Source of the DNA: a virus
Length of the DNA: 33,069 bases
Reading direction: 5' to 3' (one strand)
IMG/VR virus record: IMGVR_UViG_3300048928_000316
Coordinates: 1-33,069 of that record
Shown: one piece after another, positions 1-33,069 of the stretch
Position numbering within the stretch: position 1 is the stretch's first letter
Layout of the letters: every line of letters begins with the position of its first letter
Notes under the pieces: generated by a model
Seen by the model: only the letters and a program-made list of their open reading frames with translations
The model's database searches: none
Told to the model about the DNA's origin: nothing
Made by a program: the position numbers and the translations under genes

Positions 1-19
1 CGGGACATTGATCGTTTGA

Positions 20-93
20 GGCCGAGTAGCAAAATGGTTATGCAGCGGATTGCAAATCCGCCTACGCCGGTTCGATTCCGACCTCGGCCTCCA
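20..93 (+). tRNA. tRNA-Cys (GCA)
   Basis: A complete 74-nt cloverleaf with CCA encoded. The acceptor stem pairs GGCCGAG (20-26) with CTCGGCC (83-89), followed by the U discriminator typical of tRNA-Cys and CCA at 91-93. The anticodon loop reads TTGCAAA with anticodon GCA, and the T-loop TTCGATT is present. This is host DNA and the likely integration target: the phage genes begin just downstream and the integrase lies near this end. The matching attR copy would be beyond the right edge, so the exact att core cannot be seen here. Confidence 0.95.
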
Positions 94-102
94 CTCTTAA
101 AA

Positions 103-133
103 CCCCGTAGATCAACGATCTACGGGGTTTTTT
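103..133 (+). terminator. Rho-independent terminator after tRNA-Cys
   Basis: A perfect 11-bp stem pairs CCCCGTAGATC (103-113) with GATCTACGGGG (117-127), with a 3-nt loop and a run of six T (128-133). It directly follows the tRNA 3' end and ends that transcript. It may be host sequence or part of the phage-carried identity segment. Confidence 0.9.
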
Positions 134-460
134 ATTGCCCGCGATTTATGATCGTTTCCGCAACTTTGAACATCGTTTCCGCAACTGCTGTCTTTTTGCT
201 GGACGAAACCTCTTCCTTACCGGCACAGACTGCGAAGATTTAAGGTGTTTTCAGGGGCCCCATGACAGCAATCCTGCAGTCGGAGGTGTGCCTAATTAAT
301 AATTCCTGTTGCTGTAGTCACATTGCCAGCATAAGCTCACGGAAAAATCGATGTGAGATTTTTGCGGTGTTGAAAAGTCAGGCCGCGCTACCGAGAGCTA
401 GGCTTGCAGTTAGGCCATATAGATCCTGCCAGAGAGCGGACATAAACAGGGACGTCAGTT
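134..460 (+). other. Non-coding segment between tRNA and first prophage gene (attL region)
   Basis: No convincing gene is present; the short open frames here overlap the tRNA or lack ribosome sites. It holds a 15-bp direct repeat (151-186) and a 7-bp inverted repeat AAAAATC/GATTTTT (343-349 and 357-363) nested in CTCAC/GTGAG arms. The ribosome site AGGGA (448-452) of the next gene is at its end. No clear -35/-10 pair was found. It most likely contains the left attachment site plus the control region of the two-gene operon at 461. Confidence 0.5.
151..186. repeat. 15-bp direct repeat, 21 bp apart, near attL
   Basis: ATCGTTTCCGCAACT occurs at 151-165 and again at 172-186, start to start 21 bp, which is two helical turns. 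No other copy was noticed in the window. Its place between tRNA-Cys and the prophage genes fits integrase arm-type binding sites, but a repressor site for the downstream operon or a remnant of a mobile-element end is equally possible. Confidence 0.6.
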
Positions 461-1390
461 ATGCACGCAATTGCTCCATACTCCATACGGTTTTTTGACC
501 CGAACAGCGCTGCAAAAAAAATCGAGGATAGATATTCAAAGCTTGATAAAGTTGGCGCTTACGACGCTTTCAAAGTGCTGGTAGATTATTTCAATAGAGT
601 TGATGACAAGTTCGTCATCGCTGAAGATACCAAGCAAGTTTTCAGATTCAAGGGCATGACGATTTATGCAGCACAGCGGCAAGTTGCCGGATGGTTTGAG
701 GTTGGAAGCTATGGTGTAAAAAATGACATCATTGACATCAAAACAGGTAAGGTTGACTATGAAAAGACGCAGGAAAACGCAGAGATAATTAGGCACTATG
801 TAAGGTTTTTTGTGCCGGCTGGTTTTAATGAAGGAATTGCCTTGCTTCACAGTTTTAAAGGAGCAGGAATAAAAACGCTATTGCATGATTTGCTTCGGGC
901 CGAGTTTCAGAAAATAACAAAGCTAAATTTACAGATGAATCCTTTGGCTTACAAAAAAGCATTTGTAAGCTGGGAGAATGCTAAAGCTAAAGAAATAAGG
1001 CTGACAAAGTTTGAGGGTATGAACGATCTAACAGATCAAATAAAAAAGTTAGGGCATAAAGAACAGCAGTTGATTATTAAGCCTCCGAGTCGGTCATCCT
1101 TAGGTCAGTTTAAAGATTACTTGGATCCTAACAGCGAAAAGTACCAGGTTGTCGAATATCTGTCTCCAATGTGCGCACATGTTAAAATAGTGGTAGAGCT
1201 CGGGGATAAGCGCCGAACGTTTACAATTGGTCGACCAGCAGACGAGCAGGTCTGTGAAATTGCTATCGATGAAGAAGATGTAGATTTCGTTGCAGGAAAC
1301 CCTGTGGCGAAATCATTGCACGAATGGTGTACTATAGTTTTGCAGGACCTAGCGGATGCCCTATATCCTAAGATGGGAGTGAAGGTATGA
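461..1390 (+). CDS. Hypothetical soluble protein, candidate sensor of a RexAB/Kiwa-like two-gene exclusion system
   Basis: A 309-aa protein without signal peptide or membrane segments. I do not recognise a named domain. The middle (about residues 105-145) has hydrophobic strands followed by a helix-rich stretch; the rest alternates charged helices and strands. ATG 461 is chosen because AGGGA lies 8 nt upstream. The stop overlaps the next start in ATGA, so the two genes are translationally coupled. The size (RexA is about 280 aa, KwaB about 315 aa) and the four-helix membrane partner recall phage-exclusion pairs such as lambda RexA-RexB or Kiwa KwaA-KwaB. This rests on architecture only, with no demonstrable sequence match. 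The gene is clearly AT-richer than the phage core and lies between the tRNA and integrase, a usual site for lysogenic-conversion cargo. Confidence 0.75.
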   Translation: MHAIAPYSIRFFDPNSAAKKIEDRYSKLDKVGAYDAFKVLVDYFNRVDDKFVIAEDTKQVFRFKGMTIYAAQRQVAGWFEVGSYGVKNDIIDIKTGKVDYEKTQENAEIIRHYVRFFVPAGFNEGIALLHSFKGAGIKTLLHDLLRAEFQKITKLNLQMNPLAYKKAFVSWENAKAKEIRLTKFEGMNDLTDQIKKLGHKEQQLIIKPPSRSSLGQFKDYLDPNSEKYQVVEYLSPMCAHVKIVVELGDKRRTFTIGRPADEQVCEIAIDEEDVDFVAGNPVAKSLHEWCTIVLQDLADALYPKMGVKV

Positions 1391-1926
1391 GTAGCAAAGT
1401 AAATGTCACTGATATCTTCTTAGGGCATATTGCTACCCTGTCTGACCCTGAGGGCAAAAGATCCATCGGCGATTACATTACCTTCTTTCTAGTCCCTGGA
1501 TTGGTTGCGGGGCTAGGTTTGTTAGCGGGCTACAATTTAAATAAAGATGTTGCATCGATGCTTGTCAATTTTGGCGCCATTTTTACTGCGTTATTATTAT
1601 CGGTTTTGGTGCTTGTTTATGATCAAGAAAGTAAGCTGGAGGCGAATAAAGAGTTAGATGCACTATATACGCCAAAAAAAACTCTTCTTGGTCAGTTGTA
1701 CTATAATATCTGCTTCTCAATCCTGAGCTCTATTGTGCTTGTGGCGTTATGTTTTGTACATTCTGTTGTCTTTAAATTAGTGCAGGATTTTGGGTCTGGA
1801 GATGCAATATTTCACTTTAGTTATGCTAGATACTTAGTTACCCCTTTGGTGATTTTTGTGACGGCGAATTTATTGCTCACCATTGTTATGATTGTGAAGC
1901 GAATGCACGCGATGCTGACGATTTAA
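1387..1926 (+). CDS. Four-helix membrane protein, candidate effector partner (RexB-like topology)
   Basis: A 179-aa integral membrane protein with four predicted helices at about residues 31-48, 55-78, 103-130 and 148-171. A charged cytoplasmic loop (about 79-102, DQESKLEANKELDALYTPKK) lies between helices 2 and 3. There is no signal peptide. Its start overlaps the stop of the upstream gene (ATGA) behind the ribosome site GTGAAGG. Topology and position second in the operon match RexB of lambda (144 aa, four helices, ion channel in the lambda exclusion system) and broadly resemble KwaA of Kiwa, although Kiwa genes come in the opposite order. No family assignment is claimed. It is AT-rich like its partner and converges on the integrase gene 33 bp away. 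Confidence 0.75.
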   Translation: MSSKVNVTDIFLGHIATLSDPEGKRSIGDYITFFLVPGLVAGLGLLAGYNLNKDVASMLVNFGAIFTALLLSVLVLVYDQESKLEANKELDALYTPKKTLLGQLYYNICFSILSSIVLVALCFVHSVVFKLVQDFGSGDAIFHFSYARYLVTPLVIFVTANLLLTIVMIVKRMHAMLTI

Positions 1927-1959
1927 ATAGCTGGTTTGTGAGTCAGCACAGCGGCGATG

Positions 1960-3024
1960 TCACTTCTTGGGTTTCACAATTTCACCAACCCTTCGATACA
2001 CCTTCTTGGTCATTTCTTCGGAGGAGTGGCCGAGCAAGCGACTGGCATGAGTCAATTCAATCTCGCTGGCCGCTTTAGGCCGTATATCCTTGAATTGAAA
2101 CTGGCGAATCAGTACGGCCAGGGGGGAGTCGCCATCGGCTGCTGCTTTGATGGCGGCTTTCTCGCGGGCTTCGTCCCAGCGATTCCGTAACATCTGCTGG
2201 CTCATCCGAAGGCCCGAGGTGTTAGTAATAAGTCTTGAAGTCTTGATGCCGCTCAAGGCTCTGCGCTCCTGCAGGTCATCGATAAAAGCGCTTAGCGCTG
2301 ATTGCACGCCAGCATCTTCTAGCCGAAGGCGCAGTTTCTTTTCGGTTTTGCCTTGGTTGACCAACAAGAATCCCGCGTTCAAGTCGGTGGTGGCCACCTT
2401 GAGTACGTCGGCCGGTCGCTGACCTGTCAGGTAAGCGAGGTCCATGGCGTCCTTGAGTTCCTGAACTGCTTGGCTGTACACGGCGCTCCACACGATATCG
2501 CCTGCGTAATAGTCCCGTGGTTTTTCCTTGTTGCGTCGCACACCGAAGCAGGGGTTTGCGTTGCTGGTCAGGCCCCACTCACGCGCGATCGTGAATATAT
2601 GCGAGAGCAGTGCAATTTCACGATTGGCCCTGACTTTCGCGGTCCGGGCATCCCGGTACTGCGCGACCACCTGAGGTGTTATCGAATCAATGGGGGCCAT
2701 TTCAAACGCTTTTCTGAGCTGTTTGAGTTCCTTCATGTTGTCCGACTGGGTGCGCAATCCTTTGGTCGGGATTATCTCTTTCACGTACCTGTCGAACAGG
2801 GAGCCCAGCAGGTGGGTGGGCTTCGGGGGCGTTCGCTGCTCCAGCCTGGCCCATTCCACTTTAGCCTGGTCGAGATCGCGGCCCAGAGGAATCTCTTTGC
2901 GCTTGCCGTTGGCGTCCCTGCCATTGTAGTAATAACCCGTCCAAATCTTTCCGCTCTTGAGCGTGGCGTTGCGGCGGATCATCCGTGGTGGAAGATCCAG
3001 GTTGGCTGCATTTTTCCGGCGCAT
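1960..3024 (-). CDS. int: Tyrosine recombinase, phage integrase
   Basis: 354 aa. It catalyses site-specific integration and, with an excision factor, excision of the prophage. An N-terminal basic arm-binding/SAM-like part (1-165) is followed by the catalytic domain. Visible active-site residues are Arg203 in GQRPAD, Lys226 in the beta-hairpin GKTEKK, Arg315, His333 in RLLGHSS and the Tyr343 nucleophile in KVYRR. The HxxR box reads KDIR, so its His is a Lys (312), a tolerated variant in this superfamily. The gene is last in the leftward early operon, 3 bp after the DUF4224 gene, and points toward the tRNA-Cys end, as expected for an attL-proximal integrase. Confidence 0.93.
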   Translation of the reverse strand: MRRKNAANLDLPPRMIRRNATLKSGKIWTGYYYNGRDANGKRKEIPLGRDLDQAKVEWARLEQRTPPKPTHLLGSLFDRYVKEIIPTKGLRTQSDNMKELKQLRKAFEMAPIDSITPQVVAQYRDARTAKVRANREIALLSHIFTIAREWGLTSNANPCFGVRRNKEKPRDYYAGDIVWSAVYSQAVQELKDAMDLAYLTGQRPADVLKVATTDLNAGFLLVNQGKTEKKLRLRLEDAGVQSALSAFIDDLQERRALSGIKTSRLITNTSGLRMSQQMLRNRWDEAREKAAIKAAADGDSPLAVLIRQFQFKDIRPKAASEIELTHASRLLGHSSEEMTKKVYRRVGEIVKPKK

Positions 3025-3027
3025 TGA

Positions 3028-3270
3028 TCAGCTCACGTTCGCAAGATCGAGCGACCAGGCTTCAGCCGCCGTATTGACAGCGGAAGGCGTGACCCCTGAC
3101 AGCTTCATTCGAGCATACACCCGCCCAACGATCGGGCGGCGGGCGCCGGTTAAAACATGCTCCCAGTGGTTGTCGATTAACCATTGAATTTGCTTGGACG
3201 GGATCTGGTAGCCGGTGATGGTAGCCAGTTCTTCGTCGGCAAGAGTTTCGCTTTGGAATTCCATCATCAT
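3028..3270 (-). CDS. DUF4224-domain protein next to integrase
   Basis: 80 aa. The segment LADEELATITGYQIPSKQIQWLIDNHW (here residues about 9-35) is the conserved DUF4224 signature of a short helical domain often encoded directly before phage integrases. The function is unproven; the location suggests an excisionase or integrase accessory role. Its start region has three consecutive ATG codons and overlaps the stop of the HD-hydrolase gene (ATGA); the stop lies 3 bp before int. Translation coupling with int is likely. Confidence 0.8.
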   Translation of the reverse strand: MMMEFQSETLADEELATITGYQIPSKQIQWLIDNHWEHVLTGARRPIVGRVYARMKLSGVTPSAVNTAAEAWSLDLANVS

Positions 3271-3584
3271 GCCTCCAATCTGGGTGCTGTATCGATCTGT
3301 TCAGCCGCGTACTGGTATTCAGGCATCACAGCTTTGAGCGGGCGCGTCATGTCGCCGATGTAGGCTTCGGTCGCGTCGTGCAGAAGGGCCACAAGCTGAT
3401 GCTCGGTGGGTACCAGGCTAGCAACGATCAGGCTGTGCTGAGCCACGCTGTAGTGAGCGCGGGTGTGGCCGTTGAACCGGCACAGGCGCGACAATTCGTG
3501 AGCGATATCCACCGGTTTGATCATGGCTGCGGTCGGGCGTGGCAGGTCGAACTGTTGGCCGCTTTGGGTGAGGATCCAGGTCAT
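3267..3584 (-). CDS. HD-domain phosphohydrolase (YfbR-like), C-terminally short
   Basis: 105 aa from the ATG at 3584, which overlaps the preceding stop in ATGA; the longer open frame upstream is antisense-like and lacks conservation. The N-terminal part looks like a phage HD hydrolase: DIAHELSRLCRFNGHT, HYSVAQHS and ALLHDATEAYIGD with His50 and the His69-Asp70 pair, then MTRPLK. YfbR-type enzymes dephosphorylate deoxynucleoside monophosphates. Family members continue for another 60-90 residues and supply a final metal-binding Asp; here the frame stops soon after, at RLEA. The gene may therefore be a decayed or minimal form with uncertain activity. Confidence 0.8.
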   Translation of the reverse strand: MTWILTQSGQQFDLPRPTAAMIKPVDIAHELSRLCRFNGHTRAHYSVAQHSLIVASLVPTEHQLVALLHDATEAYIGDMTRPLKAVMPEYQYAAEQIDTAPRLEA

Positions 3585-3931
3585 GCAGCATCCTCCGTGT
3601 TGAGCGGTGCGGGGTAGGCTGCCAGCCACATCTTCGCGGCGAATGCGGTTAACTGGCGCCGCTGTTTGTTCACCTTGGCGACCATGATTTCCGTACCCGG
3701 GAAGGCCTGCCAAGTTTCTACGGCAAGCCCCAGTGATGTGGTGATCTTGGTCATCAACTCGTGGTCCGCAATGGAGCAAACCGGCGAGCTTGCATGCTGC
3801 TCCCGAGCCGAGTTGACGCCGTGATCAAAGCCTCGGGCGTATGCTTTCTTGCTGGCTTTAATCAGGAAGAAGGCGGTTGCAATCCAGCCGATCAACAGGC
3901 CGATTGCGATGATGTAGGTTTCGATTTGCAT
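3581..3931 (-). CDS. Hypothetical small membrane-anchored phage protein
   Basis: 116 aa. One N-terminal hydrophobic helix (about residues 6-24, YIIAIGLLIGWIATAFFLI) is followed by a basic stretch KASKKAYARG, predicting N-out/C-in anchoring, then a soluble cytoplasmic tail. No domain is recognised. The gene is preceded by GAGG and overlaps the next gene (ATGA at 3581-3584), so it is part of the leftward early operon. Similar anchored proteins of unknown role are frequent in the left arm of Pseudomonas prophages. Confidence 0.7.
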   Translation of the reverse strand: MQIETYIIAIGLLIGWIATAFFLIKASKKAYARGFDHGVNSAREQHASSPVCSIADHELMTKITTSLGLAVETWQAFPGTEIMVAKVNKQRRQLTAFAAKMWLAAYPAPLNTEDAA

Positions 3932-4000
3932 GTGCTGTATGCCTCGTTAGAGCCCGCCGCCGGACAGTTTGGTGAGAGGACGGTGGCGGGGTGTTGCGAT

Positions 4001-4019
4001 GCCCCTGATCGGCAGGGGC
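4001..4019 (-). other. Stem-loop in the leftward operon
   Basis: GCCCCTG (4001-4007) pairs with CAGGGGC (4013-4019) with a 5-nt loop, in the 99-bp gap between the PrtN-like gene and the membrane-protein gene. There is no U-tract on either strand, so it is more likely an attenuator or mRNA-processing hairpin than a full terminator. This is the only real gap in the leftward operon. Confidence 0.45.
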
Positions 4020-4030
4020 TTCCGTTTGCA

Positions 4031-4273
4031 TCACGCCGCTTGCTTCGTCGCCTGGGCGTCGAGGTAGTCGGCCAGGTCGTGCAGGTAAACGACTGGCTTG
4101 GCGCGGGCCGAACAGTGCAGCCGCTTGACCACCAGCGCGATCCGACCGGCCTTGATTTCGCTCAGCAGGTAGCGGTCGGTGCGTATGTGCGTGAAGTACT
4201 GTTCACGCACTGCGGTTAGCGTTGGGCATGGTGTGGCGAACTGGCGCCGGAGTTGTTCCAGGGTGGTGGTCAC
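4031..4273 (-). CDS. PrtN-like transcriptional activator (pyocin activator family)
   Basis: 80 aa from a GTG start at 4273 that overlaps the upstream stop (GTGA). The longer upstream frame is an arginine-rich shadow of the neighbouring gene. The core EQYFTHIRTDRYLLSEIKAGRIALVVKRL ... VVYLHDLADYLDAQ follows the PrtN/pyocin-activator pattern: an acidic-aromatic start, a helix ending in AG.I.LPVVRL and the ending HL.DLA.YLD. PrtN activates pyocin genes in P. aeruginosa after RecA-dependent loss of PrtR. In prophages such short proteins are DNA-binding activators of unknown targets. I infer a regulatory role in this operon; the target is not visible. Confidence 0.65.
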   Translation of the reverse strand: MTTTLEQLRRQFATPCPTLTAVREQYFTHIRTDRYLLSEIKAGRIALVVKRLHCSARAKPVVYLHDLADYLDAQATKQAA

Positions 4274-4647
4274 GCGGATTCCTCCCCATACCCCTCCTTT
4301 CGGGGCACCAGCTTGAGGCGAATCAGTTCGGCGAGACCTTCTTTGCTCTTGCCCTTGGCTGCTGCCAGGACGTTGCCCTCGGCGTCTGCGACGACTGCGC
4401 CGTATGGGTATTCCGGGCACTTCACCGGCGTCACGTAGGCGATCTGACCTTCTGCGATCACTGCGTCAACGCAGCGGAACACTTCGGTCAACTCGACCGA
4501 CACGCAAGGCAATGATTCCAGCAGCGCGATAGCTTCGGCCGAGGCTCCAATCAGCGTTGCGCGGCTGATCACCGTTGGGTAGTTGAGGTACATCGGCACC
4601 AGTTTCAGGGCGCCTAAAGCGGAGTTGATGGCGTTTGGCGTCTTCAT
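4270..4647 (-). CDS. Hypothetical phage protein
   Basis: 125 aa from the ATG at 4647, which sits in an ATGA overlap with the upstream KilAC-like gene. The longer frame carrying HHHHQQGH is antisense to that gene and was not used. No domain is recognised. The C-terminal half (YPYGAVVADAEGNVLAAAKGKSKEGLAELIRLKLVPR) looks like a small beta hairpin plus helix. It overlaps the PrtN-like gene at its end. It is probably a cytoplasmic early protein of unknown role. Confidence 0.7.
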   Translation of the reverse strand: MKTPNAINSALGALKLVPMYLNYPTVISRATLIGASAEAIALLESLPCVSVELTEVFRCVDAVIAEGQIAYVTPVKCPEYPYGAVVADAEGNVLAAAKGKSKEGLAELIRLKLVPRKEGYGEESA

Positions 4648-4919
4648 GCTGCTGTGTCCTTGTTGGTGATGGTGATGTCCAGCTTCTTGGCGATCCACTC
4701 AACACCCGCTTCCTTGACCAGCACCACGGAGTAGTGGGTGTAGTTGCGGAGTGTTGGATTCCAGCGGCTGCGTGGGTCGGAGAACAGGTAGCCGCGCTCG
4801 CGGTGTGCGCTGGCTAGATCGCCGGAAGAATTCAGCACGCCGAGTTCCCGCAACCTGGTGCGGAAGGCGCGGGGCTTGAGCCCGAGCAAAGCTGCGGTTT
4901 GATCCAGGGGGCGGTTCAT
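4644..4919 (-). CDS. KilAC-like antirepressor C-terminal domain protein
   Basis: 91 aa. LDQTAALLGLKPRAFRTRLRELGVLNSSGDLASAHRERGYLF resembles the KilAC domain: an 'LL G...F...LRE.G.L' helix-turn-helix-like segment followed by GYF, a beta region and the closing TEAGVEWIAKKL. In full antirepressors this follows a Bro-N or Rha domain; here it stands alone. It could bind DNA or the repressor. It overlaps the following gene (ATGA) and is 10 bp after the dNMP kinase gene. Confidence 0.65.
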   Translation of the reverse strand: MNRPLDQTAALLGLKPRAFRTRLRELGVLNSSGDLASAHRERGYLFSDPRSRWNPTLRNYTHYSVVLVKEAGVEWIAKKLDITITNKDTAA

Positions 4920-4929
4920 GGCTGCAGCC

Positions 4930-5511
4930 TCAGGCTGAGAGCTGTTCGGCGCGCTGGCGGCGCTCGCGAATCATGAGGAATGCCACGTCCAGCAAGCGCA
5001 GAAATTCATCAATTGTGCCGTTGTTACGCACGGTCAGATCGTGCTGGTGAACGGCTATACCGGCCTCGCTGATGTGTGGGTTCACGGCTTGTGCGTCGGA
5101 CCGAGATATATGGATGACCGTGCCGCCGCGCCGGCGAATCAGCTCTGCCTCGTTTTCGAAGCGCACGTCGCTGATGACGAATCCCAGCACTGCGCCCAGT
5201 GCCTTACTCATGTAGTCGAGGTTTTGTTCGCCGAGCTTCACCCAGACGTCTGGGTGCACGGTGTTGCGCGCCCACTCGGTGCCCATCGACTGCATAAGTT
5301 GGCGCGGTGAAAGGTCCAGCCATACCAGTGGCTGCTCCTTGCGGTCGCCTTCGAAGTCGGTAGGGTCAAGGTTGAAGATCGCCATCAGGCCATCGCGGAG
5401 CGGATCAGCGAATGCGTAGTGCTCCAGCAGGTAAGTGCCGACCAGGTGTTCGGCGGCGGTAGACTTACCGGAGCGGGCACGGCCAGTGAGGCCAATCAGT
5501 AGAGGCTTCAT
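4930..5511 (-). CDS. Deoxynucleoside monophosphate kinase
   Basis: 193 aa P-loop kinase. The Walker A motif GRARSGKST lies at residues 10-18. A following substrate region has FADPLRDGL, and SPRQLMQSMGTEWAR and ISDVRFENEAELIRRRGG are the hallmark segments of phage T4 gene 1-type dNMP kinases. It phosphorylates dNMPs to dNDPs in the cytoplasm and so supplies precursors for phage DNA synthesis. It overlaps the preceding small gene (ATGA at 5508-5511), which makes it the second gene of the leftward operon. The length is slightly below that of T4 gp1, but all core motifs are present. Confidence 0.88.
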   Translation of the reverse strand: MKPLLIGLTGRARSGKSTAAEHLVGTYLLEHYAFADPLRDGLMAIFNLDPTDFEGDRKEQPLVWLDLSPRQLMQSMGTEWARNTVHPDVWVKLGEQNLDYMSKALGAVLGFVISDVRFENEAELIRRRGGTVIHISRSDAQAVNPHISEAGIAVHQHDLTVRNNGTIDEFLRLLDVAFLMIRERRQRAEQLSA

Positions 5512-5708
5512 GCAGCGTCGTCTCCCCAGGGGCCTTGGTCATCGCTGGTAATAGCTGTGGGAGCGGGGGCTATGGTGGCGCGACCCAGATTGACGATGAC
5601 CAAAAGGCCGGTGCTGCGCTGAATACGTTCCACGGCGGCGGGGCTGGTTGCCGCCGCCGGGTGAAGGTAGACCAGGCAGCGGGTGTTGCTGTGCTGTGTC
5701 GTTTGCAT
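5508..5708 (-). CDS. Small hypothetical protein, first gene of leftward early operon
   Basis: 66 aa from the ATG at 5708, after AAAGAG; the longer frame upstream crosses the promoter and is unlikely. No domain is recognised. The sequence is Ala/Thr/Pro-rich with a hydrophobic strand LLVIVNLG. It would be translated first from the leftward promoter at 5746-5774 and overlaps the dNMP kinase gene. In lambda-like phages this position often holds an antitermination or anti-host protein, but nothing here shows that. Confidence 0.6.
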   Translation of the reverse strand: MQTTQHSNTRCLVYLHPAAATSPAAVERIQRSTGLLVIVNLGRATIAPAPTAITSDDQGPWGDDAA

Positions 5709-5745
5709 GATTCGTACTCTTTGGTGAGAGATAGATACGAATGCA

Positions 5746-5774
5746 AAATTAGTATTACTGATTTGATAAGTCAA
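5746..5774 (-). promoter_or_regulatory. Leftward early promoter (PL-like)
   Basis: On the minus strand, TTGACT (5774-5769) and TAATTT (5751-5746) are separated by exactly 17 nt; the start point would be near 5739, about 30 nt before the first ATG. The -10 region is covered by the motif AGTAATACTAAT, which recurs at the rightward promoter. Confidence 0.65.
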
Positions 5775-5787
5775 CAGTAGCACTTAT
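5748..5787. promoter_or_regulatory. Candidate left operators (OL)
   Basis: ATTAGTATTACT (5748-5759) contains the perfect 9-bp palindrome AGTATTACT and recurs on the opposite strand at 6726-6737. Immediately upstream, ATAAGT (5766-5771) and ACTTAT (5782-5787) form an inverted repeat with a 10-nt spacer. It overlaps the -35, and its right half ACTTATA also occurs in the palindrome at 6665-6681. These are the likely CI/Cro binding sites controlling the leftward operon. Confidence 0.5.
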
Positions 5788-5814
5788 AAAATTGTGAAAA
5801 TAAAAAATCGGATG

Positions 5815-5839
5815 AAAAAAAAGGCCCGAAGGGCCTTTT
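5815..5839 (-). terminator. Rho-independent terminator of the repressor gene
   Basis: On the minus strand, AAAAGGCCC and GGGCCTTTT (5839-5831 and 5827-5819) form a stem with a 3-nt loop followed by a T-rich tail (A-run 5815-5822 on the plus strand). It lies 17 bp after the repressor stop and separates repressor transcription from the leftward early promoter. Confidence 0.85.
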
Positions 5840-5855
5840 AGATCAAGGGGGGGGG

Positions 5856-6653
5856 TCAGAGCATTACCGAGTACCAGAACACCTTTCCGATCACCCGAAT
5901 ATGCTCCTGCACATAGTCCCCATCGTAGCGCTCGTCTGGATGCTCTTCAGTGTTATAGCTGCGAAGGCGTAGACCAGATCCAGGTAGTCGGTAAAGAAGC
6001 TTCACACGCAATTGGCCGTCATGGTCGATGGCGTACATTTTTCCGTCCTGGATGGTTGTATTCGCAGTGTCGACCCCTACGGTGCTGCCATCCGGAAGCA
6101 CAGGTTCCATGCTGTTCCCGGTTACTGGCACGCATCCGGCTGAGGCTGGATCAATGCTCTTTCGTTTCAGGGTTCGTTTGCCGAAACGCAGCTTGCGCCC
6201 GTTAGTTTCAAGCCTCACTTCAGATCCCTTCCCAGCAGACAATTCCACTTCCTTAAAAAATGGCAGCTCGACTTCATCTGGACCGAGTGGAGTTTCGTCG
6301 TCCCACACCTCAATTGGATGCATTTCCCAGGCAGTGCTTGACGGCGTTTTTTTGCTTTCTTGCGAACTCCGCAGGCGAGGCATCTCGGCTATCGCAGCTA
6401 GGCGTGGGCTCACTTCGTCGAGCGAAAACCCCAACACGTTTGCGAATTTTATAAGCGCGCCGATGTTGAGAGGGATGCGACCATTCAGGTACTGGCTGAC
6501 GACACTTTGACCAGACCATTCGCACAGATCGGCGATTCTGTCTTGGGTAAGGGTTGGGTCATTCCGCTTGCGATCCTGAAAAATAGCTTTGAGGCGCATG
6601 GCCTCGGCTTTTCGAGTCTCGTCATCGGCGGTTAAGGGTATCGATATAGTCAT
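5856..6653 (-). CDS. cI: CI-type phage repressor (HTH + S24 autoprotease)
   Basis: 265 aa from the ATG at 6653. Longer upstream starts would run through the operator region and into cro. The N-terminal HTH domain (about 15-85) contains TQDRIADLCEWSGQSVVSQYLNGRIPL. The C-terminal LexA/CI peptidase has a candidate Ala140-Gly141 cleavage site in ELSAGKGS, nucleophile Ser181 in GNSMEP and general base Lys218 in RVKLLYR. It maintains lysogeny by binding operators on both sides; RecA-activated self-cleavage would induce the prophage. It is divergent from the cro-like gene with 118 bp between them and is followed by a strong terminator. Confidence 0.93.
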   Translation of the reverse strand: MTISIPLTADDETRKAEAMRLKAIFQDRKRNDPTLTQDRIADLCEWSGQSVVSQYLNGRIPLNIGALIKFANVLGFSLDEVSPRLAAIAEMPRLRSSQESKKTPSSTAWEMHPIEVWDDETPLGPDEVELPFFKEVELSAGKGSEVRLETNGRKLRFGKRTLKRKSIDPASAGCVPVTGNSMEPVLPDGSTVGVDTANTTIQDGKMYAIDHDGQLRVKLLYRLPGSGLRLRSYNTEEHPDERYDGDYVQEHIRVIGKVFWYSVML

Positions 6654-6664
6654 GTCATCCAATT

Positions 6665-6681
6665 TATAAGGAAGACTTATA
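6665..6681. promoter_or_regulatory. 17-bp palindromic operator near repressor start
   Basis: TATAAG and CTTATA flank a 5-nt centre, giving a 17-bp inverted repeat, the size of lambda operators, 11 bp upstream of the repressor ATG. It may serve repressor autoregulation. The half ACTTATA is shared with 5782-5788 in the left control region. Confidence 0.55.
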
Positions 6682-6725
6682 TTTTCAAAACAGCATCGCG
6701 ACTTTTTCTCTAGCTGATTAAAAGA

Positions 6726-6739
6726 AGTAACACTAATAT
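6726..6739 (+). promoter_or_regulatory. Rightward promoter -10 with operator motif (PR/OR)
   Basis: AGTAACACTAATAT places TAATAT (6734-6739) as a -10 directly behind AGTAACAC, the same arrangement as AGTAATAC plus TAATTT at the left promoter on the other strand. The -35 17 nt upstream is poor. Transcription would start near 6746, which favours the cro start at 6772 over 6742. Confidence 0.5.
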
Positions 6740-6771
6740 CCATGCCTGAACGCCCATTCGAGGAAACGTGG

Positions 6772-6981
6772 ATGGCTAATGAAATAGGTATCCCCTTGGA
6801 AGCTTTCGCTGAGGGGAAGACGCAACCAGAGCTGGCTCTACTCATCGGAGTTTCGCAAAGCGCTGTGTCTCAAATGCTGAACTCGGCGCGGGATATTCGA
6901 GTGCGAGTTGATGAGAAAGGGGCATGTTCTGCGGTGGAGATTCGACCAATCGGATCGCGCCGCAAGCCCAAAGCTGCTTAA
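6772..6981 (+). CDS. cro: Cro-like regulator
   Basis: 69 aa. The start at 6772 is preferred over 6742 because a strong CGAGGAAA site lies 6-7 nt upstream and the size then matches lambda Cro (66 aa). The sequence TQPELALLIGVSQSAVSQMLNSARDIRV is a Cro-type HTH. The end VEIRPIGSRRKPKAA parallels the lambda Cro tail EVKPFPSNKKTTA, as recalled from the lambda sequence. It would antagonise the repressor at the shared operators and lower early transcription during lytic growth. It is divergent from cI and the first gene of the rightward operon. Confidence 0.85.
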   Translation: MANEIGIPLEAFAEGKTQPELALLIGVSQSAVSQMLNSARDIRVRVDEKGACSAVEIRPIGSRRKPKAA

Positions 6982-6989
6982 AAGATGCC

Positions 6990-7024
6990 GGGCTGGGGCC
7001 TCTCACCAAAGAATCCCCCAGCCC
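6990..7024 (+). other. Stem-loop after cro
   Basis: GGGCTGGGG (6990-6998) pairs with CCCCAGCCC (7016-7024) across a 17-nt loop, 9 bp after the cro stop, without a U-tract. A second weaker pairing, CTACGAC (7026-7032) with GTCGTAG, follows before 7070. The position between cro and the cII-like gene is where lambda has its tR1 terminator and nutR, so a Rho-dependent or attenuating element is plausible but not shown. Confidence 0.4.
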
Positions 7025-7120
7025 AGCTACGACGATACACAGCACATGCACATCGGTCGTGGTCGTAGGATAGGGCGTGCCCGTTTCTATGGCTAGACCG
7101 TAAAAGGGGTATTTACGGTT

Positions 7121-7609
7121 ATGAGTCGAACAGATCAATCACCGGCCGCTGGGCCGGTTCTTTCACTCCGCAAAGCTATTTACCGTGCGGCCCATGATTA
7201 CCGGGGCGGCGTGACCGCTTTGGCGCTCGATATGGTGCTCGATTACGACAGCCTGCAGAAGAAGGTTAAGCATGACGAAGAGCGGCGCTGGCTGGATCCT
7301 GACGAAATGGAAGAGGTGATCAGGCTGACCGCCGATCCTTGCTTGTTGGATGCCCTGGTCAGGCCGGCGGGTGCCGTTTGGTACAAGCCAATTCCGGTAC
7401 CTGCAACTGCTGATGCATTGAAGGCCGTCGGCAAGATGCTCGAGGAGTCAGGCCAGTTCGTGGCCTGCATGCACGACGGCGCCGCCGACAACATCTGGGA
7501 GCCCCACGAAGTGCTCCTGCTGGAGCAGCGCGGCATGGATGTTATCCGCGAGGTGCTGGGCATCATGGCTGGTGCACGCAAGGCTATGGAGGGCGCTGAC
7601 AATGTCTGA
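7121..7609 (+). CDS. CII-family phage regulatory protein
   Basis: 162 aa. It starts LRKAIYRAAHDYRGGVTALALDMVLDYDSLQKKVKHDEERRWLDPDEMEEVIRLT in total pattern (residues about 16-70). This fits the Phage_CP76/regulatory CII family, with a helix-turn-helix that pairs 'GGV.ALA' with 'S.Q.KV' and a helical C-terminus for oligomerisation. It would activate lysogenic promoters. It is the second gene rightward from cro and overlaps the TraR-like gene by 8 nt. The relation to lambda CII is functional by name; sequence identity is not expected. Confidence 0.72.
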   Translation: MSRTDQSPAAGPVLSLRKAIYRAAHDYRGGVTALALDMVLDYDSLQKKVKHDEERRWLDPDEMEEVIRLTADPCLLDALVRPAGAVWYKPIPVPATADALKAVGKMLEESGQFVACMHDGAADNIWEPHEVLLLEQRGMDVIREVLGIMAGARKAMEGADNV

Positions 7610-7805
7610 TGATATCGATATCGCCAACGATGCTGCTGAACATTTCCGACAGCTCGCACTTGCAAGCCGTCCGCGCCCAACGTGCTCCGTCAGCGCGCAA
7701 TTCTGTGAGGATTGCGACGAGCCTATCCCGTTACTTCGTCAGCAGACGATCCAGGGTTGTGCTACCTGCGTCAGTTGCCAAACTCAGAGGGAGCGGTATA
7801 AGTGA
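7602..7805 (+). CDS. TraR/DksA-family C4 zinc-finger protein
   Basis: 67 aa from the ATG at 7602, overlapping the cII-like stop. A helical N-terminus (DIANDAAEHFRQLALA) precedes the zinc finger FCEDCDEPIP ... CATCVSCQ with four spaced cysteines (CxxC-17-CxxC). F-plasmid TraR and phage homologues of this size bind the RNA polymerase secondary channel and mimic DksA plus ppGpp, shifting host transcription. A role in host takeover is inferred. Confidence 0.85.
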   Translation: MSDDIDIANDAAEHFRQLALASRPRPTCSVSAQFCEDCDEPIPLLRQQTIQGCATCVSCQTQRERYK

Positions 7806-7822
7806 ATAGCGCACCTTTCAAC

Positions 7823-8455
7823 TTAATTTCCGCTTCGGTTCGCTCTGCGGCTGTCGATGAGCGCTGGAAGCGAATAGACATAGGTCAAAAAAGCTTCCGT
7901 AAACGTTACGGCGTCTTGAGCATCAGCTTCTGTGAACTGAATATCATCATGTGCGGCCATATTACGATCGAGGCGAATTTCTTCAGCCCAGTTCGCCATG
8001 TCCGTAGTGATTTTTCCGGTCTCAGCCAGGGTTTTCAGGCGCTTTTCCAGCTTCCAGGCTTGGTCCATCGATTTAGTCGAAAGGTCCAGAGTTTTTCCGC
8101 ACAAAAAAATCGCTGTCTCATATTTTTTTCGGTGAAGACTTTCAACGGCATCACGAAACGTTGCCGAGATCCTTGGAGGGCAGTGCAAAGGGACGTCAAT
8201 ATCTTGGAGGGCGGGATAATGCCCCTCAATAGATACTTGGCTTTGAATATCCAAATTGATGACTTTGTTAAAAAAAATTGGGTCATCAAGGCTATTGCGG
8301 TCGAGACCTTCGATTTTCATAACGGTTATCTCGCCGCAGTAGTTGCACTCTGCAGCAACTCTAACTCCCGCCAAGGTCAGACGTGCATAGCCAGTAAGCA
8401 TTACGCCCTCAGTCTGGCAATGAGAGCACTTCTGGCGTGTGTGGATAGTAATCAT
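7823..8455 (-). CDS. DUF4145-domain protein with N-terminal zinc ribbon
   Basis: 210 aa from the ATG at 8455. An N-terminal zinc ribbon is formed by Cys10/Cys13 and Cys37/Cys40 (CSHC, CNYC). The C-terminal part, FRDAVESLHRKKYETAIFLCGKTLDL ... WAEEIRLDRNMAAHDD ... FTEAFLTYVYSLPAL, is the DUF4145 helical domain with its conserved RN..AH motif near 166-171. DUF4145 also occurs fused to restriction and other defence proteins; here it stands alone. It is inverted relative to the surrounding early genes and AT-richer, so it behaves like an independently transcribed cargo gene. Its promoter would lie in the 37 bp before the primase start or inside that gene. Confidence 0.85.
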   Translation of the reverse strand: MITIHTRQKCSHCQTEGVMLTGYARLTLAGVRVAAECNYCGEITVMKIEGLDRNSLDDPIFFNKVINLDIQSQVSIEGHYPALQDIDVPLHCPPRISATFRDAVESLHRKKYETAIFLCGKTLDLSTKSMDQAWKLEKRLKTLAETGKITTDMANWAEEIRLDRNMAAHDDIQFTEADAQDAVTFTEAFLTYVYSLPALIDSRRANRSGN

Positions 8456-8492
8456 GGCAGCAAATATCCTTATCGACGCTCTGGGGTGGCAC

Positions 8493-11183
8493 ATGCTGAA
8501 TCAGCATAACTCCGCAAATCCTAGTCTATGGGCACGTAGATATATAGATGATTTTGGTCTTGCTCTTGTCCCAATTGACCCGGGCGAAAAGGCGCCGAAG
8601 GGCATGGGCTGGAACAAACCGGGCGGTTACATCACCGACCCTGTTGCCGCCGAAGCATTCTGGCAACGCAATCCAAGTCACAATCTGGGCGTAGTGCTCG
8701 GGCCCAGCCGTGTCTGCTCGTTGGACGTGGACGATGTGCAGTGGACGCGGTTTGTATTGTTCGACCAGATGGGCCTCGATCTGGATGCCATGGCGGTGGT
8801 CTATCCGACCATCGTGGGTAATCCGTCGCGTTTCCGCGTGCTGTTCAAAATGCCGGATGATATCGAGCTGACGCGCCACTCTCTCTCCTGGCCCAATGAG
8901 AAAGACCCTGATGGCTCGATTCACAAGGGGTTGATGGCTCGAGCCAAGGCCGCGAAAGAGCAGGGTGATACTGTCGGTGAGGAGGCAGCCAAAGCCGAGG
9001 CTGACGAATACAAGCGCTTCACGGTGTTTGAACTTCGTGCGGGCCTGGTACAGGACGTGTTCCCTCCATCGATTCACCCGGGCACAGGCAAGCCGTACAC
9101 CTGGCGCACCCCGCCGAATGCTGCTGATGGTCTGCCGGTGCTTACCAACGAGCTGCTGAACATTTGGCAGAATTGGGATGTGTTCAAGCGCAGCGCCGAG
9201 GGCGCGTGCCCTTGGGCGCCGAAACCGAAGAAGCTCGCCGCGAAACCCATCAAGCGCGCCCCACCCGCTGACGGTAAACCCTCGGTGATTGATGAGTTCA
9301 ACCGGTGCCACGATGTGGAAGAGCTGTTGCGTGCCCACGATTACATCAAGCGCGGTAACAAGTGGCTGTATCCGCACAGCAGCACCGGCTTGCCTGGTGT
9401 GACTGTCACCGACCGCAAGGTCTATTCGCACCACGGCGCGGATCCGCTGGCCAACGGTCACCAGAATGACGCGTTTGAGGTGTTTTGCCTGCTGGATCAC
9501 GATGGCGACCAGTCTAAGGCGGTCAAGGACGCAGCTCGGATGTTGGGTATGCAGCACGCGTCGCGCCCAGCCCCACAAGATCTTCCCCCGGCCCCATCGG
9601 CGGATGCCAGCGAGCAGGACTCCAGCGCGGCGCCCGGAGAAGCCGCTCCTGCTGCTGACGGGGGAGCGGGGGAGGTGCTGACCTACGAGCAGGTGCTGCG
9701 ACGTTACGTGCTGGTCGAGGGGACCACGCAAGTGTGGGATCTCGACAAGGCGCGGGTGATGAAGAAAACCGCGTTTGAGGCTCGCGTCGGCAAGCCATTG
9801 GCGAAACAGTGGGCAGATGACACCAGCAAAAAGCTTATCTCGGATGATAAGGTCAAGGAGATCGAGCAAGCGCGCAAGATGGCTGGTAAGAAGGGTGGTG
9901 CACTGAACCTGGAGCCGATTGAACGGTACGTGTACATCGACGGCACCAAGGACGTTTGGGACCGTGAAAAGAAGCGGCGGGTTGCCGAAGGCGCGGTCAA
10001 GATGGCCCTCGGTGATATGTACGGTATGTGGTTGAACAGCCCGGAGCGGCGCGTGGTCGACGTGGAGAACATCGTGTTCGACCCGACGATGACCAAGGAT
10101 CCCAACATTTACATCAATACGTTCGACGGGCTGCCCATGGAGCCGGCGCGCGATGATGCCGGGTGCGAGAACCTGCGGTGGTTGATTTCATTCCTGTGCA
10201 ACCACGACCAGTCGTCACGCGATTGGCTGGTGAAGTGGTTGGCGTACCCGTTGCAGCACCTGGGCGCGAAGATGGATACGGCTGTGCTGGCTCACTCCAC
10301 CATGGAGGGCTCGGGCAAAAGCCTTTTGTTCGCTGATGCGTTCGGTTTGCTATATGGGCAGTACGCGGCCACGGTCGGGCAGACTCAGCTCGAAAGCAAC
10401 TTCAACGCCTGGCAAAGCCGCAAGTTGTGGGCGGTGTTTGAAGAGGTCGTGAGCCGTGATCAGCGCTACAACCAAGTGGGCAAGATCAAACACCTCGTGA
10501 CCGGCAAGACGGTGCGCATGGAATCGAAGTTCATCAACGGTTGGGAGGAAGCCAACCACATGAACGCCGCGTTCCTCAGCAACGAGATTATGCCCTGGCC
10601 GATCGCGCCCAGTGACCGGCGAATGTTGGTGCTGTGGCCGATGGAGACACTTCCGGTCGAGCGCCAGAAGGCAGTGGGGCGAGAGCTGGAGAATGGAGGC
10701 GTCGCGGCGTTGTACGCGTGGTTGTTGTCCGTTGACCTGGGCGACTTCGACCAGCGCACCAGGCCGCCCAGCACTGATGCGCGTGAGCGTTTGGTGGCAC
10801 TGAGTCGGGCCAGCTGGCAGACTTTCCTGTTCCTCTGGCAATACGGCGAGCTTGGGCGTGATATGTGGGGCGCCTGTTTGTCCACCGACCTCTATGCGAT
10901 GTTCCTGGAGTGGTGCCACCGCAACAAAGAGCACGTGATGAGCCAGACGAAGTTCTCGTTGTTCATCAGCTCGGAGGTGGACAAGACCCGGGCAATTCCC
11001 TGGACCGACGGCAGCAACCGCAAGTTTGGGGCGTTCTTCTTTCCACGCGATGAGCAGGCTTCCCAGCCCCCATCACTCAGGTCAGCCGATCTGGGCAAGG
11101 CGGTAGTTGCTTGGCGGGCTGCGGCGCGCTTGGCGGGCTGGAACGTCGACAACTGGGACCACATCAAGGCGGCTGCAGCATGA
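8493..11183 (+). CDS. Primase/SF3 helicase (Prim-Pol N-terminus, DUF5906-like C-terminus)
   Basis: 896 aa from the ATG at 8493, which has GGGG closely upstream; starts at 8454 or 8439 are possible but would overlap the inverted DUF4145 gene. The N-terminal archaeo-eukaryotic primase fold shows PIDPGEKAPKG and the metal site CSLDVDDV near residues 74-81. A Pro/Ala-rich linker sits around residues 365-405. The C-terminal superfamily 3 helicase has Walker A MEGSGKS near residue 605, Walker B-like LWAVFEEV, and sensor-type ANHMNAAFLSNE. It would open and prime phage DNA in the cytoplasm. It lies next to the iteron array, which suggests it acts there. Confidence 0.88.
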   Translation: MLNQHNSANPSLWARRYIDDFGLALVPIDPGEKAPKGMGWNKPGGYITDPVAAEAFWQRNPSHNLGVVLGPSRVCSLDVDDVQWTRFVLFDQMGLDLDAMAVVYPTIVGNPSRFRVLFKMPDDIELTRHSLSWPNEKDPDGSIHKGLMARAKAAKEQGDTVGEEAAKAEADEYKRFTVFELRAGLVQDVFPPSIHPGTGKPYTWRTPPNAADGLPVLTNELLNIWQNWDVFKRSAEGACPWAPKPKKLAAKPIKRAPPADGKPSVIDEFNRCHDVEELLRAHDYIKRGNKWLYPHSSTGLPGVTVTDRKVYSHHGADPLANGHQNDAFEVFCLLDHDGDQSKAVKDAARMLGMQHASRPAPQDLPPAPSADASEQDSSAAPGEAAPAADGGAGEVLTYEQVLRRYVLVEGTTQVWDLDKARVMKKTAFEARVGKPLAKQWADDTSKKLISDDKVKEIEQARKMAGKKGGALNLEPIERYVYIDGTKDVWDREKKRRVAEGAVKMALGDMYGMWLNSPERRVVDVENIVFDPTMTKDPNIYINTFDGLPMEPARDDAGCENLRWLISFLCNHDQSSRDWLVKWLAYPLQHLGAKMDTAVLAHSTMEGSGKSLLFADAFGLLYGQYAATVGQTQLESNFNAWQSRKLWAVFEEVVSRDQRYNQVGKIKHLVTGKTVRMESKFINGWEEANHMNAAFLSNEIMPWPIAPSDRRMLVLWPMETLPVERQKAVGRELENGGVAALYAWLLSVDLGDFDQRTRPPSTDARERLVALSRASWQTFLFLWQYGELGRDMWGACLSTDLYAMFLEWCHRNKEHVMSQTKFSLFISSEVDKTRAIPWTDGSNRKFGAFFFPRDEQASQPPSLRSADLGKAVVAWRAAARLAGWNVDNWDHIKAAAA

Positions 11184-11197
11184 GTCCGACTAAAAGT

Positions 11198-11485
11198 GTG
11201 TTGGGTGTGTCGGGTGTGTGTTGGGTTGGTTTTCGATACCCCACACAATTTCAATCCTTCTATTTCGCGGCTTTCCGCCTTGTGTGTTGGGTGTGTTGGG
11301 TTTGGCGTCGCGCACGCGCATGGGCGATGTTATTTGAATCCATGGCAGCAAGATTTTTTTCTTATGCGAGAACCGTTAAACCCAACACACCCAACACACC
11401 CAACACATTTGATTTAAGGCTATTGAATTTAAAGGGTTTTGGGTGTGTTGGGTTTGTGTTGGGTATAGCGTTTTTTGTGTCGGGT
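11198..11485. repeat. Iteron array, 11 copies of GTGTYGGGT; candidate replication origin
   Basis: Plus-strand copies start at 11198, 11207, 11218, 11284, 11293, 11445, 11456 and 11477 (11207 and 11477 read GTGTCGGGT). Three tandem inverted copies (ACCCAACAC) start at 11380, 11389 and 11398. Some are head-to-tail with a 9-bp period. The outer groups pair with the central one: 11282-11303 is a perfect 22-bp inverted repeat of 11378-11399, and 11441-11455 pairs with 11378-11392. An AT-rich stretch (11406-11432) lies between. The array follows the primase gene and holds no believable gene. Confidence 0.85.
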
Positions 11486-11511
11486 TGGTTTTTGACCGGG
11501 GGAGCGGGGCG

Positions 11512-11994
11512 ATGATCGAAGAAATGGAAACTCTATTGAAGCATTGGGGCGAGCAAACGCGGCGCTGTGGCTCTGCCGGCGGTCTGGGCAGCCCAATGGC
11601 GACGATCATGGAGTGGGGTGGATGCGCGCCGCGTGGCACGCCTGGACCGCGGAGCCTTCTGGACGGCGGCGCTGGCATTGATGCCGTTGCGCAAGAAGTC
11701 GCGGCGGCTCTGGCTGAGGTGGGTCGCCAGGATGAGCGCGGGCAGATGCTGGAGCGTCTGGCGGTGCTGCGTTATACCGATGACTCGGCGCCGACGTGGT
11801 TGATGCAGCTGCACCTGGTTGGGTCCCAGTCCCGAGCGAAGCAGACCTACTATGACTGGGTGCATAGCCTGCACCTGCGCCTGTTACAGGTGTTGGCTGA
11901 TCGGTCTGGGGCTCGTAAGTGGCTTACCGCTGGTCAGGGCACTTTGCCTCAAAGTCTCCTCAAAGCTGCGTCAAAGTTGCGTCGAGTTAGTTAA
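11512..11994 (+). CDS. Antitermination Q-like protein (candidate)
   Basis: 160 aa from the ATG at 11512 behind a purine-rich GGGGGAGCGGGG; the longer frame reads through the iterons and is rejected. The start ETLLKHWGEQTRRCGSAGGLGSPMATIM, with a Trp, basic residues and a Gly-rich turn, and the C-terminal helix pair LERLAVLRYTDD ... QSRAKQTYYDWVHSLHLRLLQVL look like the short Q/DUF1133-type late regulators with a sigma-4-like HTH. Position supports this: last early gene, just before a terminator and the lysis genes. Without the family search the name is tentative; a different DNA-binding protein is possible. Confidence 0.55.
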   Translation: MIEEMETLLKHWGEQTRRCGSAGGLGSPMATIMEWGGCAPRGTPGPRSLLDGGAGIDAVAQEVAAALAEVGRQDERGQMLERLAVLRYTDDSAPTWLMQLHLVGSQSRAKQTYYDWVHSLHLRLLQVLADRSGARKWLTAGQGTLPQSLLKAASKLRRVS

Positions 11995-12257
11995 CCGAAA
12001 TTGCCCCCTTTTCGGTTCCGTACTCAGAGGGTAAAAAGTCCCCAAGATATGGAATTTGCGCCTCGGCGCTGACCTCGCACGTGCTGTGCAGCTTCACCCG
12101 GTTCTCCCCGAGCCGGTCACCTAACCCCGCTTCGGCGGGGTTTCTATATAGGCTGGTCGCCCCGGGGTAGAGATCACTTGAAAAAGTGGCACATTGCCCC
12201 AACTAAGTTTCGTGAAGCCGGTGTTAGCGGCTCAACACAATGGAATGAGGATTGGGA
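11995..12257 (+). other. Non-coding late-control region
   Basis: No gene is seen. The segment holds a short inverted repeat CCGAAA/TTTCGG (11996-12016), a purine-rich stretch, the terminator at 12123-12143 and the ribosome site of the next gene. By analogy with lambda it should contain the late promoter and the antitermination site for the Q-like protein, but no convincing -35/-10 pair was identified. Confidence 0.4.
12123..12143 (+). terminator. Terminator before orphan gene
   Basis: AACCCCGC (12123-12130) pairs with GCGGGGTT (12135-12142) around a TTCG tetraloop, followed only by TTTCTATATA. The tail is weak, so termination may be partial and subject to antitermination. Confidence 0.7.
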
Positions 12258-12746
12258 ATGTTTGATGATTTGCATGCCAAGCTTGACGCGATCTTTGAGG
12301 CGCGAGCTAAAAGGATTACTGAAGCCCAGCGCGTTAGGGTGGAGAGAGATAAAAAGCAGGAGGCAAACCTTCAGGCGTTTCTAGAGTTGCAAGAGTCGGT
12401 TATTCGGCCAACTCTCGAGGCGCTAGCTAACTATCTGACTGATCGGGGCGAGGAAAGTGGGATTTACGAATCCACTGATGGCCAGCAAAAGGGCAACGAG
12501 AAATTGCCGGCAGCCATAGGCATCAAATTTTATCGCCACGTGATTATGAAAAGCCTAACGAAAGAGAAGGTCCCTAGCCTGAATTTCCTGCTTGATAAGG
12601 ATGCAGGGCAAGTGCTGATCCAATACGATACCTCGACTACGCAAAGAGAGGGCGTTTCTGGTGAATCTACTGTCGATCTCGGTGCAGTGACAGCAGACTT
12701 GATTAGTGCGGAAGCGTTGAAGGTCATTCAAATCATCTTCAAATGA
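12258..12746 (+). CDS. Hypothetical protein between two terminators (moron-like)
   Basis: 162 aa from the ATG at 12258; GAGG with GGGA upstream supports it, while a TTG two codons earlier is less likely. The N-terminal third is a charged, probably coiled-coil helix (about 5-45, EARAKRITEAQRVRVERDKKQ). The remainder is mixed alpha/beta with no recognised domain or membrane segment. The gene is AT-richer than its neighbours and is bracketed by terminators (12123-12143 and 12791-12813). That arrangement is typical of an independently expressed moron gene inserted between Q and the lysis genes. The function is unknown. Confidence 0.7.
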   Translation: MFDDLHAKLDAIFEARAKRITEAQRVRVERDKKQEANLQAFLELQESVIRPTLEALANYLTDRGEESGIYESTDGQQKGNEKLPAAIGIKFYRHVIMKSLTKEKVPSLNFLLDKDAGQVLIQYDTSTTQREGVSGESTVDLGAVTADLISAEALKVIQIIFK

Positions 12747-12790
12747 TTTTTTGGTTTCGCAGTTCTCCCGATCCCTTGGGTCGGTCACAC

Positions 12791-12813
12791 AAACCCGCTT
12801 CGGCGGGTTTTTT
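12791..12813 (+). terminator. Rho-independent terminator before holin genes
   Basis: AAACCCGC (12791-12798) and GCGGGTTT (12803-12810) form an 8-bp stem around TTCG and run into T(12808-12813). Strong form; late transcription of the lysis and structural genes must either start after it or be antiterminated through it. Confidence 0.88.
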
Positions 12814-12850
12814 ATTTTCGGCCCACTGGGTGTCTGCAAGGAGAATCAGC

Positions 12851-13204
12851 ATGAGCGAGCCGGCAACTGTTGTCGTGGCCGGTGGTGTGGGACTGGCGGC
12901 TACCGGTCTGTTGGCGGGCGTGGACATGCTCGCGGTGATCGGTGCGCTGGCTGGCTCTCTGGTGTTCTTCACCACCACTGAGGAATTGCCGGTCTGGAAG
13001 CGGGTTCTGTTCCTGCTGGTTTCTTTCGTGATGGGTTACATGTTTGCCCCTGGTATGGCCGAGGTTGAGTTGTTCGGCACCAGGCCTTTCAAGTACACCG
13101 GGCCGGCGGCGTTCGGTGCGTCGGTGGTGGTTGTGACCGTCGCGCTGGCCGTCATCAAGCGGCGCGGCCTCATTGCTGAGCAGCAAGGGAGGCAGGATGG
13201 ATAG
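12851..13204 (+). CDS. Putative holin (Phage_holin_8-like)
   Basis: 117 aa from the ATG at 12851, preceded by AGGAG. Three or four hydrophobic segments lie at about 6-26, 28-44, 55-74 and 88-104, with the conserved-looking ELPVWKR between them and a charged C-terminus (KRRGLIAEQQGRQDG). Size, topology and position directly before another small membrane protein and the packaging genes fit a holin that permeabilises the inner membrane at lysis. It overlaps the next gene by 8 nt. No endolysin follows, so the assignment rests on family resemblance and context. Confidence 0.75.
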   Translation: MSEPATVVVAGGVGLAATGLLAGVDMLAVIGALAGSLVFFTTTEELPVWKRVLFLLVSFVMGYMFAPGMAEVELFGTRPFKYTGPAAFGASVVVVTVALAVIKRRGLIAEQQGRQDG

Positions 13205-13487
13205 TCAACTGATGCCGCAAGTACTCACGCAGGCCACGTTCTGGTTGTGCGTTGCGCTGTTCGTCCGCCTGTTCACTTTCCGTCGGCGTGGTGCCCGGTT
13301 CCGTCGGAGCATGAGTTGTCTTGCCTGGGTGGTGATGGTCGCGGCGGGATCCGCTGTGGTGTACATCGGTAAGGGGCAGTTGGTCATGCCGCCGAACTCC
13401 TGGCCGCTGGTGGTCGTGCTGGCGGTGTTCGTCGGGTCGGTGTGTCAGAGCAACGGCAATCTGGCCCGTGTCTGGAAGATGGGTTGA
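13197..13487 (+). CDS. Second small membrane protein, 3-TM holin-like
   Basis: 96 aa from the ATG at 13197, with AGGGAGG upstream, overlapping the previous gene. Three hydrophobic helices (about 10-28, 40-60, 67-85) are separated by a strongly basic loop FRRRGARFRRS and end in ARVWKMG. This is the pattern of three-helix holin families such as Phage_holin_3. It may be a holin or an antiholin partner of the upstream protein. The stop TGA overlaps the HNH start by one base (TGATG). Confidence 0.7.
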   Translation: MDSQLMPQVLTQATFWLCVALFVRLFTFRRRGARFRRSMSCLAWVVMVAAGSAVVYIGKGQLVMPPNSWPLVVVLAVFVGSVCQSNGNLARVWKMG

Positions 13488-13855
13488 TGGTCAATGTGTC
13501 GGATGACCGACGTGCCAGCAGCACCGAACGGGGTTACGGGTACAAGTGGCAGAAGTCGCGAGATGCGCACCTGCGGGCAAATCCGTACTGCACGATGTGT
13601 TCGTGCGATCAGCGTCCGGTGGCGGCGACAGTCGTTGACCATAAGGTCCCGCCCAAGCTGAAGGAAGCCAAGGACAGTGGTGACCCGGCGCGGATCAAGG
13701 CGGCGTGGAAGCTGTTCTGGAACCCTGAGAACTGGGCGGGCCTGTGCAAGTTCTGCCACGACTCGACGAAGCAGCGGATCGAGAAGAGCGGGCGGGTGCC
13801 GGGGTGTAATGCCGATGGCCGCCCGGTCGATCCGGGGCATCACTGGAACCGATGA
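13487..13855 (+). CDS. HNH endonuclease
   Basis: 122 aa from the ATG at 13487. Visible elements are the N-terminal GYGYKWQKSRDAHLRANPYC, zinc cysteines in CTMC and CKFC, the catalytic HNH segment VVDHKVPP and NPENWAGLCKFCHDSTK. This subclass lies directly before the small terminase in HK97-type cos phages and is needed with the terminase for DNA maturation. Here the order HNH-TerS-TerL-portal is the same, so a packaging role is inferred. Confidence 0.9.
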   Translation: MVNVSDDRRASSTERGYGYKWQKSRDAHLRANPYCTMCSCDQRPVAATVVDHKVPPKLKEAKDSGDPARIKAAWKLFWNPENWAGLCKFCHDSTKQRIEKSGRVPGCNADGRPVDPGHHWNR

Positions 13856-14007
13856 CCGCCCATCTCCGGCGCACCAAAAAATGGCACGCCCCGAGGGTAG
13901 GGGGGTGAAAAACTTCATTCCGACTTCTCTCTAGACCGCTCGCCCCCCGTCGTGTGCAACGTCGGGATAAATGAGGGAGGGGGGGTATCAACACGATAGG
14001 GGTATTT
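13856..14007 (+). other. Intergenic segment, candidate cos region
   Basis: 152 bp without a gene, between the HNH nuclease and the small terminase. It shows G-runs (GGGTAGGGGGG near 13897 and GAGGGAGGGGGG near 13973) and C-runs (CGCCCCCC near 13940). In HK97-type cos phages with HNH and P27-like terminases the cohesive end site is at this place. No overhang can be fixed from this sequence alone. Confidence 0.4.
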
Positions 14008-14541
14008 ATGGCCGGAAACGGAAACTCGGGTCGCCCTGGAACGCCGGCGGCGCTGAAATTACTGCAAGGTAATCGTGGCCGCGAAAATGTTAGCGACCTT
14101 CTGGCGCAGGTCGCGGCGCCGCCGGTACCGGTTGGTGCGCCGCCGATGCCGGACGTGCTTTCAGCTGATGCGATCGCCGAATGGGAGCAGCTGGTACCGG
14201 CGCTGATTTCGCTGGGCATCGTTTCTAAATTGGACTCGATGGCGCTGGCGACCTATTGCCAGGCGACCGCCGATTGGCGCCGGTACCAGCGGCTGATCAC
14301 GAAGCGCAATGACGCTTCTGATGATGACCTGGGCGGCGACATCCAGACCTTCAAAACCGGCGCGCAGCAAATGCACGTCCTTCGCCAGCTCGCGAACGAC
14401 GCCGAAAAGCGTGCCAACGCTGCCGGTGTCCAGTTCGGCCTGTCGCCTATGTCCCGGCGCAATCTGAAAACGTCGCCGGCGCCGCAAGGTGAGCTATTCC
14501 CCAATGAGCAACGAGACGCCGCAGACAAGTACTTCAACTGA
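14008..14541 (+). CDS. terS: Terminase small subunit (P27 family)
   Basis: 177 aa, start 14008 with AGGGG upstream. The N-terminal GRPGTPAALKLLQGNRGRENVS and the following helical DNA-binding part (WEQLVPALISLGIVSKLDSMALATYCQATADWRRYQR) are typical of the P27 small terminase. The end KRANAAGVQFGLSPMSRRNLKT is also characteristic. It recognises the packaging site and regulates the large subunit. It overlaps the large terminase gene by 38 nt. Confidence 0.9.
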   Translation: MAGNGNSGRPGTPAALKLLQGNRGRENVSDLLAQVAAPPVPVGAPPMPDVLSADAIAEWEQLVPALISLGIVSKLDSMALATYCQATADWRRYQRLITKRNDASDDDLGGDIQTFKTGAQQMHVLRQLANDAEKRANAAGVQFGLSPMSRRNLKTSPAPQGELFPNEQRDAADKYFN

Positions 14542-16327
14542 TGATCGCGTCAGCGCGTTCGCGCTGGCGGTGTTGGCCGGCGATATCGTCGCCGGTCCCG
14601 ATGTCCGCAACGCCTGCAAACGGCACCTGCAAGACCTCAAACACGGGCCAGCGCGTGGCTTGATCTGGGATCTGGGCAAGGCCAACCGAGCCATAGGTTT
14701 TTTCGAAGAGGTGCTTTGCCTCAACGGCGGCGATTACGAAGGCATGCCGTTCCTGCTGGCCCCGTGGCAAGCCTTTGTCATCGGTAGTCTGTTCGGTTGG
14801 ATGACAGTAGATGGGTTCCGCCGCTTCCGCTTGGGCTACATCGAAACCGGTAAAGGCTCGGGAAAAAGCCCGTTGGTGGCTGGTATTGGCCTGTACGGAT
14901 TGGTGTCGGATGGCGAGCAACGCGCGGAGATCTATGCCGCTGCGACCAAACGTGACCAGGCAATGATCCTGTTTCGTGATGCCGTGTCGATGGTCGACAT
15001 GTCAACCAAACTCCGATCGCGCCTAGTGCAGTCGGGCCGTGACGAAAAGGTGTGGAACCTGTTCTACCCCAATACTAATTCGTTCTTCCGGCCGATCAGT
15101 GCCGACGAAGGCAAGTCAGGCCCGCGGCCTCACATCGGCCTGCTTGATGAGGTGCACGAACACAAAACCGCCGCCACCGTGAACATGATGCGCGCCGGTA
15201 CTAAGAACCGCCGCAAGGCCATGGTGGTGATGATCACCAACAGCGGCTCCGACAAGAAGACTGTGTGCGGTCAGTATCACGACTTGGGCGTCCGTATCTG
15301 CGCCGGCATCGAAGCTGACGACAGCTTCTTTGCATTCATCTGTTCGCTCGACGAGGGCGACGATCCATTCAAAGATGAAAGCTGCTGGGCGAAGGTCAAC
15401 CCCTCGCTCGATCACATCGCAGAAGGCCAGGCCGACGGCATCCCCGGCCGCAAGTATTTGCGAGAGCAGGTGAAGGCTGCCCGGGGGTTGCCCGCTCAAG
15501 AGTCCGTGGTGCGACGCTTGAACTTCTGCGAGTGGACCCAGGCCGATGCCCCTTGGATTTCGTGGGCAGTTTGGAAGCAGGCGGAAGAGCGTGTGCCGAT
15601 GCGGATGTTGCGCAACCGGCGCTGTGTCGGCGGCCTGGACCTGGCAAGTACCACCGACCTGACGGCATTCGTTCTGCTTTTCTGGCCGGCGCCGCACGAT
15701 CCGCACTGGCGGGTGCTGCCGTACTTCTGGATCCCGGACGACGATCTGCAAGGTCGTGAGGACCGCGACAAGGTGCCTTATGCCATGTGGGTCAAGGCCG
15801 GGCACCTTGAAACAACACCAGGGCGGGCCATCAGCAAGCTCCATGTGCTGCGGCGCCTGGTCACTATCACCGCGTACTTCGGCGTGGAGCGTATCGCCTA
15901 CGACCGTTGGCGGATCGAAGACCTGCTGCAACTGATGTCGGAATACGACATCACGCTGCCCGAGATGGTGGGCTTCGGACAAGGCTTCAAGGACATGGGC
16001 CCCGCCGTTGACGAGTTTGAGCGGCGCCTGCTTGGCCTCGCTCCCGAGGCTGAGGGCAACGGCGTGATTGACCTTGATCCCAGCGAGTGGGAGCTGGTCG
16101 AAAGCGAAACAGTCGAAACCCTGCGACATGACGGTAACCCCGTAATGACCTGGAACGCTGGCAACGCGGTAATCGTTTCTGACCCAGCCAACAACCGCAA
16201 AGCCGACAAGGCTAAGGCGACGGGCCGAATCGACGGCATTGTCGCCGCCATCATGGCCACTGGCATCAGCGGTAAGGCCGCCGGCGCCGGTGGCACATCC
16301 ATCTACGACGAAGGGGTCGGTATATGA
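14504..16327 (+). CDS. terL: Terminase large subunit
   Basis: 607 aa from the ATG at 14504, with AAGGTGAG 9 nt upstream. The ATPase domain has Walker A ETGKGSGKS (114-122) and Walker B GLLDEVHEH with Asp215-Glu216. The C-terminal RNase H-like nuclease has GGLDLASTTDLTAFVLLF (around 380) and the closing Asp in RIDGIVAAIMA. It belongs to the Terminase_1 type, translocating DNA into the prohead and cutting concatemers. The stop overlaps a tiny membrane-protein gene in ATGA. Confidence 0.95.
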   Translation: MSNETPQTSTSTDDRVSAFALAVLAGDIVAGPDVRNACKRHLQDLKHGPARGLIWDLGKANRAIGFFEEVLCLNGGDYEGMPFLLAPWQAFVIGSLFGWMTVDGFRRFRLGYIETGKGSGKSPLVAGIGLYGLVSDGEQRAEIYAAATKRDQAMILFRDAVSMVDMSTKLRSRLVQSGRDEKVWNLFYPNTNSFFRPISADEGKSGPRPHIGLLDEVHEHKTAATVNMMRAGTKNRRKAMVVMITNSGSDKKTVCGQYHDLGVRICAGIEADDSFFAFICSLDEGDDPFKDESCWAKVNPSLDHIAEGQADGIPGRKYLREQVKAARGLPAQESVVRRLNFCEWTQADAPWISWAVWKQAEERVPMRMLRNRRCVGGLDLASTTDLTAFVLLFWPAPHDPHWRVLPYFWIPDDDLQGREDRDKVPYAMWVKAGHLETTPGRAISKLHVLRRLVTITAYFGVERIAYDRWRIEDLLQLMSEYDITLPEMVGFGQGFKDMGPAVDEFERRLLGLAPEAEGNGVIDLDPSEWELVESETVETLRHDGNPVMTWNAGNAVIVSDPANNRKADKAKATGRIDGIVAAIMATGISGKAAGAGGTSIYDEGVGI

Positions 16328-16503
16328 AACTGGTCGTTCTGTCCTGGCTGTCCGGCCTGCTGGGCTTCTGCCTGCTGGTTGGCGGTGTGGCGATGGTCCA
16401 CGTGCCCGCCGCGTGTGTCGTGGCAGGTGTCGGGCTTATGGCCTGGTCCTGGCTGGCAGATCGCGCAGCTGCTGCAACGCAACCCAAACCCAAAGGAGGT
16501 TGA
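16324..16503 (+). CDS. Tiny two-helix membrane protein between terminase and portal
   Basis: 59 aa. It starts in ATGA with the terminase stop and ends two bases before the portal start. Two hydrophobic helices (LVVLSWLSGLLGFCLLVGGV and VPAACVVAGVGLMAWSWLA) precede a short tail QPKPKGG. The AAAGGAGG ribosome site of the portal lies inside its last codons. Unannotated small proteins are common at this position in HK97-type phages; the function is unknown. The tight couplings on both sides support that it is translated. Confidence 0.65.
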   Translation: MKLVVLSWLSGLLGFCLLVGGVAMVHVPAACVVAGVGLMAWSWLADRAAAATQPKPKGG

Positions 16504-16505
16504 GC

Positions 16506-17777
16506 ATGTTCTTTTCAAGCGTGCTCGGCGAAGGGCGTGGCAACCTCACGGAGACGGGTAGCGGGTTCTGGCGCGGCCTGATCGGCAGCGGGCGTAACAG
16601 CTCCGGGGTGAAGGTCACTCCGGAGTCAGCGTTGGGTTTGCCGATCCTGCAGAACTGCGTCACGTTGCTAGCCGAGACCATGGGGCAGTTGCCTTGTGAG
16701 ATGTACAAGCGCCTGGACAAGGGCCAGCGCGAATCAGCGATCAACCATCCCGCGTATGACGTTCTGCGGTATCAGCCAAACGGTTTTCAGACTCCGTATG
16801 AATTCATGGAGTGCATGCAGGGCGCTGCTGGCTTGCGTGGCAACGGTTACAGCTTTATCGACCGTCGCGATGACGGCAACATCGTTGCGCTCTGGCCGTT
16901 GTGCAACGACAAGGTGCAGGTGCTCAAGGGTGGCGACATGCTGCCTTACTACCGGATCGGTGGCGGTGAAGCGTTGCCAATGCGCATGATTCATCACGTG
17001 CGGTGGTTCAGCACGAACCACTACGTTGGTCTGTCACCGATTGAGGTGCACGCCGATTCACTGGGTTTGGCCCAGGCTGTCAGGCAATACACGGGCAAGA
17101 GCTTTGCCAACGGTGTGACGGTCTCCGGCGTGATCGAGCGGCCGCGCGAGGCGCCTGCGATCAAGGACCAGGGCAGCATCGACAAAATCGTCGACCAGTG
17201 GGGCCAGAAGTTCGGTGGCATGGACAACGCCAAGAAGGTGGCGTTGCTGCAAGAGGGTATGACCTTCAAGCCCGTCTCAATGAACAACGTGGATGCTGAG
17301 GTGCTGGGGATTCTCAAAACCACCGGTACCGATATCGCTCGGATCTACAAGATCCCGCTGCCCATGGTTAACGACTTAGAGAAATCCAACTACAACACCC
17401 TTGAGCAACTGATGATTCAGTTCGTGGTGTTCGCGTTGCTGCCATGGGTCAAGCGTCACGAACAATCGATGATGCGCGACTTCCTGTTGCCGGCCGACCG
17501 GCGCAACTACTTCATCGAGTTCAACCTCTCCGGGTTACTGCGCGGTGATCAGAAGAGCCGATACGAAGCCTATGCCATTGGACGGCAGTGGGGCTGGCTG
17601 AGTGCCAACGACATTCGGCGCCTGGAGAACATGCCGCCGGTTACCGGTGGCGACATCTACATGCAGCCGCTGAACATGGTTGACGCAGGCAAGAGCGGCG
17701 CCGACTTGACCAACCCTGCGGTGCGCGCGCAACTCGAAATGCAGCACGCACAAATTGAGAGGATTCTGGCGCAATGA
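16506..17777 (+). CDS. Portal protein (HK97 type)
   Basis: 423 aa from the ATG at 16506 with AAAGGAGGT 5 nt upstream; the long upstream frame is a shadow of terL. Features are SALGLPILQNCVTLLAETMGQLPCEMYKR, HPAYDVLRYQPN, MTPYEFMECM-like segment, LRGNGYSFIDR, and the wing/stem segment DIARIYKIPLPMVNDLEKSNYNT in part. All are typical of Phage_portal family dodecameric portals, the DNA channel at the head vertex. It overlaps the protease gene (ATGA). Confidence 0.95.
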   Translation: MFFSSVLGEGRGNLTETGSGFWRGLIGSGRNSSGVKVTPESALGLPILQNCVTLLAETMGQLPCEMYKRLDKGQRESAINHPAYDVLRYQPNGFQTPYEFMECMQGAAGLRGNGYSFIDRRDDGNIVALWPLCNDKVQVLKGGDMLPYYRIGGGEALPMRMIHHVRWFSTNHYVGLSPIEVHADSLGLAQAVRQYTGKSFANGVTVSGVIERPREAPAIKDQGSIDKIVDQWGQKFGGMDNAKKVALLQEGMTFKPVSMNNVDAEVLGILKTTGTDIARIYKIPLPMVNDLEKSNYNTLEQLMIQFVVFALLPWVKRHEQSMMRDFLLPADRRNYFIEFNLSGLLRGDQKSRYEAYAIGRQWGWLSANDIRRLENMPPVTGGDIYMQPLNMVDAGKSGADLTNPAVRAQLEMQHAQIERILAQ

Positions 17778-18718
17778 AAAACTACCTGAGAGCCTCCAGC
17801 CTGCTGTTCAACCAGCCGCTGTTGGTAATGCCTGATATGTTGGATCTGGGCGTTCGCTGGGCCAACCAGGTGATGAGCTTGAACATTGTCAACATCGGTG
17901 GGCAGGGCACCCCCGGCCTGTGGTCGGATGACGGAATGGACCGCATTGCCCAGCGCGAAGAAGAGCGCCGAACTGCAATCGCACGCACTGGTATCGAGGT
18001 GATTCCTGTCAGCGGCGTGCTGGTCAGTCGTGGCAGCCACATCGGTATGTGCGAAACGATGACCAGCTATGAACAGCTGCGTGGGCAAATTCGCAACGCG
18101 GTTGCTGACCCAATGGTCGAGCGGATCGTGCTCGACATCGACAGCCCAGGCGGTTCTGCCGTGGGAGCTTTTGAACTGGCGGCCGATATCCGCGCTATGG
18201 CCCAACAGAAGCCGATTACCGGCATCGTCAACTTCATGGCCTACAGCGGTGGCTATCTTCTCGGCTCAGCCTGTAGTGAGCTGGTGGTGAGTCAGACCAG
18301 TGGTGTCGGGTCCATCGGCGTCATTGCCAGCCACATGGACCGCTCCAAGATGGAGGAGGGCATGGGCGTCAAAGTGACCACTGTGTTTGCCGGTGCCCAC
18401 AAAAACGATCTCAGCCCTCACGAACCTTTGAGCGACCAGTCGCTCAAGTACCTCAACGACGTGGTGCAGGAGAGCTACCAGCTCTTCGTTAACGCCGTCG
18501 CCGAATACCGGGGGCTGTCCGCACAACAGGTCATGGCAACCGAGGCCGGGCTCTATCGCGGCCAGGCCGGCATTACTGCTGGGTTGGCAGACCGAATGCA
18601 GAGCCCGCAGCAGGCCGTTGATGATCTTTCCCATTCTGTCGCTGTGAGTCGGGCGAACCGGCCGGGCGGTCGCATCGCGGTTCGCGCCGCTGCACTGAAT
18701 CTTCAAACACTGAGCTGA
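17774..18718 (+). CDS. S49 (SppA/ClpP-fold) prohead maturation protease
   Basis: 314 aa. The S49 core includes IPVSGVLVSRG, the oxyanion region DIDSPGGSAVG (121-131), the nucleophile Ser158 in AYSGGYLL and the general base Lys210 in AGAHKNDLSP. The C-terminal helix has VVQESYQLFVNAVAEYRGLS. It probably cleaves the capsid and scaffold during prohead maturation. There is no signal peptide, unlike host SppA. It lies between portal and capsid genes and is followed by a terminator. Confidence 0.93.
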   Translation: MKNYLRASSLLFNQPLLVMPDMLDLGVRWANQVMSLNIVNIGGQGTPGLWSDDGMDRIAQREEERRTAIARTGIEVIPVSGVLVSRGSHIGMCETMTSYEQLRGQIRNAVADPMVERIVLDIDSPGGSAVGAFELAADIRAMAQQKPITGIVNFMAYSGGYLLGSACSELVVSQTSGVGSIGVIASHMDRSKMEEGMGVKVTTVFAGAHKNDLSPHEPLSDQSLKYLNDVVQESYQLFVNAVAEYRGLSAQQVMATEAGLYRGQAGITAGLADRMQSPQQAVDDLSHSVAVSRANRPGGRIAVRAAALNLQTLS

Positions 18719-18739
18719 CCGCGTTCGCGGCACTCGTCG

Positions 18740-18763
18740 AAGCCCGCCTTGTGCGGGTTTTTT
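18740..18763 (+). terminator. Terminator before capsid gene
   Basis: CCCGC (18743-18747) and GCGGG (18753-18757), extended by A-T and G-T pairs, form a stem followed by TTTTTT (18758-18763). It lies between the protease and capsid genes, so it may set their expression ratio or be read through. Confidence 0.75.
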
Positions 18764-18780
18764 AATGCCCAGGAGGCACC

Positions 18781-20091
18781 ATGTCCCTTGTACTTCAAAT
18801 GCGTAGCGAACGCGCCAAACTCGTTGAGCAGGTCCAGGCCCTGGCCCAGATCGAGTCGGGCGGCGGTAATCTGACCGTCGAGCAACTGTCGCAGTTTGCG
18901 CAGTTGGAAACGCAGATCAACGAAATGACCGCGAAGATTACTCGCGCTGAAAGCGCCGAGCGTATCGCGGCAGCAGCAGCGGTGCCTGTCGAGGAAAGCG
19001 CGCAGGGCAATAAAGGCTCTCCAGCCCATATCAGCGTTCACAGCGAACCAACGAAGCCGGGTGTTGCGATGGCGCAAATGGTGCGCCTCATGGTCCAGGC
19101 TGGTGGCAATCAACACGTCGCTGCTGAAATGGCCAAGACGGGCGGTTACGGCGCCGATGTGCATATGGCGCTTTCCACTGTGACTCCCGGTTCCGGTGGT
19201 GTGCTGGTACCCGAGAATTTCAGTACCAGCGTTATCGAATCGCTGCGGCCTAAGTCCGTGGTGCGCAAGATGGGCGCCATCAGCCTGCCGCTGAACAATG
19301 GCAACCTGACCATGCCTCGCGTGCTTGGCAACACTCAGGTGACCTACCTGGGCACCGAGGAAGACATTGCGATCACTGATATGCAGTTCGGTGACCTCAA
19401 GCTGTCCGCCAAGAAGGCGGCAGCGATCGTGCCAATCTCAAATGACCTGTTGGCGTATGCGGGCGTTAACCCGCGCATCGACTCCCAGGTCAGCAGCGAT
19501 CTGGCGGTCAGCATGGGGCTCTCGGAAGATCTTCACTTTATCCGAGGTGCTGGCACCGGCTCGCTGCCGAAGGGCCTGCGCTACTGGGCCCTGCCTGGCA
19601 ACGTGATGGGGGCGCCTGCTGGTGCAACGCTTGCCGTTGTCGACCTGTACCTGGGCGGCATGATGCTGCGCCTGGAAGGGGCCAACGTGGATCTGGCTGG
19701 CTGTGGCTGGATCATGGCACCACGCACCATCCGTTGGCTGCAATCGCTGCGCGACGGCAACGGTAACAAGGCTTACCCAGAAATCGACGGCGGAATGTTG
19801 AAGGGCTATCCAGTGGCACTGACCACTCAAGTGCCGGTCAACCTGGGCGCCGGCGGTAACGAGTCCGAGATCTACTTCGTGAACTTCGCCGACTGCTATA
19901 TCGGTGAAGACACCACGCTGGCGATTGCGATCAGCACCGAGGCCTCCTACAAGGATGGCGCCGGTAACACCGTCAGCGCGTTCCAGCGTGATCAGACCCT
20001 GATCCGCGTGATCAGCAAGCACGACTTCGGCCCGCGTCACGTCGAGTCGATTTCCGTGGGCACCGGTATCACTTGGGGCGCCGGTATGTAA
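18781..20091 (+). CDS. Major capsid protein (HK97 fold)
   Basis: 436 aa with AGGAGG 5-10 nt upstream. Residues 1-80 form a coiled-coil delta/scaffold domain (MRSERAKLVEQVQALAQ ... ETQINEMTAKITRAE). The mature capsid part then shows SGGVLVPENFSTSVIESLRPKSVVRKMGA, NLTMPRVLGN and FGDLKLSAKKAAAIVPISNDLLAYA, plus the C-terminal ISTEASYKDGAGNTVSAFQRDQTLIRVISKHDFGPRH. This matches Phage_capsid proteins. The delta domain would be removed by the S49 protease. Confidence 0.95.
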   Translation: MSLVLQMRSERAKLVEQVQALAQIESGGGNLTVEQLSQFAQLETQINEMTAKITRAESAERIAAAAAVPVEESAQGNKGSPAHISVHSEPTKPGVAMAQMVRLMVQAGGNQHVAAEMAKTGGYGADVHMALSTVTPGSGGVLVPENFSTSVIESLRPKSVVRKMGAISLPLNNGNLTMPRVLGNTQVTYLGTEEDIAITDMQFGDLKLSAKKAAAIVPISNDLLAYAGVNPRIDSQVSSDLAVSMGLSEDLHFIRGAGTGSLPKGLRYWALPGNVMGAPAGATLAVVDLYLGGMMLRLEGANVDLAGCGWIMAPRTIRWLQSLRDGNGNKAYPEIDGGMLKGYPVALTTQVPVNLGAGGNESEIYFVNFADCYIGEDTTLAIAISTEASYKDGAGNTVSAFQRDQTLIRVISKHDFGPRHVESISVGTGITWGAGM

Positions 20092-20096
20092 TCCCC

Positions 20097-20119
20097 TGGC
20101 CCTGCCTTTGGTGGGGCCA
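20097..20119 (+). other. Stem-loop after capsid gene
   Basis: TGGCCCTGCC and GGTGGGGCCA form a 10-bp stem with two G-T pairs and a TTT loop, 5 bp after the capsid stop. There is no U-tract. It may protect the capsid mRNA 3' end or attenuate downstream expression. Confidence 0.5.
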
Positions 20120-20140
20120 ACTACTTGAGCAGGCAACAAT

Positions 20141-20464
20141 ATGACCGATATGAAAATCGTCACCTTCGAGAAGGAGTGGCGCGGCTACGCGATCGGGGAA
20201 ACCGCGGGCTTTGATCCTGCTGCGGCGGATGCGCTGATCGATGCGGGCCGGGCAAGACTTTATGTGGAAAAAGCTTCCACTGAAAAGGTAGTCACCCCGC
20301 CTACCGGCAAGAAGGGTGCCGGCAAAAAAAATGCGGCCCAAAAGTCCGCTGACCAGCAGCCAGTAGATCCGCCGGAAGAAGAGCCGCAAGAGCAGGCGCC
20401 GCTGGAAAATCCGGCGGAACAGCAGGAAGAGGGCGGAACCGAAGAACTCGACGAGAAGCCGTAA
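20141..20464 (+). CDS. Hypothetical head protein with acidic low-complexity tail
   Basis: 107 aa. The N-terminal 45 residues (MKIVTFEKEWRGYAIGETAGFDPAAADALIDAGRARLY) form a small domain common to proteins encoded after HK97-type capsids. Residues 46-70 are Lys-rich and the rest Glu/Pro/Gln-rich and probably disordered. It is placed between capsid and connector genes, so it is perhaps a head-associated protein. No proven role. Confidence 0.7.
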   Translation: MTDMKIVTFEKEWRGYAIGETAGFDPAAADALIDAGRARLYVEKASTEKVVTPPTGKKGAGKKNAAQKSADQQPVDPPEEEPQEQAPLENPAEQQEEGGTEELDEKP

Positions 20465-20467
20465 GTC

Positions 20468-21019
20468 ATGGCCCGTCGAATTGAGTACTTCGGTGAGCCG
20501 GTCCTGACGCTCGACCAGGTGGCATTTCAGTGTCGTGTTGAGCCGGAGGACATGGCGCCGGAACTGATCGAGCAAATCATCATCCCTGGCGTCACCACTC
20601 AATGCGAGTCGAAAACGGGCGCAGCAATTCGCGGTGCTGTTTACGAAGAAGAGTGGCCCGCAGACCGGCAGAGCGGGCATGCCCTCGATGTTGGCCAGGC
20701 AAGCGAAATTGTGTCGGTATTCTCCCAGCAGTCCAGCGGTAGCTGGGTGGAGCAGGGTGGGCCGTTTGACCTGCGCCAGGACCAGCGGGAAAGCTTCCTG
20801 CACTTCCCTGCGATTCGGCCCGCTGGGCGGCTCCGCATCCGCTACAGGGCGGGGTTAGATATTAGCCTTCACCCGGGCGTGCGCAATTGGCTGTTGATGG
20901 CGGCGGCGACAATCTACCGGTACCCGGAAGTGTTCCTGGTCGGGCACACGCTGGCCGAGTTGCCCTCAACGTTCCTTGATCACCTGGTGGCAGAGATCAC
21001 CGTGCCGCCGAGGTTCTAA
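20468..21019 (+). CDS. Head-tail connector (gp6-like adaptor)
   Basis: 183 aa, 3 bp after the previous gene. The opening EPVLTLDQVAFQCRVEPEDMAPELIEQIIIPGVTTQCESKTGAAI and the closing LLMAAATIYRYPEVFLVG are characteristic of gp6-like phage connector proteins. These are alpha-helical adaptors that form a ring under the portal. The insertion of about 60 residues in the middle (beta-rich, SIVSVFSQQSSGSWV-like) is usual for the longer members. Confidence 0.8.
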   Translation: MARRIEYFGEPVLTLDQVAFQCRVEPEDMAPELIEQIIIPGVTTQCESKTGAAIRGAVYEEEWPADRQSGHALDVGQASEIVSVFSQQSSGSWVEQGGPFDLRQDQRESFLHFPAIRPAGRLRIRYRAGLDISLHPGVRNWLLMAAATIYRYPEVFLVGHTLAELPSTFLDHLVAEITVPPRF

Positions 21020-21021
21020 CT

Positions 21022-21384
21022 ATGGCAATGCTTGAGCCCAGTGCCGGCGAGTTTGACCGGCGTATCACGCTGAGGTTGCGGTCTGACATCCCTGCGTCTG
21101 ATCTGGGTCTCGACTCACTGTTCACCGATCAGAAAAAACGGTGGGCAAAAATCGAGCCGGTCGGGACAGCGGTCTACGCCAACGGAGTTCAGACCGATGT
21201 GAAGATCACCCATCGTGTGACGCTTTACTACCTCAAAGGCATGAGCGATGCACATGAGGTCGTGCACGGTGGTTCGATTTACCGGGTGCGTCGGGTAGCC
21301 GATATGAACGGCGGTCACCGCTTCACATTGCTGGAGGTCGAAGAGCTGGGCGCGGCCCAGGCGGGAGGCGGTATCTATGGCTAA
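21022..21384 (+). CDS. Head closure / head-tail joining protein
   Basis: 120 aa, 2 bp after the connector gene. The pattern SAGEFDRRITLRLR ... WAKIEPVGTAVY ... HRVTLYYLKGMSDAHEVVHGGSIYRVRRVADMNGGHRFTLLEVEEL is the Phage_H_T_join (SPP1 gp16-like) beta-barrel family. It would close the filled head and dock the tail. Overlaps the next gene by 8 nt. Confidence 0.88.
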   Translation: MAMLEPSAGEFDRRITLRLRSDIPASDLGLDSLFTDQKKRWAKIEPVGTAVYANGVQTDVKITHRVTLYYLKGMSDAHEVVHGGSIYRVRRVADMNGGHRFTLLEVEELGAAQAGGGIYG

Positions 21385-21898
21385 CTCAGTTGGCGTTGAC
21401 GGTTACATTCATATCGAAGGCTTCGAAAAATTCGAACGCGAAGCCTTCGACAAGAAGAAGATCCGTGCGGCCATGCGCAAGGCTGGCAAGCTGGTGCGGC
21501 AACGGGCGCAGATGAACATCGCCCTTGCCCGAGGCCAAGACGGCTACCCCCTGAACCGGACTGGCGCGTTGCTGGGTTCGATCAACTTCAAGGTTTCCCG
21601 GTCTGGCTTCATGGTCAAGGTCGCGCCGTACAAGACCGGCGCCATGAAAGATTATTACCCGGCGTACCTGCACTACGGTGTGCGCCAGGGCAGCCGTATC
21701 AAGAAGTTGGCGCCCGGTGAAGGACGCGGCAAAAGCAACCGTCGGCGAAGTGGTGCAAGGGCGGCGTTGGTCGAAGCGCGTAAAAGCAATGGATGGCGGA
21801 TTGAACCGCGCGCCAACTACATGTCCGACGCCCTGCAGGATTCAGGCTCGGAAGTTCGGGCGATCTTGAGCCGGGCTTTTGCTGATGCTCTCGGATAG
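21377..21898 (+). CDS. HK97 gp10-like tail/neck protein
   Basis: 173 aa. IEGFEKFEREAFDKKKIRAAMRKAGKLVRQRAQMNIAL and LLGSINFKVSRSGFMVKVAPYK and the basic C-terminal half resemble HK97 gp10 family tail-component proteins. Position is standard: after head closure, before tail terminator. The very basic region 110-135 (IKKLAPGEGRGKSNRRRSGAR) stands out. Confidence 0.75.
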   Translation: MANSVGVDGYIHIEGFEKFEREAFDKKKIRAAMRKAGKLVRQRAQMNIALARGQDGYPLNRTGALLGSINFKVSRSGFMVKVAPYKTGAMKDYYPAYLHYGVRQGSRIKKLAPGEGRGKSNRRRSGARAALVEARKSNGWRIEPRANYMSDALQDSGSEVRAILSRAFADALG

Positions 21899-21955
21899 GG
21901 CACTCATCTCCCATAGATAGACCCGCCCGCGGCCCTCTATACCTGGACTTTCTCT

Positions 21956-22546
21956 ATGCGAGTTACCCCAATCGTTGCACAACTACGCCAGTACTGCCCA
22001 GGCTTCGCAGGTCGTGTTGCAGGCGGCATTGATTTTGAAGCCGTGGCGGCAAGCGCCAAGCTCAGTCGGCCTTCTGCCTATGTAATTCCCATCGGCGACA
22101 AGGCCGGTGCGAACGCGATCCAAACCGGCGTCCAGCAGGATATCAGCGACAAGTTCGACGTGGTGCTGGTCCTCGACACCCACGACGACCGCGGCCAGGA
22201 AGCCGCCGACCTGGTGCACGTTTTCCGCGCCGAGTTATGGCGTGCCCTCATCGGCTGGAAACCTGGGCCGGAATACGACCTGATCGAGTACGAAGGCGGT
22301 GAGCTGATCTCGATCAACCGCAACCGCACGATCTACCGGTTTACGTTCGCTTCTGACTTCCAGCTGGGGCGCAACACGTCGGCCGAGCCCGCCGAGACCT
22401 GGCACGAGTATGAGCTTGACGGCTTGCCACCGTTCACCGGCATGACCATCAACATGGACTGCATCGACCCGGCAGACCCCAACTTGCAATCCCCCGGCCC
22501 GGATGGGCGTATCGAAGCGAAATTCTCAGGAGACGTAACACCATGA
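21956..22546 (+). CDS. Tail terminator-like protein (Gp37 family)
   Basis: 196 aa. RVTPIVAQLRQYCPGFAGRVAGGIDFEAV ... PSAYVIPIGDKAG and DKFDVVLVLDTHDDRGQEAADLVHVFRAELWRALIGW fit the Mu Gp37/phage tail terminator family, which caps the tail tube and joins it to the head. No Shine-Dalgarno sequence precedes ATG 21956; the leader is pyrimidine-rich (GGACTTTCTCT), so translation may be weak. Overlaps the DUF2635 gene in ATGA. Confidence 0.75.
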   Translation: MRVTPIVAQLRQYCPGFAGRVAGGIDFEAVAASAKLSRPSAYVIPIGDKAGANAIQTGVQQDISDKFDVVLVLDTHDDRGQEAADLVHVFRAELWRALIGWKPGPEYDLIEYEGGELISINRNRTIYRFTFASDFQLGRNTSAEPAETWHEYELDGLPPFTGMTINMDCIDPADPNLQSPGPDGRIEAKFSGDVTP

Positions 22547-22725
22547 CCAAGCGCATCACCGTGGTGCCGGCCGCTGGCCGGGCCGTACCTGATCCTGAGG
22601 CGGGCGACCTGTTGCCGGCAGCGGGGCGGGAAGTTCCAGACAATGCCTGGTGGCGCCGCCGGCTGGCGGATGGAGACGTGACAACCAAGGCCGTGAAAGC
22701 GGCGAAACCAGAGGGAGCAAAATAA
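22543..22725 (+). CDS. DUF2635 protein (Mu gp38-like)
   Basis: 60 aa. VVPAAGRAVPDPEAGDLLPAAGREVPDNAWWRRRLADGDV is the DUF2635 signature: a prolyl/glycyl start followed by WWRRRLADGDV. In Mu-like tails this tiny gene lies immediately before the sheath gene, as here. The function is unknown. Starts in ATGA with the terminator gene and its TAA overlaps the sheath ATG (TAATG). Confidence 0.88.
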   Translation: MTKRITVVPAAGRAVPDPEAGDLLPAAGREVPDNAWWRRRLADGDVTTKAVKAAKPEGAK

Positions 22726-24221
22726 TGTCCATCGGATTCAGCAACATCCCGGCAGATCTGCGTGTTCCGCTGTTCTATGCGGAGATGGACAACTCGGCGG
22801 CGAACAGTGCGTCGTCGACCATGCGCCGGCTGATCGTCGGCCAGGTGAACGACAACGCCACCAGCGACAATATCGACTCTCTGGTGCTGGTGCCCAGCGT
22901 GGCCCTCGCCAAGACAATTGGCGGTCAAGGTTCCATGCTGGCCGCTATGTACGAAGCCTGGCGCAAGACCGACCCTGTGGGTGAAGTCTGGTGCCTGCCA
23001 TTGCTGGCAACCGAAGGTGCGGTAGCCAGCTCAACCGTGACCCTTGCAGGTGTGGCTACTGAGGCGGGTTTGTTGAACCTGTACGTTGGCGGTGTGCGTG
23101 TGCAGGCCACTGTAGTGAGTGCCGCAACTGCTGCCCAGGCCGCATCGGCGCTTGCAGTTCGAATCAACGCCTCACCGGACTTGCCGGTTACAGCGGCTGC
23201 CGTCGAAGCCGTGGTTACGCTCACCTGCAAATGGAAGGGCGAAAGCGGCAACGACATCAGCTTGCAGCTCAATCGGTTGGGCAAGACCAACGGCGAGATT
23301 ATTCCGGCTGGGCTTACCGCCACCGTCACCGCGATGGCAGGCGGTGTTGGAGCGCCTGATCAGGTAGAGGCGTTGGCCGCCCTGGGCGACGAGCCTTTCG
23401 AATTCATCTGCATGCCCTGGTCTGATACGACCAGTCTCAATGCCTGGAAGGCTGCAATGGATGACAGCGTGGGTCGCTGGAGTTGGGCCAAGCAGTTGTT
23501 CGGCCACGTCTACAGCGCCAAGCGTGGCACCCTTGGTACGCTGGTCGCGGCGGGCCAGACGCGCAACGACCAACACATGACCATCCAGGCCATGGAGGTA
23601 GGTGCGCCCCAACCGTTCTGGGTGCAGGCGGCATCGCTGGCTGCTCGTACGTCAGTTTTTATCTCTGCGGATGCCAGTCGCCCGACTCAAAGCGGTAGCT
23701 TGCCGGGCCTGGATCCGGCGCCGGCGAGCGAGCGGTTTACCCTGACTGAGCGTCAATCGCTGCTCAGTTACGGGATTGCAACGGCCTACTTTGAAGGCGG
23801 TTACGTGCGAATCCAGCGCGCTATCACGACCTACCAGAAGAATGCTTACGGCCAGCCGGATAACTCATACTTGGACAGCGAGACGATGCATCAATCGGCG
23901 TTCATCATCCGGCGCCTGCAAGGTGTGATCACCAGCAAGTACGGCCGCCACAAGCTGGCCAATGACGGTACCCGCTTCGGCGCCGGCGCGCCCATCGTGA
24001 CGCCGAGCACTATCCGCGGTGAACTGATTGCCCAGTACGCCAAGTTGGAGCTGGAAGGCCACGTAGAGAACGCCGAGCTGTTCGCCCAGCACTTGATCGT
24101 AGAGCGTGATGGCAACGACCCCAGCCGGGTCAACGTGTTGTTCCCGCCGGACTACATCAACGGTCTGCGCGTCTTCGCGCTACTCAACCAGTTCCGCTTG
24201 CAGTACGACGCTGCCGCGTAA
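22725..24221 (+). CDS. Tail sheath protein (Mu gpL type)
   Basis: 498 aa from the ATG at 22725, with GAGGGAGC upstream; the longer frame includes the DUF2635 gene's antisense-like reading and is rejected. Starts FSNIPADLRVPLFYAEMDNSAAN and ends VNVLFPPDYINGLRVFALLNQFRLQYD, both standard for Mu-like sheath proteins. The middle contains FICMPWSDTTSLNAWKAAMDD. It forms the contractile outer tube and shows that the phage is a myovirus. Confidence 0.95.
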   Translation: MSIGFSNIPADLRVPLFYAEMDNSAANSASSTMRRLIVGQVNDNATSDNIDSLVLVPSVALAKTIGGQGSMLAAMYEAWRKTDPVGEVWCLPLLATEGAVASSTVTLAGVATEAGLLNLYVGGVRVQATVVSAATAAQAASALAVRINASPDLPVTAAAVEAVVTLTCKWKGESGNDISLQLNRLGKTNGEIIPAGLTATVTAMAGGVGAPDQVEALAALGDEPFEFICMPWSDTTSLNAWKAAMDDSVGRWSWAKQLFGHVYSAKRGTLGTLVAAGQTRNDQHMTIQAMEVGAPQPFWVQAASLAARTSVFISADASRPTQSGSLPGLDPAPASERFTLTERQSLLSYGIATAYFEGGYVRIQRAITTYQKNAYGQPDNSYLDSETMHQSAFIIRRLQGVITSKYGRHKLANDGTRFGAGAPIVTPSTIRGELIAQYAKLELEGHVENAELFAQHLIVERDGNDPSRVNVLFPPDYINGLRVFALLNQFRLQYDAAA

Positions 24222-24240
24222 CGCTGCCCCTGAATACCCA

Positions 24241-24263
24241 GCCCGCGACGCGCGGGCATTTTT
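24241..24263 (+). terminator. Terminator between sheath and tube genes
   Basis: GCCCGCG (24241-24247) and CGCGGGC (24251-24257) form a perfect 7-bp stem with a 3-nt loop, followed by ATTTTTA. Probably partial, since the tail genes continue. Confidence 0.75.
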
Positions 24264-24280
24264 ATGCGCGGAGATAAACC

Positions 24281-24628
24281 ATGGGACAAAAAGTAGCGGG
24301 CACGGCCTACGTCAAAGTAGACGGCGCTCAGTTGACCATCACCGGGGGCTGCGAAGCGCCGCTGATGGAGGTCAAGCGGGAGACGGTGGTGCCGGGCTTT
24401 TACAAGGAAGAAGACCTTGCGCCGTGGGTCAAGGTCACAGCGGTGCATACCAATGACCTGGACATAAAGAAACTGGTCAACGGCACGGACATGACAGTTA
24501 CCGTTGAGTTCAAGAACGGAAAGGTCTACGTGCTGGCCGGTGCCTATCTGGTCGATGAACCCAGCTCCAAGGGTGATGACGGCACGATTGAGCTGCAATT
24601 CGACGGTATCAAGGGGACATGGCAATGA
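24281..24628 (+). CDS. Tail tube protein (Mu gpM type)
   Basis: 115 aa. GTAYVKVDGAQLTITGGCEAPLMEVKRETV and LKVTAVHTNDLDIKKLVNGTDMTVTVEFKNGKVYVLAGAYL in pattern, with the final EGTIELQFDG-like strand, identify the Mu-type tail tube. It forms hexameric rings inside the sheath. The stop overlaps the chaperone start in ATGA. Confidence 0.93.
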   Translation: MGQKVAGTAYVKVDGAQLTITGGCEAPLMEVKRETVVPGFYKEEDLAPWVKVTAVHTNDLDIKKLVNGTDMTVTVEFKNGKVYVLAGAYLVDEPSSKGDDGTIELQFDGIKGTWQ

Positions 24629-24921
24629 GTGAACCAATCAAGCTGGCCCAGCCAATCGAAGCCCATGGTGAGCAATTGACCGAGCTGACTTTGCGTCGAC
24701 CTACTGTTCAAGAGGTGCGGGCAATCAAAGCGATGCCCTACAAACTCGATAAGAACGAAGACGTCTATCTGGACATGGATGTCGCCGCCAAATACATCGC
24801 GGTGTGTGCGGGCATTCCACCTTCCTCAGTCAATCAGCTGGACCTCTCGGACCTGAACACATTGGCTTGGGCGATCTTTAGTTTTTTCATGACGTCGGCG
24901 TCACCTCCGCCGAAGACCTGA
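24625..24921 (+). CDS. Tail assembly chaperone, zero-frame product (Mu gp41-like)
   Basis: 98 aa. ATG 24625 is chosen because GGGGA lies 7 nt upstream and it overlaps the tube stop; the ATG at 24619 is only 1 nt from that site. LTLRRPTVQEVRAIKAMPYKL, VAAKYIAVCAGIPPSSVNQLDLSDLNTLAWAIFSFF is the Phage_TAC_7 family pattern. Near its end is the slippery site T TTT TTC, at which part of the ribosomes move to the -1 frame. Confidence 0.88.
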   Translation: MSEPIKLAQPIEAHGEQLTELTLRRPTVQEVRAIKAMPYKLDKNEDVYLDMDVAAKYIAVCAGIPPSSVNQLDLSDLNTLAWAIFSFFMTSASPPPKT

Positions 24922-25052
24922 TCGCCGTCAGTTATGACCTGGCTTGGTTTTGGAGGGTCGACCCCGAGGAAATGATGTCTAGGTCTCTGGACCTCATCAT
25001 CGAGTCGCAGGACCAGGCCCTTCGCATCAACGCATACCGGCAGGAATCATAA
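24625..25052 (+). CDS. Tail assembly chaperone frameshift product (GpE-like extension)
   Basis: Predicted 142-aa product: 88 zero-frame codons to 24888, then a -1 slip re-reads base 24888 and translation continues to the TAA at 25050-25052. The extension HDVGVTSAEDLIAVSYD then LAWFWRVDPEEMMSRSLDLIIESQDQALRINAYRQES resembles the P2 GpE/Mu gp42 domain (AWFW.W.PEE...L.L). No independent start with a ribosome site precedes it. Its stop overlaps the tape-measure ATG (TAATG). Such pairs bind the tape measure and guide tube assembly. Confidence 0.85.
24882..24913 (+). promoter_or_regulatory. Programmed -1 frameshift signal
   Basis: The slippery heptamer T TTT TTC (24882-24888, zero-frame codons TTT TTC) is followed by a 6-nt spacer and a 6-bp stem TCGGCG (24895-24900)/CGCCGA (24908-24913) with a 7-nt loop. 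This is the canonical layout. An alternative TGACG/CGTCA hairpin (24890-24903) overlaps it. Confidence 0.85.
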
Positions 25053-27175
25053 TGGCGGATAAATTTCAGCTTAAGGCGTTAATTACTGGCGTCGACAAGT
25101 TGTCGCCAAAATTAGCCGGAATCCAGAAGAACGTTGGTTCGTTCAGGAAGAACCTCGAAAAAACCGGTTTGGGGAAAATCGGCATTAAGGATTTGGTGAC
25201 CGGCGGCGCTATGGCCGCCCCATTCGCTGTCGGGATCAAGTCAGCGGTGGCGTTTGAATCCGAGATGGCCAACGTTAACAAGGTTGTCGACTTCAAGACG
25301 CCTGAGCAATTCAAGCAGATGGGCGAAGACATCTCACGGATGTCAGAAGTACTGCCAATGGCCGCGGGCGATATCGCCAAGATTGTCGCAGCCGGCGGGC
25401 AGGCTGGTTTCGCGCAAGACGAACTGCTGGGTTTCGCAGAGGCAGCCGTCAAGATGGGTATTGCCTTCGACCAGACCGCCGATCAAAGCGGCTACATGAT
25501 GGCAACATGGCGGACATCCTTCAAAATGACTCAGGGCGAGGTGACTGATCTTGCTGATCGGATCAACTACTTGGGTAACACGGGGCCAGCGAACACCAAG
25601 AAATTTTCCGATATCGTCACACGCATCGGGCCACTGGGTGAGGTTGCCGGCCTCGCCTCCGGCCAGATCGCAGCGCTGGGTGCGACGATGGCCGGGGTGG
25701 GGGTAGAGCAGGAGGTCGCGGCCACTGGCATCAAGAACTTCATGTTGTCGATGACCAAAGGGGCTTCGGCTACCAAAGCCCAATCGCTGGCGTTCAAGTC
25801 GATTCGTCTTGACTCCAAACAGGTTGCTAAATCGATGCAGGCGGATGCGCAGGGCACGATCCTGAACATTCTTGAGCGCATCGGCAAGGTCGACGCCGCG
25901 TCACGCGTGGGGCTGTTGACCCAGCTGTTCGGGTCAGAGTCGGTGACCTCGATTGCATCGCTGCTCACGAATCTTGATTTGCTCAAGGGCAACTTAAACA
26001 AAGTTGGGGATTCGACCCTTTACGCTGGGTCAATGCAGAAAGAGTATGCCGCCCGTGCCGCAACCACAGAGAATAATCTGGGGCTTCTGCGTAATGCCGC
26101 CAGCAACGTTTCGAAGGGCGTTGGCAATGCGCTTTTGCCTGCGGTTAACGGTGTTGTTGATGCAGTACGCCCAATGGTGGTTCAGTTCGCAAAACTGATC
26201 GAGGCCAATCCCGATGTAGTCCGTGGTGTTGCGGCTGCGGGCATAGCTTTTACCGCGCTCCGCCTCGGTATTGTTTCGACAATCGTGGCGACCAAGCTGT
26301 TGTCGTTTGCGATGAAAGCCAACCCTATCGGTCTTGCGGCTACCGGCATCGCTCTGGCGGCAGGGTTGATTGTGACGAACTGGTCCGCCATTGCACCGTA
26401 CTTCAACGCAATGTGGGACAAGATCAGAGGCCCGACGCTTGCAGCTTCGGAGATGTTTAAAACCTTTGCGTCGTATACACCCATTGGATTGATCGTGGCT
26501 AATTGGGGGCCGCTGTCTGAGTTCTTCAAAGCGTTATGGGGCGTGCTGGTTGCGGTGTCTACGCCGACCATGGAGTTCATGAAGACGATTTTTGACTGGT
26601 CGCCCCTCGGCCTTATCGTCAAAAACTGGGAGCCCATCAGCGCCTGGTTCAAGAGTCTTTGGGAAAAGCTGCGGCCAATCATCGAGCCGATGATGAAGTT
26701 GTTCGGAGGCGGAGAGGGTGGCGATGGTCTGATCCAAACCGCCACGGCGAAGGCCAATAGCTTCGCGGAGGCGCAAAGGATCCGCAACGCTGGCGAGGGT
26801 GGCGGTACCGGTGAGTTTTTACAGGCCAATGCCGCGCAGATCGTACGGAATCAGCAGACGTTGCGGAACGTCATCCAGGGGGGCGCGGATGTATCCAGGC
26901 TGCTGCGGCGTCCCGACCAGGCTCCGCCGGTTAACCTGCTGGCGCCGAGCAATTCCGGCTCTCTGCTAGCGCGCCCCGGGACACTGGCCGCGCCCGGCAG
27001 TGTTCCGCAGCAGGCCGCTCAAACCAATCGCACCCAGTTGAACGGTGAGATGAACATCCGTTTCAGCAACGCCCCGCCCGGATTGCGGGTGGATCCACCC
27101 AAAACCAATCAGCCCGGCCTGAGCGTAAAGCCCAGCGTGGGTTATCGCACCGTGGGCTCAGGAGGAACGCAGTGA
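25052..27175 (+). CDS. Tail tape measure protein
   Basis: 707 aa. The TP901-type tape-measure domain covers about residues 55-290 (AVAFESEMANVNKVVDFKTPEQFKQMGEDI in outline, then LPMAAGDIAKIVAAGGQAGFAQDELLGFAEAAVKMG). Hydrophobic segments lie at 385-430, and three related repeats FKTFASYTPIGLIVANWGPLSEFFKALW, FDWSPLGLIVKNWEPISAWFKSLW and one earlier occur at about 440-545. The tail is Gly/Ala/Pro-rich. It sets tail length and is ejected ahead of the DNA. Length is moderate for a Mu-type tail. Overlaps the next gene (GTGA/ATGA type) by 4 nt. Confidence 0.93.
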   Translation: MADKFQLKALITGVDKLSPKLAGIQKNVGSFRKNLEKTGLGKIGIKDLVTGGAMAAPFAVGIKSAVAFESEMANVNKVVDFKTPEQFKQMGEDISRMSEVLPMAAGDIAKIVAAGGQAGFAQDELLGFAEAAVKMGIAFDQTADQSGYMMATWRTSFKMTQGEVTDLADRINYLGNTGPANTKKFSDIVTRIGPLGEVAGLASGQIAALGATMAGVGVEQEVAATGIKNFMLSMTKGASATKAQSLAFKSIRLDSKQVAKSMQADAQGTILNILERIGKVDAASRVGLLTQLFGSESVTSIASLLTNLDLLKGNLNKVGDSTLYAGSMQKEYAARAATTENNLGLLRNAASNVSKGVGNALLPAVNGVVDAVRPMVVQFAKLIEANPDVVRGVAAAGIAFTALRLGIVSTIVATKLLSFAMKANPIGLAATGIALAAGLIVTNWSAIAPYFNAMWDKIRGPTLAASEMFKTFASYTPIGLIVANWGPLSEFFKALWGVLVAVSTPTMEFMKTIFDWSPLGLIVKNWEPISAWFKSLWEKLRPIIEPMMKLFGGGEGGDGLIQTATAKANSFAEAQRIRNAGEGGGTGEFLQANAAQIVRNQQTLRNVIQGGADVSRLLRRPDQAPPVNLLAPSNSGSLLARPGTLAAPGSVPQQAAQTNRTQLNGEMNIRFSNAPPGLRVDPPKTNQPGLSVKPSVGYRTVGSGGTQ

Positions 27176-28482
27176 AAAAGACCTGGCGCGATGATCTGCT
27201 GCCTGCGTCGTTCAGGGGAATCAACTTCCTGATCGAACAGGCAGCAGTCCCTATTGGCCGCAAAGGCCAGCTGCACGAATACCCCCAGCGGGATGAGCCG
27301 TTTTTCGAGTCGCTGGGCAAGCAATCCCAGGTGCACAAGGTGAGCGCCTACGTCATCGGCGACGACTGTTTTGAGCGGCGGGATAAGCTGCTGGAAGCGT
27401 TGGAGAAAGAAGGCGCGGGCGAGTTGGTTCACCCGTGGCTGGGCCGGATGCTGGTCGATGTAGGCGAGTGCGATCTAACCCACAGCCGCACCGAGGGCGG
27501 TATGGCTCGCCTGGAGCTGACGTTCTACCCCAGCAAACCACGCAAGTTTCCCACCGGCACCGCGAACACCCAGCAACAGGTGGTCAAGTCGTCGGAAAGT
27601 CTGTTCGACTCGGCGCTTCGTCGTTACAAGGCGGCGATGGCGTTGGTAGACAGTGCCCGGATCAACTTGATAGGGCTTCGCAATGGACTGTCGGGCGTAT
27701 ACGCGATCATTCAACGGCAGTTCGCGCCGTTCCTGGGGATCTTTACCAACCTCAGCGGTTTTATCCAGTCGTTGGTGAATTCGCCGTCGGCGCTCAGCGC
27801 GTTGTTTTCCAGCTACTTCAGCGACTTCTCAACCAGTGGCCTTTTCCGCACAGGCGTAAACCGCCCTGGCAGCGCGCCTGGTTCGCCTGGCGTTGCAGCG
27901 GCTTCTATCGCCGCTCCCAGTTACCGCGATGCGGTGGCGGTGGCCTCACAGCACGCCGAGGCCGTGACCAGTATCAACACCGTGCCGCAAGCCAGTGGTG
28001 CGGATACTACCGCCGCAGCGCAGGCGGCAGCGAACCTGGTGCAGGACTCGTTGCTGGTCCAGGTGGCATTGATCATCAGTGAGATGCCGGTGGCGACGCA
28101 GCCGATTGCGGTGGAGTCCACGCCTTCAATTGATCATCAGGCCGTGCAACCGGTGGAGCGGCCAGAAGTTCCCGTGGCCGACGACGTGATCCAGCTGCGT
28201 GACGCACTGAGCGAGGCCGTATGGGAAGCATCCCTCAAGGCTGACCCGGAGCATTACCAGGCGCTCAATACGCTGCGCCAGGCGCTGATCAAGCACCTGA
28301 CTGCCGTCGCGGCGTCAGGCGTGCGCCTGGTAGACATCACGCCGGCAGAAACCCTGCCGGCGCTGGTCCTGGCCTATCGCCACTTCGGTGACGCCACGCG
28401 GGCCGGCGAGGTGGTGCAGCGTAACCGCATTCAACATCCGGGCTTCGTGCCAGCGGTACCGCTGAAAATCGCTCAGGAGTAA
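27172..28482 (+). CDS. DNA circulation protein (Mu gpN-like)
   Basis: 436 aa. Start WRDDLLPASFRGINFLIEQAAVPIGRKGQLHEYPQRDEPFFESLGKQ matches the DNA_circ_N family: ASFRG..F........GR....HE.P.RD.P. Then YVIGDDCFERRDKLLEALEKEGAGELVHPWLG. In Mu this protein (N) belongs to the tail tip/baseplate between tape measure and hub; the family name comes from an old circularisation phenotype. The C-terminal half is Ala/Val-rich and helical. Four-nt overlap with the tape measure. Confidence 0.9.
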   Translation: MKKTWRDDLLPASFRGINFLIEQAAVPIGRKGQLHEYPQRDEPFFESLGKQSQVHKVSAYVIGDDCFERRDKLLEALEKEGAGELVHPWLGRMLVDVGECDLTHSRTEGGMARLELTFYPSKPRKFPTGTANTQQQVVKSSESLFDSALRRYKAAMALVDSARINLIGLRNGLSGVYAIIQRQFAPFLGIFTNLSGFIQSLVNSPSALSALFSSYFSDFSTSGLFRTGVNRPGSAPGSPGVAAASIAAPSYRDAVAVASQHAEAVTSINTVPQASGADTTAAAQAAANLVQDSLLVQVALIISEMPVATQPIAVESTPSIDHQAVQPVERPEVPVADDVIQLRDALSEAVWEASLKADPEHYQALNTLRQALIKHLTAVAASGVRLVDITPAETLPALVLAYRHFGDATRAGEVVQRNRIQHPGFVPAVPLKIAQE

Positions 28483-28485
28483 CCT

Positions 28486-29601
28486 ATGCTCGATACCGCA
28501 AACGCTGTCAGCCTGACCGTTGACGGCCTGGATTATGGTGGCTGGAAAAAGGTAGAGATATCGGCAGGACTGGAACGCCAGGCCCGTGACTTCAATCTGA
28601 GCATCACCTGGCGCTGGCCGGGGCAGACCGTCTCTATCCCCATCCGCCAGGGCGCCAAGTGCCAGGTGCGTATCGGTGGGGATTTGATCCTCACAGGCTG
28701 GGTGTTCTCCACGCCGATCAGCTACGACGATAAGCAGATCACGCTGTCGATCTCGGGTCGGTCCCTGACTGCTGACCTGGTGGACTGCGCGGCAGTGAAC
28801 AAACCCGGGCAATGGAAAAATCAAGGCGTGCTCAGCATCGTGAAGGCACTGGCCGCGCCCTACGGGTTGGCCGTGCGCAGCGAGATTCCCGAAACCGGCA
28901 AGCTGTCCGACCACACGATTGAACCTGGCGAAACGGCCTTTGAATCCATTGACAGGTTGTTGACGCTGTTCCGCGTGTTTTCCACGGATGACGCCAAAGG
29001 CATGGTGGTGTTGGCAAAGCCTGGCAGCGAGGGCAGGGCAGTGGACGCCCTTCAGCTCGGCAAGAACGTTTTGTCTGGCGATACGCAGCTAGATTTTTCC
29101 AGCGTGTTTTCGGAGTATCGGGTGCTGGGCCAGCGCAGCGGTACCGACGATGAGTTCGGCGAACAGGCGGCGGAAGTGTCGGCCAAGGTCAGTGATGAGC
29201 GCACGACCCGCAAGCGCGTATTGATCATCCAAGAAAGCGGCCAGATGACCACCACGCTCGCCCAGAGCAGGGCCAACTGGGAGCGCGGCCAGCGCATGGG
29301 CAAAGCCTTGAGCACCACTTACAAGGTGCAGGGCTGGAGACAGTCGAATGGTGCGCTGTGGCGTCACAACATGCTGGTGCGTGTTGTCGACCCCGTGATT
29401 GGCTTCGACCGCGACATGCTGATCGCCGAAGTCACATACTCCATGGGCCCAGAAGGGACGATTACGACCATGGTAGTGGGCCCGCCGGACGGCTTCGAAC
29501 CTGAGCCGCACGACCCGCACAAAGACAGAAAAATCAAGAAGGGCGGCAAAGCCGACAACTTCGAATACCTGCTGCCCGCTGATTGGAAACCCACTGAATG
29601 A
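28486..29601 (+). CDS. Baseplate hub protein (Mu gp44/P-like)
   Basis: 371 aa, start 28486 with CAGGAG upstream. LTVDGLDYGGWKKVEISAGLERQARDFNLSITW, WRVFSTPISYDD-like, and SISGRSLTADLVDCAAVNKPGQWKN are typical of the phage hub family (Mu P, P2 gpD-like fold). GLLV/GFDRDMLIAEVTYSMGPEGTITTMVVGPPDGF near 300-345 closes the last barrel. It holds the spike and links tube to baseplate. Overlaps the spike gene in ATGA. Confidence 0.9.
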   Translation: MLDTANAVSLTVDGLDYGGWKKVEISAGLERQARDFNLSITWRWPGQTVSIPIRQGAKCQVRIGGDLILTGWVFSTPISYDDKQITLSISGRSLTADLVDCAAVNKPGQWKNQGVLSIVKALAAPYGLAVRSEIPETGKLSDHTIEPGETAFESIDRLLTLFRVFSTDDAKGMVVLAKPGSEGRAVDALQLGKNVLSGDTQLDFSSVFSEYRVLGQRSGTDDEFGEQAAEVSAKVSDERTTRKRVLIIQESGQMTTTLAQSRANWERGQRMGKALSTTYKVQGWRQSNGALWRHNMLVRVVDPVIGFDRDMLIAEVTYSMGPEGTITTMVVGPPDGFEPEPHDPHKDRKIKKGGKADNFEYLLPADWKPTE

Positions 29602-30110
29602 GCCTACTCAACCGAATTCTAGTGCGCGGTACCGTGGTCCTGGTGGATTCGGCCAGGAAGCTCCAAGCCCTGCAAATGCGCCTTACGGCGGGAGAGGTTA
29701 AGGACAGCCTCGAGCACTTCGAACCCTACGGCTTTACCAGTAACCCGTTGGCCGGCGCCGAGGGCATTGCCGCGTTCATGGGCGGTGATCGTTCGCACGG
29801 GGTGCTGCTGGTGGTCGCGGATCGCCGGTACCGGATTAAAGAATTGAAACCGGGCGAGGTGGCCATCTACACCGACGAAGGTGACAAGGTGCACTTCAAG
29901 CGTGGCCGCATCATCGATATCGAAACCGAAACCCTGAATATCAGGGCAAGCGCGGCGGTGAATATCGAGACCCCGGTGATCAACCAGACAGGTCAAATCA
30001 TCTCCGACGGCGATCAAATTGCGGGCGGCGTCAGCCAGATTAATCATCCGCATGGCGGTGTGATGCGCGGCACTGACCAGTCTGGGCCTCCGGTAGGGGG
30101 TGGTGGATGA
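29598..30110 (+). CDS. Baseplate spike protein (Mu gp45-like)
   Basis: 170 aa. An OB-fold N-terminal domain (LQALQMRLTAGEVKDSLEHFEPYGFTSNPLAG) is followed by a beta-helix (HFKRGRIIDIETETLNIRASAAVNIETPVINQTGQI) and the end segment NHPHGGVMRGTDQSGPPVGGG. Mu gp45 is a membrane-piercing trimer with an iron bound by His-x-His at its apex; the HPH here agrees with that. Overlaps the gp46-like gene by 4 nt. Confidence 0.92.
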   Translation: MSLLNRILVRGTVVLVDSARKLQALQMRLTAGEVKDSLEHFEPYGFTSNPLAGAEGIAAFMGGDRSHGVLLVVADRRYRIKELKPGEVAIYTDEGDKVHFKRGRIIDIETETLNIRASAAVNIETPVINQTGQIISDGDQIAGGVSQINHPHGGVMRGTDQSGPPVGGGG

Positions 30111-30505
30111 ACATCGAGCCCAGCCTTGAAACCTCACTGATCCGCGCCGTGGTGATCAGCTTGTTCACCTGGCGCCGTGCCGCCACCGATGACCCAGTGG
30201 ATGACGATGAACGTTTCGGTTGGTGGGGTGATAGCTATCCCACCATAGCCGATGACCGGATCGGCTCCCGGCTGTGGCTGCTGCGCCGGGTCAAGCTCAC
30301 GGCGGATACCCAGCGAGACGCAGAGTTCTATGCCCGCGAGGCGCTGCAATGGCTGCTCGATGACGGCCAGGTGCTTGAGATGGATGTGATCACCGAGCGT
30401 GCAGACAGCTATCGCCTGAACCTGCAAGTGATCCTCACCGTACTGACGGGCGCCCGCCTGAAAATCAACTCAAGTCAACTGTGGCAGGTGATCTATGCCG
30501 TATGA
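30107..30505 (+). CDS. Baseplate protein GP46 family (Mu gp46-like)
   Basis: 132 aa. SLETSLIRAVVISLFTWRRAATDDPVDDDERFGWWGDSYP and GSRLWLLRRVKLTADTQRDAEFYAREALQWLLDDG are the GP46 hallmarks. It belongs to the wedge and is homologous in place to T4 gp25. Overlaps the baseplate J gene by 11 nt. Confidence 0.92.
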   Translation: MNIEPSLETSLIRAVVISLFTWRRAATDDPVDDDERFGWWGDSYPTIADDRIGSRLWLLRRVKLTADTQRDAEFYAREALQWLLDDGQVLEMDVITERADSYRLNLQVILTVLTGARLKINSSQLWQVIYAV

Positions 30506-31535
30506 AACTCCATCACTTCCCGTGCTGGTCGGTCGCACGCAAAGCGATCTCGCCAGCGATGCGCTACGGCGCTCGGACGCCCAGGTGATGAGCAGAGCAA
30601 TAAGCGGTACCGCCTACGGTTTGTACGGGTACCTGAAATGGATCGCAGACCAGATCCTGCCGGACACTGCTGATGAAGAGACGTTGGAGCGCACCGCACG
30701 TCTGCGCCTGAAACAACCTAGAAAAGCGGCTCAGCCTGCGTCAGGGTCGGTGGGTTTCACCGCTGCAGCCCGTGCTGTAGTGGATGTCGACACAGTGTTG
30801 CAGGCTGGTGACGGTCGGACTTACAAAGTCACTGTTGGCAAGATAACTGTCGCCGGTGCCAATACATGCAGCATCGAAGCTGTCGACGCGGGCGTGATGG
30901 GGAATGCCGACCCCGGCCTGGTTCTGAAACTTGTCCAGCCCATTGAGGGAGTGGCGGATACGTTCACCGTGTTGGCGCCAGGTCTGATTGGCGGCATAGC
31001 GATGGAAAGCGTCGAGGCGCTACGGGCGAGAGTGTCTCGTTCCTACAGGGTAATCCCTCACGGGGGGAACAGGGATGATTACGAAACCTGGGCATTGGAG
31101 TGTCCCGGTGTTACCCGCGCCTGGTGCCGTCGTAATTACATGGGGCCTGGCACGGTCGCGGTGTTCTTTATGCGTGACGGTGACGTTGATCCAATCCCTG
31201 ACGCTGCCCAGTTGAAAGAAGTGTTCGATTACATCGAGCGGGTACGCCCAGTTACTGCGGAGCTGTACGTGCTTCCCCCTGTGGCGTTACCGGTTATTTA
31301 CCGTATTCGACTGACGCCTGACACGAGTGCCGTGCGTGCGGCTGTGCAATCCCAACTGATTGATTTGCACAACCGCGAGGCCGGGCTGGGGGACACTCTT
31401 TTACTCACCCATATAGCGGAGTCGGTAAGCAGATCGGCCGGCGAAACTGATCACAAATTACTGGCTCCCGTTGCTGATGTTTCTGCGGCTGCGAACCAGC
31501 TGCTTACGTTTGGGGGATGCATATGGGTGGTCTAA
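30495..31535 (+). CDS. Baseplate J protein (Mu gp47-like)
   Basis: 346 aa. SLPVLVGRTQSDLASDALRRSDAQVMSRAISGTAYGLYGYLKWIADQILPDTADEETLERTARLRLKQPRKAA then ASGSVGFTA, VDAGVMGNADPGLVLKLVQPIEGVADTFTVLAPGLIGGIAMESVEALRARV and GGNRDDYETWALECPGVTRAWCRRNYMGPGTVAVFFMR in order match Baseplate_J. Together with gp46/gp48 proteins it forms the baseplate wedge. Overlaps the gp48-like gene by 13 nt. Confidence 0.94.
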   Translation: MPYETPSLPVLVGRTQSDLASDALRRSDAQVMSRAISGTAYGLYGYLKWIADQILPDTADEETLERTARLRLKQPRKAAQPASGSVGFTAAARAVVDVDTVLQAGDGRTYKVTVGKITVAGANTCSIEAVDAGVMGNADPGLVLKLVQPIEGVADTFTVLAPGLIGGIAMESVEALRARVSRSYRVIPHGGNRDDYETWALECPGVTRAWCRRNYMGPGTVAVFFMRDGDVDPIPDAAQLKEVFDYIERVRPVTAELYVLPPVALPVIYRIRLTPDTSAVRAAVQSQLIDLHNREAGLGDTLLLTHIAESVSRSAGETDHKLLAPVADVSAAANQLLTFGGCIWVV

Positions 31536-32131
31536 GAGACGCGTTGCAATATCAGGCACAGTTGCGTGCCCTGTTGCCAGTTGGCCCGGCGTGGGATCCG
31601 GAACTTGTACCGGAGCTGCAAACTATTCTGACCGGGTTGGCCCAAGAGCTTGCACGCATCGATGCGCGGGCATTCGACCTGATCAACGAGATGGACCCGG
31701 CAAGTGTGAGCGAGCTTATTCCAGATTGGGAGCGGGTTATGGGATTGCCGGACCCCTGCCTGGGTGAAAAACCCGCGTTTGAAGATCGCAGGCTTGCAGT
31801 GCGTGAACGCTTGGTCGCGGTAGGAGACCAGAGCCGGGCCTATTTCATCAATATTGCTATTCGTCAGGGCTACCCCGAGTCACGTATTACGGAACATCGG
31901 GCGCCACGCTTTGGGCGCTCTCGTTTCGGGTCCGCTCATTTTGGAACCTGGTCTGCGCAGTTTATGTGGACGCTCAACTCCGGTCCGAGGCGGCGACTCG
32001 GGCGCCGGTTTGGAGCCAGCTTCTGGGGGGAGCGGTTTGGTAGCAACCCCAGCGGTGCGCTTGAGTGCGTTATCCGGCGTAGTGCACCCGCTCACACATT
32101 AGAATTTATTGATTACGGAGTTAGCAGCTGA
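31523..32131 (+). CDS. Mu gp48-like baseplate/tail protein (YmfQ, DUF2313)
   Basis: 202 aa from the ATG at 31523, 6 nt after GGGGG; the ATG at 31517 is too close. LRDALQYQAQLRALLPVGPAWDPELVP, LARIDARAFDLINEMDPASVSELIPDWERVMGLPDPC and LGEKPAFEDRRLAVRERLVAVGDQSRAYFINIAIRQGYP are the typical YmfQ/gp48 segments. C-terminal residues 125-165 are rich in Arg, Gly and Phe (APRFGRSRFGSAHFG...). It joins wedge and fibre. The TGA shares one base with the fibre ATG. Confidence 0.92.
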   Translation: MGGLRDALQYQAQLRALLPVGPAWDPELVPELQTILTGLAQELARIDARAFDLINEMDPASVSELIPDWERVMGLPDPCLGEKPAFEDRRLAVRERLVAVGDQSRAYFINIAIRQGYPESRITEHRAPRFGRSRFGSAHFGTWSAQFMWTLNSGPRRRLGRRFGASFWGERFGSNPSGALECVIRRSAPAHTLEFIDYGVSS

Positions 32132-33069
32132 TGGACTTTCCTAAGAGTGTTCCCAACATCGGTTTGATTGGTGGGCGTTTTGCTGACGAAAATACGTCAA
32201 CGGGACAACCTGGCTCGCTGATTCCTGCTCAATGGGGTAACGCGGTCACTCTGGAAATATTGAACGCGCTGACGGCGGCGGGCATTGTTCCTGACGAATT
32301 CAAAACTAATCAGCTGGCGGAGGCCATTGGCAAACAGGCGCTCGGGTTCAAGCCCGTTCAACAGGGCGGAGGGGTAGGGCAAACCGACCCTAATGCAAAC
32401 AAGATATTCATTGGGTGGTCAACATCTGGGCGCTTATGTGCAACTGTCGACAATACTGATCTTGGCTACTTTGCATTCACATCAAACCTTCAAGCACTTG
32501 TTAATCAAATTGTGGCGAATCCACCCGCCAATTTAAATACCATTCAAAAACTCGCGTTGGCGGTCGGTAACGATCCGGCTTACGCACAAACTGTTAATGC
32601 TAATTTGGCAGGGAAGGCAGACAAAGCCACCACCCTTGCGGGGTACGGAATTACAGATGGCGCAACAAAAGCATCTGTTGCGGCGAAAGCCGACGCGGCC
32701 ACAACCTTAGCAGGGTACAACATCCCGATAGCAACCCAGCAAGAAGCCGAAGCAGGTGCGGACAATTCAAAGCCATCAACATCACTTCGTGTTGCGCAGT
32801 ATGTATCGAAGGCTTTGCAAGGGTTTCAAGCGGCGTTAGGGTTTTCGCCAGTTCAACAAGGGGGCGGGATCGGGCAGACCGGTACAACACAAAACAAGGT
32901 ATTTATTGGGTTCGGTACCAATAGCCGTCTAAAGGCAACCGTAGATAATACGGATCTCGGGAATATTATTTTCGATACGAATACTGCTCAGGAAACTACA
33001 CCAGGCATTTTGAAACTAGCCACGTTGTCGGCAGTGCAGTTAGGCACAGAAACATTATCTGCCGTTACA
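32131..33069 (+). CDS. Tail fibre protein, 5' part (runs off the window)
   Basis: 313 codons without stop to the last base. An N-terminal attachment part (DFPKSVPNIGLIGGRFADENTSTGQPGSLIPAQW..AVTLEILN) follows the gp48-like gene directly. A 40-residue unit occurs twice: FKPVQQGGGVGQTDPNANKIF then RLCATVDNTDLG (about 73-117) and FSPVQQGGGIGQTGTTQNKVF then RLKATVDNTDLG (about 238-281). Between them are two copies of the fibre repeat KADxATTLAGYxI. AT-richer than the baseplate genes, as is usual for receptor-binding genes under exchange. Phage fibre type, host surface binding. Confidence 0.9.
   Translation, partial: MDFPKSVPNIGLIGGRFADENTSTGQPGSLIPAQWGNAVTLEILNALTAAGIVPDEFKTNQLAEAIGKQALGFKPVQQGGGVGQTDPNANKIFIGWSTSGRLCATVDNTDLGYFAFTSNLQALVNQIVANPPANLNTIQKLALAVGNDPAYAQTVNANLAGKADKATTLAGYGITDGATKASVAAKADAATTLAGYNIPIATQQEAEAGADNSKPSTSLRVAQYVSKALQGFQAALGFSPVQQGGGIGQTGTTQNKVFIGFGTNSRLKATVDNTDLGNIIFDTNTAQETTPGILKLATLSAVQLGTETLSAVT

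What the first reader, a model, noticed from the sequence alone, without database searches (positions are those of the whole stretch)
461..1926. Two-gene soluble + four-helix membrane operon beside attL: possible RexAB/Kiwa-like exclusion system
Seen: a coupled pair (309 aa soluble, 179 aa with four hydrophobic helices and a charged loop between helices 2 and 3), AT-rich and separate from the phage core, between tRNA-Cys and int. Known: lambda RexA-RexB and Kiwa KwaA-KwaB are both made of a soluble sensor/effector and a four-helix membrane protein, and prophages carry such cargo near att. Inference: an unnamed or divergent phage-exclusion module. The gene order (soluble first) follows RexAB rather than Kiwa. 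I do not recognise either protein by sequence.
Basis: partly seen in the sequence, partly recalled or inferred. Interest (0 to 1): 0.8.

Follow-up and report, generated by a model that had tools for sequence, protein, structure and literature searches.

The report
RexAB-type phage-exclusion gene pair
A prophage carries a two-gene cargo, a DNA-sensor-like protein plus a four-helix membrane protein, that resembles lambda's classic RexAB phage-exclusion system and belongs to a large, unnamed family spread over prophages, plasmids and apparently an integron.

Summary
In detail: two genes overlapping by 4 nt (309-aa soluble protein, 461-1390; 179-aa protein with four membrane helices, 1387-1926) lie AT-rich between tRNA-Cys and a convergent integrase. 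They are a strict unit: of 70 relatives found with the membrane gene, 69 have the soluble gene directly upstream, on P2-like and lambdoid prophages, Pf filamentous phages, plasmids and one apparent integron cassette. Pfam, NCBIfam and PADLOC name neither protein; PHROGs lists both as unknown. The soluble protein's predicted fold has one PDB match at E <= 0.001, lambda RexA; a second aligner also ranks RexA first (Z 9.6), tied with Iml3, a known RexA fold relative. A profile comparison with RexA beats all 150 shuffles, though its absolute probability is low (26%). The membrane protein shows no detectable homology to RexB. Kiwa gets no clear support. A functionally proven RexAB-type pair of P. 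putida (Sci Rep, January 2026) is probably kin, but its sequence was not held. Most likely this is a RexAB-type abortive-infection module: the RexA-fold protein senses phage DNA and triggers the membrane effector. The function of this pair is inferred, not shown.

The parts
20..93 (+). tRNA-Cys(GCA), presumed integration site at the left end of the prophage
   Evidence: ARAGORN; its 3' end occurs only once in the window, so the attachment role is inferred
99..131 (+). perfect 15-nt inverted repeat followed by a T run, probable terminator of the tRNA gene
   Evidence: the repeat finder I1, sequence; the terminator scan listed no site in 1-3000
94..460 (+). leader region of the pair, presumably with its own promoter; holds a 15-nt perfect direct repeat (151-165, 172-186)
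   Evidence: none of the 4 promoter-like sites listed for 1-3000 lies here; the promoter is inferred
461..1390 (+). RexA-fold soluble protein, 309 aa; presumed DNA-binding sensor
   Evidence: ORF; phrog_15676, unknown function; AF2 model pLDDT 80, Foldseek lambda RexA E 2.4e-5; hhalign vs RexA profile score 34.1, 150 shuffles reach at most 24.1
1387..1926 (+). four-helix membrane protein, 179 aa; presumed effector (RexB-like role, no detectable RexB homology)
   Evidence: ORF; phrog_15250, unknown function; four hydrophobic segments; AF2 pLDDT 86; H14, P37, Q80, K83, N107, K171, R172 identical in 46 of 46 aligned sequences, D79 in 43 of 46
1960..3024 (-). tyrosine integrase, convergent with the pair (neighbour, not part of the module)
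   Evidence: phmmer to lambda integrase structures, E 1.1e-10

Best explanation
The pair is a RexAB-type phage-exclusion (abortive infection) module carried as prophage cargo. SUPPORTED by computation: a RexA-like predicted fold in the soluble protein, a four-helix membrane partner, near-constant pairing, mobility across element types, and purifying selection. INFERRED: the soluble protein forms a DNA-binding dimer that recognises DNA or DNA-protein intermediates of an invading phage. It then contacts the cytoplasmic face of the membrane protein, most likely the conserved D79-Q80-x-x-K83 patch after helix 2, where the helix 2-3 loop begins. The membrane protein opens a pore or damages the inner membrane, growth stops and the infection aborts, so the prophage and neighbouring cells survive. 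The pair is probably expressed in the lysogen from its own promoter, not from the repressor operon as in lambda.
For: Foldseek: lambda RexA (8twq) is the only PDB hit at E <= 0.001 (2.4e-5, prob 1.00) for the soluble model. VIA ranks RexA first, Z 9.6 over 224 residues, then Iml3 8.8, CENP-N 7.7, RdgC 7.3; in the viral library one of the six hits at E <= 0.001 is called 'recombination-associated protein'. The RexA structure paper reports RdgC and IML3/CHL4 as RexA's structural relatives. hhalign of 35 relatives against a 7-sequence RexA profile scores 34.1; 150 column shuffles reach at most 24.1, and the aligned segment covers the LQMNPL and IKP motifs. Coupling: soluble gene upstream in 69 of 70 scan loci and 9 of 9 Pseudomonas loci; 4-nt overlap in 62 of 85 loci measured; r = 0.90 over 741 locus pairs, maximum of 300 permutations 0.27. 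Element range: Pf inoviruses, Acinetobacter plasmids, 5-6 kb Col-type plasmids, E. coli lambdoid prophages, apparent integron cassette. In Pf phages PfAC11 and PfAC08 the slot that holds the pair in PfAC16 holds a protein noted SeAvs3 and IetAS. A RexAB-type pair of P. putida with the same layout excludes phages, its RexA binds DNA and its RexB damages membranes (PMC12894663).
Against: No match to Pfam RexA or RexB at E <= 1. The RexA profile finds nothing in four genomes that carry this family, while it does find RexA in 3 other genomes. The fold evidence is not overwhelming: TM-scores to RexA are 0.35 and 0.39, the overlay has rmsd 12.9 A over 224 residues, RexA and Iml3 differ by less than 1 in Z and so count as tied, and RdgC (7.3) is tied with unrelated PR-10-type folds (7.2). 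The hhalign result depends on the alignment: probability 0.6% with lambda RexA alone, 2.7% (score 25.0) with the first alignment, 25.8% only after diverged relatives were added. The membrane protein shows no homology to RexB above 60 shuffles, and scores higher with KwaA (18.0) than with RexB (13.4), both within noise. The pair is not in a repressor operon in this window. The isoelectric point of the soluble protein is near neutral (8.2; family median 7.7, range 5.3-9.6), so DNA binding is not evident from charge. No exclusion data exist for this pair.
Confidence: 0.74

Rival explanations
1. Addiction or toxin-antitoxin module: the membrane protein is a toxin and the soluble protein its antitoxin, stabilising prophages and plasmids; phage exclusion is a side effect or absent.
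For: Two coupled genes with one membrane protein, found on small plasmids that also carry toxin-antitoxin pairs. In the mycobacteriophage Butters system the membrane protein holds the cytosolic one in check (stated in PMC12894663).
Against: The soluble protein has a RexA-like predicted fold. In the P. putida analogue the soluble protein triggers, not neutralises, the membrane protein.
Confidence: 0.09
2. Prophage housekeeping: an RdgC-like DNA-binding protein that modulates recombination, replication or the lysis-lysogeny switch, with the membrane partner as anchor; no defence role.
For: RdgC is among the fold matches and lambda RexA also biases the lytic switch (PMC11077077 abstract).
Against: The pair also occurs on plasmids, Pf phages and in an apparent integron cassette, and in Pf phages it shares a slot with known defence systems.
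Confidence: 0.08
3. Kiwa-like system (KwaA/KwaB).
For: Same general layout: a four-helix membrane protein and a soluble partner of about 300 aa. The membrane family scores 18.0 with a two-sequence KwaA alignment, exceeded by only 1 of 60 shuffles.
Against: No Pfam family matched the soluble protein at E <= 1, although KwaB is PF16162. hhalign with KwaB scored 11.0, below the shuffle mean of 13.3. Gene order is reversed.
Confidence: 0.04
4. Entry-type superinfection exclusion: the membrane protein blocks DNA injection at the inner membrane and the soluble protein only regulates it.
For: Four-helix, presumably inner-membrane protein on prophages.
Against: Constant pairing and co-divergence with a RexA-fold partner fit an internal sensor better; in the P. 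putida analogue both genes are needed and membrane damage follows activation.
Confidence: 0.05

Closest known systems
Phage lambda RexAB (Pfam RexA PF15969, RexB PF15968)
   Same: Soluble-then-membrane gene order; RexA-like predicted fold of the soluble partner; four membrane helices in the partner; remote profile similarity to RexA above shuffles.
   Different: No Pfam RexA or RexB match; membrane partner with no detectable RexB homology and 35 residues longer; located between tRNA and integrase, not in the cI operon; genes overlap by 4 nt where lambda has a 15-nt gap.
RexABpp, PP_5643-PP_5644 of P. putida prophage P1 (PMC12894663)
   Same: DALI match to RexA 8TWQ Z 8.8 there and VIA Z 9.6 here; four-helix partner with no HHpred homologue there and no known family here. 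Of the RexBpp residues named in the paper, W25 recurs in 6 of 7 sequences of the 187-aa Pseudomonas subgroup, F35 and S145 in 2 of 7. Y181 falls on a column that is His in 7 of 7 there and, in my reading of sequences printed, Tyr in some other relatives.
   Different: Its sequence was not held. L55, T103 and G153 occur in 0 of 7 of the subgroup, and no locus matches more than two of the seven residues, so kinship is likely but unproven. It lies downstream of a CI-like repressor, two genes apart.
Sbash gp30/gp31 and CarolAnn gp44/gp43 (PMC6426596, passages read)
   Same: Soluble protein plus four-helix membrane protein on prophages; N and C termini and the loop between helices 2 and 3 of gp31 predicted cytoplasmic; loop residues R70 and D73 of gp31 are needed for defence, comparable to conserved D79, Q80, K83 here.
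   Different: Actinobacteriophage proteins, RexA-like partners of 372 and 370 aa (PMC11077077 passage); sequence relation to this family not tested here.
RdgC (E. coli)
   Same: Among the fold neighbours of the soluble protein (2owl Z 7.3, rmsd 7.0, 210 aligned).
   Different: A recombination protein of the bacterium; Z is tied with unrelated folds in the same list.
Kiwa KwaA-KwaB
   Same: A four-helix protein and a soluble protein of similar size.
   Different: No relation by Pfam or by hhalign beyond the shuffle range; opposite gene order.

Membership tests
Lambda RexAB | RexA two-domain RdgC-like fold in the soluble protein | tested here: met
   Foldseek E 2.4e-5, only PDB hit at E <= 0.001, TM 0.35/0.39; VIA rank 1, Z 9.6, rmsd 12.9, 224 aligned, tied with Iml3 at 8.8. 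Predicted model only, pLDDT 80.3.
Lambda RexAB | Match to Pfam RexA (PF15969) | tested here: not met
   No Pfam family at E <= 1 for the 309-aa protein; lambda RexA itself scores 1e-97.
Lambda RexAB | Profile-level sequence relation to RexA | tested here: inconclusive
   hhalign score 34.1, E 7e-4, probability 25.8%; 0 of 150 shuffles reach it (max 24.1); earlier alignments gave 0.6% and 2.7%.
Lambda RexAB | Membrane partner homologous to RexB (PF15968) | tested here: not met
   No Pfam RexB match at E <= 1; hhalign score 13.4, 60 shuffles reach 17.4.
Lambda RexAB | Four membrane helices in the partner; soluble gene first | tested here: met
Lambda RexAB | Co-transcription with the cI repressor | tested here: not met
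   Neighbours are tRNA-Cys and a convergent integrase.
Lambda RexAB | DNA binding, partner activation, phage exclusion | not testable with these tools
   Needs bench work.
RexABpp (P. putida) | Sequence homology of both proteins with PP_5643 and PP_5644 | tested here: inconclusive
   Sequences not held; residue positions named in the paper fit one subgroup in part, but no locus matches more than two of seven.
Kiwa | Soluble protein in the KwaB family (PF16162) | tested here: not met
   No Pfam match at E <= 1; hhalign with two KwaB sequences 11.0 against a mean of 13.3 for 60 shuffles.
Kiwa | Membrane protein related to KwaA | tested here: inconclusive
   hhalign with two KwaA-position sequences 18.0; 1 of 60 shuffles is higher, 22.2. 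No PADLOC model at E <= 1.
Kiwa | Gene order membrane then soluble | tested here: not met
   Soluble gene first in the window and relatives; membrane-type ORF first in the two KwaB loci L149 and L150.

The most novel reading that the evidence does not exclude
RexA/RdgC-fold DNA sensors have been wired to unrelated four-helix membrane effectors more than once. This family's effector is not a RexB relative but a separate membrane-damaging module, possibly a ninjurin-like bundle that ruptures the membrane instead of acting as a small ion channel. The basis is thin: no RexB homology, a NINJ1 fold match at Z 12.0, rmsd 1.8 over 104 residues, which is below the tool's own caution level of about 13 for helical bundles, and enzyme leakage from a small part of the cells without measured depolarisation in the P. 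putida analogue.
Probability: 0.13. Interest if true: 0.8.

Novelty: new member of a known kind. Interest (0 to 1): 0.5.

Why it matters
The authors of the P. putida study count only five described RexAB-like systems (PMC12894663). This pair opens a family with about 49 distinct members at 90% identity in the first scans, in many gammaproteobacterial genera and on several kinds of mobile element. None of the libraries searched here names either protein. How the Rex system is triggered has been open for about 70 years. Natural variants, including ones resident in E. coli prophages, would let sensor-effector swaps and conserved-residue tests address that. It also marks genes now annotated 'hypothetical' on Pf phages and plasmids as probable defence cargo.

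Tried and rejected
Pfam, NCBIfam and PADLOC scans of both proteins gave nothing credible. The P-type ATPase hit of the membrane protein (E 0.0016, 16 bits against a cut-off of 431) is most likely a membrane-composition artefact. PDC-M18B at 1.3e-4 in 2 of 46 members was not pursued. PDB by sequence gave 0 matches for the soluble profile and two weak ones (E 0.045 and 0.6) for the membrane profile. The membrane model's Foldseek list has no hit at E <= 0.001; neither RexB nor KwaA was among the rows shown, which shows nothing either way.

Kiwa was tested as a rival and disfavoured, with only two Kiwa loci as material. An attR was sought and not found; an 11-nt repeat at 405 and 33035 is within chance.

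I tried to find the P. putida RexBpp sequence through the seven residues named in the paper, in loci from three viral scans, the one genome scan and the 9 Pseudomonas genomes with a match, and failed. The first attempt had a script error that kept most entries from being scored. A further scan returned seven loci, six of them on contigs already seen; the seventh, L158, ends inside the membrane gene.

Neighbour defence genes were tallied without a background rate, so no enrichment is claimed. Among 120 neighbours the 25 listed PADLOC families of 146 include type III restriction, methyltransferases, bSEFIR, PDC-S35 and PDC-S06; Pfam listed 2 CAP12/Pycsar TIR matches. The script printed 149 neighbours of 41 loci and I submitted the first 120.

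For these the confidence went from 0.76 to 0.74, Kiwa from 0.03 to 0.04, entry block from 0.04 to 0.05, and kinship with RexABpp from 0.7 to 0.6.

Full report
OBSERVATION. The second protein has four hydrophobic segments, averaged over 46 sequences, and a charged stretch between the second and third. The pair is 40.7% GC against 58.4% for 1960-33069. Upstream is tRNA-Cys, 20-93. Downstream, 33 nt away and convergent, is a lambda-type integrase, 1960-3024 (-). No second copy of the tRNA 3' end lies in the window, so 'attL' is plausible but unproven. The record is a 33,069-base virus contig. Over 10000-32000 its nearest phage record is a Pseudomonas phage, 86% identity over 54% of the query.

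A STRICT PAIR ON MANY KINDS OF ELEMENT. A scan of genome contigs with the membrane protein alignment gave 23 loci, and a scan of viral contigs gave 47. In 69 of these 70 the soluble gene lies directly upstream. The exception is L063; in L023 and L048 the soluble frame is split, and in L025 the membrane gene runs off the contig. The set is redundant: at 90% identity 49 distinct soluble and 49 distinct membrane proteins remain, window and annotated records included. In a further search, 9 of 398 Pseudomonas genomes have the membrane gene, each time with its partner. The 4-nt overlap recurs in 62 of 85 loci measured, near-identical copies included. Identities of the two proteins across 39 loci correlate at r = 0.90 over 741 pairs, while 300 label permutations reach at most 0.27. 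Both genes are under purifying selection.

The pair sits on two Pf filamentous phage records, on four Acinetobacter plasmids and on two 5-6 kb mobilisable plasmids of Serratia and Kluyvera. In E. coli, 22 of 5426 genomes carry a near-identical copy of the L060 pair; in the three opened it lies in a lambdoid prophage, opposite to its neighbours, beside a hok gene. In one gammaproteobacterial MAG the pair follows a divergent ORF that I read by eye as an integron integrase. It is followed by an attC-like hairpin (z = -8, 0 of 200 shuffles as stable) ending in GTTAGGC; the strict RYYYAAC core was not found. Among 120 neighbour proteins scanned, 7 match phage integrase, 5 the P2-type tail hub gpD and 4 S24 repressors.

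In PfAC16 the pair fills the slot between the left end and the repressor. In PfAC11 that slot holds a protein noted SeAvs3 and in PfAC08 it holds IetAS. The Pf phage paper's table lists a toxin-antitoxin system and PfsE for PfAC16 (PMC11878078, passages read), not this pair.

WHAT THE PROTEINS ARE. No Pfam, NCBIfam or PADLOC family credibly describes them, and PHROGs has both as families of unknown function. The soluble protein was modelled from an alignment of 35 sequences (pLDDT 80.3). Against the PDB a single chain passes E <= 0.001: lambda RexA, 2.4e-5, probability 1.00, TM 0.35/0.39; the next is 2.9e-3. In the second aligner RexA is again first (Z 9.6, 224 residues, rmsd 12.9). The high rmsd suggests two domains set at a different angle; that is my reading. 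The RexA structure paper reports RdgC and IML3/CHL4 as RexA's structural relatives, a hinged two-domain build and non-specific DNA binding (PMC11077077, abstract and passages); that CENP-N corresponds to CHL4 is recalled. RexA and its published fold relatives heading the list is hard to ascribe to chance.

At sequence level, a profile of 35 relatives against 7 RexA proteins scores 34.1; 150 column shuffles reach at most 24.1. The aligned part runs through a 'LQMNPL' strand and an 'IKP' strand found in both. This alignment was made after weaker ones: lambda RexA alone gave 0.6% and the first family alignment 2.7%. The probability given by hhalign is still only 25.8%, so I treat this as support, not proof. 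Standard RexA and RexB models do not detect the pair.

The membrane protein shows no relation to RexB beyond 60 shuffles. Its closest fold match, NINJ1 (Z 12.0, 104 residues), is under the caution level for helical bundles. Identical in 46 of 46 aligned sequences are H14, P37, Q80, K83, N107, K171 and R172; D79 in 43 of 46. In the Sbash system, loop residues R70 and D73 between helices 2 and 3 are needed for defence (PMC6426596, passages). The D79-Q80-K83 patch, at the start of the equivalent loop, is therefore my candidate contact site.

HOW IT PROBABLY WORKS. The nearest tested precedent is RexABpp of P. putida (PMC12894663; abstract and sections on identification, similarity, two-hybrid, overexpression, discussion and bioinformatics read). 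There both genes are needed for exclusion. The soluble protein binds DNA and resembles RexA (DALI Z 8.8). Its overproduction makes the four-helix partner stop growth and permeabilise membranes of part of the cells, without measured depolarisation; a two-hybrid test did not show the two proteins binding. Whether that pair belongs to this family could not be settled. Its sequence was not held, and the residues named in the paper fit one subgroup here only in part. I estimate kinship at about 0.6. By analogy, the window's soluble protein senses DNA or DNA-protein intermediates of an incoming phage and triggers the membrane partner, which aborts the infection. The steps after folding and pairing are inference.

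RIVALS. Kiwa is not supported by family or gene order. Its KwaA comparison is inconclusive: 18.0, with 1 of 60 shuffles higher, which is above the RexB score of 13.4 though both are within noise. An addiction module, a recombination or switch modulator, or an entry block remain possible at low probability; the range of elements and the Pf slot argue for defence.

NOVELTY. It is a new, unnamed branch of a known kind, the RexAB-type systems, of which the P. putida authors counted five. Searches for RexA, RexB and RdgC, for RexA and RexB with Pseudomonas and prophage, for RexAB with homolog terms, and for PP_5643 and PP_5644 showed, among the titles and abstract starts listed, no paper that describes this wider family. 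The library lacks most subscription papers and all bioRxiv preprints.

Noticed in passing
L030:5838-8663: A gammaproteobacterial MAG has the pair as what looks like the first cassette of an integron: divergent integron-integrase-like ORF upstream (read by eye), pair, then an attC-like hairpin (DNA fold z -8) ending in GTTAGGC.
   Followed up: partly
L079, L080, L081: In three E. coli lambdoid prophages the pair lies in reverse orientation beside a hok gene; 22 of 5426 complete E. coli genomes carry it, annotated hypothetical in 15 of 15 rows listed.
   Followed up: partly
L002, L151, L152: One left-end slot of Pf filamentous phages holds this pair, a protein noted SeAvs3, or IetAS in different phages, so it may be a defence hotspot worth mining.
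   Followed up: partly
window 151-186: Perfect 15-nt direct repeat ATCGTTTCCGCAACT, 21 nt apart (two helical turns), between tRNA and pair; could be integrase arm or regulator sites.
   Followed up: no
L023, L048, L136, L063: Possibly decaying copies: soluble frame split in L023, L048 and L136, and no recognisable soluble gene in L063.
   Followed up: no
L016: A Phycisphaerae MAG carries a copy 55% identical to the window's membrane protein; probably a misbinned or contaminating proteobacterial contig.
   Followed up: no
   Followed up: partly
J02459.1 (L082): The lambda record as held labels rexA and cI also as 'rexb (exclusion;144)'.
   Followed up: no
L114-L118, L142-L144: A diverged Pseudomonas subgroup with a longer membrane protein (210-215 aa) and an expanded loop between helices 2 and 3; its soluble proteins are 24-28% identical to the window's where measured.
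   Followed up: partly

Follow-up and report, generated by a model that had tools for sequence, protein, structure and literature searches.

What is the dense cluster of nine-base-pair repeats that lies directly behind the primase gene of this virus, and which protein reads it? A sequence-only reading of the window, i.e., the whole stretch of DNA analysed here (33,069 nucleotides of a 33 kb IMG/VR virus record), had proposed a replication origin recognised by the primase/helicase or by a host factor or, alternatively, a fold-back switch in RNA. The window codes for an integrase, an S24-type repressor, Cro, CII, a Prim-Pol/DUF5906 primase and an HNH endonuclease, as well as for the small and large terminase subunits and other late-region ORFs, and its relatives are annotated as complete phage genomes. 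At its left end, a tRNA gene at positions 20-90 adjoins the phage genes and is a possible attachment site; it was also the only match in a search of the window for known RNA families. The primase-helicase gene (8439..11183, plus strand; PHROG 1156) encodes a Prim-Pol domain (PF09250, E 7e-18) fused to a DUF5906 helicase of the SF3/D5-like type (PF19263, E 7e-17), followed by a predicted C-terminal winged helix, and the protein matches the NrS-1 CTR, the SaPI5 primase-helicase and D5 in structure. Its start codon is uncertain, since the alignments of most relatives begin at residue 19. Within the 3′ end of this gene, at 11109-11140, GCTTGGCGGGCTG occurs in two exact 13-nt copies, 19 bp apart. 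The next gene (11512..11994, plus strand; PHROG 4300) codes for 160 amino acids with no assigned function, and occupies the slot of the Q-like antiterminators (PHROG 79) in Marinobacter-type relatives.

The 11 exact GTGTYGGGT copies first counted in 288 bp, eight on the plus strand and three on the minus strand, were all recovered at 11198-11485, and the array does lie directly after the primase-helicase gene, starting 14 bp past its stop. The whole window holds 12 exact copies, where 0.5 would be expected by chance and where order-1 Markov simulations (300 runs) never gave more than one in any 288 bp. The twelfth copy, at 18303, stands alone; like the two-copy matches found within genes of L247, L284, L317 and L320, it was rejected as an array. 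Two more iterons with one mismatch each are present at conserved positions (11238-11246, minus; 11436-11444, plus). Group 1, the outer left group (11198..11226, plus strand), has iterons at 11198, 11207 and 11218, i.e., at the conserved offsets 14, 23 and 34 from the primase stop, and is followed by the lone inverted iteron with one mismatch (GTGTGGGGT; 11238..11246, minus strand) at the conserved offset 54. Group 2, inner left (11284..11301, plus strand), consists of iterons at 11284 and 11293. It is followed by an alternating purine-pyrimidine GC tract, CGCGCACGCGCATG (11309..11322, strand-neutral), which recurs across the iteron classes, and by an AT-rich central spacer (11323..11373) that contains a T-run (11354-11360) and the box CTTATGCGAGAAC (11361-11373) and is a candidate melting region. 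Group 3, inner right (11380..11406, minus strand; iterons at 11380, 11389 and 11398), gives a plus-strand RNA that is free of G and rich in C (15 C and 0 G in 33 nt). Group 4, outer right (11436..11485, plus strand), comprises the mismatched iteron at 11436 and those at 11445, 11456 and 11477, so that groups 1-2 and groups 3-4 stand on either side of the spacer.

The AT-rich stretch that had been noticed inside the array could be placed more closely, AT being richest in the spacers between groups 2 and 3 and after group 3. Among the GTGTYGGGT representatives, the bins that separate group 2 from group 3 have an AT content of 0.57-0.62 as against 0.22 in the preceding GC tract, and to the right of group 3 it reaches 0.74. 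The tract after group 2 contains an alternating run of at least 12 nt in 93%/87.5% of representatives versus 2.5% in shuffles, and a YAYGCGNGA-like box follows the T-run and precedes group 3 in most iteron classes; Z-DNA formation, a melting boundary or a second protein site are candidate roles for the tract and the box. A search for promoters and terminators turned up nothing resembling a sigma-70 site and a single weak terminator-like one, below the number in shuffled sequences. The GC skew does not reverse at the array, which counts against an origin.

The primase served to collect relatives: viral contigs contributed 80 loci, and bacterial genomes, nearly all of them from Pseudomonas or Stutzerimonas, another 72. 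Six phage records were included as well, and a profile search supplied a further 80 loci. The sequence-only reading had suggested looking for repeat clusters beside Prim-Pol/DUF5906 primases, and had regarded the loss of the repeats from close relatives that keep the primase as evidence against an origin. An array was found after the primase in nearly all of about 230 relatives, and nearly all close relatives retain it. In nearly all of the approximately 150 near relatives, with primase identity down to about 65%, the iterons stand at fixed offsets from the primase stop: 14, 23 and 34 (plus), 54 (minus), 100 and 109 (plus), 196-226 (minus), 261-275 (plus) and 293-306 (plus). An alignment of 138 distinct sequences showed the iterons to be near invariant and the spacers to be divergent. 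The association also holds in reverse: an exact double iteron occurs in 117 viral stretches, and in 106 of these the primase lies at most 500 bp away. Of the 11 remaining stretches, four have chance pairs that fall within unrelated genes, in one a tandem repeat breaks the primase, and six end near the array. An automatic finder gave at least 5 (range 5 to 12.6) for all but one of 95 loci versus a mean of 3.3 for control stretches, and the array is present even in Moraxella phage Mcat2, at 34% identity. No array follows the related primases of the lytic phages M6, VP5 and ZP6, and the array thus belongs to one branch of the primase family. The sole distant relative without an array is L166, in which an open frame begins directly after the primase stop at 3958, and the origin of which must lie elsewhere. 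The primase frame of L331, read on the reverse complement, is broken about 1.2 kb ahead of the array, close to a short tandem repeat reading PDPTRPDPTRP; either the tract is phase-variable or the assembly is wrong there.

In distant relatives the geometry of the array is kept while the iteron word is changed. The loci L144, L125, L147 and L149 have GTGTCAGGT iterons, and L043 and L117 have mixed GTGYAGGGT iterons. The word is GGTTAGGGT in phage KT1, CTAGGGTT in Azotobacter and TGTGCAGGGT in Hahella and Marinobacter, and other distant relatives carry TATACAGGGT, GGCCTAGGG, GACCGGGT or the inverted ATTCCGACA. The loci from the profile search add words such as GGCAAGGGT, GCCGGAGGG, GCCGTGGG, TTACCGGAC and TTGCCGACC, and GTGTTGGGT and GTGCAGGGT are, with GTGTCAGGT, among the naturally occurring array types. 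The cleanest layout was seen in L178, L180 and L196, where the array is a mirror image with six iterons on each side of a central gap (3+3 / 3+3), the plus-strand iterons being spaced at 0, 11, 22 and 66, 74, 83 and the minus-strand iterons at 177, 186, 194 and 238, 250, 261. The window's array follows this mirror-image plan with the outer right group reversed: group 4 is on the plus strand in the window and on the minus strand in the symmetric form of other classes.

If the primase itself reads the iterons, which part of it does so? The Prim-Pol domain does not track the iteron word. In KT1, the Prim-Pol half is mostly 86-100% identical to that of the window, whereas its iterons differ and its C-terminus is divergent; conversely, L006, L136 and L147 have N-termini unrelated to that of the window and the same or nearly the same iteron. 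The KT1 locus (L008, Pseudomonas phage KT1) is by its composition a natural domain swap, with a window-like Prim-Pol half and a helicase and C-terminal half from another iteron class. In L006 (Pseudomonas phage Turba, 1459-4187), the primase is annotated as two neighbouring genes, one for the Prim-Pol part and one for the helicase part, and at several other loci unrelated N-terminal modules precede the same helicase.

The iteron switches are accompanied by changes in the predicted winged helix at the C-terminus of the primase. The L043 primase is 83% identical to that of the window overall, with switched iterons. It changes 19 of 312 columns that are conserved in 65 canonical representatives, and residues 825-870, which hold 26 of these columns, account for five of the changes (P 0.014). 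L043 and L117 have seven changes in common, four of them in the same interval (P 0.0011), and the corresponding test for the GTGTCAGGT group gave P 0.049, the clustering being modest and the interval having been picked after the alignment was viewed. Residue 841 is Leu in 65/65 canonical representatives, Glu in L043 and L117 (GTGYAGGGT) and Gly in 6/6 GTGTCAGGT loci, and residue 865 changes from Ala to Ile or Thr with the iteron switch. Because an all-pairs analysis of co-variation is unmatched for divergence (core identity 0.86 vs 0.77), only the comparisons of L043, L117, GTGTCAGGT, KT1 and L153 were used. Residues 834, 840, 841 (10959-10961) and 865 (11031-11033), which change together with the iteron sequence, are the candidate specificity residues. 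Residues 834, 841 and 865 of the predicted winged helix vary together with the iteron class; they are physically linked to the array, and since the C-terminal codons adjoin it, the co-variation could also reflect co-inheritance by recombination.

Residues 400-914 were modelled with AlphaFold2 (mean pLDDT 85), and the model contains the winged helix; the part of this predicted fold that is encoded at 10938..11042 (plus strand) comprises a recognition helix at residues 836-843 and a wing at 853-868. Residue 841 lies in a short helix at the place of the recognition helix, and next to it is the beta wing around 865. The best solved match of the model was the C-terminal region of the NrS-1 polymerase (Z 25.7, 361 residues; PDB 6k9c), which was also the only significant sequence match of the primase in the PDB; the SaPI5 primase-helicase scored lower in structure (Z 16.4), as did, among others, PriRep1 in a structure with double-stranded DNA (Z 14.1).

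The array also contains long inverted repeats, and these would allow another mechanism, in which single-stranded DNA (or RNA) folds into alternative hairpins and recognition depends on this structure and not on the iteron, as in pRN1. Both of the pairings that had been pointed out exist, one of 22 bp with the left flank (11282-11303 with 11378-11399) and one of 15 bp with the right flank (11378-11392 with 11441-11455), each of them perfect, and a longer, imperfect left pairing involves the outermost group (26 nt, 92%). Predicted folding is strong compared with shuffles (z -5.9 as DNA, -6.2 as RNA), the two sides are always complementary in the symmetric classes, and pRN1 ORF904, which shares the domain order, has its origin, a stem-loop of 100 bp, 3′ of the gene (PMC4234260). 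However, both the long inverted repeats and the strong folding arise because the iterons are inverted. The best pairing of the 22-nt inner arms has 20.05 matches within a phage versus 19.79 between phages, i.e., there is no excess of within-phage pairing of the kind expected of a compensatory, pRN1-type stem-loop, and the RNA switch proposed earlier finds no support in the same comparison. Perfect 22-bp pairing occurs in 12 of 75 representatives, and the T/C variation at iteron position 5 in the outer forward copies is unmatched in the reverse copies. Recognition of a folded structure is thought quite improbable.

Alternatively, the protein that binds the iterons could come from the host or be a different phage protein, or the iterons could have a function other than initiation, in partition, copy control or the control of transcription. 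Plasmid iterons do act in copy control and partition too, and the array is flanked by the primase gene on one side and, on the other, by a gene placed where a late regulator would be. A host factor is nevertheless unlikely, as the iterons switch between L043 and L041, close relatives whose hosts belong to the same genus; a regulatory role is countered by the finding of different iterons in front of a next gene of the same type, and no partition genes were recognised among the scanned genes. The mirror symmetry about the central spacer and the position after the primase fit initiation, and a role outside initiation, or a reader other than the primase, is held to be improbable.

A third possibility is that the array is part of a gene, the repeats encoding a repetitive hydrophobic protein of 111 amino acids. 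The primase ends in an ATGA overlap, the ATG of which opens a frame of 111 codons (11180..11515, plus strand) that runs through the entire array to a TGA that overlaps the next gene's start codon (ATG, 11512). This bridging frame is open across 100 codons in 166 of the 171 ATGA-bearing relatives of the GTGTYGGGT type (70 of 75 representatives), where about 2% would be expected by chance with the iterons fixed and the spacers shuffled. Of the two remaining forward frames, one is open in none of the 171 and the other in one. Mostly, the bridge stop directly overlaps the next start codon, lying at -4 relative to it in 96 of 168 cases, at -8 in 17 and at -1 in 9. Bridges in another frame, with ATGA at the end, were found in other classes (L173, L177, L178, L183, L186, L194, L198 and L204). 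Against a coding function, the spacer codons are substituted equally at positions 1, 2 and 3 (0.143/0.142/0.139) with a dN/dS of 0.89, compared with 0.08 for the primase end and 0.07 for the next gene, so that no purifying selection on the amino acids of the bridge was detected. Moreover, lineages read the inner iterons in all three frames, which means that indels moved the frame relative to the DNA motifs and were then compensated, and several distant classes have the array with no bridging frame. A coding function was dismissed on these grounds and is hardly credible. Repeats lying in a translated gene had been regarded beforehand as a sign against an origin; if the bridge is translated, they literally do lie in a translated frame, but as its amino acids are not under selection, the origin reading is unharmed.

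Because the frame is open with a dN/dS of about 0.9, selection appears to act against stops and not on the peptide, a conclusion that is well supported by the sequence comparisons. The likely role of the bridge is to pass ribosomes that leave the primase on to the next gene through termination-reinitiation, and so to keep the latter expressed. Rho favours C-rich, G-poor RNA such as the group 3 transcript, and the passage of ribosomes would shield this C-rich reverse-iteron mRNA from it. ATGA overlaps are a known setting of termination-reinitiation coupling (PMC6728339). Whether the bridge is kept open solely against stops and frameshifts, with ribosomes crossing the origin and reinitiating at the gene in the Q position, is judged to be an even call.

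Among known systems, the SaPI and P4 origins were compared with the array by description. In the origins of PICIs, as described in PMC7581432 (citing Ubeda et al. 2007) and PMC6092414, two sets of iterons flank an AT-rich region 3′ of the initiator gene, the initiator reads the iterons through its C-terminal domain, and the iterons differ between elements; a PICI rep-ori is able to replicate plasmids (PMC6092414). The window's array, with its putative origin role, resembles these in lying directly 3′ of the primase-helicase gene, at a start that is fixed across relatives. In contrast to SaPI/PICI, the window is a temperate phage with an integrase, a repressor, CII and terminase, and this gene set rules out a PICI satellite. 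It also differs in that its primase is a Prim-Pol fused to DUF5906, that it has 11-13 iterons in four groups, and that its array includes the alternating GC tract and is crossed by a stop-free frame. The likeness to P4 alpha is that of a single primase, helicase and origin-binding protein with repeated binding sites, although the sequence, geometry and position of the P4 ori/crr array appear to differ from those in the window. P4 alpha has a Toprim-type primase, unlike the Prim-Pol of the window (PMC4234260).

The protein is also like pRN1 ORF904, which likewise combines a Prim-Pol, an SF3 helicase and a winged helix within a single chain and has its origin directly 3′ of the gene; the pRN1 origin is a stem-loop with no iterons, whereas in the window's family the iterons are conserved and the pairing is uncompensated, and the authors of the pRN1 work put forward stem-loops, and not iterons, as the element used by proteins of this kind (PMC4234260). 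On the sequence comparisons, the window's element appears to work like the PICI origins and not like that of pRN1. We know of no origin for NrS-1. Its polymerase is the best structural match over helicase and tail (PMC7102993; PDB 6k9c), and its Tail domain has been described as novel (PMC7102993); tails of the NrS-1 type may be origin-reading domains.

It is highly probable that the array is the site at which this temperate Pseudomonas prophage begins to copy its genome, a SaPI/P4-style iteron origin to which its own primase-helicase binds. The comparative data and the analogy strongly favour such a primase-recognised origin, as the sequence-only reading had proposed for one of its alternatives: the geometry is fixed, the iterons switch with the predicted C-terminal winged helix, the array is found almost exclusively next to the primase, and SaPI/PICI origins lie 3′ of the rep gene. 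In the proposed mechanism, copies of the Prim-Pol/DUF5906 protein would dock on the 9-bp iterons via the C-terminal winged helix, and the iteron groups flanking the AT-rich spacer would assemble two SF3-type helicase hexamers, in keeping with the symmetric form, which has six iterons on either side. The spacer would then melt, the helicases would travel apart, and the attached Prim-Pol domain would lay down primers, leading to theta replication.

A non-exhaustive search of the open-licence literature found no description of a phage origin of this type. The putative origin is of a known kind in a new form, and the bridging frame across the array is new. If the proposal for this frame is true, late-gene control would be coupled to the primase transcript, helicase loading at the origin would feed back on the next gene, and the bridge would be a reading frame selected for translation and not for its product. 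It would offer a clear test case for open frames selected merely for the passage of ribosomes; frames that are free of stops and have no product would otherwise be annotated as hypothetical proteins or missed. With the origin itself, the rep-ori layout, which has been said to be unique to PICIs, would be extended to temperate phages, the many natural pairs of iteron and winged helix would make the specificity of the initiator directly testable, and a large group of temperate phages of Pseudomonas and other proteobacteria would gain an addressable replication origin.
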